Part shown: positions 1 through 42,417 of the stretch, in pieces | Position numbering within the stretch: position 1 is the first letter of the stretch | Layout of the letters: each line of letters opens with the position of its first letter | Source of the DNA: Bacteroidetes bacterium 24-39-8 | GTDB taxonomy: Bacteria > Bacteroidota > Bacteroidia > Chitinophagales > Chitinophagaceae | Assembly (NCBI GenBank): GCA_002256765.1 | Contig: NCHJ01000010.1 | Coordinates: 1 to 42,417, forward strand | DNA length: 42,417 nt | Direction of reading: 5' to 3' | The notes under the pieces: generated by a model | What the model saw: the letters and a program-made list of their open reading frames with translations, nothing else | Database searches by the model: none | What the model was told of the DNA's origin: nothing | Translations under genes and position numbers: made by a program

Positions 1-198
1 CCGGAAGACCCTTGGCAACACCATTTTAGAGAAGATAATTATTTACCAGCAGCAGCGTTTCCAGCCGCCGCATTTTCTCAATTGCCCTTTATCAAATTGG
101 CAAAAAAAATCCCACTGGATGAGTGGGATGATATGGAATTCTTTTTACAAGAAACCTTTAAGGACATACTGCTCTTATTGGGCAATCAGACCATTTAA
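1..198 (+). CDS. C-terminal fragment of an unidentified protein
   Basis: An open frame runs from the first base of the window to a TAA at 196-198 and encodes the last 65 residues of a protein whose start lies outside. The fragment has an Ala/Phe/Pro-rich stretch followed by an acidic, hydrophobic tail (DEWDDMEFF, then KDILLLLGNQTI). There is no membrane segment or recognisable motif. It runs towards the START-like gene on the other strand with a 30 bp gap. I do not recognise the family; the upstream sequence would be needed to name it. Confidence 0.6.
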   Translation, partial: PEDPWQHHFREDNYLPAAAFPAAAFSQLPFIKLAKKIPLDEWDDMEFFLQETFKDILLLLGNQTI

Positions 199-228
199 TC
201 TTGTACAAAAATCAGTTGTAATAGGGGA

Positions 229-612
229 TTAGGCGCCCAAGCGGTGGAATAATTCCTTTACTTGGTATTCCCATAATTGACTTTGATCCTTGATCTCATT
301 TTTCTCAGCAAAATCTTTGATGATTAAGATGGTTTGGTTAGAGATCTCGGTTTTTTCAATTTTGAATTCAAAGTATTCGTTTTTTTCAGAATGTAACCAA
401 TGAAAACGGATAAACTTATCGTCTTCTTTGTCCATTACTTCTGCCTTATCGGGTGCGCCTCCGCTCCATGAGAAACTGTAAACATTCTCCCATTCGTCAA
501 CCTTGTCTGCAAACCATTCTTGCAAACCAGCTGGTGTTGACAAAAACTCAAACAATATACCGGGGGAACATCTTACAGGGAACTCAATAGTGAATAGTTG
601 CTTCTTGCTCAT
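229..612 (-). CDS. START-like (SRPBCC-fold) domain protein
   Basis: A 127-residue cytoplasmic protein consisting of one START-like/AHSA1-type domain. It opens with a beta strand (MSKKQLFTIEFPVRCSPGIL), followed by the helix and Leu-Gln-Glu-Trp-Phe-Ala segment (about residues 30-36) seen in the SRPBCC fold, then the beta sheet and a long C-terminal helix. This compact form is widespread in Bacteroidota and is usually listed as a START-like domain protein of unknown ligand. The fold makes a hydrophobic pocket, so small-lipid or cofactor binding is likely but not shown. It is a single gene, reading away from rpoD and converging on the partial gene at the window start. A possible -7 element (TAGATTTG on the minus strand, 700-707) lies 88 bp before the start codon, without a clear -33 partner. 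Confidence 0.8.
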   Translation of the reverse strand: MSKKQLFTIEFPVRCSPGILFEFLSTPAGLQEWFADKVDEWENVYSFSWSGGAPDKAEVMDKEDDKFIRFHWLHSEKNEYFEFKIEKTEISNQTILIIKDFAEKNEIKDQSQLWEYQVKELFHRLGA

Positions 613-743
613 TAAATCTTATTTAGCGCAGGTCAATCGTAGTTGTGCAATAATATTAAATAATCCTTCGCATCCAAATGTTTTTTTATTAGAAGCAGTC
701 AAATCTAGGGGCTGTTTAGGATGTGCGGAAAATATAAGCAGAT

Positions 744-766
744 AATTAATTGACAATCAATTAATT
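744..766. repeat. AT-rich perfect inverted repeat upstream of rpoD
   Basis: The 10-bp arm AATTAATTGA (744-753) is followed by a 3-nt spacer (CAA) and its exact reverse complement TCAATTAATT (757-766). There is no GC core and no T tract, so it is unlikely to be a terminator. It could be a protein-binding site in the rpoD upstream region. Confidence 0.5.
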
Positions 767-843
767 GAGTAAAATTATTTTTTTGTACAAGTTTCAATTA
801 TTTGTTAAATTGCTCTAGCATACAGTGAAAAAGGAATCTGTGG

Positions 844-860
844 CCCCTCCCTCCCCACCC
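844..860 (-). other. G-quadruplex/i-motif tract with single-base loops
   Basis: The plus strand reads CCCC-T-CCC-T-CCCC-A-CCC, so the minus strand carries four G runs of 3-4 separated by single bases. This is the tightest class of G-quadruplex motif. It is the only such tract I noticed in a moderately AT-rich window. It ends 46 bp before the rpoD ATG, so it lies in the promoter or the 5' untranslated region, with the G-rich strand as the template strand. Confidence 0.7.
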
Positions 861-906
861 GTAGTCAGAACTTTTCGGATACTTATACCAAATAAAACAT
901 GCATTT

Positions 907-1779
907 ATGAGTATGCGTCAGCTCAAGATTTCAAAATCTATTACCAACAGGGAATCCCAAAGTCTGGAAAAATACCTGCAAGAAATTGGTAAGGTAGAAC
1001 TGATTTCTCCTGAACAGGAGGTGGAATTGGCATTGAAAATCAAGAACGGAGACCAACGGGCTTTGGACCGATTGGTTAAATCTAACCTACGTTTTGTGGT
1101 TTCTGTGGCCAAACAGTACCAAAATCAAGGATTGACCCTGCCAGACCTGATTAATGAAGGCAACCTAGGTTTAATCAAAGCCGCTTTGCGATTTGACGAG
1201 ACCAGGGGATTCAAATTCATTTCTTATGCTGTTTGGTGGATCAGACAAAGCATTTTACAGTCATTGGCAGAACAGAGCCGGATTGTGCGACTACCGCTGA
1301 ACAAAGTGGGGCTCACCAACCGAATTAGCAAAGCCTATCAACAGCTAGAACAGGAATATGAAAGAGAGCCCAGCCCAGAAGAATTGGCCGAGCTCTTAGA
1401 CCTTGGTATTGATGAAGTAACCGCCACTATGAATGTGGGATTCCGCCACGTAAGCATGGATACACCGCTCTCAGACGGGGAAGACGGTACCCTCATGGAC
1501 CTAATGGAGAACCCCAATGCAGTCAAAACAGACGAGAAACTGGAGCATTTTGAATCGCTCCGCATGGAAATAGAGCGCAGTTTGCGTACCCTCACTGAGC
1601 GCCAAAAAGACGTGGTTTGCTTCTTTTTTGGCATTGGTGTAGACCATCCCTTGAGTTTAGAAGATATTGGAGAGCGTTATAACCTGACCCGAGAAAGGGT
1701 GCGCCAAATCAAGGACAAAGCCATTACCAAACTCCGCTCTACCAATAGATGTAAGCAGTTAAGGGTTTACTTAGGTTGA
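907..1779 (+). CDS. rpoD: Primary RNA polymerase sigma factor (sigma-70/SigA type)
   Basis: Housekeeping sigma factor that directs RNA polymerase to most promoters. At 290 residues it has the short form normal for Bacteroidota: region 1.1 is missing and the protein begins almost at region 1.2 ([20 protein letters not shown]). Region 2 is clear ([17 protein letters not shown]; then [16 protein letters not shown], the core-binding and -10-recognition helices). Region 3 follows, and region 4 ends with the helix-turn-helix [20 protein letters not shown]. The C-terminus (QLRVYLG) is typical of the family. Translation may start at 907 (Met-Ser-Met-Arg) or 913 (Met-Arg-Gln-Leu), the latter being commoner in relatives. 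It is followed by a hairpin terminator at 1811-1839. Upstream sequence is unusual (C tracts 844-860). Confidence 0.96.
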
Positions 1780-1793
1780 ACCACAGAACATAC

Positions 1794-1801
1794 TATATTT
1801 G
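1794..1801 (+). promoter_or_regulatory. Possible -7 element upstream of ffh
   Basis: TATATTTG matches the Bacteroidota -7 consensus TAnnTTTG exactly. The nearest TTG (1776-1778) is only 15 nt upstream, short of the usual 19-20. A start near 1808 would place the 1811-1839 hairpin at the very 5' end of the message, so the assignment is uncertain. Confidence 0.35.
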
Positions 1802-1810
1802 CAACTCTTT

Positions 1811-1839
1811 AAACTGAACTTGAGGTTCAGTTTTTTTTT
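1811..1839 (+). terminator. Rho-independent terminator after rpoD
   Basis: Perfect 9-bp stem (AAACTGAAC 1811-1819 with GTTCAGTTT 1825-1833), loop TTGAG and a run of nine T (1831-1839). It lies 31 bp after the rpoD stop and 24 bp before the ffh start. Confidence 0.8.
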
Positions 1840-1863
1840 GAATGTTTTGAAAGAAGTGCAACC

Positions 1864-3186
1864 ATGTTTAATTCATTAAGTGAAAAATTAGAATCGGCCT
1901 TTAAGAACCTTAAAGGAGAAGCCAGGATCAATGACCTAAACATTGCCAATACGGTAAAAGATATCCGTAGGGCTTTGATTGACGCCGATGTAAACTTTAA
2001 AATAGCCAAGGAATTCACTGACAAAGTGAAGGACAAAGCGGTGGGTGAAAAAGTCATCAATGCCATTAGTCCTGGTCAGTTGATGACTAAGATTGTTCAA
2101 GATGAATTAACGGAATTAATGGGTGGTTCAGAAGCCCAATTCAATATCAGCGGCAACCCTGCCATTATCCTTATTGCGGGTTTACAGGGTAGTGGTAAAA
2201 CCACGTTTACTGGTAAACTAGCCAACTATTTAAAAACACAGAAAGGCAAGTCTCCCATGGTGGTGGCTTGTGATATCTATCGCCCTGCGGCCATTGATCA
2301 GTTGACTGTTTTGGCAGAACAAATTGGTGTGACCGTTTATAGTGAAAGAGAAAATAAAGACGCGGTTTCCATTGCTCAAAACGCCATTAAAGAAGCAAAA
2401 GCTACTAACAAAAATGTAGTCATCATAGATACTGCGGGCCGTTTGGCTATTGATGAAGTGATGATGTCAGAAGTAGCCAATGTAAAGGCTGCGGTGAATC
2501 CTGCAGAGATTTTATTTGTAGTGGATTCCATGACTGGTCAAGATGCGGTGAATACTGCCAAGGCCTTTAACGATAGACTAGATTTTACCGGTGTAGTATT
2601 AACCAAATTAGATGGTGATACACGCGGTGGTGCTGCCCTTTCTATCAAGTACACGGTTAACAAACCCATTAAGTTTGTGAGCTCTGGTGAGAAGATGGAT
2701 ACCCTAGATGTATTCTATCCAGAGCGTATGGCTCAAAGGATTTTGGGCATGGGTGATATTACTACTTTGGTGGAAAAAGCGCAGGCCCAGTACAACGAGG
2801 TAGAAGCCAAGAAATTGGAGAAGAAGATTCGTAAGAACCAATTTGATTTTCAGGACTTCTTAGATCAGTTACAGCAGATCAAGAAAATGGGTAATATCAA
2901 AGACCTGATGGGTATGATTCCTGGAGTAGGTAAAGCCATCAAGGATGTAGACATTAATGACGACGCGTTCAAAGGCATTGAAGCCATTATCAAATCAATG
3001 ACCCCCTTTGAAAGAGCCAACCCAGACGCGTTAAATCCCAGCAGAAAAACAAGAATTGCCAAGGGTTCTGGTAAAGACATCAATGAAGTCAATGCTTTTA
3101 TGAAACAATTTGAGCAAATGAAACAAATGATGAAAATGATGAATAATATGCCCATGGGAGGCCGTTTCCCGGGTATGAAACGATAA
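1864..3186 (+). CDS. ffh: Signal recognition particle protein Ffh (SRP54)
   Basis: GTPase that binds signal peptides of nascent membrane and secreted proteins together with SRP RNA and delivers ribosomes to the receptor FtsY. The 440-residue protein has an N-terminal helical bundle (about 1-95) and a G domain with the P loop GLQGSGKTT (106-114), a DTAGR motif and TKLDG. A methionine-rich M domain from about 300 ends in the Met/Lys-rich tail QMKQMMKMMNNMPMGG, the signal-peptide groove. Length and domains are complete. It stands alone between the rpoD terminator and the rpsP promoter. No SRP RNA gene was seen nearby. Confidence 0.97.
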   Translation: MFNSLSEKLESAFKNLKGEARINDLNIANTVKDIRRALIDADVNFKIAKEFTDKVKDKAVGEKVINAISPGQLMTKIVQDELTELMGGSEAQFNISGNPAIILIAGLQGSGKTTFTGKLANYLKTQKGKSPMVVACDIYRPAAIDQLTVLAEQIGVTVYSERENKDAVSIAQNAIKEAKATNKNVVIIDTAGRLAIDEVMMSEVANVKAAVNPAEILFVVDSMTGQDAVNTAKAFNDRLDFTGVVLTKLDGDTRGGAALSIKYTVNKPIKFVSSGEKMDTLDVFYPERMAQRILGMGDITTLVEKAQAQYNEVEAKKLEKKIRKNQFDFQDFLDQLQQIKKMGNIKDLMGMIPGVGKAIKDVDINDDAFKGIEAIIKSMTPFERANPDALNPSRKTRIAKGSGKDINEVNAFMKQFEQMKQMMKMMNNMPMGGRFPGMKR

Positions 3187-3252
3187 AAAAGCAGTAAAAA
3201 ACCGTTCTTTTTCAGCTAATTCGGGATTCTAACAAATCCTTTACATACAAAG

Positions 3253-3283
3253 TTGGTAGGAAATGGTTTTACTATTACTTTTG
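3253..3283 (+). promoter_or_regulatory. Bacteroidota-type promoter for rpsP
   Basis: TTG at 3253-3255, a 20-nt spacer and TACTTTTG at 3276-3283 match the TTG-N19/20-TAnnTTTG pattern read by the Bacteroidota primary sigma factor. The expected start near 3290 gives a leader of about 55 nt before the ATG at 3346. It also argues against the upstream in-frame start at 3253. Confidence 0.6.
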
Positions 3284-3345
3284 TCCCCCAGCTATTCTTA
3301 GTTGGATTAACAAATTTCCTTAAAGCCTATAAATGTCTATTTAAC

Positions 3346-3804
3346 ATGGCAGTAAAAATGAGATTACAGAGACACGGTAGCAAGAAACGTCCTTTCTACT
3401 TTATTGTAGTGGCCGATGCCCGTGCACCCAGAGATGGAAAATTCATCCAGAAATTGGGTACTTACAACCCGCTTACAGTTCCTGCAAGCATTCAATTAGA
3501 CCGTCAAAAAGCTTTGGAGTGGTTGAACAAAGGTGCTCAACCCACCGACACTGTTCGTCGTATCCTTTCTTTCAAAGGCGTATTGTACCTGAAACACCTT
3601 TTACGTGGTGTTAAATTGGGTCTGTTTGATGATGCTACAGCCATGACAAAGTTCCAGGAATGGCACAATGAACATGAAGCACAAATTACCCGTCGTAACG
3701 ACGAGCATAAGAAGGTTCAAAGAGCAAAGAAAGTGTATGTTCCAGTTGTGAAAAAAGTGGAAACTACAGAAGAAGCTGCTCCTGAAAGCCAGCCTGAAGC
3801 TTAG
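3346..3804 (+). CDS. rpsP: Small-subunit ribosomal protein bS16
   Basis: Ribosomal protein of the 30S body, needed for its assembly. The protein reads [19 protein letters not shown], followed by the bS16 core ([22 protein letters not shown]). It carries an extended, charged C-terminal tail (about residues 90-152, ending in Glu/Ala-rich sequence) that is common in Bacteroidota and makes it longer (152 aa) than the roughly 80-residue Escherichia coli protein. The start at 3346 was chosen because the family begins here and a good promoter lies in the longer reading frame. rimM follows, but a terminator (3844-3870) sits between them. Confidence 0.95.
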
Positions 3805-3843
3805 TGTAATACAGACTTACAAAAGCAATTCTGTAAACTGATT

Positions 3844-3870
3844 AAGTCCTGGCATTTGCCGGGACTTTTT
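3844..3870 (+). terminator. Rho-independent terminator between rpsP and rimM
   Basis: 10-bp stem (AAGTCCTGGC 3844-3853 with GCCGGGACTT 3858-3867, one U-G pair), ATTT loop and T tract to 3870. It may be partial, allowing some read-through into rimM, which starts 17 bp later. Confidence 0.75.
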
Positions 3871-3886
3871 GTTCCAAATAATTAGC

Positions 3887-4405
3887 ATGAGTGAATACAT
3901 CCATATTGGTAAACTAGTAGCCAGCTTTGGTTTAAAGGGTGAGCTGATTCTCAAACACGAGTTGGGAAAGAAGACCGTTTTCAAAGGCATTGAAGTACTG
4001 TTTGTAGAAGAAACAAAAGGAAACTACCTGCCTTATTTTATTGAAAATTCTAAGGCTTCTAATCAAGAAGAAACCACTATTAAATTAGAAGGACTCAATA
4101 CCAAGGAATCCGCTGCCAGACTGGTTTCTAGGAATGCATGGGTAGCAGATACAGACTTTAGAAAATTAGTGGGTAAAACCGCTCCCATTGCCATGCTGGG
4201 ATACCAATTGTTTGATGATGGTACATTACTTGCACCTATAGAAGAAGTAATCAATCAACCACACCAAGTGCTCTTACGCATTACCTTAGAAGGCAAGGAA
4301 GTATTGATTCCTTTGCACGAAGAAACACTGGATAGTATTGATCATGATAAGAAGCAGGTGCACGTAACACTGCCTGATGGTTTGTTGGAAATTTATACCA
4401 GTTAA
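3887..4405 (+). CDS. rimM: Ribosome maturation factor RimM
   Basis: Assembly factor that binds uS19 and helps 16S rRNA processing of the 30S head. The 172-residue protein has the N-terminal RimM beta barrel (YIHIGKLVASFGLKGELIL, about 4-85) and a C-terminal PRC-barrel-like domain (about 100-170, GYQLFDDGTLLAPIEEV; VLIPLHEETLDSID). The start at 3887 (Met-Ser-Glu-Tyr-Ile-His-Ile-Gly) was chosen because the family motif begins at once; six more in-frame codons upstream are not conserved in character. In many bacteria rimM is followed by trmD and rplS; here a thioesterase gene follows after 10 bp. Confidence 0.93.
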   Translation: MSEYIHIGKLVASFGLKGELILKHELGKKTVFKGIEVLFVEETKGNYLPYFIENSKASNQEETTIKLEGLNTKESAARLVSRNAWVADTDFRKLVGKTAPIAMLGYQLFDDGTLLAPIEEVINQPHQVLLRITLEGKEVLIPLHEETLDSIDHDKKQVHVTLPDGLLEIYTS

Positions 4406-4415
4406 TTTTGCTCTC

Positions 4416-4808
4416 ATGGCGCATCAATTTGAACATACCATTACCGTTTTGCCCGAGCATTTAGACAATCAGAACCACGTAAACAATGTGATCTATTTGC
4501 AGTTTATGCAAGACATTGCCATTGAACATTGGAATAGCGTTGTGCCTGCGGCCATGGAAGCAGAAATTGTTTGGGTAGTCAAGCGTCATGAAGTGGATTA
4601 CCATGCACCAGCTTTATTGGGTGATGAGTTATTGGTTAAAACTTATACGGGTGCTTTGTCTACAGTTGCATGGGACAGACACTGTGAAATTATTCGCTTG
4701 CGCGATCGTAAAAAAATCATCAGCTCTAAAAGTGCCTGGGTTTGTTTAGACAGAAAAACCGGCCGCCCCCGCCGCATAGACGATGCTATTAAAGCCGTTT
4801 TTGATTAA
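4416..4808 (+). CDS. Hotdog-fold acyl-CoA thioesterase (4HBT/YbgC-like)
   Basis: Small (130 aa) hotdog-fold protein, likely hydrolysing an acyl-CoA or acyl-carrier thioester. The N-terminal EHLDNQNHVNNVIYLQF segment (about 15-31) corresponds to the D-x-x-x-H-V-x-N-x-x-Y active-site motif of the 4HBT family, with D17, H21 and N23 or N24 at the expected places; the central helix and five-strand sheet follow. The substrate cannot be read from sequence. It lies 10 bp behind rimM. The sequence TAATTTTG at 4403-4410, inside the rimM stop region, matches a -7 element with a TTTG 18 nt upstream, which would give an almost leaderless message. Confidence 0.85.
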   Translation: MAHQFEHTITVLPEHLDNQNHVNNVIYLQFMQDIAIEHWNSVVPAAMEAEIVWVVKRHEVDYHAPALLGDELLVKTYTGALSTVAWDRHCEIIRLRDRKKIISSKSAWVCLDRKTGRPRRIDDAIKAVFD

Positions 4809-4868
4809 ATCTAACTACTACTTATTAAGGTTTGAATGCGCATTACAGCCTTTGCTTAACTTAGCAAG

Positions 4869-6020
4869 ATGCAGCCCCAACGCTATATTGCCCATATGGA
4901 TCTGGATAGCTTTTTTGTAAGCGTGGAAGTCTTGAATGACCCATCGCTCAAGGGCAAGCCCGTGATTGTAGGAGGTTCTAGAGATAGGGGTGTGGTAACC
5001 ACTTGCAGTTATGAAGCGCGCAAGTTTGGTGTGCGTTCGGCCATGCCCATGAAGAAAGCCATGCAGCTTTGCCCACACGCTACTTTGGTTAGGGGAACGC
5101 GAGGAGAATACAGCCGCTATTCTAGAATGATTACAGAAATCATTGCAGCCAAAGCCCCACTATTTGAAAAAGCATCTATAGATGAATTTTTTATTGACCT
5201 CACGGGGATGGACAAATTCTTTGATCCTTTTCAGTGGACCATTGACCTGCGCAATGAGATTATTGAAAAAACAGGACTACCCATTTCTTTTGGTTTAGCT
5301 ACCAATAAAATGGTGGCCAAGATTGCTACCGATGAAGCCAAACCCAATGGCTATTTATTTGTAGAACCCGGTATGGAAAAGGAATTCCTGGCACCACTAC
5401 CCGTGAATAAATTTTCTGGTGTGGGTGATGCCACCCATGAGATCCTTAAAGAGATGGGCATTTTTACCATTGAGCAATTGAGTAAAACAGATCCTGCTGT
5501 ATTAGAAAAAAGACTGGGAAAATATGGTTCTGACCTGCACAGAAAATCCTTTGGAATACATCATGGAGAAGTGCATGCTTATCATGAAGCAAAATCTATA
5601 AGTACTGAAAATACTTTTGAAGAAAATAAAATTGACATAGAATTTCTCTTGGCAGAACTGGTGCGCATGACAGAGAAAGTAGCGTTTGAACTCCGTCAGG
5701 ATGAGAAGCTAGCTGGTTGTATTGCGGTAAAAATTCGCTACCCTGATTTTGAAACCACGTCTAAGCAAACAACCATTGACTATACTTTTCGCGATGATGA
5801 ATTGATTCCCATAGCCATTGACCTATTTCACAAACTATATAGAAACGGGCAACCCGTCAGACTCTTGGGTGTGCGTTTGAGTGAACTCACCAATCACGCC
5901 ATTCAAGGCAGTTTGTTTGACGATGCCGAGAAAAAGAACAATCTCTACAAAGCCATCGACAGCGTCAAAAATCAATTTGGCAAGGGCTTGTTGCAAAAGG
6001 CCAGAACTGTAAAAAAATAA
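4869..6020 (+). CDS. dinB: DNA polymerase IV (Y-family translesion polymerase)
   Basis: Error-prone polymerase that copies past damaged template bases. The 383-residue protein has the Y-family palm motifs MDLDSFF (D11) and SIDEFFIDLTG (D105, E106) that bind the catalytic metals. A helix-hairpin-helix thumb follows (about 175-220, VNKFSGVGDATHEILKEMG), then the little-finger domain (about 240-345). Near the C-terminus QGSLF (346-350) fits the beta-clamp binding motif QxxLF. It is complete and stands alone, converging on the pseudouridine synthase gene with a 17-bp gap. No LexA-type box was recognised upstream. Confidence 0.95.
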   Translation: MQPQRYIAHMDLDSFFVSVEVLNDPSLKGKPVIVGGSRDRGVVTTCSYEARKFGVRSAMPMKKAMQLCPHATLVRGTRGEYSRYSRMITEIIAAKAPLFEKASIDEFFIDLTGMDKFFDPFQWTIDLRNEIIEKTGLPISFGLATNKMVAKIATDEAKPNGYLFVEPGMEKEFLAPLPVNKFSGVGDATHEILKEMGIFTIEQLSKTDPAVLEKRLGKYGSDLHRKSFGIHHGEVHAYHEAKSISTENTFEENKIDIEFLLAELVRMTEKVAFELRQDEKLAGCIAVKIRYPDFETTSKQTTIDYTFRDDELIPIAIDLFHKLYRNGQPVRLLGVRLSELTNHAIQGSLFDDAEKKNNLYKAIDSVKNQFGKGLLQKARTVKK

Positions 6021-6037
6021 AATCTGTTTCGGTTTTT

Positions 6038-6748
6038 TTATCCCTTCCATTTGCGCAATTGTTGTAAAACAGCGCGTAAGTCTTTGGGTGGTTCGGCTTC
6101 CAATTGATAAACTGTTCCTCCAAAACTAAAATTCAATTTGTGTGAATGCAAGGCCAATCGGTTGAGGATGGGTCTTTCTTCATCGGCCTGTTTGGCCAGT
6201 TTGAAATTTCTTTTTAAGGCAGACAACAAAACGGGTTTGCCATCGCCATAGAGTTCATCGCACACAATGCTATGACCAATATGGTGCATGTGTACGCGAA
6301 TCTGGTGGGTACGTCCTGTATGAATTTGAAACTTGACCCAGGAAAAAGAACGGAAAGATTCCAATACTTCATAATCGGTAACAGAAACCTTGCCCTTGGC
6401 ATGGGTCATCATCTTGGTAGTCTTACCAGGATGTTCCATAATGGGTGCATCAATGGTTCCGGCAGGCGTCATCATATTGCCATAGACCAAACCCAAGTAG
6501 AATTTCTCCATCTCTCTTCCTTCAAACAAAGCTGAAAGTTCTTTGTGACTTTCTTCAGTTTTGGCAAAGACAATGATACCACTGGTATCGCGGTCCAAAC
6601 GGTGTACGGTATAGATGTCTCCAAAACGCTGACGCAACAGGTCTTTCAAAGAAATCTCCTGACCCATCCGGTCTGGAATACTCAACAAGCCAGAGGGTTT
6701 ATTGATGGCAATCAATGCCTCGTTTTCAAAAATAATATCTAGATGCAT
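6038..6748 (-). CDS. RluA-family RNA pseudouridine synthase
   Basis: Isomerises specific uridines in rRNA or tRNA to pseudouridine. The core domain carries NKPSGLL and the catalytic HRLDRDTSG motif (aspartate about residue 52 from this start), then KFYLGLVYG and the GRTHQIRVH motif. There is no S4 domain, as in RluA/RluC-type short members. The target site cannot be deduced. The start at 6748 (Met-His-Leu-Asp) lies 4 bp after the stop of the upstream RluB-like gene; a longer start at 6778 would overlap that gene by 26 bp. The two are probably co-transcribed. Confidence 0.9.
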   Translation of the reverse strand: MHLDIIFENEALIAINKPSGLLSIPDRMGQEISLKDLLRQRFGDIYTVHRLDRDTSGIIVFAKTEESHKELSALFEGREMEKFYLGLVYGNMMTPAGTIDAPIMEHPGKTTKMMTHAKGKVSVTDYEVLESFRSFSWVKFQIHTGRTHQIRVHMHHIGHSIVCDELYGDGKPVLLSALKRNFKLAKQADEERPILNRLALHSHKLNFSFGGTVYQLEAEPPKDLRAVLQQLRKWKG

Positions 6749-6752
6749 GGAA

Positions 6753-7997
6753 TTATTCTGGTAGGTCTGTTTGCGCAATTTTGGATTTGCGAATAAAGGA
6801 TTTGTTCATGAATTTCAGCAGTCTTACTTCTTTCTCTGCCAAGAAACGAAATTTACCACGCTCTACATTTTTCTTGGTCAGGTTGGCAAACATTACACGA
6901 TCCAAACCTCTTACGTCATAACCCAAGTGTTCAAAAATGCGTCGCACAATGCGGTTTCTGCCAGAGTGAATTTCAATGCCAACAACGGTCTTGTCTTTAG
7001 GATCGGCGTAAGCCAAAGAATCCGCTACCACAAAACCATCTTCCAAAGTAATCCCCGCTAATATGGCTTCCATATCTTTCTTAGCAACGGGTTTATCCAG
7101 TGTTACTTCATAGACTTTCTTCACTTCATAAGAAGGGTGGGTCAGTTTCTGCGCCAGTTCACCATCATTGGTCAATAGCAACACACCGGTGGTATTTCTA
7201 TCCAGTCTTCCAACAGGATACACGCGTTCCGTAGTGGCAGACTTGACAATATCCATCACGGTTTTTCTGCCCTGAGGGTCAGAAGCCGTGGTGATAAAAT
7301 CCTTTGGTTTGTTGAGCAGTATGTAAACAGAATTTTTTTGTAGGTAGACTTCCTTGCCCTTCACAATCACTTTGTCACGGCCCGATACTTTATAACCTGG
7401 TTCAAACACCTTGTCACCATTCACGGTTACTTTTCCTTCCTTTACCAGTTCGGCGGCTTCTCTTCTTCCACAAACACCAGAGTGCGCAATGAACTTGTTC
7501 AAAGGCATCATGGTGGTTGGGTCATTGCTGTCAATGGTTTCGCTATCGCGATTGCTCTTGGCAGCAGGTCTTCCGTTAAAACCGGGTTTGCCACCATCGC
7601 TGGTAGGAGCAGCTCCTCTTCCAGCAGCACGAACGGCTTTGGGAGGTCTTGCACCCGCTCTTTTAGAACGTGGCGCTTCTTGGTCAGGTTCAGCAGCATC
7701 TTCACCCTTTTTATTGGGGGTTGGTCTAACGGGCTTGCCTATATTTTTGGTATTCTCCTTACGTTGATGGTATTCCTCCTTGCTAGCGCCTGGAGCCCTT
7801 TTGGGGAAACGAGTATTCTCTTTTTTGGGTTCTTCACTAACAATGCCCAATTTGGCATTTTTCTTTTTGAGTCTCATGGCTTCACCTGCTGCGCGGGCTT
7901 CTGCCTTAATTTTCTTTTTTGCCTGACGGTATTCTTCCTTTACGGCACTACCTTTTTTCTGGCCAAACTTGTCAAAGTTGTCTGTACGTTTTTGCAT
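6753..7997 (-). CDS. rluB: RluB/RsuA-family pseudouridine synthase with long basic N-terminal extension
   Basis: 23S rRNA pseudouridine synthase of the RsuA/RluB/RluE/RluF group. After about 160 residues of low-complexity Lys/Arg/Ala/Pro-rich sequence comes an S4 RNA-binding domain (LNKFIAHSGVCGRREAAELV), then the synthase core with the catalytic GRLDRNTTGVLLLTNDG and the RNRIVRRIFEHLGYDV motif. The basic extension is typical of Bacteroidota members and probably binds RNA. The start at 7997 (Met-Gln-Lys-Arg-Thr-Asp) is preferred over 8033 because relatives begin with a basic stretch. It precedes the RluA-family gene by 4 bp. Assignment to RluB itself rather than a sister enzyme is likely, not certain. 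Confidence 0.88.
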   Translation of the reverse strand: MQKRTDNFDKFGQKKGSAVKEEYRQAKKKIKAEARAAGEAMRLKKKNAKLGIVSEEPKKENTRFPKRAPGASKEEYHQRKENTKNIGKPVRPTPNKKGEDAAEPDQEAPRSKRAGARPPKAVRAAGRGAAPTSDGGKPGFNGRPAAKSNRDSETIDSNDPTTMMPLNKFIAHSGVCGRREAAELVKEGKVTVNGDKVFEPGYKVSGRDKVIVKGKEVYLQKNSVYILLNKPKDFITTASDPQGRKTVMDIVKSATTERVYPVGRLDRNTTGVLLLTNDGELAQKLTHPSYEVKKVYEVTLDKPVAKKDMEAILAGITLEDGFVVADSLAYADPKDKTVVGIEIHSGRNRIVRRIFEHLGYDVRGLDRVMFANLTKKNVERGKFRFLAEKEVRLLKFMNKSFIRKSKIAQTDLPE

Positions 7998-8052
7998 GTT
8001 ATCTGTTTTGCTGTTTTTCAACAGGAGCAGCAAAGGTAGGCTTTAAAAAATA

Positions 8053-8079
8053 AACCCCTTCCAGGCTTTGGAAAGGGTT
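8053..8079 (-). terminator. Rho-independent terminator after rlmN
   Basis: On the minus strand an 11-bp stem (8069-8079 with 8053-8063, one U-G pair) with a 5-nt loop is followed by TATTTTTT (8044-8051). It lies 23 bp beyond the rlmN stop and separates it from the pseudouridine synthase pair. Confidence 0.75.
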
Positions 8080-8102
8080 GTATACTAATGTGTTAGGTAA
8101 GC

Positions 8103-9155
8103 CTATTTATTCGCAGACTTATTAGCCAACTGTCCGCAAGCGGCATCAATGTCTTTACCACGGCTCTTACGCAATCTAGAGTTCACACGGTTTCTTTCTA
8201 GGTAGTGCATAAACTCTTCGGTAGTAGCTTCATCTGGTTTGGTAAAACGGAATGCTTCAATGGGATTGTATTCAATAATATTGATCAGGTCGGCTGGTAC
8301 CTTTCTATAAATTTTTACTAGTTCTTCTGCGTCTTTTAATGAGTCATTAAAATTCTTGAAGAGGATATATTCAAATGTGATTTCGCTGCCAGTTTGTTTG
8401 TAGAAATGATTCAAAGCCTCAATCAATGTATCAATATGATTGGTCTCATTGATGGGCATGATCTCATTGCGCTTTTTGTCATTGGCTGCGTGCAAGGATA
8501 CGGCCAATTTGAACTTCACTTTGTCATCACCCAATTGCTTGATCTGTTTGGCCACACCAGCGGTAGAAACAGTAATGCGTTTGGGGCTCATGAATAGTCC
8601 GTCTTCTGCCGTAATGCGATCAATGGCTTTGAGTACATTGTTGTAATTGAGTAGGGGCTCACCCATTCCCATGAACACTATATTGGTAAGCTTCTGACCG
8701 TGTACGCGCTCAGATTCTTTGTTAATCAACACTACTTGGTCATAGATCTCGTCAAAAGTTAGGTTGCGTTTGCGCTCCATGGTACCCGTGGCGCAGAACT
8801 TACAGGTAAGACTGCATCCCACTTGACTAGACACGCAAGCGGTTTTGCGCTCAGCTGTTGGAATCAACACCCCTTCAATCATAAACCCGTCATGGGTCTT
8901 GAAGCGGCTCTTGATGGTGCCGTCATCGCTTACCTGGGTCAGGTTTACTTTGAGGGCGGGTAAGGAAAATTCCTGAGACAGTTTTTGGCGCAGGTCCTTG
9001 CTCAGATTGGTCATATCATCAAAACTATGTGCGTGTTTTTGCCAGAGCCATTCATGCACCTGTTTTACCCTGAATTTCTTCTCTCCAATGGTTTCAAAAT
9101 AATTTTCCAACTCGGCCAAACTCAGGTGGCGTATGTTTTTTAAGGTCTCCTTCAT
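8103..9155 (-). CDS. rlmN: Dual-specificity 23S rRNA/tRNA adenine-C2 methyltransferase RlmN
   Basis: Radical-SAM enzyme that makes 2-methyladenosine in 23S rRNA (A2503) and in some tRNAs. The 350-residue protein has an N-terminal helical domain and the radical-SAM cluster motif CSLTCKFC (C114, C118, C121). Next come GMGEPLLNYNNV and the SAM-binding segment, and near the C-terminus the DAACGQL motif whose Cys340 carries the transient methyl group. The start at 9155 (Met-Lys-Glu-Thr-Leu) was chosen over 9218 because the extra 21 residues are non-family sequence in the divergent promoter region shared with the thiolase gene. Confidence 0.95.
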   Translation of the reverse strand: MKETLKNIRHLSLAELENYFETIGEKKFRVKQVHEWLWQKHAHSFDDMTNLSKDLRQKLSQEFSLPALKVNLTQVSDDGTIKSRFKTHDGFMIEGVLIPTAERKTACVSSQVGCSLTCKFCATGTMERKRNLTFDEIYDQVVLINKESERVHGQKLTNIVFMGMGEPLLNYNNVLKAIDRITAEDGLFMSPKRITVSTAGVAKQIKQLGDDKVKFKLAVSLHAANDKKRNEIMPINETNHIDTLIEALNHFYKQTGSEITFEYILFKNFNDSLKDAEELVKIYRKVPADLINIIEYNPIEAFRFTKPDEATTEEFMHYLERNRVNSRLRKSRGKDIDAACGQLANKSANK

Positions 9156-9251
9156 GCGGCAAAGATACCTTTTGGGGCTTGGAAGGGGTAATTTTAATGC
9201 ACAAATAATATCTTGCAAGGGGTTTTAAGCCCTGGTTTTAACAGAAAGAAC

Positions 9252-10445
9252 ATGAAAACTGCCTATATCATTGATGCTGTAAGAACACCTATTGGACGTT
9301 ATGGGGGCAAATTGGCGGGCTATCGCCCAGACGATTTACTGGCCCATGTGATCCGGGTCTTATTGCAACGCAACCCAAGTATTGACCCTGCGGCCATTGA
9401 AGACGTGATTGCTGGAGCCGCCAATCAGGCGGGTGAAGACAATAGAAATGTGGCCAGGATGGCCGCGCTCCTGGCAGGTCTGCCCGTAAGCGTGGCGGGT
9501 AATACGGTGAACCGATTATGCGCTTCTGGTTTGCAAGCCATTATGGATGCTGCACGTGCTATTCAGTGCAATGAAGGCCTGCTTTATATTGCTGCTGGCG
9601 TAGAAAGTATGACCCGCGCACCCTTTGTTACCGCCAAAAGCGAGGGGGCATTTAGCCGCAAGCTGGAAAGTTTTGATACCACCATGGGTTGGCGTTTTGT
9701 GAACAAGCAATTGGCAGCCATGCACCATCCCTATACCATGGGGGAGACCGCAGAAAATGTGGCCAAACAATGGCAGATTAGTAGAGAGGCCCAAGACCTA
9801 TTTGCCTTGGGTTCTCAAGAAAAATATTTTGCGGCGCTGGCCGATAATAAATGGGAAGATGAACTGGCTGCTATAGAAATGGAGCAAGACCGTTTAATCA
9901 CCTGGTTCAACCAAGACGAGCACCCAAGACATACCAGTCTAGAAAAATTGGCGGCACTCAAACCCGCATTTGCCAAAGATGGTTCTGTAACCGCGGGTAA
10001 TTCCTCAGGCATTAATGATGGCGCAGCTGCCATGCTCTTGGCCAGCGAAGAAGCGGTACAATTATTTAACCTGCAACCCATTGGTAGGGTAGTGAGTATG
10101 GCCGTGGCTGGGGTGGATCCCGCCATCATGGGTATGGGTCCAGTATTGGCAACTGAAAAAGCATTGCTCCGGGGCGATTTAAAATTAGAAGACTTGGATC
10201 TTGTAGAACTCAATGAAGCATTTGCTTCTCAAAGTCTGGCCTGTATTCAGGAATTGGAATTAAACCAAGACATTGTAAACGTAAATGGTGGCGCTATTGC
10301 ACTGGGTCATCCGCTGGGTTGCAGTGGGGTTAGAATTAGCACCACCCTTTTGCACGAGATGTTTAGAAGAAAATCAAAATATGGTTTGGCCACCATGTGC
10401 GTGGGTGTTGGACAGGGAGCAGCCCTGATTTATGAAGGATTATAA
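9252..10445 (+). CDS. Thiolase, 3-oxoadipyl-CoA/acetyl-CoA acyltransferase type
   Basis: Thiolase that cleaves or forms a 3-ketoacyl-CoA. All catalytic residues are present in the 397-residue protein: nucleophile Cys90 (NRLCASGLQ), His353 (GHPLGCSG) and Cys383 (CVGVGQGAA). The DTTMGWRFVN segment resembles the TT-x-GWRFVN signature of beta-ketoadipyl-CoA thiolases (PcaF/PaaJ), so aromatic-acid degradation is possible, but no other pca or paa gene is nearby and a general acetyl-CoA acyltransferase is the alternative. The start at 9252 (Met-Lys-Thr-Ala-Tyr) fits the family; the upstream start at 9213 adds 13 odd residues. Confidence 0.88.
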   Translation: MKTAYIIDAVRTPIGRYGGKLAGYRPDDLLAHVIRVLLQRNPSIDPAAIEDVIAGAANQAGEDNRNVARMAALLAGLPVSVAGNTVNRLCASGLQAIMDAARAIQCNEGLLYIAAGVESMTRAPFVTAKSEGAFSRKLESFDTTMGWRFVNKQLAAMHHPYTMGETAENVAKQWQISREAQDLFALGSQEKYFAALADNKWEDELAAIEMEQDRLITWFNQDEHPRHTSLEKLAALKPAFAKDGSVTAGNSSGINDGAAAMLLASEEAVQLFNLQPIGRVVSMAVAGVDPAIMGMGPVLATEKALLRGDLKLEDLDLVELNEAFASQSLACIQELELNQDIVNVNGGAIALGHPLGCSGVRISTTLLHEMFRRKSKYGLATMCVGVGQGAALIYEGL

Positions 10446-10557
10446 ACCCTTCGTAGAACCATTTGGTTAAGAATCTATTATTATTTGAACGGTTTAAGAA
10501 TTGCTTGAAATAAGCCTTAATTTGGCTCACTCAAAATAACAATCAAACAGTAGTACA

Positions 10558-10947
10558 ATGAAAAAAATGGCATTCCTTTTAATGGCAATGATGGGATTCG
10601 GATTCATGGCACAGGCCCAAACCGATAGTTTGCAACAGTTCACCGGTAAGTTTACTTTTCCAGAAGGTGGAATTGTTTCTTATGTGACTATTTCAGTAGA
10701 TGGCGGTAAACTAGTGTTTAGTTCAGACAAAGGTTCTGGCTCTTTAGAAAAAGTAGCCACAGATTCTTTTAGCATTCCTGAATACCAAGGCACGGGCAAA
10801 TTTGTACGCAATGCAGATAGTACCATTACAGGTGTTGTGATTGATGTAATGGGTTATCACTTAGAGGGTACCAAGGATAAAACTGTTGCTATCCTAGACA
10901 GAAAATATTTCTTAAAAAGCAAAGGCCAAGAGTCCTTCACTAGATAG
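10558..10947 (+). CDS. Small secreted protein of unknown function
   Basis: 129 residues with a clear signal peptide (MKKMAFLLMAMMGFGFMAQA, cleavage before Gln-Thr-Asp). The mature part is a short beta-rich domain with an FxGKFxFPEGG start and alternating Gly/Ser/Asp turns, resembling the small lipid-interaction-like (DUF3471-type) domains attached to Bacteroidota hydrolases; this is a weak resemblance. It is preceded by 112 bp of non-coding DNA. Its last 36 bp overlap the end of hisS, which is read on the other strand. Confidence 0.7.
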   Translation: MKKMAFLLMAMMGFGFMAQAQTDSLQQFTGKFTFPEGGIVSYVTISVDGGKLVFSSDKGSGSLEKVATDSFSIPEYQGTGKFVRNADSTITGVVIDVMGYHLEGTKDKTVAILDRKYFLKSKGQESFTR

Positions 10948-12279
10948 TGTTTCTTGAACACCTGTCACAAGGTTTTTCAAGACCAACACCTTTTCAGACA
11001 ATTCCTTACTGCCAATCATCACGGCGTAAGGAATTTGTTTTTTATCAGCATACTTGAACTGCTTGTCAAACTTGGCATTCTCGTGATAGAGTTCTGCCGC
11101 AACACCTTTGGCGCGTAGTTGCTGCATGAGTTGGAATGCTGCCTTGCTTTCCGCATCGCCCAGGTTAAAAAACAAGACCTTGGTGCCTGTTTGTACTTCT
11201 GATGGAAATAACTGTAGCTCTTCCATCACATCATAAATTCTATCTACCCCAAAAGAGATCCCTACACCTGGAATATTTGGTACATCAAATGTGCTGGTGA
11301 GGTCATCATATCGGCCACCGCCACCAATACTACCCATTTGGGCGTCATTGGCTTTTACTTCAAAAATAATTCCGGTATAATAGTTTAATCCGCGGGCCAA
11401 AGTAAAATCGGCTTGCAGGGATTTGCCCGTTTCAGAACCTGCATGATAACTGAGTAGCCATTCTAATTCTGCAATGCCTTTGTTCCCGGTTTCATGATCG
11501 CCCAGCAGGGCTTTTAATGCGGAAATTTTGGTGGTATTGTCTCCTTCTATAGACAGGTATTGTTCAATGGTTTGTATCTGCTCATGCGTTAATCCGCGAC
11601 CTGCCAACTCTTCTTTTACTTTCTCCAAACCAATCTTGTCTAGCTTGTCAATGGCAACAGTAATGTCTACCATTTTATGGGCCCCACCACAGATTTCTGC
11701 TAGTGCTGCCAATATTTTTCTGCTATTGATTTTAATGGTCACCGCTACGCCTAGTTGTTGAAATACGGTAGCATAAATGCTAGCCAGTTCTACTTCATTG
11801 AGTAAAGAATAAGAACCCACCACGTCTGCATCACACTGATAGAACTCTCGGTAGCGGCCCTTTTGAGGTCTATCGGCTCTCCAAACGGGTTGAATCTGAT
11901 AGCGTTTAAAAGGCATGGTTAATTGTCCATGATTCATGGCCACATACCTTGCAAATGGAATGGTTAGATCATAGCGCAATGCACGCTCGGTAATGCCCTT
12001 GGTATTTTTTCCTTCCAATACTTTTTGAAAGTCTTGTTGTATTTGATCCAATTTGGCTGGATTGTCCAAGCCATTGTTCAGGATCTTGAAAATGAGTTTG
12101 TCTCCCTCTTCTCCATACTTACCCATTAAGGTATCCAGATTTTCCATGGCCGGGGTTTCCAGTGGTTGGAATCCATACAATTCAAATGTGTTGCGGATGG
12201 TTTGGAAAATATAATGACGCTTGCGTACGGTGGAAGCGCTAAAATCTCTGGTGCCTTGTGGTAAACTGGGTTTGCTCAT
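10912..12279 (-). CDS. hisS: Histidyl-tRNA synthetase
   Basis: Class II aminoacyl-tRNA synthetase charging tRNA-His. The 455-residue protein starts PSLPQGTRDF and has motif 2 (PVWRADRPQKGRYREFYQCD), the histidine-binding motifs ARGLNYYTG and GGGRYDDL, motif 3 (GVGISFGVDRIYDV) and a C-terminal anticodon-binding domain (about 365-455, KVLFFNLGD). Complete. Its stop lies inside the last codons of the convergent secreted-protein gene. The tyrosine phosphatase gene lies 45 bp upstream on the same strand. Confidence 0.96.
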   Translation of the reverse strand: MSKPSLPQGTRDFSASTVRKRHYIFQTIRNTFELYGFQPLETPAMENLDTLMGKYGEEGDKLIFKILNNGLDNPAKLDQIQQDFQKVLEGKNTKGITERALRYDLTIPFARYVAMNHGQLTMPFKRYQIQPVWRADRPQKGRYREFYQCDADVVGSYSLLNEVELASIYATVFQQLGVAVTIKINSRKILAALAEICGGAHKMVDITVAIDKLDKIGLEKVKEELAGRGLTHEQIQTIEQYLSIEGDNTTKISALKALLGDHETGNKGIAELEWLLSYHAGSETGKSLQADFTLARGLNYYTGIIFEVKANDAQMGSIGGGGRYDDLTSTFDVPNIPGVGISFGVDRIYDVMEELQLFPSEVQTGTKVLFFNLGDAESKAAFQLMQQLRAKGVAAELYHENAKFDKQFKYADKKQIPYAVMIGSKELSEKVLVLKNLVTGVQETLSSEGLLAFAF

Positions 12280-12324
12280 AATTGCTTCAATGGACGCAAA
12301 GATAAGTAAGGGAACTTGCTTTGC

Positions 12325-12801
12325 CTATTGGCGATACTTGCTGGCTTGCAGATAGTCTGCAATAATGCGGTCACAAGCATTGGACAAGAGTTCAAAAACT
12401 TCATGATAACCGGGCTCGGTTCCATACCAGGGATCAGGCACAGAGCGGTTTTCACTGGGGTAGATACTATTTAAAATCAGGTCTGTTTTCTCTGGTTTAA
12501 ATTGACGCCCACTAATGCGTTTTACTTCTTGATAATTGTCCTCATCCATGGTGTATATCCGGTCAAATGCATCCATGTCTGTAGCAACATATTGTCTACC
12601 CCTTTGACCAGCAATATCAATACCATTGAGTTTGGCTACTTTTTGAGAGAGTTTGTGCGGAGCTTCTCCATTATGGTATCCGCCAGTGCCCGCGCTTTCT
12701 ACCTGCCAGTCCAAACCTGCTGCTTGGGCCTTGGCTTGAAGAATTCCCTCTGCTAAAGGGCTTCTACAAATATTTCCTAAACAAACCATTAAGATTTTCA
12801 T
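12325..12801 (-). CDS. Low-molecular-weight protein-tyrosine phosphatase
   Basis: Cytoplasmic phosphatase of the arsenate-reductase-like fold. The P loop CLGNICRS (C7 nucleophile, R13) is at the N-terminus and the general-acid aspartate is in VPDPWYG (D123). Length (158 aa) is normal. Its natural substrate is unknown; no capsule or tyrosine-kinase genes are nearby. It is upstream of hisS on the same strand. A possible -7 element, TATCTTTG on the minus strand at 12837-12844, lies 36 bp before the start. Confidence 0.92.
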   Translation of the reverse strand: MKILMVCLGNICRSPLAEGILQAKAQAAGLDWQVESAGTGGYHNGEAPHKLSQKVAKLNGIDIAGQRGRQYVATDMDAFDRIYTMDEDNYQEVKRISGRQFKPEKTDLILNSIYPSENRSVPDPWYGTEPGYHEVFELLSNACDRIIADYLQASKYRQ

Positions 12802-12836
12802 ATTTTCAATTATTAAAAAGACCTTAAAATATTTTT

Positions 12837-12844
12837 CAAAGATA
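12837..12844 (-). promoter_or_regulatory. Possible -7 element for the phosphatase-hisS unit
   Basis: TATCTTTG on the minus strand matches TAnnTTTG. No TTG is found at the expected 19-20 nt spacing, so this is a partial match. The predicted leader would be about 30 nt. Confidence 0.35.
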
Positions 12845-13066
12845 GTTCAAGAGCAAATTGGGCTTTGTTAACCAAGTTTAAAATAAAATAATATGACTTA
12901 TTTATACTAACAATCATTAGGTTTCAATCGTTTGCATGATTATGGAATCGGTTAATTACTGAATCTATACTTAAACAAAGGATTTTGTTTTGAATTGATT
13001 GGCATTTTTGCTTTTCTCATTCAAATTATTAACTAAATTGCCCACCCTGTTTCAAAGGATTGTTAA

Positions 13067-13300
13067 ATGGAAGACCGTTTCAGAGAAAAACAGCAGAAAA
13101 GTTATACTTTGATGCGCATGACATATGACCTAACCATGGCCATATTGATCTTGGGTATGGCTGCTGTCTTATTTTTTGCGGAACAGTTCAAAATTCAGCA
13201 AATCATGGATTCGGATTTGGCATTTAGGTATCTATTTGGCGGAATCTGTCTTTTATATGGTGGATTCAGGTTGTACAGAGGGATAAAGAGGGATTATTGA
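13067..13300 (+). CDS. Small two-helix membrane protein
   Basis: 77 residues with two predicted membrane helices (about 24-43, LTMAILILGMAAVLFFAEQF; about 53-68, FRYLFGGICLLYGGFRL) and charged ends (MEDRFREKQQKS and RGIKRDY). It has no known enzymatic motif. The next gene, a PstS-like lipoprotein, starts 2 bp after its stop, so the two are translated together. This arrangement suggests an accessory membrane part of the same envelope unit; the function is unknown. Confidence 0.8.
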   Translation: MEDRFREKQQKSYTLMRMTYDLTMAILILGMAAVLFFAEQFKIQQIMDSDLAFRYLFGGICLLYGGFRLYRGIKRDY

Positions 13301-13301
13301 T

Positions 13302-14225
13302 ATGAAGCAGTACAGAAATACCTTGATGATGTTGCTTGCCATCGCCCTATTGGGTGCTTGCAAATCAAAAACAAATCAGGTGGATGATCGGGATACACCC
13401 AATAAGGGTACTATTCGGATTAGTGTGGATGAAAGCTTTAAACCGGTGATTGAAGAACAGATTAAAGTGCATCATTCTTCTTTTCCGGATACTAAAATTA
13501 TTGCGTCTTACAAACCAGAAGTAGAGTGTTTGAAAGATTTGCAGAATGATAGTACTAGGATGATTTTGATAGCCAGAGGGCTAACCAAAAATGAAACAGC
13601 GTTCTTTGAATCAAAATTGAGTTTTCAGCCGCAGTTTGCCATTTTGGCTTATGACGCGGTAGCGGTAATTGTTAATCAAGCTTCTAAAGACAGCGTGTTT
13701 AGCATTGCCGATTTGAAAGATATTCTCAGCGGAAAAAGCAAAAGAATTGCAGTAATGGATGGCAAAAATGCTACCAGTACTGTGCGCTTCTTGCAAGACA
13801 GCATTTTAAAAGGAGCTTCCTTTGGAGCCAATGTAGTGGCTTCTAAAAACAGTGCTGACGTAATAGATATTGTTTCAAAAAATGAAAACGTGGTTGGTTT
13901 TGTTGGACTGAGTTGGGTGGGTGATAGTCATGATCCCAAGCAACAGGAACAACTAAAATCTATTCGGTTGGCCTTGGTAGAATGTGTTAGGTGTGTAGAG
14001 AAAGGATTCTTTGCAAAACCTTCTCAAGCAACCATCGCCTACGCGCAATATCCTTTACCCAGACCCTTATATTATATAGTAAAGGAGAATGCAGCGGGAT
14101 TGGGCACCGGATTTATGAATTTTTTGAGTTTAGAAAGGGGACAGTTGATTTTTAAAAGAGCCTTATTGGTTCCTGCAAAAATGAATTTCAACAAACGTTC
14201 CGGTAAAATAAAAGAGTCAGATTAA
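13302..14225 (+). CDS. PstS-like substrate-binding lipoprotein
   Basis: 307-residue exported lipoprotein: signal peptide with lipobox LLGAC (lipidated Cys20), then a periplasmic-binding-protein domain of the PstS/SBP-like type (GTIRISVDESFKPVIEEQ; AVIVNQASKDSVFSIADLKDILSG; NENVVGFVGLSW). Family members bind phosphate in ABC transporters, but no pst permease or ATPase genes are present. In other Bacteroidota this lipoprotein is typically next to exbB-exbD-exbD-tonB, so a role in energised outer-membrane transport or sensing is more likely than classical phosphate import (inference). It is followed after 25 bp by the TPR gene. Confidence 0.85.
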   Translation: MKQYRNTLMMLLAIALLGACKSKTNQVDDRDTPNKGTIRISVDESFKPVIEEQIKVHHSSFPDTKIIASYKPEVECLKDLQNDSTRMILIARGLTKNETAFFESKLSFQPQFAILAYDAVAVIVNQASKDSVFSIADLKDILSGKSKRIAVMDGKNATSTVRFLQDSILKGASFGANVVASKNSADVIDIVSKNENVVGFVGLSWVGDSHDPKQQEQLKSIRLALVECVRCVEKGFFAKPSQATIAYAQYPLPRPLYYIVKENAAGLGTGFMNFLSLERGQLIFKRALLVPAKMNFNKRSGKIKESD

Positions 14226-14250
14226 CAGAAAAATGATAAAAAAAAGACAA

Positions 14251-16029
14251 ATGAAGAAGACCGTATCGCTGATGTTAACAGCTTTGGTAATGGTGCAGTG
14301 CGCTATGGCACAATCTATACCAGATGGCATCAAATTGTTACAGGCCGTTTACAAGAACAAAAGTGCAAAGGATGTTCTACAGAAAGCCTATGATGCTAAT
14401 CCTAAGGATCCACAGGCGATCTACTGGTTGGGTATTGCAAATGTTGCTAAGAACCGTGAAGTTTTGTCTGCTGATGGTGTTACTGCCGCAAGGGGTATTT
14501 ATCAAAAAGCATTACAAGACGGTGTGAATGACCCCTTAATTTGGGTGGGTCAAGGAACCATGGATATCTTAGAGTCTAACAATATTAATGCGGCCAAACA
14601 AAAGTTTGAGCAAGCCATTACCGCTACCACTGAAACCAGGGGTAAGAACAAGGGTAAGCCTAGTGCTGCTATCTTAAATGCTATTGGCTTTGCTAATTCA
14701 TTGGGTGCATCTACTGTAGGTGATCCACTATATGGTATTGAGAAGCTGAAACAAGCTGCTGCCATAGATTTGACCAATCCTGATATCATGACCGTTATGG
14801 GTATTTGTTACCTGAAAACGGGTGGTGAAAATGGTGGTGAAGCTGTTAAAGCTTTCCAAGACGCCATTAGTCGTGACCCTAAAAACGCTAGGGCTATGTG
14901 GAGAATTGGTAAGGTTTATCAAAGCCAAAACAACAAAGAATCATTGGAGCAATATTTTAATAATGCTATTGCTGCTGATCCAACATTCCCAGCGCCTTAT
15001 TTGGAATTGTTCAACTACTACTCTAATAGAGACGTTGTTCGTGCAAAGGGTTATTTGGATGATTTCTTAAAATATGCAGATAAGGATCCTTTGAACGATT
15101 TCTTCTATGCAGAATACCTATTCCGTGCGGGTAAATATTCAGAGTCATTGGCCAAAGCCAAAGAAATTGAAGCATCTGCTGGTTTGGCATCTGCTCCAAG
15201 ATTGAGCTTGTTATATGCTTATAACTATGACCGTTTGGGTGATAGCGTTGCAGCACGTGACAACGTGATCAAATTCTTTGACGCCAAATTAGATATTCAA
15301 AGCCAGGACTATGAATTGGCAGTGAAACTCTTGTCTAAATTCCCAGGTAGAGAAGCACAAACTGTGGGTTATTTGGAGCAAGCCATTGGTAACGATACTT
15401 CTAGGGTAAACAAATTGGGCTATATGAATCAGGCTGCTGCTTTATATGGTAAGGCTAAAATGTACAAAGAGCAATTGTTTTGGTTAAATAAGGTAATGGT
15501 TGCAAAAGGAAGCATGGCTGAAAGTGATTATTACTACACTACTTTGGCTGCTTTGAACGCCAAAGACTATACTCAAACCATGGATTATGCTAAGAAATAC
15601 ATGGCAGCTTTCCCTGATAAGCCTCAGCCTTACACTTTCTATAAAAGAGCAGCCATTGGTTCAGATGCTGATACCACTTCAGGAACTGGTGTAGAAGCTT
15701 TAAAGTATTTGGATTCTGTTTATGATGCCGTAAACAAAGAGAAATACAAAAAAGACATTTTCTTGAATAAGTACTATGCCATTCTGTACTATATTAAAAA
15801 AACCAATACTTTAAAGAAAAGTCCAGATTTTAAGGTAAAAAGCGATGGTACCAAAACGCCAATTGTTGATGAATTCTTGGCAAATTGTCAAAGTGGAATT
15901 GATGTAGCGGAGAGCATGTTGCTTCTGTATCCAGACGCTGCGGATGACAACAATAAATTTGCTGTTGGCGTAAAAGCGGAATTGCAGAAAAATATTGACT
16001 ATTACTCTAAGCCACAGGGCAAAAAGTAA
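14251..16029 (+). CDS. Secreted tetratricopeptide-repeat protein
   Basis: About 592 residues. A signal peptide (MKKTVSLMLTALVMVQCAMA, then Gln) is followed by many TPR-like helical hairpins (DPQAIYWLGIANVAKN; NPDIMTVMGICYLKTGGENG; NARAMWRIGKVYQSQNN; ASAPRLSLLYAYNYDRLGD), making a protein-binding solenoid in the periplasm. The start at 14251 fits the signal peptide; six in-frame codons upstream (14233) add Met-Ile-Lys-Lys-Arg-Gln. It is the last gene of the unit with the membrane protein and the PstS-like lipoprotein, closed by a terminator at 16075-16097. Confidence 0.85.
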   Translation: MKKTVSLMLTALVMVQCAMAQSIPDGIKLLQAVYKNKSAKDVLQKAYDANPKDPQAIYWLGIANVAKNREVLSADGVTAARGIYQKALQDGVNDPLIWVGQGTMDILESNNINAAKQKFEQAITATTETRGKNKGKPSAAILNAIGFANSLGASTVGDPLYGIEKLKQAAAIDLTNPDIMTVMGICYLKTGGENGGEAVKAFQDAISRDPKNARAMWRIGKVYQSQNNKESLEQYFNNAIAADPTFPAPYLELFNYYSNRDVVRAKGYLDDFLKYADKDPLNDFFYAEYLFRAGKYSESLAKAKEIEASAGLASAPRLSLLYAYNYDRLGDSVAARDNVIKFFDAKLDIQSQDYELAVKLLSKFPGREAQTVGYLEQAIGNDTSRVNKLGYMNQAAALYGKAKMYKEQLFWLNKVMVAKGSMAESDYYYTTLAALNAKDYTQTMDYAKKYMAAFPDKPQPYTFYKRAAIGSDADTTSGTGVEALKYLDSVYDAVNKEKYKKDIFLNKYYAILYYIKKTNTLKKSPDFKVKSDGTKTPIVDEFLANCQSGIDVAESMLLLYPDAADDNNKFAVGVKAELQKNIDYYSKPQGKK

Positions 16030-16074
16030 ATTTCAACCTCAAAGAGGTCAAATACTAACAAAACCTAAGAAATT

Positions 16075-16097
16075 ACTCCCCTTTTTGGGGAGTTTTT
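16075..16097 (+). terminator. Rho-independent terminator after the TPR gene
   Basis: Perfect stem ACTCCCC (16075-16081) with GGGGAGT (16087-16093), T5 loop and a T tract to 16097. It insulates the TPR unit from the nuo operon. Confidence 0.8.
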
Positions 16098-16121
16098 CTT
16101 TTATATCCAGCCTAACAGGCT

Positions 16122-16129
16122 TATTTTTG
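16122..16129 (+). promoter_or_regulatory. Probable -7 element of the nuo operon
   Basis: TATTTTTG matches TAnnTTTG exactly, 19 bp before the nuoA ATG and just after the preceding terminator. The upstream partner is only TTT, not TTG, at the expected place. The leader would be about 13 nt. Confidence 0.45.
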
Positions 16130-16148
16130 CAGCACTTAAAATAAAAGC

Positions 16149-16550
16149 ATGAGCTGGTTGACCTTTTTATTGGATGTTAACGAATCAAATACTGCCGCCA
16201 ATTACTTGCCAATTGGCATTCAATTGATTTTTGCTGCGGGTTTTGTGGCATTTATGATTGGATTATCCGCTTGGGTAGGTCCAAAACGTAAAACGGCCGA
16301 TAAGCTGGAGAACTTTACCAGTGGTATTGAATCTCATGGCAATGCCCGCCAACCAATGGCTATCAAGTACTTTTTAGTAGCCATCCTTTTTGTACTTTTT
16401 GATGTTGAAGTGATATTTTTCTATCCCTATGCGGTGAATTTTCGCGAGCTGGGTTGGGGTGGTTTTAGTGCCCTGCTCATGTTTGTGGGCTTTTTTGTAG
16501 TGGGGTTTATCTATATCATTCAAAAAGGCGCATTAAAGTGGGAAGACTAA
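16149..16550 (+). CDS. nuoA: NADH-quinone oxidoreductase subunit A
   Basis: Membrane subunit of respiratory complex I. The 133-residue protein has three predicted helices (about 20-42, 72-95, 102-126) and the subunit A hallmarks: the loop KLENFTSGIESHGNARQPM between helices 1 and 2, and the acidic FVLFDVEVIFFYPYAVNF in helix 2. First gene of the 14-gene operon, preceded by a terminator and a probable promoter. A gap of 105 bp with a tandem repeat separates it from nuoB. Confidence 0.95.
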   Translation: MSWLTFLLDVNESNTAANYLPIGIQLIFAAGFVAFMIGLSAWVGPKRKTADKLENFTSGIESHGNARQPMAIKYFLVAILFVLFDVEVIFFYPYAVNFRELGWGGFSALLMFVGFFVVGFIYIIQKGALKWED

Positions 16551-16616
16551 AATTGGTAGATGTGTACCAATGCTGTCAGTGAACATATAGGAAGATTGCT
16601 GGTTATATTCCTAGTT

Positions 16617-16644
16617 CTTTTGACTTTTTACTTTTGACTTTTTA
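16617..16644. repeat. Perfect 14-bp tandem repeat before nuoB
   Basis: CTTTTGACTTTTTA occurs twice without a gap (16617-16630, 16631-16644), 11 bp before the nuoB start. The junction creates TACTTTTG (16629-16636), an exact TAnnTTTG -7 element, so an internal promoter is possible although no TTG lies 19-20 nt upstream of it. Confidence 0.7.
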
Positions 16645-16655
16645 ATTTAAAAAAC

Positions 16656-17246
16656 ATGTCACGTCCGGTAAGATTTAATATCACACCCATTGAAGCCCAG
16701 ATTTCTGATGCCGTTTCTGTTGCGGAAGCACCAGACGGGTATGCAGGTGAAGGATTTTTTACCACAAAGCTGAGCGATGTGGTGGGCCTAGCCCGTAAAA
16801 ACTCACTTTGGCCCCTACCTTTTGCCACTTCTTGTTGTGGCATTGAGTTCATGGCAACCATGGCTTCTCACTATGACCTTGCCCGTTTTGGTGCGGAAAG
16901 GGTTGGCTTCTCTCCTCGCCAGTGCGATTTGTTGATGGTGATGGGTACTATTTCTAAGAAAATGGGTCCTGTACTCAGACAAGTGTATTTGCAGATGGCT
17001 GAACCCCGTTGGGTAATCTCTGTAGGAGCCTGTGCTTGCAGTGGCGGTATTTTTGATACTTATAGTGTATTACAAGGAATTGATCAAGTGATTCCCGTAG
17101 ACGTATATGTTCCAGGTTGTCCTCCACGTCCTGAAGCCATTTTGGATGGTTTTATGAAAGTGCAGGAATTGGTTGGTCAAGAAAGTATTCGCAGAAGAAA
17201 TAGTGACCAATACAAGGCCTTGATGAACAGTTATGGAATTGAATAA
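16656..17246 (+). CDS. nuoB: NADH-quinone oxidoreductase subunit B
   Basis: Peripheral-arm subunit of complex I that holds cluster N2, the last electron carrier before quinone. The four ligands are visible: adjacent Cys60-Cys61 (FATSCCGIEFMA), Cys126 (GACACSGG) and Cys155 (VPGCPPRPE). Length 196 aa, with a short non-conserved N-terminal extension. Followed by nuoC after 25 bp. Confidence 0.97.
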   Translation: MSRPVRFNITPIEAQISDAVSVAEAPDGYAGEGFFTTKLSDVVGLARKNSLWPLPFATSCCGIEFMATMASHYDLARFGAERVGFSPRQCDLLMVMGTISKKMGPVLRQVYLQMAEPRWVISVGACACSGGIFDTYSVLQGIDQVIPVDVYVPGCPPRPEAILDGFMKVQELVGQESIRRRNSDQYKALMNSYGIE

Positions 17247-17271
17247 TCCTTTTTAAGGTAATCATATTGAA

Positions 17272-17778
17272 ATGGCATTAACAAACGAACACGTACAACA
17301 AAGACTTTCAGAAAAATTTGGGACTATTGTCTCCAATTTTGAAGAACCCTATGGTATGCTCAGCTTTGAAGTTGAAAAAGACCAGAACCTGAAAGTCTTG
17401 CAATTTCTACACGACGAGACAGACTTGAATTTTCAATTCTTGACCGATTTATGTGCAGTCAATTATCCAGATCAGCCCGGTAGAGAATTGGCCGTTGTGT
17501 ATCATTTGCACAACCTACAAGACAATCTTCGCATTCGCTTTAAAGTATTTGCTCCCGTGGCACAGCCCGATGTATTTACTGCTACCAAACTATATTCAGC
17601 AGCCAACTGGATGGAGCGCGAAACCTATGACTTTTTTGGAGTAAATTTTGTTGGTCACCCCAACCTAATTAGGATTTTGAACGTAGACGAAATGGATTAT
17701 TTCCCATTAAGAAAAGAGTTTCCTCTGGAAGACCAAACCCGTATTGATAAAGACGATCAAATGTTTGGCAGAGGATAA
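17272..17778 (+). CDS. nuoC: NADH-quinone oxidoreductase subunit C
   Basis: Peripheral-arm subunit of complex I (the 30-kDa-subunit family), 168 aa. It contains the family signature in the second half, NWMERETYDFFGVNFVGHPN followed by LRKEFPLED. It is separate from nuoD, unlike the fused nuoCD of enterobacteria. nuoD starts 11 bp after its stop. Confidence 0.96.
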   Translation: MALTNEHVQQRLSEKFGTIVSNFEEPYGMLSFEVEKDQNLKVLQFLHDETDLNFQFLTDLCAVNYPDQPGRELAVVYHLHNLQDNLRIRFKVFAPVAQPDVFTATKLYSAANWMERETYDFFGVNFVGHPNLIRILNVDEMDYFPLRKEFPLEDQTRIDKDDQMFGRG

Positions 17779-17789
17779 ATTAGACTTAT

Positions 17790-19022
17790 ATGACAGAACA
17801 TCATCAACACCATATCAAACTTCCGGAAGGATCCATAGAGAAGCAAACTACTACGCTGAATATGGGACCTACACACCCTGCCACTCACGGTGTGTTCCAG
17901 AATATCATGGAATTGGATGGAGAAAGGATTGTATCAGCAGAACAAACCGTGGGTTATATACACCGTGCGTTTGAGAAATTGGCTGAGCGCAGACCTTTGA
18001 ACCAGATTACTCCCATCACAGACCGATTGAACTATTGTAGCAGCCCTATTAATAATATGGGTTGGCATTTGACCTGTGAAAAACTATTGGGTGTACAAAC
18101 TCCTAAGCGTGTAGATTATCTGCGCATCATCATCATGGAATTGGCCCGTATTGCGGACCATTTGATTTGTAATTCCATCATGGGTGTAGATACCGGCGCT
18201 TACACTGGGTTCATGTACATTATGCAATACCGTGAATTAATCTATGAAATATATGAAGAAGTATGTGGGTCCCGCCTTACTACTAATATTGGGCGTATTG
18301 GCGGCTTTGAAAGGGATTTCTCAAATACAGCATTTACGAAACTCGAGAAATTCTTAAAAGAATATCCAGCCGCTTTGCGTGAACTGGAAAACCTTTTTAC
18401 ACGCAACCGCATTTTTATGGATCGTACTATTGGTGCGGGTCCTATTAGTGCTGAGCGTGCTTTGAACTATGGCTTTACTGGACCAAACTTACGTGCGGCT
18501 GGTGTTGACTATGACGTTCGTGTTCACACACCTTATAGCAGCTATGAAGACTTTGATTTTAAAGTACCAGTAGGAACTACCGGCGATAGCTATGACCGCT
18601 TCTTGGTGCGTAATGGTGAAATGTGGGAGAGCTTGAGTATCATTAACCAAGCCTATCAAAAAGTACAAGGTTTCAAGGGCACAGATGCCGATGTATATCA
18701 TGCAGACGTTCCTGAATATTATCTGCCTAAAAAAGAAGACGTCTATACCAAGATGGAAGCTTTGATCTGGCATTTTAAAATTGTGATGGGTGAGGTAGAA
18801 ATGCCAAAAGGTGAAGTCTATTCTGCAGTAGAAGGTGGCAATGGTGAACTTGGATTTTACTTAATCAGTGATGGTGGTAGAACTCCTTTCCGTTTGCATT
18901 TCCGCAGACCATCCTTTATCTATTACCAAGCTTATTCTGAATTGGTTGTAGGTGGTATGTTAAGTGACGCTATTGTAGTCATGAGTAGCTTGAACCTGAT
19001 TGCAGGTGAGCTGGATGCTTAA
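17790..19022 (+). CDS. nuoD: NADH-quinone oxidoreductase subunit D
   Basis: 49-kDa-type subunit that forms the quinone-binding cavity of complex I together with NuoB. The 410-residue protein shows the NMGPTHPATHGVFQ motif near the N-terminus (quinone-site histidine), RADHLICNSI-like RIADHLICNSIMG, GRIGGFERDF and the conserved C-terminus SLNLIAGELDA. Complete and unfused. Followed by nuoE after 41 bp. Confidence 0.97.
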   Translation: MTEHHQHHIKLPEGSIEKQTTTLNMGPTHPATHGVFQNIMELDGERIVSAEQTVGYIHRAFEKLAERRPLNQITPITDRLNYCSSPINNMGWHLTCEKLLGVQTPKRVDYLRIIIMELARIADHLICNSIMGVDTGAYTGFMYIMQYRELIYEIYEEVCGSRLTTNIGRIGGFERDFSNTAFTKLEKFLKEYPAALRELENLFTRNRIFMDRTIGAGPISAERALNYGFTGPNLRAAGVDYDVRVHTPYSSYEDFDFKVPVGTTGDSYDRFLVRNGEMWESLSIINQAYQKVQGFKGTDADVYHADVPEYYLPKKEDVYTKMEALIWHFKIVMGEVEMPKGEVYSAVEGGNGELGFYLISDGGRTPFRLHFRRPSFIYYQAYSELVVGGMLSDAIVVMSSLNLIAGELDA

Positions 19023-19063
19023 GTGTTGGTATTAATTTGAATCATTGAAATTGAGATAACCGT

Positions 19064-19564
19064 ATGGTACAATTTTCAGAAACGCAAATGGCAAAAGTGA
19101 ACGAGATCATTGCTCGCTATCCAGAAGGAAAGCAGAAGAGCGCACTCTTGCCCCTCTTGCATTTGGCACAAGACAGTTTTGGCGGATGGTTGAGCGCAGA
19201 GACCATGGATTATGTGGCGGAACTCTTGCAGATCACACCCATTGAAGTATATGAAGTAGCTACTTTCTACAGCATGTACAATACCAAGCCAGTTGGTAAA
19301 TACTTATTTGAAGTTTGTCAAACTGGTCCTTGCATGTTAAATGGCAGCGACAATATCATTGACTATATAGGAAAGACCTTGGGCATTAAACCAGGAGAAA
19401 CTACTACAGACGGACTTTTCACTTTGAAAACAGTGGAATGTTTAGGTGCCTGTGGTTATGCTCCCATGATGCAATTGGGCAAACATTATAGAGAACATTT
19501 GACTAAAGAAAAAGTGGATGCAATCATTGCGGAATGCAGAACTGCTGTAGCCGCGAACAACTAA
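19064..19564 (+). CDS. nuoE: NADH-quinone oxidoreductase subunit E
   Basis: 24-kDa-type subunit with [2Fe-2S] cluster N1a. A thioredoxin-like fold of 166 aa with ligands Cys85 and Cys90 (CQTGPC) and Cys126 and Cys130 (CLGAC). The gap to nuoF is 3 bp, consistent with tightly coupled translation of the NADH-dehydrogenase module E-F-G. Confidence 0.96.
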   Translation: MVQFSETQMAKVNEIIARYPEGKQKSALLPLLHLAQDSFGGWLSAETMDYVAELLQITPIEVYEVATFYSMYNTKPVGKYLFEVCQTGPCMLNGSDNIIDYIGKTLGIKPGETTTDGLFTLKTVECLGACGYAPMMQLGKHYREHLTKEKVDAIIAECRTAVAANN

Positions 19565-19567
19565 TAT

Positions 19568-20920
19568 ATGGGAAGAAAACTATTACTAGAAAAAGCGCAT
19601 GTAGAAGGGATTCGCAGTTTTGAAGTCTACCGCAGAGAAGGTGGTTACCGCAGCGTGGAAAAGGCTTTGAAAACCATGTCTCCTGAAGAGATTGTGGAAG
19701 AAGTGAAGAAGAGCGGTCTACGTGGACGTGGTGGTGCGGGTTTCCCTGCAGGCATGAAATGGAGTTTTATTGCCAAACCTGAAGGCGTTCCTAGACACTT
19801 GGTTTGTAATGCAGATGAAAGTGAGCCCGGTACTTTTAAAGACCGCTACTTGATGGAATTTATTCCACACTTACTCATTGAAGGTTTGATTGTTTCCAGT
19901 TTTGCACTGGGTAGCAATGCCACTTATATTTATATCCGAGGTGAATACGCTTGGATCCCAGATATTTTAGAACAAGCTATTGCAGAAGCAAAAGCCAATG
20001 GCTTCTTAGGCAAGAATATTTTGGGTACTGGTTTTGACTGTGAGATCTATGTACAACGTGGTGCGGGTGCCTATATCTGCGGAGAAGAAACTGCCTTGAT
20101 TGAATCACTAGAAGGTAAGCGTGGTAACCCAAGAATCAAACCTCCATTCCCTGCTATCAAAGGTGTTTGGGGAAGACCAACTGTGGTAAACAATGTAGAG
20201 ACTTTGGCTTCTGTAGTTCCTATTATTAATGAAGGTGGTGAAGAATATGCCAAGATTGGTGTAGGTAAATCTACAGGTACCAAACTCATTTCTGCTTGTG
20301 GTAATATTAACAAGCCTGGCGTGTTTGAAATTGACATGACCATTTCGGTAGAAGAGTTTATTTATAGCGATGAATATTGCGGAGGCATCGCCAACGGCAA
20401 AAGATTAAAAGCTTGTATTCCGGGTGGGTCTTCTGTTCCTATTTTACCTGCTAATTTATTGCTGAAAACTGCCAAGGGTGAAACCCGTTACATGAACTAT
20501 GAAAGCTTGAGCGATGGCGGTTTTGCCACTGGTTCTATGATGGGCTCTGGTGGTTTTATTGTATTGGATGAAGACCAGTGTGTGGTAAGAAATACTTATT
20601 CGCTTGCCAGGTTCTATAGACATGAAAGCTGTGGACAGTGTTCACCTTGTAGAGAAGGAACTGGTTGGATGGAAAAGCTATTGTATCGCTTAGAAAAAGG
20701 CGAGGGCAAGAGCAGTGATATTGATTTGCTTTGGGATATTCAACGCAAGATTGAAGGAAATACTATTTGTCCTTTGGGTGACGCTGCAGCATGGCCAGTA
20801 GCCGCTGCAATCCGTCATTTTAGGGATGAATTTGAATGGCATGTTAGCCATGCAGCAGAAGCGCAGACCAGGAATTTTGGATTGGCTCATTATGCAGATC
20901 CTATTCACGTGCCTGCTTAA
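19568..20920 (+). CDS. nuoF: NADH-quinone oxidoreductase subunit F
   Basis: 51-kDa-type subunit that binds NADH and FMN and carries [4Fe-4S] cluster N3. In order: the nucleotide-binding GRGGAGFPAGMKW (about 53-65), the FMN/NADH segment around NADESEPGTFKDR, the SLBB region, and the cluster motif ESCGQCSPCREGTGW with the fourth cysteine in NTICPLGDA. Length 450 aa, normal. Takes electrons from NADH and passes them to NuoE and NuoG. Confidence 0.97.
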   Translation: MGRKLLLEKAHVEGIRSFEVYRREGGYRSVEKALKTMSPEEIVEEVKKSGLRGRGGAGFPAGMKWSFIAKPEGVPRHLVCNADESEPGTFKDRYLMEFIPHLLIEGLIVSSFALGSNATYIYIRGEYAWIPDILEQAIAEAKANGFLGKNILGTGFDCEIYVQRGAGAYICGEETALIESLEGKRGNPRIKPPFPAIKGVWGRPTVVNNVETLASVVPIINEGGEEYAKIGVGKSTGTKLISACGNINKPGVFEIDMTISVEEFIYSDEYCGGIANGKRLKACIPGGSSVPILPANLLLKTAKGETRYMNYESLSDGGFATGSMMGSGGFIVLDEDQCVVRNTYSLARFYRHESCGQCSPCREGTGWMEKLLYRLEKGEGKSSDIDLLWDIQRKIEGNTICPLGDAAAWPVAAAIRHFRDEFEWHVSHAAEAQTRNFGLAHYADPIHVPA

Positions 20921-20944
20921 ATTTTGACCTTAGAAATTTGACTT

Positions 20945-22042
20945 ATGTCCGATACAACATTATTCAAAGTAACCATTGACAACATCAGTATTGATGTGCC
21001 AGCTGGTACCACTATTTTAAACGCTGCGCGGATGATTGGTGGTGATGTGGCTCCTCCTGCTATGTGCTATTATAGCAAACTAGAAGGCAGCGGTGGTAAA
21101 TGCCGTACCTGTTTGGTAGAAGTGAGTAAGGGTTCTGAAAAAGATCCACGCCCCATGCCCAAGTTGGTTGCTTCTTGCCGCACTACAGTAATGGATGGCA
21201 TGGAAGTAAAAAATATTACCAGTCCAAAAGTGGTAGATGCACGCGCAGGAATTGTAGAATTTTTGTTGTTGAATCATCCTTTGGATTGTCCTATCTGTGA
21301 CCAAGCGGGTGAGTGTCATTTACAAGACCTGAGCTATGAGCATGGTAAAGAAGGTACGCGTTATGAATTTCAGCGCAGAACTTTCAAGAAACATGATTTG
21401 GGTAAATATATTCAGTTGCACATGACGCGTTGCATTCTTTGCTACCGTTGTGTTTTTGCTGCTGATCAGTTGACAGGAAAAAGAGAACATGGTATTTTGG
21501 ATAGGGGTGATCATTCTGAGATTGCTACCATGATTGAAAAGAATTTGCAAAGCGATTTTATTGGCAACGTAATTGACGTTTGTCCAGTAGGTGCTTTAAC
21601 CGATAAAACTTTCCGGTTTAAAAATCGTGTATGGTTCCTCAAACCCATGAATGCTCACCGTGACTGCCCTACTTGTAGTGGTAAAGTAACGCTGTGGAAT
21701 AGGGGAGAAGAAGTGTTCCGCGTTACAGCAAGAAAAGACCAGTGGGGTGAAGTGGAAGAATGGATCTGTAACGAATGCCGTTTTGAGAAAAAACTATCCA
21801 GTGACTGGACCATTGAAGGACCAAGACTCATTGATAGACACTCGGTGATTTCACAAGGTCATTATGCGGGTACGGTGGGTACCAATATGCCAACTGAAAC
21901 CATTGAAGCCGTGTTGCATGGCAGAAAACCAAAATTGTTGATGGACATACATGAGGTTAGTGAAGTAAATAGACCAAAGATTGAATTGAGCAAGATCAAT
22001 GGTCCTGCGCATTCTAACAATTTTAATCCTGATAACGACTAA
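20945..22042 (+). CDS. nuoG: NADH-quinone oxidoreductase subunit G, short form
   Basis: Iron-sulfur subunit of complex I, only 365 aa compared with 700-900 in many bacteria. It keeps the [2Fe-2S] ligands (C41, C53, C56, C78), the His-Cys3 cluster (H111, C115, C118, C124) and the [4Fe-4S] cluster (C163, C166, C169, C213), but lacks the large molybdopterin-oxidoreductase-like domain. Short NuoG is, to my knowledge, a Bacteroidota feature. A C-terminal part contains C241-x2-C244 and C275-x2-C278, where longer NuoG proteins have the N7 cluster region; the spacing differs from the N7 pattern. The reading frame is intact and nuoH follows after 9 bp, so this is not a truncation by mutation. Confidence 0.94.
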   Translation: MSDTTLFKVTIDNISIDVPAGTTILNAARMIGGDVAPPAMCYYSKLEGSGGKCRTCLVEVSKGSEKDPRPMPKLVASCRTTVMDGMEVKNITSPKVVDARAGIVEFLLLNHPLDCPICDQAGECHLQDLSYEHGKEGTRYEFQRRTFKKHDLGKYIQLHMTRCILCYRCVFAADQLTGKREHGILDRGDHSEIATMIEKNLQSDFIGNVIDVCPVGALTDKTFRFKNRVWFLKPMNAHRDCPTCSGKVTLWNRGEEVFRVTARKDQWGEVEEWICNECRFEKKLSSDWTIEGPRLIDRHSVISQGHYAGTVGTNMPTETIEAVLHGRKPKLLMDIHEVSEVNRPKIELSKINGPAHSNNFNPDND

Positions 22043-22051
22043 TAGGAAATC

Positions 22052-23098
22052 ATGACACTACTTGCTTTAGATTGGCTGTTGATCATAGAAAAATTGGTGT
22101 TGATCGCCATTATTGTTTTTGCTAGCTTGGGTATTGCCCTCTATACCACATTTGCTGAACGCAAAGTGGCAGCTGTGCTGCAAGACAGGCCAGGTCCGGA
22201 AAGGGCTGGTCCATTTGGTTTGTTTCAACCATTTGCCGATGGTTTGAAACTGATTATGAAAGAAGAAATTATTCCCAATTCTTCCAGCAAAGCGTTGTTT
22301 GTTTTGGGTCCAGGTTTGGCCATGACTGCTGCGCTGATGACTTGTGCAGTCATTCCTTGGGGTGCTTCTGTTCAATTATTTGGCCGCACAATTGACCTGC
22401 AAATTGCAGATGTAAATATTGGCATCTTGTACATTTTTGGGGTAGTGAGTTTGGGTGTCTATGGAATCATGATTGGAGGCTGGGCATCTAATAATAAATT
22501 CTCTTTAATGGCTGCACTGCGTGGTGCTTCTCAAGCCATCAGTTATGAATTGGCCATGGGGATTGCCCTAATTGCTTTGTTGATGACAACGGGTAGTTTG
22601 AGTTTGAAAACCATTGTGGAGCAGCAAATGGCCCCAGGTCATTTGTGGAATATTGCCTATCAGCCATTGGGCTTTTTATTGTTCTTTATCTGCGCTATGG
22701 CCGAATGTAATAGAACCCCATTTGACCTTCCAGAAGCAGAAAATGAATTGAACTTTGGTTACCACCAAGAGTATTCTTCTATGAAATTGGGTTTCTACTT
22801 GTTTAGTGAATACGTGAACATGATCATGAGTAGTGCGGTCATGGCTTCTTTGTATTTTGGTGGCTATGATATTCCATTCTTTAATGAAGCCTTGTTGCCA
22901 CAAAATATTGCGGCATTGGTAGGCGTTGGTGCCTTATTAATTAAGATTGTGATTTTCATTTTCATATTCATGTGGATTCGTTGGACCATTCCACGTTTCC
23001 GTTATGACCAATTGATGAACCTTGGTTGGAAAAGTTTGATTCCATTAGCCTTGGTAAATATGTTGATCACAGGCGCTTGGATTTTAGCAAAATTGTAA
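22052..23098 (+). CDS. nuoH: NADH-quinone oxidoreductase subunit H
   Basis: Membrane subunit that joins the quinone site to the proton-pumping arm. 348 aa with about eight membrane helices and the family signatures AERKVAAVLQDRPGPERAGP (quinone-channel loop after helix 1) and AECNRTPFDLPEAENELNFG. It ends shortly before a short perfect palindrome at 23105-23119. Confidence 0.97.
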   Translation: MTLLALDWLLIIEKLVLIAIIVFASLGIALYTTFAERKVAAVLQDRPGPERAGPFGLFQPFADGLKLIMKEEIIPNSSSKALFVLGPGLAMTAALMTCAVIPWGASVQLFGRTIDLQIADVNIGILYIFGVVSLGVYGIMIGGWASNNKFSLMAALRGASQAISYELAMGIALIALLMTTGSLSLKTIVEQQMAPGHLWNIAYQPLGFLLFFICAMAECNRTPFDLPEAENELNFGYHQEYSSMKLGFYLFSEYVNMIMSSAVMASLYFGGYDIPFFNEALLPQNIAALVGVGALLIKIVIFIFIFMWIRWTIPRFRYDQLMNLGWKSLIPLALVNMLITGAWILAKL

Positions 23099-23104
23099 TT
23101 ATTA

Positions 23105-23119
23105 GCATGCATTGCATGC
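23105..23119. repeat. Perfect 15-bp palindrome between nuoH and nuoI
   Basis: GCATGCA (23105-23111), one base, then TGCATGC (23113-23119) in the 49-bp nuoH-nuoI gap. It could form a small mRNA hairpin or a protein site. There is no T tract after it, so it is not a terminator. Confidence 0.5.
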
Positions 23120-23147
23120 AAAACATAGTTTAAATATTATTAGAAAC

Positions 23148-23690
23148 ATGGAGGCATTAACCAGTAGATCCGTACAAGTGAGCCGCAAGCCAATGAGCTT
23201 AGCAGAACGCTTGTTCCTTCCCGCTATTTTAAAGGGAATGGGCATCACGTTTAGCCATATTTTCAAAAAGCAACCCACTATCCGTTATCCGGAACAACGC
23301 CGTGAATTTAGTCCCGTATTCCGCGGACTACACGTGCTCAACCGCGATGAAGAAGGAAGAGAGCGTTGCACCGCCTGCGGTTTGTGTGCCGTAGCTTGTC
23401 CTGCAGAAGCTATTACTATGGAAGCTGCAGAAAGACTACCTGGTGAAGAGCATTTGTACAGAGAAGAAAAATATGCAGCCAAATATGAAATTAATATGCT
23501 GCGTTGCATTTTCTGTGGTTTGTGTGAAGAAGCCTGCCCTAAAGATGCTATTTATTTAAGTGAAACTTTTGCGCCTGCTAATTACAATCGCAAAGGATTT
23601 ATTTATGGAAAAGATGATATGGTTATCCCTAACTTAAAAACAGATCCAGAAGGATTTGCAAAAGCAAAGGGAAGCCCAAGAAATAACTGA
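23148..23690 (+). CDS. nuoI: NADH-quinone oxidoreductase subunit I
   Basis: Ferredoxin-like subunit carrying the two [4Fe-4S] clusters N6a and N6b that pass electrons to NuoB. The ligands are C74-C77-C80 and C84 (RCTACGLCAVACP) and C120-C123-C126 and C130 (RCIFCGLCEEACP). The start at 23148 (Met-Glu-Ala-Leu) has an ATG; an upstream TTG at 23112 lies inside the palindrome and is less likely. 180 aa. Confidence 0.96.
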   Translation: MEALTSRSVQVSRKPMSLAERLFLPAILKGMGITFSHIFKKQPTIRYPEQRREFSPVFRGLHVLNRDEEGRERCTACGLCAVACPAEAITMEAAERLPGEEHLYREEKYAAKYEINMLRCIFCGLCEEACPKDAIYLSETFAPANYNRKGFIYGKDDMVIPNLKTDPEGFAKAKGSPRNN

Positions 23691-23731
23691 TCAACGAATG
23701 AAATGAGATTGGTGGCGGATTACCGCTGTTA

Positions 23732-24253
23732 ATGACTAATTCACAAGCAATGAATACAACTGAAATATTATTCTTTTTCCTAAGCGCTCTGGCCATCTTT
23801 AGCGCCATCATGGTACTGATTAGCAAAAATCCTATACATTCTGTATTGTGGTTGGTTGCGGTATTCTTTGCCATTTCCGGACACTATATTTTATTGAACG
23901 CACAGTTCTTGGCCATTGTGAACATGATTGTATATGCTGGTGCCATTATGGTATTGTTCTTATTTGTAGTCATGTTGATGAACTTGAATGCAGAAACCGA
24001 GCCACAGAAAAATTTGTGGATGAAATTGGCTGGTGTCATTTCTGGCGGTTGTCTTCTAATGGTATTGGTTTCCTTGGTGCGTCAGGCAACTGATTTGAAC
24101 GCTAAAAAAGCCATGACTACTACCGGAGATATTGGCCTAATTAAAAATCTTGGAAAGCTTTTATTTAGTGAATATGTAGTGCCATTTGAAATTACCAGTG
24201 TACTCTTTTTGAGTGCAATGATTGGAGCTATAGTCATTGGAAAAAAAGAATAA
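23732..24253 (+). CDS. nuoJ: NADH-quinone oxidoreductase subunit J
   Basis: Membrane subunit of the proton-pumping arm with five predicted helices in 173 aa. The family segment NPIHSVLWLVAVFFAISGHYILLNAQFLAIVNMIVYAGAIMVLF (shown here in part: helix 2 to the pi-bulge helix 3, residues about 32-75) is clear. The ATG at 23750 is an equally good start (Met-Asn-Thr-Thr-Glu). Confidence 0.95.
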   Translation: MTNSQAMNTTEILFFFLSALAIFSAIMVLISKNPIHSVLWLVAVFFAISGHYILLNAQFLAIVNMIVYAGAIMVLFLFVVMLMNLNAETEPQKNLWMKLAGVISGGCLLMVLVSLVRQATDLNAKKAMTTTGDIGLIKNLGKLLFSEYVVPFEITSVLFLSAMIGAIVIGKKE

Positions 24254-24306
24254 TAGGAAAATAAAAAATTCATTCACCTGCAGCAATGCAGTAATTTATA
24301 GAGACC

Positions 24307-24645
24307 ATGCCAATACAATATTATATCTACTTAAGTCTTGTCCTATTTAGCATTGGGATTATTGGGGTGTTAACACGCCGCAATGCCATCATTGTGTTTA
24401 TGTGCATTGAACTGATGTTGAATTCAGTGAACCTTTTGTTGGTTGCATTTTCAAAAATGCACTTGGCTTTTGCTACAGCCAATGACAAACTGGCTACAAC
24501 CGTTGGCACAGACGGTCAATTATTTGTATTCTTTATCATGGTGGTGGCAGCGGCAGAAGTAAGTGTGGGTTTGGCCATTATTGTAATGTTGTATAGAAAT
24601 ACGCATTCAGTTGACATTAACTTTTTGAACAGATTGAAAAACTAA
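24307..24645 (+). CDS. nuoK: NADH-quinone oxidoreductase subunit K
   Basis: Small membrane subunit, 112 aa, three helices, Mrp-antiporter-related. The second helix holds the essential glutamate in [15 protein letters not shown] and the third holds [17 protein letters not shown], both characteristic. The short gap before it (24254-24306) contains a small hairpin with a GCAA tetraloop (24278-24291). Confidence 0.96.
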
Positions 24646-24698
24646 AATCAGGGAATAGCCTACAGTTTATGGAAGGTTGGTCCCGCTAGAAAGATATT

Positions 24699-26636
24699 AT
24701 GAGCAAACTAGTTTATTTGATTCCGCTGTTTCCCCTGCTCGGTTTCCTGATCAACGGATTGGGCCGGAAGAATCTGTCTAAATCCATGATTGGCATTGTG
24801 GGTTCTGGGGCTGTTTTGGCTTCCTTTGTGGTAAGTGTATTGGTGTTTTTAGACGTTAAAACAAATGGTGCTTCGGTAGTCCCCTTATTTCCTTTTATTG
24901 ATGTTAAGGGTTTAGTAATTCCTTTTGCTTTTCAGGTAGACCAATTGTCTTCCCTGTTTTTGTTAATCATAACAGGAATAGGTTTTCTGATTCATTTATA
25001 TTCTACTGCTTATATGCACGAAGAAGAGAACCAACACTATGGTAGGTATTTTGCTTACTTAAATCTGTTTGTGTTCTCTATGTTGTTGTTGATTCTTGGA
25101 TCCAACTATGTGATCATGTTTATTGGTTGGGAAGGGGTAGGTCTTTGTTCTTATTTGCTTATTGGTTATTGGTTTAAAAACAATGATTACAATTATGCTG
25201 CTAAGAAGGCTTTTATCATGAACCGAATTGGTGACCTTGGGTTTTTATTAGCGGTGTTCTGGTTAATTTTCAAATTAGGTACAGCTACTTATACAGATGT
25301 TTTTAGCGCTGCTAGTCTGGCTAAATTATCCGCTTTTGATATTACGACTATCACCACTTTATTATTTGTAGGAGCCATGGGTAAGAGTGCACAGATTCCT
25401 TTGTACACTTGGTTGCCAGATGCTATGGCCGGTCCAACACCTGTTTCTGCTTTGATCCACGCGGCTACCATGGTTACCGCAGGTATCTATATGATTGCGC
25501 GTAGCAATATCCTCTATACCATGGCCCCAGGTACACAAACCTTGGTTGCCATTGTTGGTTTGGCTACGGCTATTTTTGCAGCAACTATTGCTTTAAAGCA
25601 AAACGATATTAAAAAAGTATTGGCTTATTCTACCGTTAGTCAATTGGGTTATATGTTTCTTGGTTTAGGAGTTGGTGCTTATACTGGTGCCGTATTTCAC
25701 GTAATGACCCACGCATTCTTCAAAGCCTTATTGTTCTTAGGAGCAGGTTCTGTAATTCATGCCATGCATCACGAACAAGATATTCGCAAAATGGGTGGGT
25801 TAAAAAAACACTTACCCATTACGCATATTACTTTCTTATTGGCTTGTTTGGCTATTGCGGGTATTCCTCCCTTCTCCGGTTTTTTCTCAAAAGATGAAAT
25901 CTTGATGGCGGCTTATGCAAAAAGTCCTTTGTATTATTATGTTGGATTGGGTGGTGCTTTAATGACCGCTTTTTATATGTTCCGTTTATACACCCTTACT
26001 TTCTTAGGCGGATTTAGAGGTACCCATGACCAAGAACATCATTTACACGAGAGTCCTGCAGCTATGACTATTCCTTTAGTGGTATTGGCTATTCTTTCTG
26101 TTGTTGGTGGATTGGTTGGAATTCCTGAATTATTTGCCAAAGACGCTCATAGTTTAGAACATTTCTTGGCGCCTATTTTTGCTGGCTCTACTGCCATTGC
26201 AGAACATCATCATTTGGAAGCATCACAAGAATGGATTCTTTTAGGCGTATCAACTGCACTCATTATTGCAGTGATTCTCTATGCGGTTAATAGCTTCAAG
26301 AAATACCAAGCCAATGGTTCAGAAAATTCAGGTGTTGCTAAATTGTTAGAGAACAAATGGTATGTAGATGAACTCTACAATACAGTTATTGTAAACCCAT
26401 TGCACCTTCTTGCTGGTTTCTTCAAAAATATTATTGAGAAAAATCTAATAGACGGAGCAGTAAATGGGGTTGGCCGTTTGGTGGGTTATGGTTCTCGTCA
26501 ATTGCGTTTGATTCAAAGTGGTCAAGTTGGTAATTACTTAATCATCATGGTATTGGCCATTGTTGTGTTTATATTGATTTGGTTCAATGACCTTACCATT
26601 GTTTATTATCTGACTCGTTTATTTAAAATGGCCTAG
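24699..26636 (+). CDS. nuoL: NADH-quinone oxidoreductase subunit L
   Basis: Largest antiporter-like proton-pumping subunit, at the far end of the membrane arm, 645 aa. It shows the family segments GWEGVGLCSYLLIGYW (essential glutamate), PLYTWLPDAMAGPTPVSALIHAATMV and VLAYSTVSQLGYMFLGLG. The C-terminal extension with the long lateral helix follows (about 500-610), and then a last membrane helix. Complete. nuoM starts 18 bp later. Confidence 0.97.
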   Translation: MSKLVYLIPLFPLLGFLINGLGRKNLSKSMIGIVGSGAVLASFVVSVLVFLDVKTNGASVVPLFPFIDVKGLVIPFAFQVDQLSSLFLLIITGIGFLIHLYSTAYMHEEENQHYGRYFAYLNLFVFSMLLLILGSNYVIMFIGWEGVGLCSYLLIGYWFKNNDYNYAAKKAFIMNRIGDLGFLLAVFWLIFKLGTATYTDVFSAASLAKLSAFDITTITTLLFVGAMGKSAQIPLYTWLPDAMAGPTPVSALIHAATMVTAGIYMIARSNILYTMAPGTQTLVAIVGLATAIFAATIALKQNDIKKVLAYSTVSQLGYMFLGLGVGAYTGAVFHVMTHAFFKALLFLGAGSVIHAMHHEQDIRKMGGLKKHLPITHITFLLACLAIAGIPPFSGFFSKDEILMAAYAKSPLYYYVGLGGALMTAFYMFRLYTLTFLGGFRGTHDQEHHLHESPAAMTIPLVVLAILSVVGGLVGIPELFAKDAHSLEHFLAPIFAGSTAIAEHHHLEASQEWILLGVSTALIIAVILYAVNSFKKYQANGSENSGVAKLLENKWYVDELYNTVIVNPLHLLAGFFKNIIEKNLIDGAVNGVGRLVGYGSRQLRLIQSGQVGNYLIIMVLAIVVFILIWFNDLTIVYYLTRLFKMA

Positions 26637-26654
26637 TAGCATTAAAGAAATAAT

Positions 26655-28082
26655 ATGATTCCTCTATTACTCATATCCATTCCATTGCTTAGCGGACTAG
26701 CAGTATTTCTGCTAAAAGATTCGCCAGCATCCAAGGCATTGGCCCTGGTATCTTCTATTGCAACACTGGCATTGGCCCTAGTAGCAGTTTTTAGTAAGGG
26801 TATTCTCCACTACGATGCTGCTTGGCTACCCGTTTTGGGAAGTAGGTTCAGCCTCATGCAAGACGGTATGGCAAAAATGCTTTGCTTATTAACTGCTATT
26901 TCTTTTCCAGTTGTTTTTACGGCAACTTATAACAATAGCTACCAAAAATCCGCTGCTTTTTACGGATTGATGTTGTTAACCCAAGCTGGATTAATGGGTG
27001 TATTCTTAGCATCAGACGCATTATTATTTTATTTCTTCTGGGAGCTAGCATTAATCCCTGTTTACTTTCTTTGCTCTATCTGGGGTGGTGAACGTAGGAT
27101 TGCCGTTACCTTCAAATTTTTTGTATACACTTTTGTAGGTTCTTTATTAATGTTGGTTGGTTTGCTCTTTGTTTATTCCAAAACAGCTGACCATAGTTTT
27201 GCATTAGAATCTTTCTATCAAGTAAAATTGATGGCTAAGGAACAAGCCTATGTATTTGCGTTGTTCTTTATTGCTTTTGCTATTAAAATGCCCATCTTCC
27301 CGCTGCATACTTGGCAGCCTGATGCTTATGAGCAATCGCCAACGGCTACTACTATGATCTTGAGTGGCGTAATGGTGAAAATGGGGATCTACGCGGTGAT
27401 TCGTTGGTTAGTACCCATGGTACCTGATGCGGTTCATGGTCATGCCAATTTTGTGATTATACTTTCTGTAATAGGAATGATTTATGCTTCTCTAATTGCT
27501 ATTAGACAGGATGATATCAAACGCTTGATAGCTTACTCTTCTATTGCGCATATTGGTTTAATGTGTGCAGCCATTTTTGTACAAAACAGGATTGGTTTAG
27601 AAGGGGTGATGATTCAAATGTTTAACCACGGAGTCAACGTGATTGGTCTTTGGATTGTAGCAGATGTAATTGAGCAACAATTAGGTACTCGCAAGATGAG
27701 TGAATTAGGTGGTCTAGCACAGAAAACCCCTGTACTTGCTATTTTGTTGGTGTTAATGGCATTAGCCAATGTGGCCCTGCCTTTAACCAATGCTTTTGTG
27801 GGTGAGTTCTTAATGTTTAATGGTTTGTTCCAATTCAATATTTGGATGGCTGCAATTGCAGGAATCAGCATTATTTTGGCGGCGGTGTATACCCTGAATA
27901 TGATTCAAAAAGTTTTCTATGGTCAGGTTGCTGAGAAAGTAACTAATGCCGTAGACCTTAGTTTCAATACGCAATTGGCTTTGGGCATTTTAGTAATAAT
28001 GGTATTGGTAATGGGATTGTATCCTCAACCAATGATCAATCTTACCAAGGATACAGTAGACGCTATTTTTGTACAACGATAA
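26655..28082 (+). CDS. nuoM: NADH-quinone oxidoreductase subunit M
   Basis: Antiporter-like proton-pumping subunit, 475 aa with about 13-14 helices. It has FFWELALIPVYFLCSIWGG (conserved glutamate), MPIFPLHTWQPDAYEQSPT and LIAYSSIAHIGLMCAAIF. Complete, with nuoN 39 bp downstream. Confidence 0.97.
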   Translation: MIPLLLISIPLLSGLAVFLLKDSPASKALALVSSIATLALALVAVFSKGILHYDAAWLPVLGSRFSLMQDGMAKMLCLLTAISFPVVFTATYNNSYQKSAAFYGLMLLTQAGLMGVFLASDALLFYFFWELALIPVYFLCSIWGGERRIAVTFKFFVYTFVGSLLMLVGLLFVYSKTADHSFALESFYQVKLMAKEQAYVFALFFIAFAIKMPIFPLHTWQPDAYEQSPTATTMILSGVMVKMGIYAVIRWLVPMVPDAVHGHANFVIILSVIGMIYASLIAIRQDDIKRLIAYSSIAHIGLMCAAIFVQNRIGLEGVMIQMFNHGVNVIGLWIVADVIEQQLGTRKMSELGGLAQKTPVLAILLVLMALANVALPLTNAFVGEFLMFNGLFQFNIWMAAIAGISIILAAVYTLNMIQKVFYGQVAEKVTNAVDLSFNTQLALGILVIMVLVMGLYPQPMINLTKDTVDAIFVQR

Positions 28083-28121
28083 ATGAATAGGGCTTTTTTA
28101 AAGCTTTTAAGATAAATAGTT

Positions 28122-29510
28122 ATGAACGCAATCATTGTTTCGGCTTTAATGGGGGTAGTGATGATGTTAAGTGGCATCATCTTTCAGAACAAATCTCTGA
28201 TGAAGCACCTGGCTGCTGCCGGTCTTATTTTGTTGTTGGTAGCCAACCTACTGCAGTCTTATGGAAAATATGTGATTCAAGTAGACACGCATAACCTCTT
28301 GCATTTTGAGCAGTTTGGAATCTTCTTCAATACCATTGCTATTGTTGCTACACTGATTTATGTATTGCTAAGTGGTAAGGATATTGAAAATACCGGGGTG
28401 CATCCTGCAGAATATTTTGCCCTTGTGTTCTTTGTACTTTGCGGTGTAACCATTCTTACTTCTTTCAACGGATTGTTGATGTTGTTCTTGGGCGTAGAAA
28501 TCATGTCTATTCCTTTGTACATTCTAACTGGTGCAGATAAAAAGAATTTGAAAAGTAATGAAGCATCTCTAAAATATTTGTTGATGGGTTCTTTCTCTAC
28601 GGGTATTATGCTCATGGGAATTGCCCTGATCTATGGCGGTAGTGGCAGTTTTGGTATTAATCCAGCCACTCCAGAAATGACGATGGGTGGTATTCCTAAA
28701 GTATCTTTTCTAACGGTATCTGGATTGATTTTGTTGTTTGTATCCATATGTTTTAAAGTATCAGCTGCTCCCTTCCATTTCTGGACCCCAGATGTTTATG
28801 ATGGAGCGCCTTCTGTATTTACTTCCTTTATGGCAACAGTGGTAAAAGCCGCAGGATTTTTTGCTTTTATGCGTTTGTTTGAATCGCAGAGCGATCTAAT
28901 GGGAGCTACCTGGAAAATCTTATTATCCTTTGTCATTATTGCAACTTTATTAATTGGAAATATTACTGCTGTGTTTCAGCAAAGCGTGAAAAGAATGTTA
29001 GCTTATTCCAGTATTGCCCAAGCAGGATTCATGTTATTTGCTTTGTATGCAGGTAATGACTTGGCCAAAGAAGGGATTCTCTTATACGCTGCAGCGTATA
29101 GCTTAGCTACGATTGGCGTATTTGCGGTCTTGATTAAAATGAAGGATTATACCCTTGACGGATTCAATGGACTTGCCAAAACACAGCCTGTCTTGGCATT
29201 GGCCACCACTATTTGCTTATTATCCTTATCCGGAATTCCTTTAACTGCTGGATTCTTTGCCAAATACTATATGTTGGCAGCCGTAGTTAAAGCGGGTGGT
29301 GCCCTTTGGATAGTGATTGTTGCCGTTCTTTTTGCCGCAGTAAGTGTCTATTATTATTTCAGAGTAATACAGGCTATGTACTTTAAAGAAGGTGCTGCCG
29401 AGACCTCAGAAATTACTGGCGGTTTTAAAATTGGACTGCTCTTTGTAGCCGGTTTAATAGTTTTGATTGGTCTGCTACCCTCTGTATTGCTCAATTATTT
29501 CTATTTTTAA
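28122..29510 (+). CDS. nuoN: NADH-quinone oxidoreductase subunit N
   Basis: Third antiporter-like subunit, 462 aa. Key segments are FLGVEIMSIPLYILTGADKK (conserved glutamate), APFHFWTPDVYDGAPS and MLAYSSIAQAGFMLFAL, ending in SGIPLTAGFFAKYY and a last helix. It is the final gene of the nuo operon; no strong terminator was seen in the 85 bp before the next gene. Confidence 0.97.
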   Translation: MNAIIVSALMGVVMMLSGIIFQNKSLMKHLAAAGLILLLVANLLQSYGKYVIQVDTHNLLHFEQFGIFFNTIAIVATLIYVLLSGKDIENTGVHPAEYFALVFFVLCGVTILTSFNGLLMLFLGVEIMSIPLYILTGADKKNLKSNEASLKYLLMGSFSTGIMLMGIALIYGGSGSFGINPATPEMTMGGIPKVSFLTVSGLILLFVSICFKVSAAPFHFWTPDVYDGAPSVFTSFMATVVKAAGFFAFMRLFESQSDLMGATWKILLSFVIIATLLIGNITAVFQQSVKRMLAYSSIAQAGFMLFALYAGNDLAKEGILLYAAAYSLATIGVFAVLIKMKDYTLDGFNGLAKTQPVLALATTICLLSLSGIPLTAGFFAKYYMLAAVVKAGGALWIVIVAVLFAAVSVYYYFRVIQAMYFKEGAAETSEITGGFKIGLLFVAGLIVLIGLLPSVLLNYFYF

Positions 29511-29595
29511 CCGCTCTTCATATTTATTACGGCAGTTTCCCTGAAACGGGCAATCTCAATTACCTTTAAGGTATTGATAGATTAATTTATACTGC

Positions 29596-30876
29596 ATGAC
29601 CACATTTGATTCCTTTAGTTTAGCATGGCGCACGGTTAAGAGCAATAAACTCAGAACCAGCATCACGGTAGCCATTATAGCTTTTGGTATTATGGCATTA
29701 ATTGGCATTATTACCGCCATTGAAGCCATGAACCAGAGCCTGAAAGAGAGTTTCTCTTCCATGGGGGCTAATGCCTTTAGTATTCGCTATAAGGAAACAA
29801 ACGTTAGAATGGGAGGTGGAGGCCGGAATGGTGATTTTGGAAAGACCAAGAGGGGAAAGAAAGAGAAGAAGTCTAATTTGGGCAAACCTATTCGCAAAGA
29901 AGACGCAGAATATTTTAAAGCTGGATTTGCCTATCCAGGCGCCATCACAACTATTTACAGAAGAGGTCCGGGTGCACAGGAAATTCATTACCAAGAAAAG
30001 AAAACCAATCCACAAATAGTTTTGTGGGGTGGAGACGAGAATTACTTACAGGTTAATGGGTATACTATTGCTCAAGGTAGAAACCTCAATGGGTTAGATA
30101 TACAAAGTGGTAGAAATGTTTGCCTAATTGGGGCCAATGTTGCTACCAAATTATTTGGTGACAAGCCCGAAAAATCTATTGAAAAAATCATACGCATTGG
30201 TTCAGTACCATATAGGGTTATTGGGTTATTAAAAACCAAGGGTTCAAGCGCTATGTTGCGTCAAGACGATATGATTTTCACTTCCTATACCAACCTTAGA
30301 AGGTTTGCTAATAGTACTCCTTCTTATTTGTTAGGTGTCATGGTTGGTAATGTTAAAGAATTGGATGTTGCATCTGGTGAAGCCACTTCTGTATTCCGCT
30401 CCGTGAGAAAATTGCATCCTGTGGATGAAGATAATTTTGTCATTGAAAAAAGCGACAAATTTGCCGAGTTATTTATTGGCTTTTTAAGTAGTATTACTGG
30501 ATCCGCTGGTGCCATTGGTTTGATTACCCTAATTGGTGCCGCCATTGGATTAATGAATATTATGTTGGTGGCCGTTAATGAACGTACCAAAGAGGTAGGA
30601 TTGATTAAAGCCATTGGTGGCAAGAGCAAGAATGTGCGTCAGCAATTTTTGTTTGAAAGTATGATTATCTCTTTGTTGGGTGCATTATTTGGGATCATCT
30701 TAGGTGTGCTAGTGGGGAATCTATTTTCCATTATCCTTAAAACAGGATTTGTAGTGCCTTGGGCCTGGGTGATTATAGGAATAGTCATCTGTTCTGTGGT
30801 AGGTTTGGCTGCAGGTATTTATCCTGCTATGAAAGCTGCCAAACTAAATCCAATTGTAGCACTGAGATACGAATAA
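29596..30876 (+). CDS. ABC transporter permease, MacB/FtsX type
   Basis: 426-residue inner-membrane protein with the MacB-like architecture: one helix near the N-terminus (about 24-45), a large periplasmic domain (about 50-290) and three C-terminal helices forming the FtsX domain (LITLIGAAIGLMNIMLVAV; ISLLGALFGIILGVLVG; VIIGIVICSVVGLAAGIYPA), ending in the typical KLNPIVALRYE. A Gly/Lys-rich stretch about residues 72-97 is an unusual basic loop. Such permeases need an ATPase partner; none is adjacent. The substrate is unknown (peptide, lipid or lipoprotein handling in the family). Confidence 0.9.
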   Translation: MTTFDSFSLAWRTVKSNKLRTSITVAIIAFGIMALIGIITAIEAMNQSLKESFSSMGANAFSIRYKETNVRMGGGGRNGDFGKTKRGKKEKKSNLGKPIRKEDAEYFKAGFAYPGAITTIYRRGPGAQEIHYQEKKTNPQIVLWGGDENYLQVNGYTIAQGRNLNGLDIQSGRNVCLIGANVATKLFGDKPEKSIEKIIRIGSVPYRVIGLLKTKGSSAMLRQDDMIFTSYTNLRRFANSTPSYLLGVMVGNVKELDVASGEATSVFRSVRKLHPVDEDNFVIEKSDKFAELFIGFLSSITGSAGAIGLITLIGAAIGLMNIMLVAVNERTKEVGLIKAIGGKSKNVRQQFLFESMIISLLGALFGIILGVLVGNLFSIILKTGFVVPWAWVIIGIVICSVVGLAAGIYPAMKAAKLNPIVALRYE

Positions 30877-30888
30877 GTTGGGTTATTC
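30871..30888. terminator. Weak bidirectional hairpin over two convergent stop codons
   Basis: GAATAA (30871-30876) pairs with TTATTC (30883-30888) around a 6-nt loop; both stop codons of the convergent genes lie in the stem. The short AT-rich stem is followed by a few T on the plus side and makes at best a weak terminator. Confidence 0.3.
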
Positions 30889-31593
30889 CTTTTTGAATTG
30901 TTTCAACTGTGCGTTGATATAGTAGCGAATGTCTTCATCAGATGGATTGCTTCTTAACCATTCATAAGAGGGTCTGCTCTGTTGCATAAACTGTCTTAGG
31001 GTATCGTCTTTAAAACCGGTTGATTCAGCTACTAATTGTTGGGAGTATCGGTAATTGATATAAGCCTCTTTTTCGTTGCGATCAAAAAAGTCTAATGCCC
31101 TCCTTTTACTTTTCTCGTGTTTGGAAAATCGGTCAATACTAATACCCAATCCTGCGCCACTATTGGATAATGCAAATGTGGGTTTTTTATAAGAAACCAT
31201 ATCGTGCAACAAATCATTTCTTCTTTCCATACTATCCATCTGATAGGCACTCATGCCTTTTGCGGTAACTGTTACATTTCCTAGGTCATGAGATAGGGGA
31301 GAAACAAATAAGTCAATACTATCTTTTTCTAAAAAACTACGCGTTAATTGTACGGTGTCAAAATGATAGCCAACTGCTGCAAATGAAATAATATCATTGG
31401 GTTTAACATTGAGCTTGAATCTGCCTGTATTGCCTGTCATTACAATCTGTCCACTATTGTTATTGCTGATGCTGGCCAATACTACTGGCGCATGTGTTAC
31501 ACTATCTCTTAAATATCCAATCAGGGGTTTGTTTTTCTGAGCATTCAAATTGTTCAGCAACAAGCAAGACAACAAAAGCAGCAAGGTTCTCAT
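30883..31593 (-). CDS. Secreted protein with carboxypeptidase-regulatory-like domain
   Basis: 236 residues. A signal peptide (MRTLLLLLSCLLLNNLNA) is followed by a carboxypeptidase-D-regulatory-like beta-sandwich (about 22-95: GYLRDSVTHAPVVLASI, TGNTGRFKLNVKPNDIISFAAVGY). Then comes a region with VTVTAKGMSAYQMDSMERRNDL and a charged helical C-terminus. This type of protein occurs widely in Bacteroidota envelopes; the domain is the same as that at the N-terminus of SusC-type receptors, but here there is no receptor barrel. Function unknown. It converges on the permease gene with a 6-bp gap. Confidence 0.8.
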   Translation of the reverse strand: MRTLLLLLSCLLLNNLNAQKNKPLIGYLRDSVTHAPVVLASISNNNSGQIVMTGNTGRFKLNVKPNDIISFAAVGYHFDTVQLTRSFLEKDSIDLFVSPLSHDLGNVTVTAKGMSAYQMDSMERRNDLLHDMVSYKKPTFALSNSGAGLGISIDRFSKHEKSKRRALDFFDRNEKEAYINYRYSQQLVAESTGFKDDTLRQFMQQSRPSYEWLRSNPSDEDIRYYINAQLKQFKKE

Positions 31594-31643
31594 TTGTTCT
31601 ATTTTCTCAAAGTTATCAATTTAGCTATCCCTAAAGCAACAAT

Positions 31644-31679
31644 AAAAAAGCCGTCCCGGTTGATTGGGACGGCTTTTTT
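31644..31679. terminator. Strong bidirectional terminator after the metalloprotease gene
   Basis: Perfect 14-bp stem (31644-31657 with 31666-31679) with an 8-nt loop, GC-rich core GCCGTCCC and A6/T6 ends on both strands. It lies 16 bp beyond the metalloprotease stop and separates it from the next minus-strand gene. Confidence 0.85.
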
Positions 31680-31695
31680 AACTATTTGTTTTGGA

Positions 31696-34278
31696 TTATT
31701 TAGGATCCAAACTTCTTTTGATTCTTTCTGATAAATTTTGTAAATGAATCTTACTTAATTTATCACCAAATCCAGCAGCTGAACTATTAATTTGAGTGCG
31801 AAGAGCAACCAGTTGTGCCCTTACAATTGCTGGCACATCGCTTTTATTCAAATCAATAGAAGCTCCACCACCTCTTCCACCAAGAGTTATTATTGTTACA
31901 CCAGCCGTAGTTGGAGGATTGAGAATAGCCACCAATTTATCTACGTAACTCATTTGTAATAATCTACGGTATTGATCAATGGTTTTTTTAGAACTCAATT
32001 CGCTGAATAAACCAGTCTGAACATCATTTAATAACTCCATTGCATTGTATGCTTTGTCAGCACCAAAACGGTTGCTAGCTAATTGTAAACGACCCAATTT
32101 TGTAGGACTGATTAAACTACCTAATACAGCATCTTGTGTAGACATGATTGGATCATTCGAAACTGGATTATTGAACTTGTTCCAAAGCTCACGATCAATC
32201 AACCAATTAGGTGTTTCAAATATTTGTTTATTTAAAAATGCAACTGCTTCTTTCTGACGTGTCTTTGGAGTGATTTCATAAACAGCTTCATTTTGTTCAG
32301 CTACTTTAAATGTTTCATAAACACCACCAACATTAGCAGTTACATGTCCCATATATCTTCTGAACTGACCTAATACTTGACCATACATTACACTGATGTT
32401 TTTGTATTGATCATTTTCTTCTTTGGTCCATTCGGGTAATCCTTTCAACACTCTTTTTAAATTCATGATACCATATTCAGAAGCTTTTACAGCATTGTCG
32501 CTCAAATCTTCGCTTTGGCTTCTTGGATCTGCACTATTGCCCTGCTCATAAGTACCAAACCAATGGCGAGGGTTCTCTTTTAATGCAGCAGTAATCATTT
32601 TGCTACTATTGGTTTTTCTTTCTTCTTCACTATTTCCAGGAATATAACCATAACCCCATTTCATAGCCCATTTGTCATAATCGCCAATTCTTGGATACAA
32701 TCCTTTGCGGCTGATATTGTCTTCTGGTTGAGCTACATAGTTAAAACGAGCATAGTCCATGATAGATGCAGTATGGCCATTGGCTTCTACCCAAGCTTTA
32801 TCTCTTAATTTCTCAACAGGTGTTTTGCTACTGCTTCCCATGTTATGGTATAAACCCAATGTATGTCCTACTTCATGAGATGATACAAAACGAATTAAAT
32901 CGCCCATTAAATCATCATCATATTTCATTTTTCTTGCACCGGGATCTACTGCAGCAGTTTGAACCATATACCAATCGTGTACCAACTTCATTACGTTGTG
33001 ATACCATTGTATATGGCTTTCTAAAATTTCTCCGCTTCTTGGATCATTGTTATTTGGGCCAGATGCATTTTCTATGTCAGAAGCTAGGTACCTAATCACA
33101 GAGAAACGGGCATCTTCCATGCTCATGGTAGTATCATTTTCAGGCCATTCTTTTCCCATGATGGCATTTTTGAAACCTGCTTTCTCAAATGCAGCTTGCC
33201 AATCATTTACACCAGCAATTAAATGCTTGCGCCATTGTTTTGGAGTGGCAGGATCAACATAGTAAACAATTGGCTTTTTGGGCTCAACTAATTCTCCTTT
33301 ACGCCATTTTTCCCACTCACCATCTTTTGGTTCTAGTCTCCAACGAACGGCAAATTCTATCCTTTCCACTTCTTGTTGATTGTCACTAAACTTAACATAG
33401 TTGCGGGTAAAAAAGCCAACTCTTTTGTCTGCAATCCTTCTCTCCATTGGTACTTTTGGAAGAAGTAATAATGAAGTGTTTAATTCCACTGTAATGGCGC
33501 CAGCTTCATTTGCAGCTTGAATTAAAGTAGGAGCTCCAGGAAAAGCGGGTGCCCCAAATCCTCCAAGAGAAGGGGAAGCAGTATAGGTTTTTACTGATTT
33601 TATTTCTGTGTTAATTGGGTATGTTGAGATCTTATTTATAAATGATCGGTCTGCGGATAGTATACCAAGGTTTAAACCTCTTTTAGTAGATGGACTGATA
33701 CTTACTGCTTGATTATCACCTTTAAAAAAATCAGTTACATCAATAACTACACCGCTAGAATCCTTGCTAAATGCAGCTATAGGGAAAGCATTTGCAATGG
33801 CGTTTAAATTAGAAAGGTCTACTGCTTTATTAATATCTTGATCTTTATCAGAAGTATTCACAAGAGTAACAGTTCTCAAAAAAATAGTATTACTAGGCCC
33901 TTTTTCAAAGCGGATCATTTGACCACGACCATTGGCCATTGAGCCTCCGTAACCTGCACCTGCAGGTACTTTAACAAAACGAACAACTGATAGTATTTCT
34001 CGGCCAAGAATGGAATCGGCAATTTCAAAATAATACTTCTCATCAATTTTGTGAACGGTGAAAAGGCCTTTTTTGGTAATTGCTTTACCAGTAATTACGT
34101 CATTATAAGGTCTTGGCGCTGTTCTAGGGGCTGCTCCACCAAATCCAGGGATACCTGTTATGGCTGGTGCACCTGTTCCGGGTGTGCCCGGAGCTGGACT
34201 TGGTGTTGGATTCTGGGGTCGTTGGGCAAAACTAACAGTTGTTGCAAGCAACGCCAGTGAAAGAAAATACCTTCTCAT
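31696..34278 (-). CDS. Secreted zinc-dependent metalloprotease (DUF5118-DUF5117-DUF4953 type)
   Basis: 860 residues, exported: signal peptide MRRYFLSLALLATTVSFA, then a Pro/Gly-rich linker (about 20-57). The N-terminal part matches the DUF5118/DUF5117 family (KGLFTVHKIDEKYYFEI; RQ-type beta repeats). The catalytic domain has the extended zinc motif HEVGHTLGLYH (H468, E469, H472, H478) and a possible Met-turn SIMDYARF (M507), as in metzincin-like proteases. Substrate unknown; it is expected in the periplasm or on the outer membrane. A weak -7 match (TATCTTTA on the minus strand, 34307-34314, TTTG 22 nt upstream) lies before it. Downstream is a strong terminator. Confidence 0.92.
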   Translation of the reverse strand: MRRYFLSLALLATTVSFAQRPQNPTPSPAPGTPGTGAPAITGIPGFGGAAPRTAPRPYNDVITGKAITKKGLFTVHKIDEKYYFEIADSILGREILSVVRFVKVPAGAGYGGSMANGRGQMIRFEKGPSNTIFLRTVTLVNTSDKDQDINKAVDLSNLNAIANAFPIAAFSKDSSGVVIDVTDFFKGDNQAVSISPSTKRGLNLGILSADRSFINKISTYPINTEIKSVKTYTASPSLGGFGAPAFPGAPTLIQAANEAGAITVELNTSLLLLPKVPMERRIADKRVGFFTRNYVKFSDNQQEVERIEFAVRWRLEPKDGEWEKWRKGELVEPKKPIVYYVDPATPKQWRKHLIAGVNDWQAAFEKAGFKNAIMGKEWPENDTTMSMEDARFSVIRYLASDIENASGPNNNDPRSGEILESHIQWYHNVMKLVHDWYMVQTAAVDPGARKMKYDDDLMGDLIRFVSSHEVGHTLGLYHNMGSSSKTPVEKLRDKAWVEANGHTASIMDYARFNYVAQPEDNISRKGLYPRIGDYDKWAMKWGYGYIPGNSEEERKTNSSKMITAALKENPRHWFGTYEQGNSADPRSQSEDLSDNAVKASEYGIMNLKRVLKGLPEWTKEENDQYKNISVMYGQVLGQFRRYMGHVTANVGGVYETFKVAEQNEAVYEITPKTRQKEAVAFLNKQIFETPNWLIDRELWNKFNNPVSNDPIMSTQDAVLGSLISPTKLGRLQLASNRFGADKAYNAMELLNDVQTGLFSELSSKKTIDQYRRLLQMSYVDKLVAILNPPTTAGVTIITLGGRGGGASIDLNKSDVPAIVRAQLVALRTQINSSAAGFGDKLSKIHLQNLSERIKRSLDPK

Positions 34279-34622
34279 AAGTAGTTTTAAAAATTTAATG
34301 ATAGATTAAAGATAGCTTTCCAGCCTGTTCAACATTCAAAAATCATAAACGTTTGGATAAATGGTAAATTAACTAAAATAAATCGGTGAAATGCAGCAGG
34401 ACCGTTGGTTCCTAGTTTTTTTGGCCAAAATCCAGTCAGAGCTGAAAAAAAACTTAAAAAGATTCGCCCGTTCTTGTTTTCTGTTTCAATAAAATACCTA
34501 ATTTGTAAGCCCTAATAAAAAATGTCTGAAAGGTTTTGTTTTTTCAAAACATTTTTTATGTAGCATTGCGAAATCAATTTTTAAATCAACTGTAATTTTT
34601 AAAACCAAAAATCAATTGAATC
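34279..34622. promoter_or_regulatory. Divergent control region between metalloprotease and exbB
   Basis: 344 bp without a gene. It holds a weak minus-strand promoter match near 34307-34314. On the plus side is TAATTTG at 34499-34505, one base short of the -7 consensus, with TTG at 34474-34476. An AT-rich hairpin follows at 34516-34558, and then 64 bp lead to the exbB start. Nothing else was seen. Confidence 0.45.
34516..34558 (+). other. AT-rich compound hairpin in the exbB leader
   Basis: Outer stem TAAAAAAT (34516-34523) with ATTTTTTA (34551-34558), a 9-nt bulge on the left, inner stem GTTTTG (34533-34538) with CAAAAC (34545-34550) and a T6 loop. It probably lies in the transcribed leader of exbB. 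It could be a weak attenuator or a stabilising element; it is too AT-rich for a confident terminator. Confidence 0.4.
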
Positions 34623-35486
34623 ATGGCTGACATCAAACCAACTGCACCAGCGGCTGCTAAAACCGCAACTTCCGCTCAACCTAAAAAGAGTGGTAACTTG
34701 GTTGCAACTATCGCTCCTATTGCCTGTATCGTTCTCGGTTACGTTCTTTGGCGCTTTGTAATCGGTGCCGACAGTAATTTCACTACCCCTGATGCTAGCG
34801 GTGGTTTTTGGCCTAACCACAAAGGACCTAAAGGTGCAATACCAAAAATGTATGAAGGTGGTATTATTGTACCCGTACTTATTGGTTGTTTATTAATTGT
34901 GGTTTCTTTTGTTATTGAGCGTCTCTTGACTATCACTAAAGCAAACGGAACTGGAAACATTGCTGAATTTGTACGTTCTGTACAATTCCACCTTGCTAAT
35001 AAAGACGTTGATAAGGCTCTTGCTGCTTGCGACAAGCAAAAAGGATCTGTAGGTAACGTAATGAAAGCAGGTCTGAAAAAATACAAAGAAATGATTACCA
35101 ACACGGAACTTGCTACTGAGCAAAAAGTGTTGAATATTCAAAAAGAAGTGGAAGAAGCAACTGCTTTGGAACTTCCTATGTTGGAAAAGAACTTGGTGTT
35201 CTTATCTACTATTGCATCAGTAGCAACCCTTTTGGGTCTGTTGGGTACGGTAATGGGTATGATCCGTTCTTTCTCTAAATTAGGTGATGAAGGTGGTGGA
35301 GAAGCTGCTCGTGAATTGTCTCAAGGTATCTCTGAAGCCTTGTACAACACCGCTTTGGGTATTGGTACTTCTGCTGTTGCCATCATCATGTACAACGTGT
35401 TCACCACTCGTATTGATGGTATCACTTACGGTATTGACGAATCTGGTTTCACCCTGACTCAAAGCTTTGCTGCTAACTATAAATAA
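34623..35486 (+). CDS. exbB: MotA/TolQ/ExbB proton channel protein
   Basis: Inner-membrane pentameric channel subunit that, with ExbD, uses the proton gradient to drive TonB. 287 residues. An N-terminal Ala/Lys-rich tail and first helix (about 24-48) are followed by a second helix (PVLIGCLLIVVSFVIERLL), a cytoplasmic loop of about 100 residues, then the two conserved helices (FLSTIASVATLLGLLGTVMGMI and YNTALGIGTSAVAIIMYNVF). The extra N-terminal helix is usual in Bacteroidota. First of four genes exbB-exbD-exbD-tonB, 65 bp before the first exbD. Confidence 0.94.
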   Translation: MADIKPTAPAAAKTATSAQPKKSGNLVATIAPIACIVLGYVLWRFVIGADSNFTTPDASGGFWPNHKGPKGAIPKMYEGGIIVPVLIGCLLIVVSFVIERLLTITKANGTGNIAEFVRSVQFHLANKDVDKALAACDKQKGSVGNVMKAGLKKYKEMITNTELATEQKVLNIQKEVEEATALELPMLEKNLVFLSTIASVATLLGLLGTVMGMIRSFSKLGDEGGGEAARELSQGISEALYNTALGIGTSAVAIIMYNVFTTRIDGITYGIDESGFTLTQSFAANYK

Positions 35487-35551
35487 TCTTTGATTATTTG
35501 TGGAATGCATACAGTTTTGAATCTAATTAGTGAAATCTTAAATTAATAACA

Positions 35552-36199
35552 ATGGGTAGAGCCAAATTACCACGGAAAAGTACCAATATCGACATGACCG
35601 CGATGTGTGACGTGGCGTTCCTTTTGTTGTCTTTCTTTATCTTGACAACAAAGTTCAAACCCGCGGAAGCCATTGCAGTGACTACACCTAATTCTGTTGC
35701 AGCAAAAGTTGCTGAAACCAAGGATGTTGTGTTAATCACTATAGACAAGGACGGTAAAGTATTTATTTCCATGGACGATGAATCCAAAAAGGAAGTCATC
35801 GCAAATACGCTGAATACCACCAAAAACCTGAACCTAGACGTTCAAAAGTTCAAGAAAGCAGGTTTCTTTGGTGCACCATTTAGCGGGCTGTCTGCTTTTC
35901 TTGCCATTCCCGAGGAAGGACGCAAGGGTAATGCCTTACCAGGTATTCCTTGTAAAGATTCCTCCAACAATGAAGTTTCCACTTGGATGGGTTTAGTGCT
36001 TAGCGCTTACGCTGGTCAAAAAGCCAATATTCAATTGAAAGGCGATAACGCTTCTAAATATCCAGCTTTCAAAAATGTAATTGATGCATTTAAAAAGAAT
36101 GATATTTTGAAATTTCAGATGATCACCAATCCAGAAAGCGTACCTGCTGGTACAGAATTATGGAAAAGTGCTATGAAGGGTGAGAAAAGGGAAGAGTAG
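35552..36199 (+). CDS. exbD: ExbD/TolR-family biopolymer transport protein (first copy)
   Basis: Partner of ExbB. The N-terminus has the ExbD pattern: basic stretch, then NIDMTAMCDVAFLLLSFFIL with the proton-carrying aspartate in the membrane helix, then a periplasmic domain. At 215 residues it is longer than proteobacterial ExbD (about 140), with an inserted segment around residues 95-140 (KAGFFGAPFSGLSAF, ALPGIPCKDSSN). The second, shorter copy follows after 43 bp. Confidence 0.92.
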   Translation: MGRAKLPRKSTNIDMTAMCDVAFLLLSFFILTTKFKPAEAIAVTTPNSVAAKVAETKDVVLITIDKDGKVFISMDDESKKEVIANTLNTTKNLNLDVQKFKKAGFFGAPFSGLSAFLAIPEEGRKGNALPGIPCKDSSNNEVSTWMGLVLSAYAGQKANIQLKGDNASKYPAFKNVIDAFKKNDILKFQMITNPESVPAGTELWKSAMKGEKREE

Positions 36200-36242
36200 A
36201 ACAGTATAAACAAGATTATTTAATAAAATAAATTCTTCCGAC

Positions 36243-36794
36243 ATGGCAGAAATGGATACCTCGAGTGGCGGTGGTCATAAAAAAGGACCCGGTGTCAAGA
36301 AAAGTAAAAAGCTATCTACCCGTGTAGATCTTACCCCAATGGTGGATCTAGGGTTCTTGCTAATCACTTTCTTCATCTTCACCACCACCATGAGTCAGCC
36401 TACAGCTATGAAACTCTACTTGCCCAAAGATGCGGACAAGCCAGAGGATCAGAACAAGGCCAAAGAATCGGGTGTTATTACCATCCTTTTAGGAAAAGAC
36501 GATAACGTTTTTTACTATGAAGGTCAATTGGACAATAGCGCATCAAACTTTAAGTCTTCTAATTTCACAGAAATCCGCAATGTGATATTGGATAAGAAAG
36601 CTCGTACTCCTGAAAAGGATTTAGTGGTGGTGTTAAAACCATCTGAAGAGTGCACTTATCGCAACGTTGTTGATATTCTGGATGAGATGGCCATCAATGT
36701 TTGTAAGCGCTATGCACTGGTAGATATTTCACCAGTGGAAGCCGAACTGGTAAAAGCATCTGAGGCCGCTAATGCAGCTGCTCCTGCAAAATAA
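36243..36794 (+). CDS. exbD: ExbD/TolR-family biopolymer transport protein (second copy)
   Basis: 183 residues. A Gly/Lys-rich cytoplasmic tail is followed by RVDLTPMVDLGFLLITFFIF, the ExbD membrane helix with its essential aspartate, and a periplasmic domain (KLYLPKDADKPEDQNK; VVVLKPSEECTYRNVVDILDEM). It ends with an Ala-rich tail. The two ExbD proteins differ enough to form a heteromeric pair rather than a recent duplicate. tonB starts 34 bp later. Confidence 0.93.
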   Translation: MAEMDTSSGGGHKKGPGVKKSKKLSTRVDLTPMVDLGFLLITFFIFTTTMSQPTAMKLYLPKDADKPEDQNKAKESGVITILLGKDDNVFYYEGQLDNSASNFKSSNFTEIRNVILDKKARTPEKDLVVVLKPSEECTYRNVVDILDEMAINVCKRYALVDISPVEAELVKASEAANAAAPAK

Positions 36795-36828
36795 ACAAGT
36801 GGAATATTACCAATAAAGACACTGAATC

Positions 36829-37659
36829 ATGGATGTAAACAAAATTTTATCTGCAGATATCCTCGATATTATTTTCGAGGGCAGAAACAAGGATTACGGA
36901 GCTTACGACCTGCGTAAGACCTATAATAAGCGTATCACATTCGCTTTAATAGGTACTGTTGTGGTTTGTCTGTTGCTGATTCTGGGGTCGGTGTTAGCTA
37001 ATTCTTCTAAGAAAAAAGCTGTTGAAGTGATTGCTCAAGACGTAAATCTTGAGAACATGAAACAGGAAGAGAAGAAGCCTGAACCACCACCACCACCGCC
37101 ACCACCAAAGCAAGAACCGCCTAAAGTGGAAATCACTAAATTCACCCCTCCCAAAATTGTGAAGGATGAAGAAGTGAAGGAAAAAGATGAAATCAAAGAA
37201 GTAGAAAAACTGGAAGATACCAAGATTGGTACCGTAAACCAGGAAGGAACCAAAGACGAAGGTATTGTGGCTCCTCCTGTTGAAACTGGTACTGGTAAAG
37301 TGGAAGCTCCTAAGCAAGAAGAAGACTACGATAAAGTATTTACTGTAGTACAAATTCCTGCTGAGTTCCCTGGTGGTTTACCAGCTTGGACCAAGTATTT
37401 GGAGCGTAACTTGAACAGGGATTTACCTGTAAACAATGGTGCGCCTCCCGGAAAATACACTGTAGTGGTTTCCTTTATCGTTGACAAGAATGGTGGCATC
37501 TCTGAAGTACAAGCCGAGAATGATCCCGGTTATGGTACCAAAGAAGAAGCTGTTCGTGTAATCAAAAAAGGACCATCATGGAAAGCTGCGGTTCAAAACG
37601 GTAGAAACGTAATCTATCGTCACAAACAAAGCATCACTTTCATGGTATCTGAAGAATAA
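36829..37659 (+). CDS. tonB: Energy transducer TonB
   Basis: 276 residues: N-terminal cytoplasmic tail containing GRNKDYGAYDLRKTYNKR, typical of Bacteroidota TonB; one membrane helix (about 36-57); a Pro/Lys/Glu-rich periplasmic spacer with eight consecutive prolines (86-93); and a TonB C-terminal domain (about 165-276) that contacts the TonB box of outer-membrane receptors. It converts ExbB/ExbD proton flow into force on those receptors. Last gene of the cluster, closed by a terminator. A second copy of the C-terminal domain lies just downstream. Confidence 0.95.
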   Translation: MDVNKILSADILDIIFEGRNKDYGAYDLRKTYNKRITFALIGTVVVCLLLILGSVLANSSKKKAVEVIAQDVNLENMKQEEKKPEPPPPPPPPKQEPPKVEITKFTPPKIVKDEEVKEKDEIKEVEKLEDTKIGTVNQEGTKDEGIVAPPVETGTGKVEAPKQEEDYDKVFTVVQIPAEFPGGLPAWTKYLERNLNRDLPVNNGAPPGKYTVVVSFIVDKNGGISEVQAENDPGYGTKEEAVRVIKKGPSWKAAVQNGRNVIYRHKQSITFMVSEE

Positions 37660-37680
37660 ATTCTTTCTGATAAATTTTAT

Positions 37681-37709
37681 AGCCCCGCTCTTTTGAGTGG
37701 GGCTTTTTT
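37681..37709 (+). terminator. Rho-independent terminator after tonB
   Basis: 10-bp stem AGCCCCGCTC (37681-37690) with GAGTGGGGCT (37695-37704), one G-U pair, TTTT loop and T tract to 37709. Confidence 0.85.
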
Positions 37710-37782
37710 ATTTACTGAAACTCAGTCTCAGTAAGAGTTTGATTGTTATTAACTCCATCCTCCACTTAAAATAAAAAACATA

Positions 37783-38175
37783 TTGGCTGCAGAACGATAC
37801 AATGTGCCTGTAAAACAAGATTATGATGGGGAATTTAAAACAGTTCAAATTCAAGAACGTTTTCCTGATGGTTTAGCTGGTTGGACCAAGTTCTTGGAAA
37901 AGAACCTCAATAGAGATCTTCCCGTTAATAATGGAGCTCCTGCGGGCATCTATACAGTAGTAGTTTCTTTTGTTGTGAACAAGGATGGCATTATTAGTGA
38001 AGTGCAGGCTGAAAATGATCCAGGCTATGGAACTGGAGCAGAAGCAGTTAGGGCAATTCGTAAAGGACCCAATTGGATACCTGCAGAGCAGAATGGTAGA
38101 AAAGTTGTCTATCGCCAAAGGCGGCCATTAGCTTTAGAGTTTCTGAGGATGGATAGTAATTCTAGTAAGATGTGA
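37783..38175 (+). CDS. Orphan TonB C-terminal domain protein lacking an ATG start
   Basis: 130-residue frame that begins at a TTG; the frame is closed by a stop at 37750-37752 and contains no ATG before the domain. It aligns along its whole length with the C-terminal domain of the neighbouring tonB (shared RDLPVNNGAP, SEVQAENDPGYGT and the same YTVVVSF core). It lacks the membrane anchor, the proline spacer and any signal peptide. In two blocks of identical residues (23 codons) 16 codons differ silently from tonB, which points to an old duplication kept under amino-acid constraint. It may be a real gene with a TTG start, or an old gene that lost its 5' end. It sits between the tonB terminator and mnmE. 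Confidence 0.6.
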   Translation: MAAERYNVPVKQDYDGEFKTVQIQERFPDGLAGWTKFLEKNLNRDLPVNNGAPAGIYTVVVSFVVNKDGIISEVQAENDPGYGTGAEAVRAIRKGPNWIPAEQNGRKVVYRQRRPLALEFLRMDSNSSKM

Positions 38176-38195
38176 TTTGCCAAGCCTTGAAACGC

Positions 38196-38203
38196 TATTT
38201 TTG
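38196..38203 (+). promoter_or_regulatory. Probable -7 element of mnmE
   Basis: TATTTTTG matches TAnnTTTG; TTTG at 38176-38179 is 16 nt upstream, slightly close. A start near 38210 would leave a leader of about 8 nt before the TTG initiation codon at 38218. Confidence 0.4.
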
Positions 38204-38217
38204 CAAAAACTATTCCT

Positions 38218-39600
38218 TTGTCTTCAAAATTTATTGGTTGGGATGATACTATTGTGGCACTAGCTACACCCCCAGGATTGGGTGCCATTGGCGTGATAAG
38301 AATCAGCGGTAAACAAGCTTTTCCTGTGATCAATAGTTTGTTCCCATCAAAGGATTTGGAAACTCAAGCCTCTCACACTTTACACGTTGGTTATTTGAAA
38401 GAGGCTGACAATGCTTTGGATGAAGTTGTCTTGTCCTTGTTCAAAGGTCCTAAATCTTATACTGGAGAAGACACTATTGAAATTAGTACACATGGATCGC
38501 CTTATATTATTGAAAAAGTAATTCAGGCCATTAATGCCAGAGGTGTGCGAATGGCCAAGCCAGGAGAATTTACGCAGCGTGCTTTTCTAAATGGCAAACT
38601 TGATTTGGCTCAAGCTGAATCGGTGGCGGATTTGATTGCCAGTAATACAGAAGCCAGTAGAAGAACCGCGCTGAACAATATGCGAGGTGGATTTTCATCG
38701 GCCTTGCACCAATTGCGAGAAGAATTAGTCAAGTTCTCTGCACTCATAGAATTGGAATTGGATTTTTCTCAGGAAGACGTGGCATTTGCCGATAGGGATC
38801 AGCTAGTAAGACTTATTCAATTATTGAGTAGTTCTACTAACCAACTCTTGGAATCTTTTCAATTGGGTAATGCCATTAAGAACGGTGTTCAAGTTGCCAT
38901 TATTGGTAAACCCAATGCGGGTAAATCAACATTGTTAAATACACTACTAAATGAGAATAGAGCCATTGTTAGTGAATTAGCAGGTACTACACGCGATACA
39001 ATTGAAGAGGTATTAAATATTGAAGGAATTCTCTTTAGATTAATTGATACTGCTGGTATTAGAGAACATAGTACCGATAGTATTGAGACCATAGGAATAG
39101 AAAAGAGTTTTGAGAAAATGCGCGCTGCTGATTTGGTCTTATACTTGTTTGATCAAAATGATCTTTCCATTGATGAGCTTAAAGAAATGGTTGCCGTATT
39201 TGAAAAAGAACAAATCAAATACTTACTCATTGCCAATAAGTCTGACGCGGCAGAACCCGCTTCTGTAGCAGCTTTTAGCCAAGTGCCCGACATTATTTTT
39301 ATCTCTGCAAAACAGCGCCAAGGCATTGATGCACTCAAAAAAGCGCTGGTTTCTAAAGCCGTGCACGGCCATTTAAATACAGAAGCAACAGTGGTAACCA
39401 ACGCACGCCACTACGATGCGCTCAAGCAATTAGCGGCTTCACTACATGATGTAGCTGAAGGGTTGGACATGCATATTACTGGAGATTTGCTAGCCCTAGA
39501 CATTCGTCAATGTTTGCACTATCTTGGTTTAATCACAGGTGAGATTACCAATGAAGACCAGTTAGATTTTATTTTTTCAAAGTTCTGTATTGGAAAGTAA
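38218..39600 (+). CDS. mnmE: tRNA uridine-5-carboxymethylaminomethyl modification GTPase MnmE
   Basis: GTPase that, with MnmG, modifies the wobble uridine of several tRNAs. 460 residues. The N-terminal tetrahydrofolate-binding domain (DDTIVALATPPGLGAIGVIRISG, about 9-31, cited in part) is followed by a helical domain with an inserted G domain (P loop GKPNAGKST, DTAGI, NKSD). The protein ends in the family's essential FCIGK. Start: a TTG at 38218; an in-frame stop at 38188-38190 and the absence of any ATG near the N-terminus leave no better choice. The last 18 bp form the likely integration site of the element that follows. Confidence 0.96.
   Translation: MSSKFIGWDDTIVALATPPGLGAIGVIRISGKQAFPVINSLFPSKDLETQASHTLHVGYLKEADNALDEVVLSLFKGPKSYTGEDTIEISTHGSPYIIEKVIQAINARGVRMAKPGEFTQRAFLNGKLDLAQAESVADLIASNTEASRRTALNNMRGGFSSALHQLREELVKFSALIELELDFSQEDVAFADRDQLVRLIQLLSSSTNQLLESFQLGNAIKNGVQVAIIGKPNAGKSTLLNTLLNENRAIVSELAGTTRDTIEEVLNIEGILFRLIDTAGIREHSTDSIETIGIEKSFEKMRAADLVLYLFDQNDLSIDELKEMVAVFEKEQIKYLLIANKSDAAEPASVAAFSQVPDIIFISAKQRQGIDALKKALVSKAVHGHLNTEATVVTNARHYDALKQLAASLHDVAEGLDMHITGDLLALDIRQCLHYLGLITGEITNEDQLDFIFSKFCIGK
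39583..39600 (+). other. Candidate attachment site at the 3' end of mnmE
   Basis: The last 18 bp of mnmE (TTCTGTATTGGAAAGTAA) resemble, from memory, the 18-bp attachment site used by SGI1-type islands at the 3' end of trmE/thdF (the same gene) in enterobacteria. A tyrosine recombinase gene follows 0.6 kb downstream. The similarity partly reflects the conserved FCIGK codons, and the second copy of the site would lie beyond the window, so this is a proposal. Confidence 0.4.
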
Positions 39601-39666
39601 TTTATCTTTCATATTCTTTCAAATGCTTATACAGTAGGACTTTAAAGCAAAACATTTATCTTATTT

Positions 39667-39739
39667 TTGTTGCCCAAATGTACTTTTTAGCCTATATTTG
39701 TTGCCTAGTTGTTGCCCTTCAACATACTATTTGTTGCCC
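39667..39739 (+). repeat. Four phased direct repeats TTGTTGCC(C/T)
   Basis: Copies at 39667-39675, 39698-39706, 39709-39717 and 39731-39739, all in the same direction; start-to-start distances are 31, 11 and 22 bp, close to 3, 1 and 2 turns of DNA. They lie between mnmE and the recombinase operon and overlap a predicted promoter. They are candidate arm-type recombinase sites or operators. Confidence 0.75.
39670..39700 (+). promoter_or_regulatory. Predicted promoter of the recombinase operon
   Basis: TTG at 39670-39672, a 20-nt spacer and TATATTTG at 39693-39700 fit the Bacteroidota promoter pattern. The TTG lies in repeat copy 1, the -7 overlaps copy 2, and copies 3 and 4 cover the expected start and early leader. 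A second exact -7, TATTTTTG (39662-39669), overlaps copy 1. Binding to the repeats would therefore block transcription. Confidence 0.5.
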
Positions 39740-39756
39740 GACAACAGTACAGAGAG

Positions 39757-39771
39757 AGGATGTCACATCCT
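39757..39771. repeat. Inverted repeat in the leader of the HTH gene
   Basis: AGGATGT (39757-39763), one base, then ACATCCT (39765-39771), a perfect 7-bp palindrome 48 bp before the HTH gene start. It is followed by two direct copies of TAGTCAC starting 10 bp apart (39790 and 39800). It looks like a binding site for a small dimeric regulator. Confidence 0.5.
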
Positions 39772-39818
39772 GTCTTTAATTGACACAAGTAGTCACTCTT
39801 AGTCACAAGCATGCATCC

Positions 39819-40175
39819 ATGAGCAGTAACATTCAAATAAATAAAACCTGTTTCTTTTGCGGCAACTCATTTACCGCCCTTACCCTGCATACCCGGTATT
39901 GCTCACATACCTGCAATCAGAAACACTACAAGCAAATAAAGAGAGAGGAAAAACTTAATCAGTACCAGGTTAAGGAAAAAGTGGGATCTGCTAACAGCAT
40001 AGTTTCATCTGGTTTAGAGCTGAAGGTTTTCCTAAGCATTGATGAAACTGCCACTCTTTTAGGTGCCAGTCGTCGCACTATCCAAAGGCTTATTTCCAAA
40101 GGTTCCCTTAAGGTAGGTAAGGTAGGAAGCAGAAGCATTATTCAACGTACTGAAATAGATAAAATGTTTAAATAG
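39819..40175 (+). CDS. Zinc-finger and excisionase-type helix-turn-helix protein
   Basis: 118 residues in two parts. The N-terminal CFFCGNSF...RYCSHTC has C11, C14, C28 and C32 (C-x2-C-x13-C-x3-C), a probable zinc-binding finger, followed by a basic linker. The C-terminal part (about 70-118, FLSIDETATLLGASRRTIQR, then LISKGSLKVGKVGSRS) is a MerR/excisionase-like winged HTH (HTH_17 type). This suggests a recombination-directionality factor or regulator of the recombinase 7 bp downstream. The start at 39819 (ATG) is preferred to the TTG at 39780. Confidence 0.8.
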   Translation: MSSNIQINKTCFFCGNSFTALTLHTRYCSHTCNQKHYKQIKREEKLNQYQVKEKVGSANSIVSSGLELKVFLSIDETATLLGASRRTIQRLISKGSLKVGKVGSRSIIQRTEIDKMFK

Positions 40176-40182
40176 CTATTAT

Positions 40183-41286
40183 ATGAATGTCAAACTTAGG
40201 CAACGATTAAAAGGTGATAAAATCAGTTTGTATCTGGACATATATACCAGCGGAAAAAGAGAATACGAATATCTTAATTTATACCTGGTACCAGAACCGG
40301 AAAAGGGTAAACTAACAAAAGAACAGAGAGATGAAAATCGCAAAACATTTGTGTTAGCTGATGGTATACGATCAAAACGTTTTCTTGAAATGATGAATGG
40401 TACCTATGGCTTCCGGGACCGTGAAAAAGCAAAAGGTAGCTTTTTAAGGTTTGTTGAATACCTGATACAAAAGCGCAATACAAGTAAAGGCAATTACGAT
40501 AATTGGGATAGCATGTTTAAGCACCTAAAAAAATATGTGAAGACTGATGTTACTTTTAACCAGATTAATAAGCAGTGGCTTGAAGGATTTAAAGATTACT
40601 TACATGTAGCTAAAACTCCTGCAGATAAATTGCTGTCACAAAACTCACAATTGGCATACTATAGTAAACTATGTGCTGCCCTAAAGCAGGCATATAGAGA
40701 TGGCATTATTCAAAAAAACCCGGCGGAGGTTGTGGCAGGATTAAAGGCAGGAGAAACAGAGAGATCATTTCTTACTTATGATGAATTGCAGGCAATGTTT
40801 AAAGCAGATTGTGATTTTCCTATACTTAAACAAGCCTTTATTTTTTCAGCATTATCCGGTTTACGTTGGTCCGATGTAGAAAAGCTCACCTGGGTGGAAG
40901 TACAGCATTCAAAAGAGATGGGTTATTATATTCGTTTTAGGCAAAAGAAAACAAAGGACACTGAAACTCTTCCAATATCAGATCAGGCATATCAGTTATT
41001 AGGTGAACGTCGTAATTTGGAAGATCAGGTATTTGAGGGATTGAAGTATAGTGCCTGGCACAATTTGAAATTACAACAATGGGCTATGAGAGCAGGCATA
41101 ACAAAGCATATAACTTTTCATTCAGCCCGACACAGCTTTGCAACCTTGCAACTGACATTAGGAACTGATATTTATACAGTGTCAAAAATGCTTGGTCACA
41201 AGAATTTAAAAACTACGCAAGTATATGCAAAGGTGATAGATCAAAAGAAACAGGAGGCTGCTAATAAAATAAAACTTGAATTATGA
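40183..41286 (+). CDS. Tyrosine recombinase (integrase) with SAM-like domain
   Basis: Site-specific recombinase, 367 aa. An N-terminal arm-binding-like domain (about 1-70) is followed by a SAM-like core-binding domain (about 80-180), then the catalytic domain with R228 (SGLRWSD), the K255/K256 region (QKKTKDT), H313 and R316 (FHSARHSF), H339 (LGHKNLKTT) and nucleophile Y348 (QVYAK). All catalytic residues are present, so it should be active. It belongs to the large Bacteroidota group of element integrases. The downstream gene overlaps its stop codon (ATGA). Confidence 0.93.
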   Translation: MNVKLRQRLKGDKISLYLDIYTSGKREYEYLNLYLVPEPEKGKLTKEQRDENRKTFVLADGIRSKRFLEMMNGTYGFRDREKAKGSFLRFVEYLIQKRNTSKGNYDNWDSMFKHLKKYVKTDVTFNQINKQWLEGFKDYLHVAKTPADKLLSQNSQLAYYSKLCAALKQAYRDGIIQKNPAEVVAGLKAGETERSFLTYDELQAMFKADCDFPILKQAFIFSALSGLRWSDVEKLTWVEVQHSKEMGYYIRFRQKKTKDTETLPISDQAYQLLGERRNLEDQVFEGLKYSAWHNLKLQQWAMRAGITKHITFHSARHSFATLQLTLGTDIYTVSKMLGHKNLKTTQVYAKVIDQKKQEAANKIKLEL

Positions 41287-42417
41287 TAAGAGGTTCCATT
41301 CGCAGATATTATGACGGGGAAAATGATTTTGAAGATCTAATAAAGCTTATCGAAACGGCTAATGTAACATTTCAACGAGTGCAGAAAAAGGGAACCGAAA
41401 AAAGTCCTGAGTACAATGATGAAATTCAATTTAACTACACAAAGGGGTTGGCAGATTATCGCAGTCATTTGTATAAAAGGGTAGATGGCATCAAGTCCGA
41501 ATTTACTAACGAAGTAATCTCTCAATCATCTCGATTTGAGAAATTGGTTTTTATATCTTCTAAGGTAGCAGAGTTACAAAGAGCAATAAATAACCTGAGC
41601 CAATCAGCAACAGGATTTTCACACAGTTCCTTTACCTTTTCAAATCTATCTGCTGAGGAAGGGGTTAGGGTATCATTAACTGAAGCAGACATACAGGAGT
41701 ATTATGAAGTGATGAAAAAATATTCTGATCAGGCGATGGATCACATCAAAATTCTCGAAGCTTCTGTACAGAATTCTTCTAATGATGACTTTCCGCAATT
41801 AAAACCAGTAGCACCGGATCCCAATGAGCCATCTAATTCAAAGCCTTTAGCTTTCTTTGATTACTTCTACGCTTCTCGTGGTTTTACAAGATTTCACAAC
41901 AACTTTTATCCGAATTCTGATGAAGATTATTACAACGTAGCTTCAATTGATAAAGACAAGGAGGTAGTCACTTACGAAGAATATAATCCAGAAGACGGTG
42001 AACCTTACACATACACACGAGAGTTTAAGCAAGAGTTATTGGATAAAGTATATTCTGAGTTTTTAAAGGCTAAAAAGTTTATTGATGCTCAAGTAAATTC
42101 GTTAGATAGTGAAGCAAGTATCAACCTCTTTTTAAAATTGTTACTCTATCAATTACGGCATCTTCATAATGCTTTAGAAAAATATCCTGAAGCAACAAAA
42201 TATGACACCAATCATTATGTGTTAAAGGCATTTGTTCGTTTTATTTTTGATAAATATGAGCCATTTGTTGAAAATCATAAAGAGGTCAATTATTTTAAAA
42301 AAATTCTTAACCCCAATGCTGAGCCTCAGCCAAACATCGTTCCATCTCCCGTCACACAAAGAATGCTTCCCCACAAGGAAGTTGTGATGGCATTTAAATG
42401 GGTGGCAAATCCAGCAG
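41283..42417 (+). CDS. Unidentified element gene coupled to the recombinase (partial)
   Basis: An open frame of 378 codons starts with an ATG overlapping the recombinase stop (ATGA at 41283-41286) and runs off the window. The protein is soluble, charged and probably mostly helical: a helical first 160 residues, an acidic Pro/Asn-rich linker (about 163-188) and an aromatic patch (FFDYFYASRGFTRFH, 191-205). A second helical part follows (about 245-345), then a proline-rich joint and KEVVMAFKW near the edge. I do not recognise it. The final Phe-Lys-Trp recalls the start of the C-terminal module of RteC-like Bacteroidota element proteins, but the evidence is thin. Likely an element-borne regulatory or accessory gene. 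Confidence 0.75.
   Translation, partial: MIRGSIRRYYDGENDFEDLIKLIETANVTFQRVQKKGTEKSPEYNDEIQFNYTKGLADYRSHLYKRVDGIKSEFTNEVISQSSRFEKLVFISSKVAELQRAINNLSQSATGFSHSSFTFSNLSAEEGVRVSLTEADIQEYYEVMKKYSDQAMDHIKILEASVQNSSNDDFPQLKPVAPDPNEPSNSKPLAFFDYFYASRGFTRFHNNFYPNSDEDYYNVASIDKDKEVVTYEEYNPEDGEPYTYTREFKQELLDKVYSEFLKAKKFIDAQVNSLDSEASINLFLKLLLYQLRHLHNALEKYPEATKYDTNHYVLKAFVRFIFDKYEPFVENHKEVNYFKKILNPNAEPQPNIVPSPVTQRMLPHKEVVMAFKWVANPA

Follow-up and report, generated by a model that had tools for sequence, protein, structure and literature searches.

Organization of the locus

The DNA analysed here (the window) is an entire contig, C79, of 42,417 bp from a fragmented assembly (212 contigs, 86% complete). It contains the host gene mnmE (trmE) at 38218–39600, on the + strand like the other genes and sites of the locus. 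The gene product matches TrmE_N, MnmE_helical and MMR_HSR1 and ends in ...IFSKFCIGK*; its start codon at 38218 was assigned mechanically from the ORF. The left copy of an att core, TTCTGTATTGGAAAGTAA, occupies the final 18 bp of the gene (39583–39600) and restores the mnmE 3′ end. The gene order 3′ of mnmE comprises four copies of a repeat, TTGTTGCC, followed by the gene of an HTH_17 protein, a tyrosine integrase gene and a third gene that is cut by the contig end, 1.1 kb past the integrase.

The HTH protein (39819–40175) is a member of the excisionase family and a putative recombination directionality factor (RDF), with an N-terminal CxxC...CxxxC motif. It matches HTH_17 (5.6e-10), TIGR01764 excise (1.3e-9, above the cut-off) and phrog_66, described as excisionase and transcriptional regulator (5.1e-7), in profile scans that began at 39822, one codon inside the ORF. 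The third gene (41283–42416, 5′ part) gave no match above the cut-off in the family profile searches of the window; the gene at the equivalent position in a relative, G064, matches DUF6617.

The integrase (40183–41286) contains an arm-binding, a core-binding and a catalytic domain (Arm-DNA-bind_5, Phage_int_SAM_5 and Phage_integrase, respectively). Residues R228, K256, H313, R316, H339 and Y348 are invariant among 33 integrase sequences, and are presumed to fill the R-K-H-R-H and Y catalytic roles. An AlphaFold model built from the 33 sequences, which supersedes a poor model from 5 sequences (pLDDT 50), shows strands at residues 2–10, 13–22 and 25–35 and a helix at 46–75, together forming an N-terminal three-stranded sheet plus helix. 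The top Foldseek match of this model is lambda Int (1z1b), with a TM-score of only 0.34, so that the whole-chain superposition is poor. In its domains (Pfam matches above the cut-offs, and the model) and its catalytic residues the protein has the characteristics of an arm-binding (AB) tyrosine recombinase.

The repeat array and its conservation

A previous sequence-only reading of this DNA had described four helically phased repeats with spacings of 31, 11 and 22 bp, and the coordinates, copies and spacings proved exact. TTGTTGCC occurs as four perfect copies on the + strand, at 39667–39674 (copy 1), 39698–39705 (copy 2), 39709–39716 (copy 3) and 39731–39738 (copy 4). Among 8-mers composed of three or more different letters, it is the only one in the window with four non-overlapping copies whose starts fall within 64 bp of each other. 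Allowing one mismatch, TTGTTGCC is found 54 times over the whole window against 55 expected; the single motif is not enriched, and the signal therefore lies in its clustering. In the assembly of origin the pattern TTGTTGCC-N(1-30)-TTGTTGCC matches at the array locus only, with three overlapping matches, compared to 0 for the control.

The array is shared by related elements. A protein search of 200 relatives returned four integrases of the same genus, 67–69% identical, all encoded behind mnmE with an identical core and a four-slot array, in which copy 2 (G061) or copies 3 and 4 (G011) have decayed. A pattern search for the array over 394 genomes of the family gave 26 matching genomes, with 3 for the reversed-pattern control. 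The array lies 82–83 bp past a core in 17 of the 26, and in 16 of these 17 it follows mnmE with the identical core; the other nine were set aside as chance matches, having 2–3 mismatches and no core. An independent scan of named genomes, which used two peptide patterns from the integrase arm domain and is thus biased toward a conserved arm domain, yielded 57 loci, 54 of them with the mnmE C-terminus upstream. Record titles of sequences with the array include Chitinophagaceae, Cyclobacteriaceae, Flavobacteriaceae, Saprospiraceae, Bacteroidales and others. The absence of the repeats beside related integrases, which the sequence-only reading had named as evidence against itself, was looked for and not encountered: the array is kept across the Bacteroidota.

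The 70 loci obtained represent 55 distinct regions, of which 47 are integrase-derived. Since the pattern search itself fixes the spacing, spacings were counted in the integrase-derived loci only. Exact or one-mismatch copies fill slot 1, 81–84 bp past the core, in 43 of the 47 regions, slot 2 in 42, slot 3 in 41 and slot 4 in 38. The distance between copies 1 and 2 is 31 bp in 37 of the 40 regions having both, and that between copies 2 and 3 is 11 bp in all 38. Copy 4 varies in placement, starting 13 bp (24 regions), 20 bp (13) or 22 bp (1) from copy 3, with none or no score in the remaining 9. At 10.5 bp per turn the phases of copies 1 to 4 in the window are 0, −17, 0 and +34 degrees; the 20 bp and 22 bp forms of copy 4 stay within 34 degrees (−34 for the former), and the 13 bp form is at +86 degrees. 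The proposal that all copies lie on one face of the helix thus holds for this window, and as a conserved rule for copies 1–3, not for copy 4.

Chance, or low-complexity T-rich repeats, might be thought to account for the array, as its flanks are T-rich and a cruder test in which T runs were not excluded gave some 8-mer at least four times between 39601 and 39822 in 28 of 5000 local shuffles. This reading is refuted by the phylum-wide conservation at a set spacing and a set distance to the core; in addition, none of 150 dinucleotide shuffles of the window produced a comparable cluster. Its probability is negligible, and the TTGTTGCC repeats are real.

The more distant loci differ. L163 and L171 (46 and 43% integrase identity) have no TTGTTGCC at the usual place; related repeats, of the TTTGTTGCT/TTTGTTGCC type, stand at a greater distance from the core, and no HTH gene is seen in their short leader between core and integrase. 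In L173 (32% identity) no TTGTTGCC was found. Many relatives have inverted copies, GGCAACA, between copy 4 and the HTH start codon, possibly extra arm sites, which are absent from the leader in the window. In L062 (G453:C2), close to the end of a contig, the core in front of the left end and its array has no mnmE before it; this may be a tandem or secondary site.

Attachment core and element ends

The element is integrated in the last codons of mnmE, and its target corresponds to that of SGI1-type elements, the last 18 bp of trmE/mnmE. The core pattern is present in 53 of the 57 integrase loci, with none by pattern in L135, L149, L152 and L173, although TGTTGCC copies are present in the first three.

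The four same-genus elements each have a second core at a distance of 28–32 kb, and immediately internal to it stand two repeats with a spacing of 11 bp. Right ends of the form (A/T)TGTTG(G/C/T)C-N3-(A/T)TGTTGCC, with repeats 11 bp apart before a core copy, are found in 16 of the 19 genomes searched, ten of them on the contig and strand of the left array at 20.6–37.5 kb. The distance from the pair to the core is 58–59 bp in 15 genomes and 80 bp in one (G305); G474, G432 and G489 gave no candidate. The candidates were hand-picked from pattern matches, and only pairs adjoining a core were counted, because the pattern also matches by chance at many other places and the reversed control gave matches as well. 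The repeats consequently flank both ends of these elements, a layout that fits what arm-type sites require and that a plain operator would not predict. In the relatives they lie on either side of the core; of the element in the window, the left side alone is known. A search of the fragmented assembly of origin did not reveal the right end of this element, and one for a second core returned the own site plus 13 other matches with 2–3 mismatches. The sole match with 2 mismatches, L002, is located inside unrelated coding sequence and was rejected; the others were scanned for TTGTTGCC only.

Genome G017, in which an integrase search at E 1e-40 gave no match, has the mnmE core followed within ∼6 bp by DNA resembling a right flank, 76% identical, from flank base 76 onwards, to the sequence past the G061 right core. 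Judged by these sequences, mnmE of G017 is an empty site. Beyond the right core of several other elements, remnants that look like element left ends were noticed by eye (L107, L085 and L109; G315, G386 and G259), which suggests repeated insertion at one site. The sequence past the right core in G315, G386 and G259 holds such remnants only, with neither a full array nor an HTH gene.

The constant distance to the att core and the matching copies at the other element end bear out the proposed tie between the repeats and a recombination site. The interpretation that best fits the sequence context of the four TTGTTGCC repeats is that they are the left-hand arm-type sites of the integrase.

The HTH protein and the 10-bp ladder

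The leader of the HTH gene contains a ladder of five 10-bp units, GTCACATCCT, GTCTTTAATT, GACACAAGTA, GTCACTCTTA and GTCACAAGCA, at 39762–39811, with 7 bp between it and the HTH start codon; the ladder is a predicted site for an HTH/excisionase-like protein. A small hairpin, AGGATGTCACATCCT (39757–39771), listed as terminator-like, overlaps the first unit. The lag-10 identity of the window leader is 0.48, a value reached by 1 of 500 shuffles. Over 42 distinct leaders the mean identity is 0.555, 0.557 and 0.544 at lags 10, 20 and 30, respectively; no other lag between 3 and 29 exceeds 0.356. Taken singly, 40 of the 42 leaders are matched by at most 4 of 500 shuffles and L154 by 14; in L148 the ladder is lost (499 of 500).

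The HTH gene finder was positive in 60 of the 70 loci. Among the ten negative loci, L052 and L164 have an HTH gene with a ladder, L062 and L076 are cut off, and inspection revealed no HTH gene in L051, L055, L057, L141, L163 and L171. L051, L055, L057 and L141 keep the TTGTTGCC array before the integrase start, with L055 and L057 sharing one array region as near-copies. L051 (G474:C9) has its array at mnmE and an integrase-like start, but no integrase frame of at least 70 aa before the contig end. No ladder hexamers are visible in these four loci. Their best-window lag-10 identities are 0.48–0.50 (L051, L055 and L057) and 0.36 (L141), and in loci with an HTH gene the lowest value is 0.42 and the median 0.60; the values overlap, so that this measure alone separates the loci uncleanly.

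These loci bear on the suggestion of the sequence-only reading that the HTH factor might bind the repeats, which found no support. The array is present in loci without the HTH gene and is unchanged over three types of HTH protein, which indicates that the HTH protein is probably not the TTGTTGCC binder. By the same token it is very improbable that the repeats are merely operators for the HTH protein, serving operon control and unrelated to recombination. Such operators would explain why the repeats overlie the operon promoter (see below) and would suit an operon whose first product is a DNA-binding protein. They would not account for the recurrence of the motif at the right end, beside the core and far from the promoter, nor for its persistence in the four loci lacking the HTH gene and its constancy over three recognition-helix types while the ladder changes.

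The ladder itself follows the HTH protein. In all 42 distinct HTH proteins with a ladder the unit type matches the recognition helix: GWCACA units accompany the helix RRTI(Q/H) (n=6), GCWACA units RWT(I/L/V)(Y/N) (n=23), and GCACCA units (type C, which also holds GCWACA units) RWTIQ (n=13). L052 and L164 agree as well, by eye. The ladder types were defined post hoc, after the data had been seen. On an HTH tree that leaves the helix out of account, each trait undergoes two changes, the minimum possible; the independent events are thus few, and group C is weakly supported. With two changes and a ladder that abuts the HTH gene, linkage alone could explain the co-variation. On the integrase tree (43 sequences, quick search, with the short integrases L165, L166 and L168 excluded) the HTH type changes six times, which implies that HTH gene and ladder move between integrases, in keeping with a linked cassette, while TTGTTGCC stays.

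A bolder generalization, that the mnmE islands of Bacteroidota combine one arm code, TTGTTGCC, with exchangeable excisionase cassettes of HTH gene plus ladder in at least three specificities, is speculative and on balance unlikely. As part of this cassette reading, the code would be read at two helix positions, RR specifying GWCACA, W..Y GCWACA and W..Q GCACCA. Islands may accumulate at one site, and if this reading is true, each could use its ladder code to govern its own operon and excision and leave its neighbours untouched; because only left-end remnants follow the right cores, this insulation of neighbours has no direct support.

Behind the integrase, 40 of 57 loci encode another, second HTH_17 protein; L141, where the first HTH gene is missing, is one of them. 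The recognition helix of this second protein contains SHLYK or SHMYK in 38 of the 40, across all three ladder types (type A represented by L137 and L140 only), a constancy that speaks for the first HTH protein as the partner of the ladder. The second protein also opens an alternative, in which it would be the true excisionase in the relatives and the operon's own HTH protein would act purely as an autorepressor. The absence of a lag-10 ladder signal at the right ends (15 sequences) would permit this division of labour. It is at odds with the match to TIGR01764 excise above the cut-off and with the tandem one-turn direct repeats in att, which, according to PMC7498355, are the usual pattern of RDF sites. 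We regard the alternative as a real possibility, if clearly the less probable one. The locus combines a small HTH protein with tandem direct repeats of one helical turn in att, as is characteristic of an RDF, and by sequence the HTH protein is most likely the ladder binder, excisionase and second repressor.

Promoter overlap and proposed mechanism

As sequence, the operon promoter consists of a TTG at 39670–39672, a 20 bp spacer and a −7 box, TATATTTG, at 39693–39700, overlapping copy 2. The TTG, which is the second TTG of copy 1, we take to be the −33 element. The −7 box spans −12 to −5 according to PMC9723704, which places the predicted start near 39705, with copies 3 and 4 just downstream. 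Of 53 distinct regions (L163 and L171 excluded), 51 have TA at the −7 position at copy 2 and 44 have TAnnTTTG; at the equivalent place of the other copies TA occurs in 2 of 53 (copy 1), 1 of 53 (copy 3) and 1 of 49 (copy 4). Among 12 mismatched slot-2 copies (L163 and L171 aside), five keep TAnnTTTG and seven lose the TTTG (TATATTCG or TATxTTAG). The TTTG half is common to the repeat and enjoys no extra protection, so that the case for the promoter rests on the TA half. A sigma-70 style scan was uninformative (1 match, 1.4 expected). The conserved box, with a TA specific to copy 2, agrees with the earlier claim that the repeats are laid over the promoter, and an overlap between the array and the promoter of the HTH–integrase operon is supported.

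With the −33 element in copy 1 and the −7 box on copy 2, the promoter lies within the array, and bound integrase should exclude RNA polymerase. By analogy with KplE1, the integrase probably represses its own operon. The overlap might instead merely save space, with the TTGTTGCC copies serving as arm-type sites and the promoter controlled by the HTH protein on the ladder. The ladder, placed roughly between +58 and +107 relative to the predicted start, would suit a roadblock. Moreover, in KplE1 (PMC2951348), single arm-site mutations other than P′1 left repression intact, and P′1 was inseparable from the −10. Against this stands the TA by which 51 of 53 regions have their −7 box within copy 2, a position at which integrase and polymerase should be mutually exclusive. 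Control through the ladder alone thus seems rather unlikely.

We consider it likely that the TTGTTGCC copies are arm-type sites in attL for the integrase whose gene lies 0.5 kb further on, that the integrase is self-limiting and that the HTH protein acts from the ladder as excisionase and repressor. The N-terminal domain of the integrase would hold the four left TTGTTGCC sites and the two at the far end, and its catalytic domain would act at the core, so that attL/attR integration and excision complexes can form. Integrase on copies 1–3 would block the promoter and thereby cap its own supply, and the HTH protein, bound to the ladder in its own leader, would function as excisionase and further repressor. 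Integrase binding, repression and the role of the excisionase are what we infer from an architecture that is itself conserved across the loci.

Implications

The attL control region described here is, by its sequence, real and well conserved, and of a kind already known; what is new is the Bacteroidota arrangement, the ladder and the correspondence between helix and ladder. It allows arm-type sites, core, promoter and excisionase sites of widespread Bacteroidota integrative elements to be predicted from sequence alone, and the match of helix to ladder provides HTH_17 excisionases with a naturally occurring specificity code. One relative, the G064 element (L034:7299–18253 and L035:63–9614), carries a BREX-like set (BrxC, PglX and PglZ) together with a prokaryotic Argonaute, and also a McrBC-type pair (found by Pfam only, without a PADLOC match) and a large DEAD/UvrD helicase. 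This mnmE island is likely a mobile defence island, and the excision switch therefore bears on the movement of defence genes.

Comparison with known systems

Among the papers listed in literature searches, whose coverage leaves out most subscription papers on CTnDOT, none deals, by its title or the opening of its abstract, with these Bacteroidota mnmE elements or with TTGTTGCC as an integrase site. The best phage and plasmid proteins, among the matches listed, are less than 50% identical to the window integrase. The integrase resembles the IntCTnDOT subgroup (CTnDOT, NBU1 and SGI1), a likeness that concerns domain content, with an arm-binding domain, and the Bacteroidota as host phylum only; the CTnDOT integrase binds sub-terminal arm sites (PMC8138268). 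SGI1 likewise uses the last 18 bp of trmE (thdF), has imperfect direct repeats at both ends and encodes Int and Xis (PMC3285670). The SGI1 elements differ in being resistance islands of Gammaproteobacteria that are mobilised by plasmids of the IncA and IncC groups.

The ladder resembles the sites of Apl of phage 186 and of lambda Xis, which according to PMC7498355 have several 6-bp operators, as direct repeats 10–11 bp apart in att, and an RDF doubling as repressor. The same text describes repression of the integrase promoter near att by the RDF of P4 and of KplE1. The ladder differs from the Apl and Xis sites in its exact 10-bp period, its three unit types and its position adjoining the gene of the putative binder. 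A parallel in layout is the intS/TorI module of the KplE1 prophage in E. coli, for which repression by the integrase and by the RDF has been measured; there, as reported in PMC2951348, attL overlaps the integrase promoter, an arm-type site lies on the −10 and RDF sites are situated in attL. The element in the window likewise has, by sequence, its promoter inside the attL arm region. It differs from KplE1 in belonging to another phylum, in having a promoter of the −7/−33 type, in targeting mnmE rather than a tRNA gene, and in placing the putative RDF gene first in the integrase operon, with the ladder downstream of the promoter.
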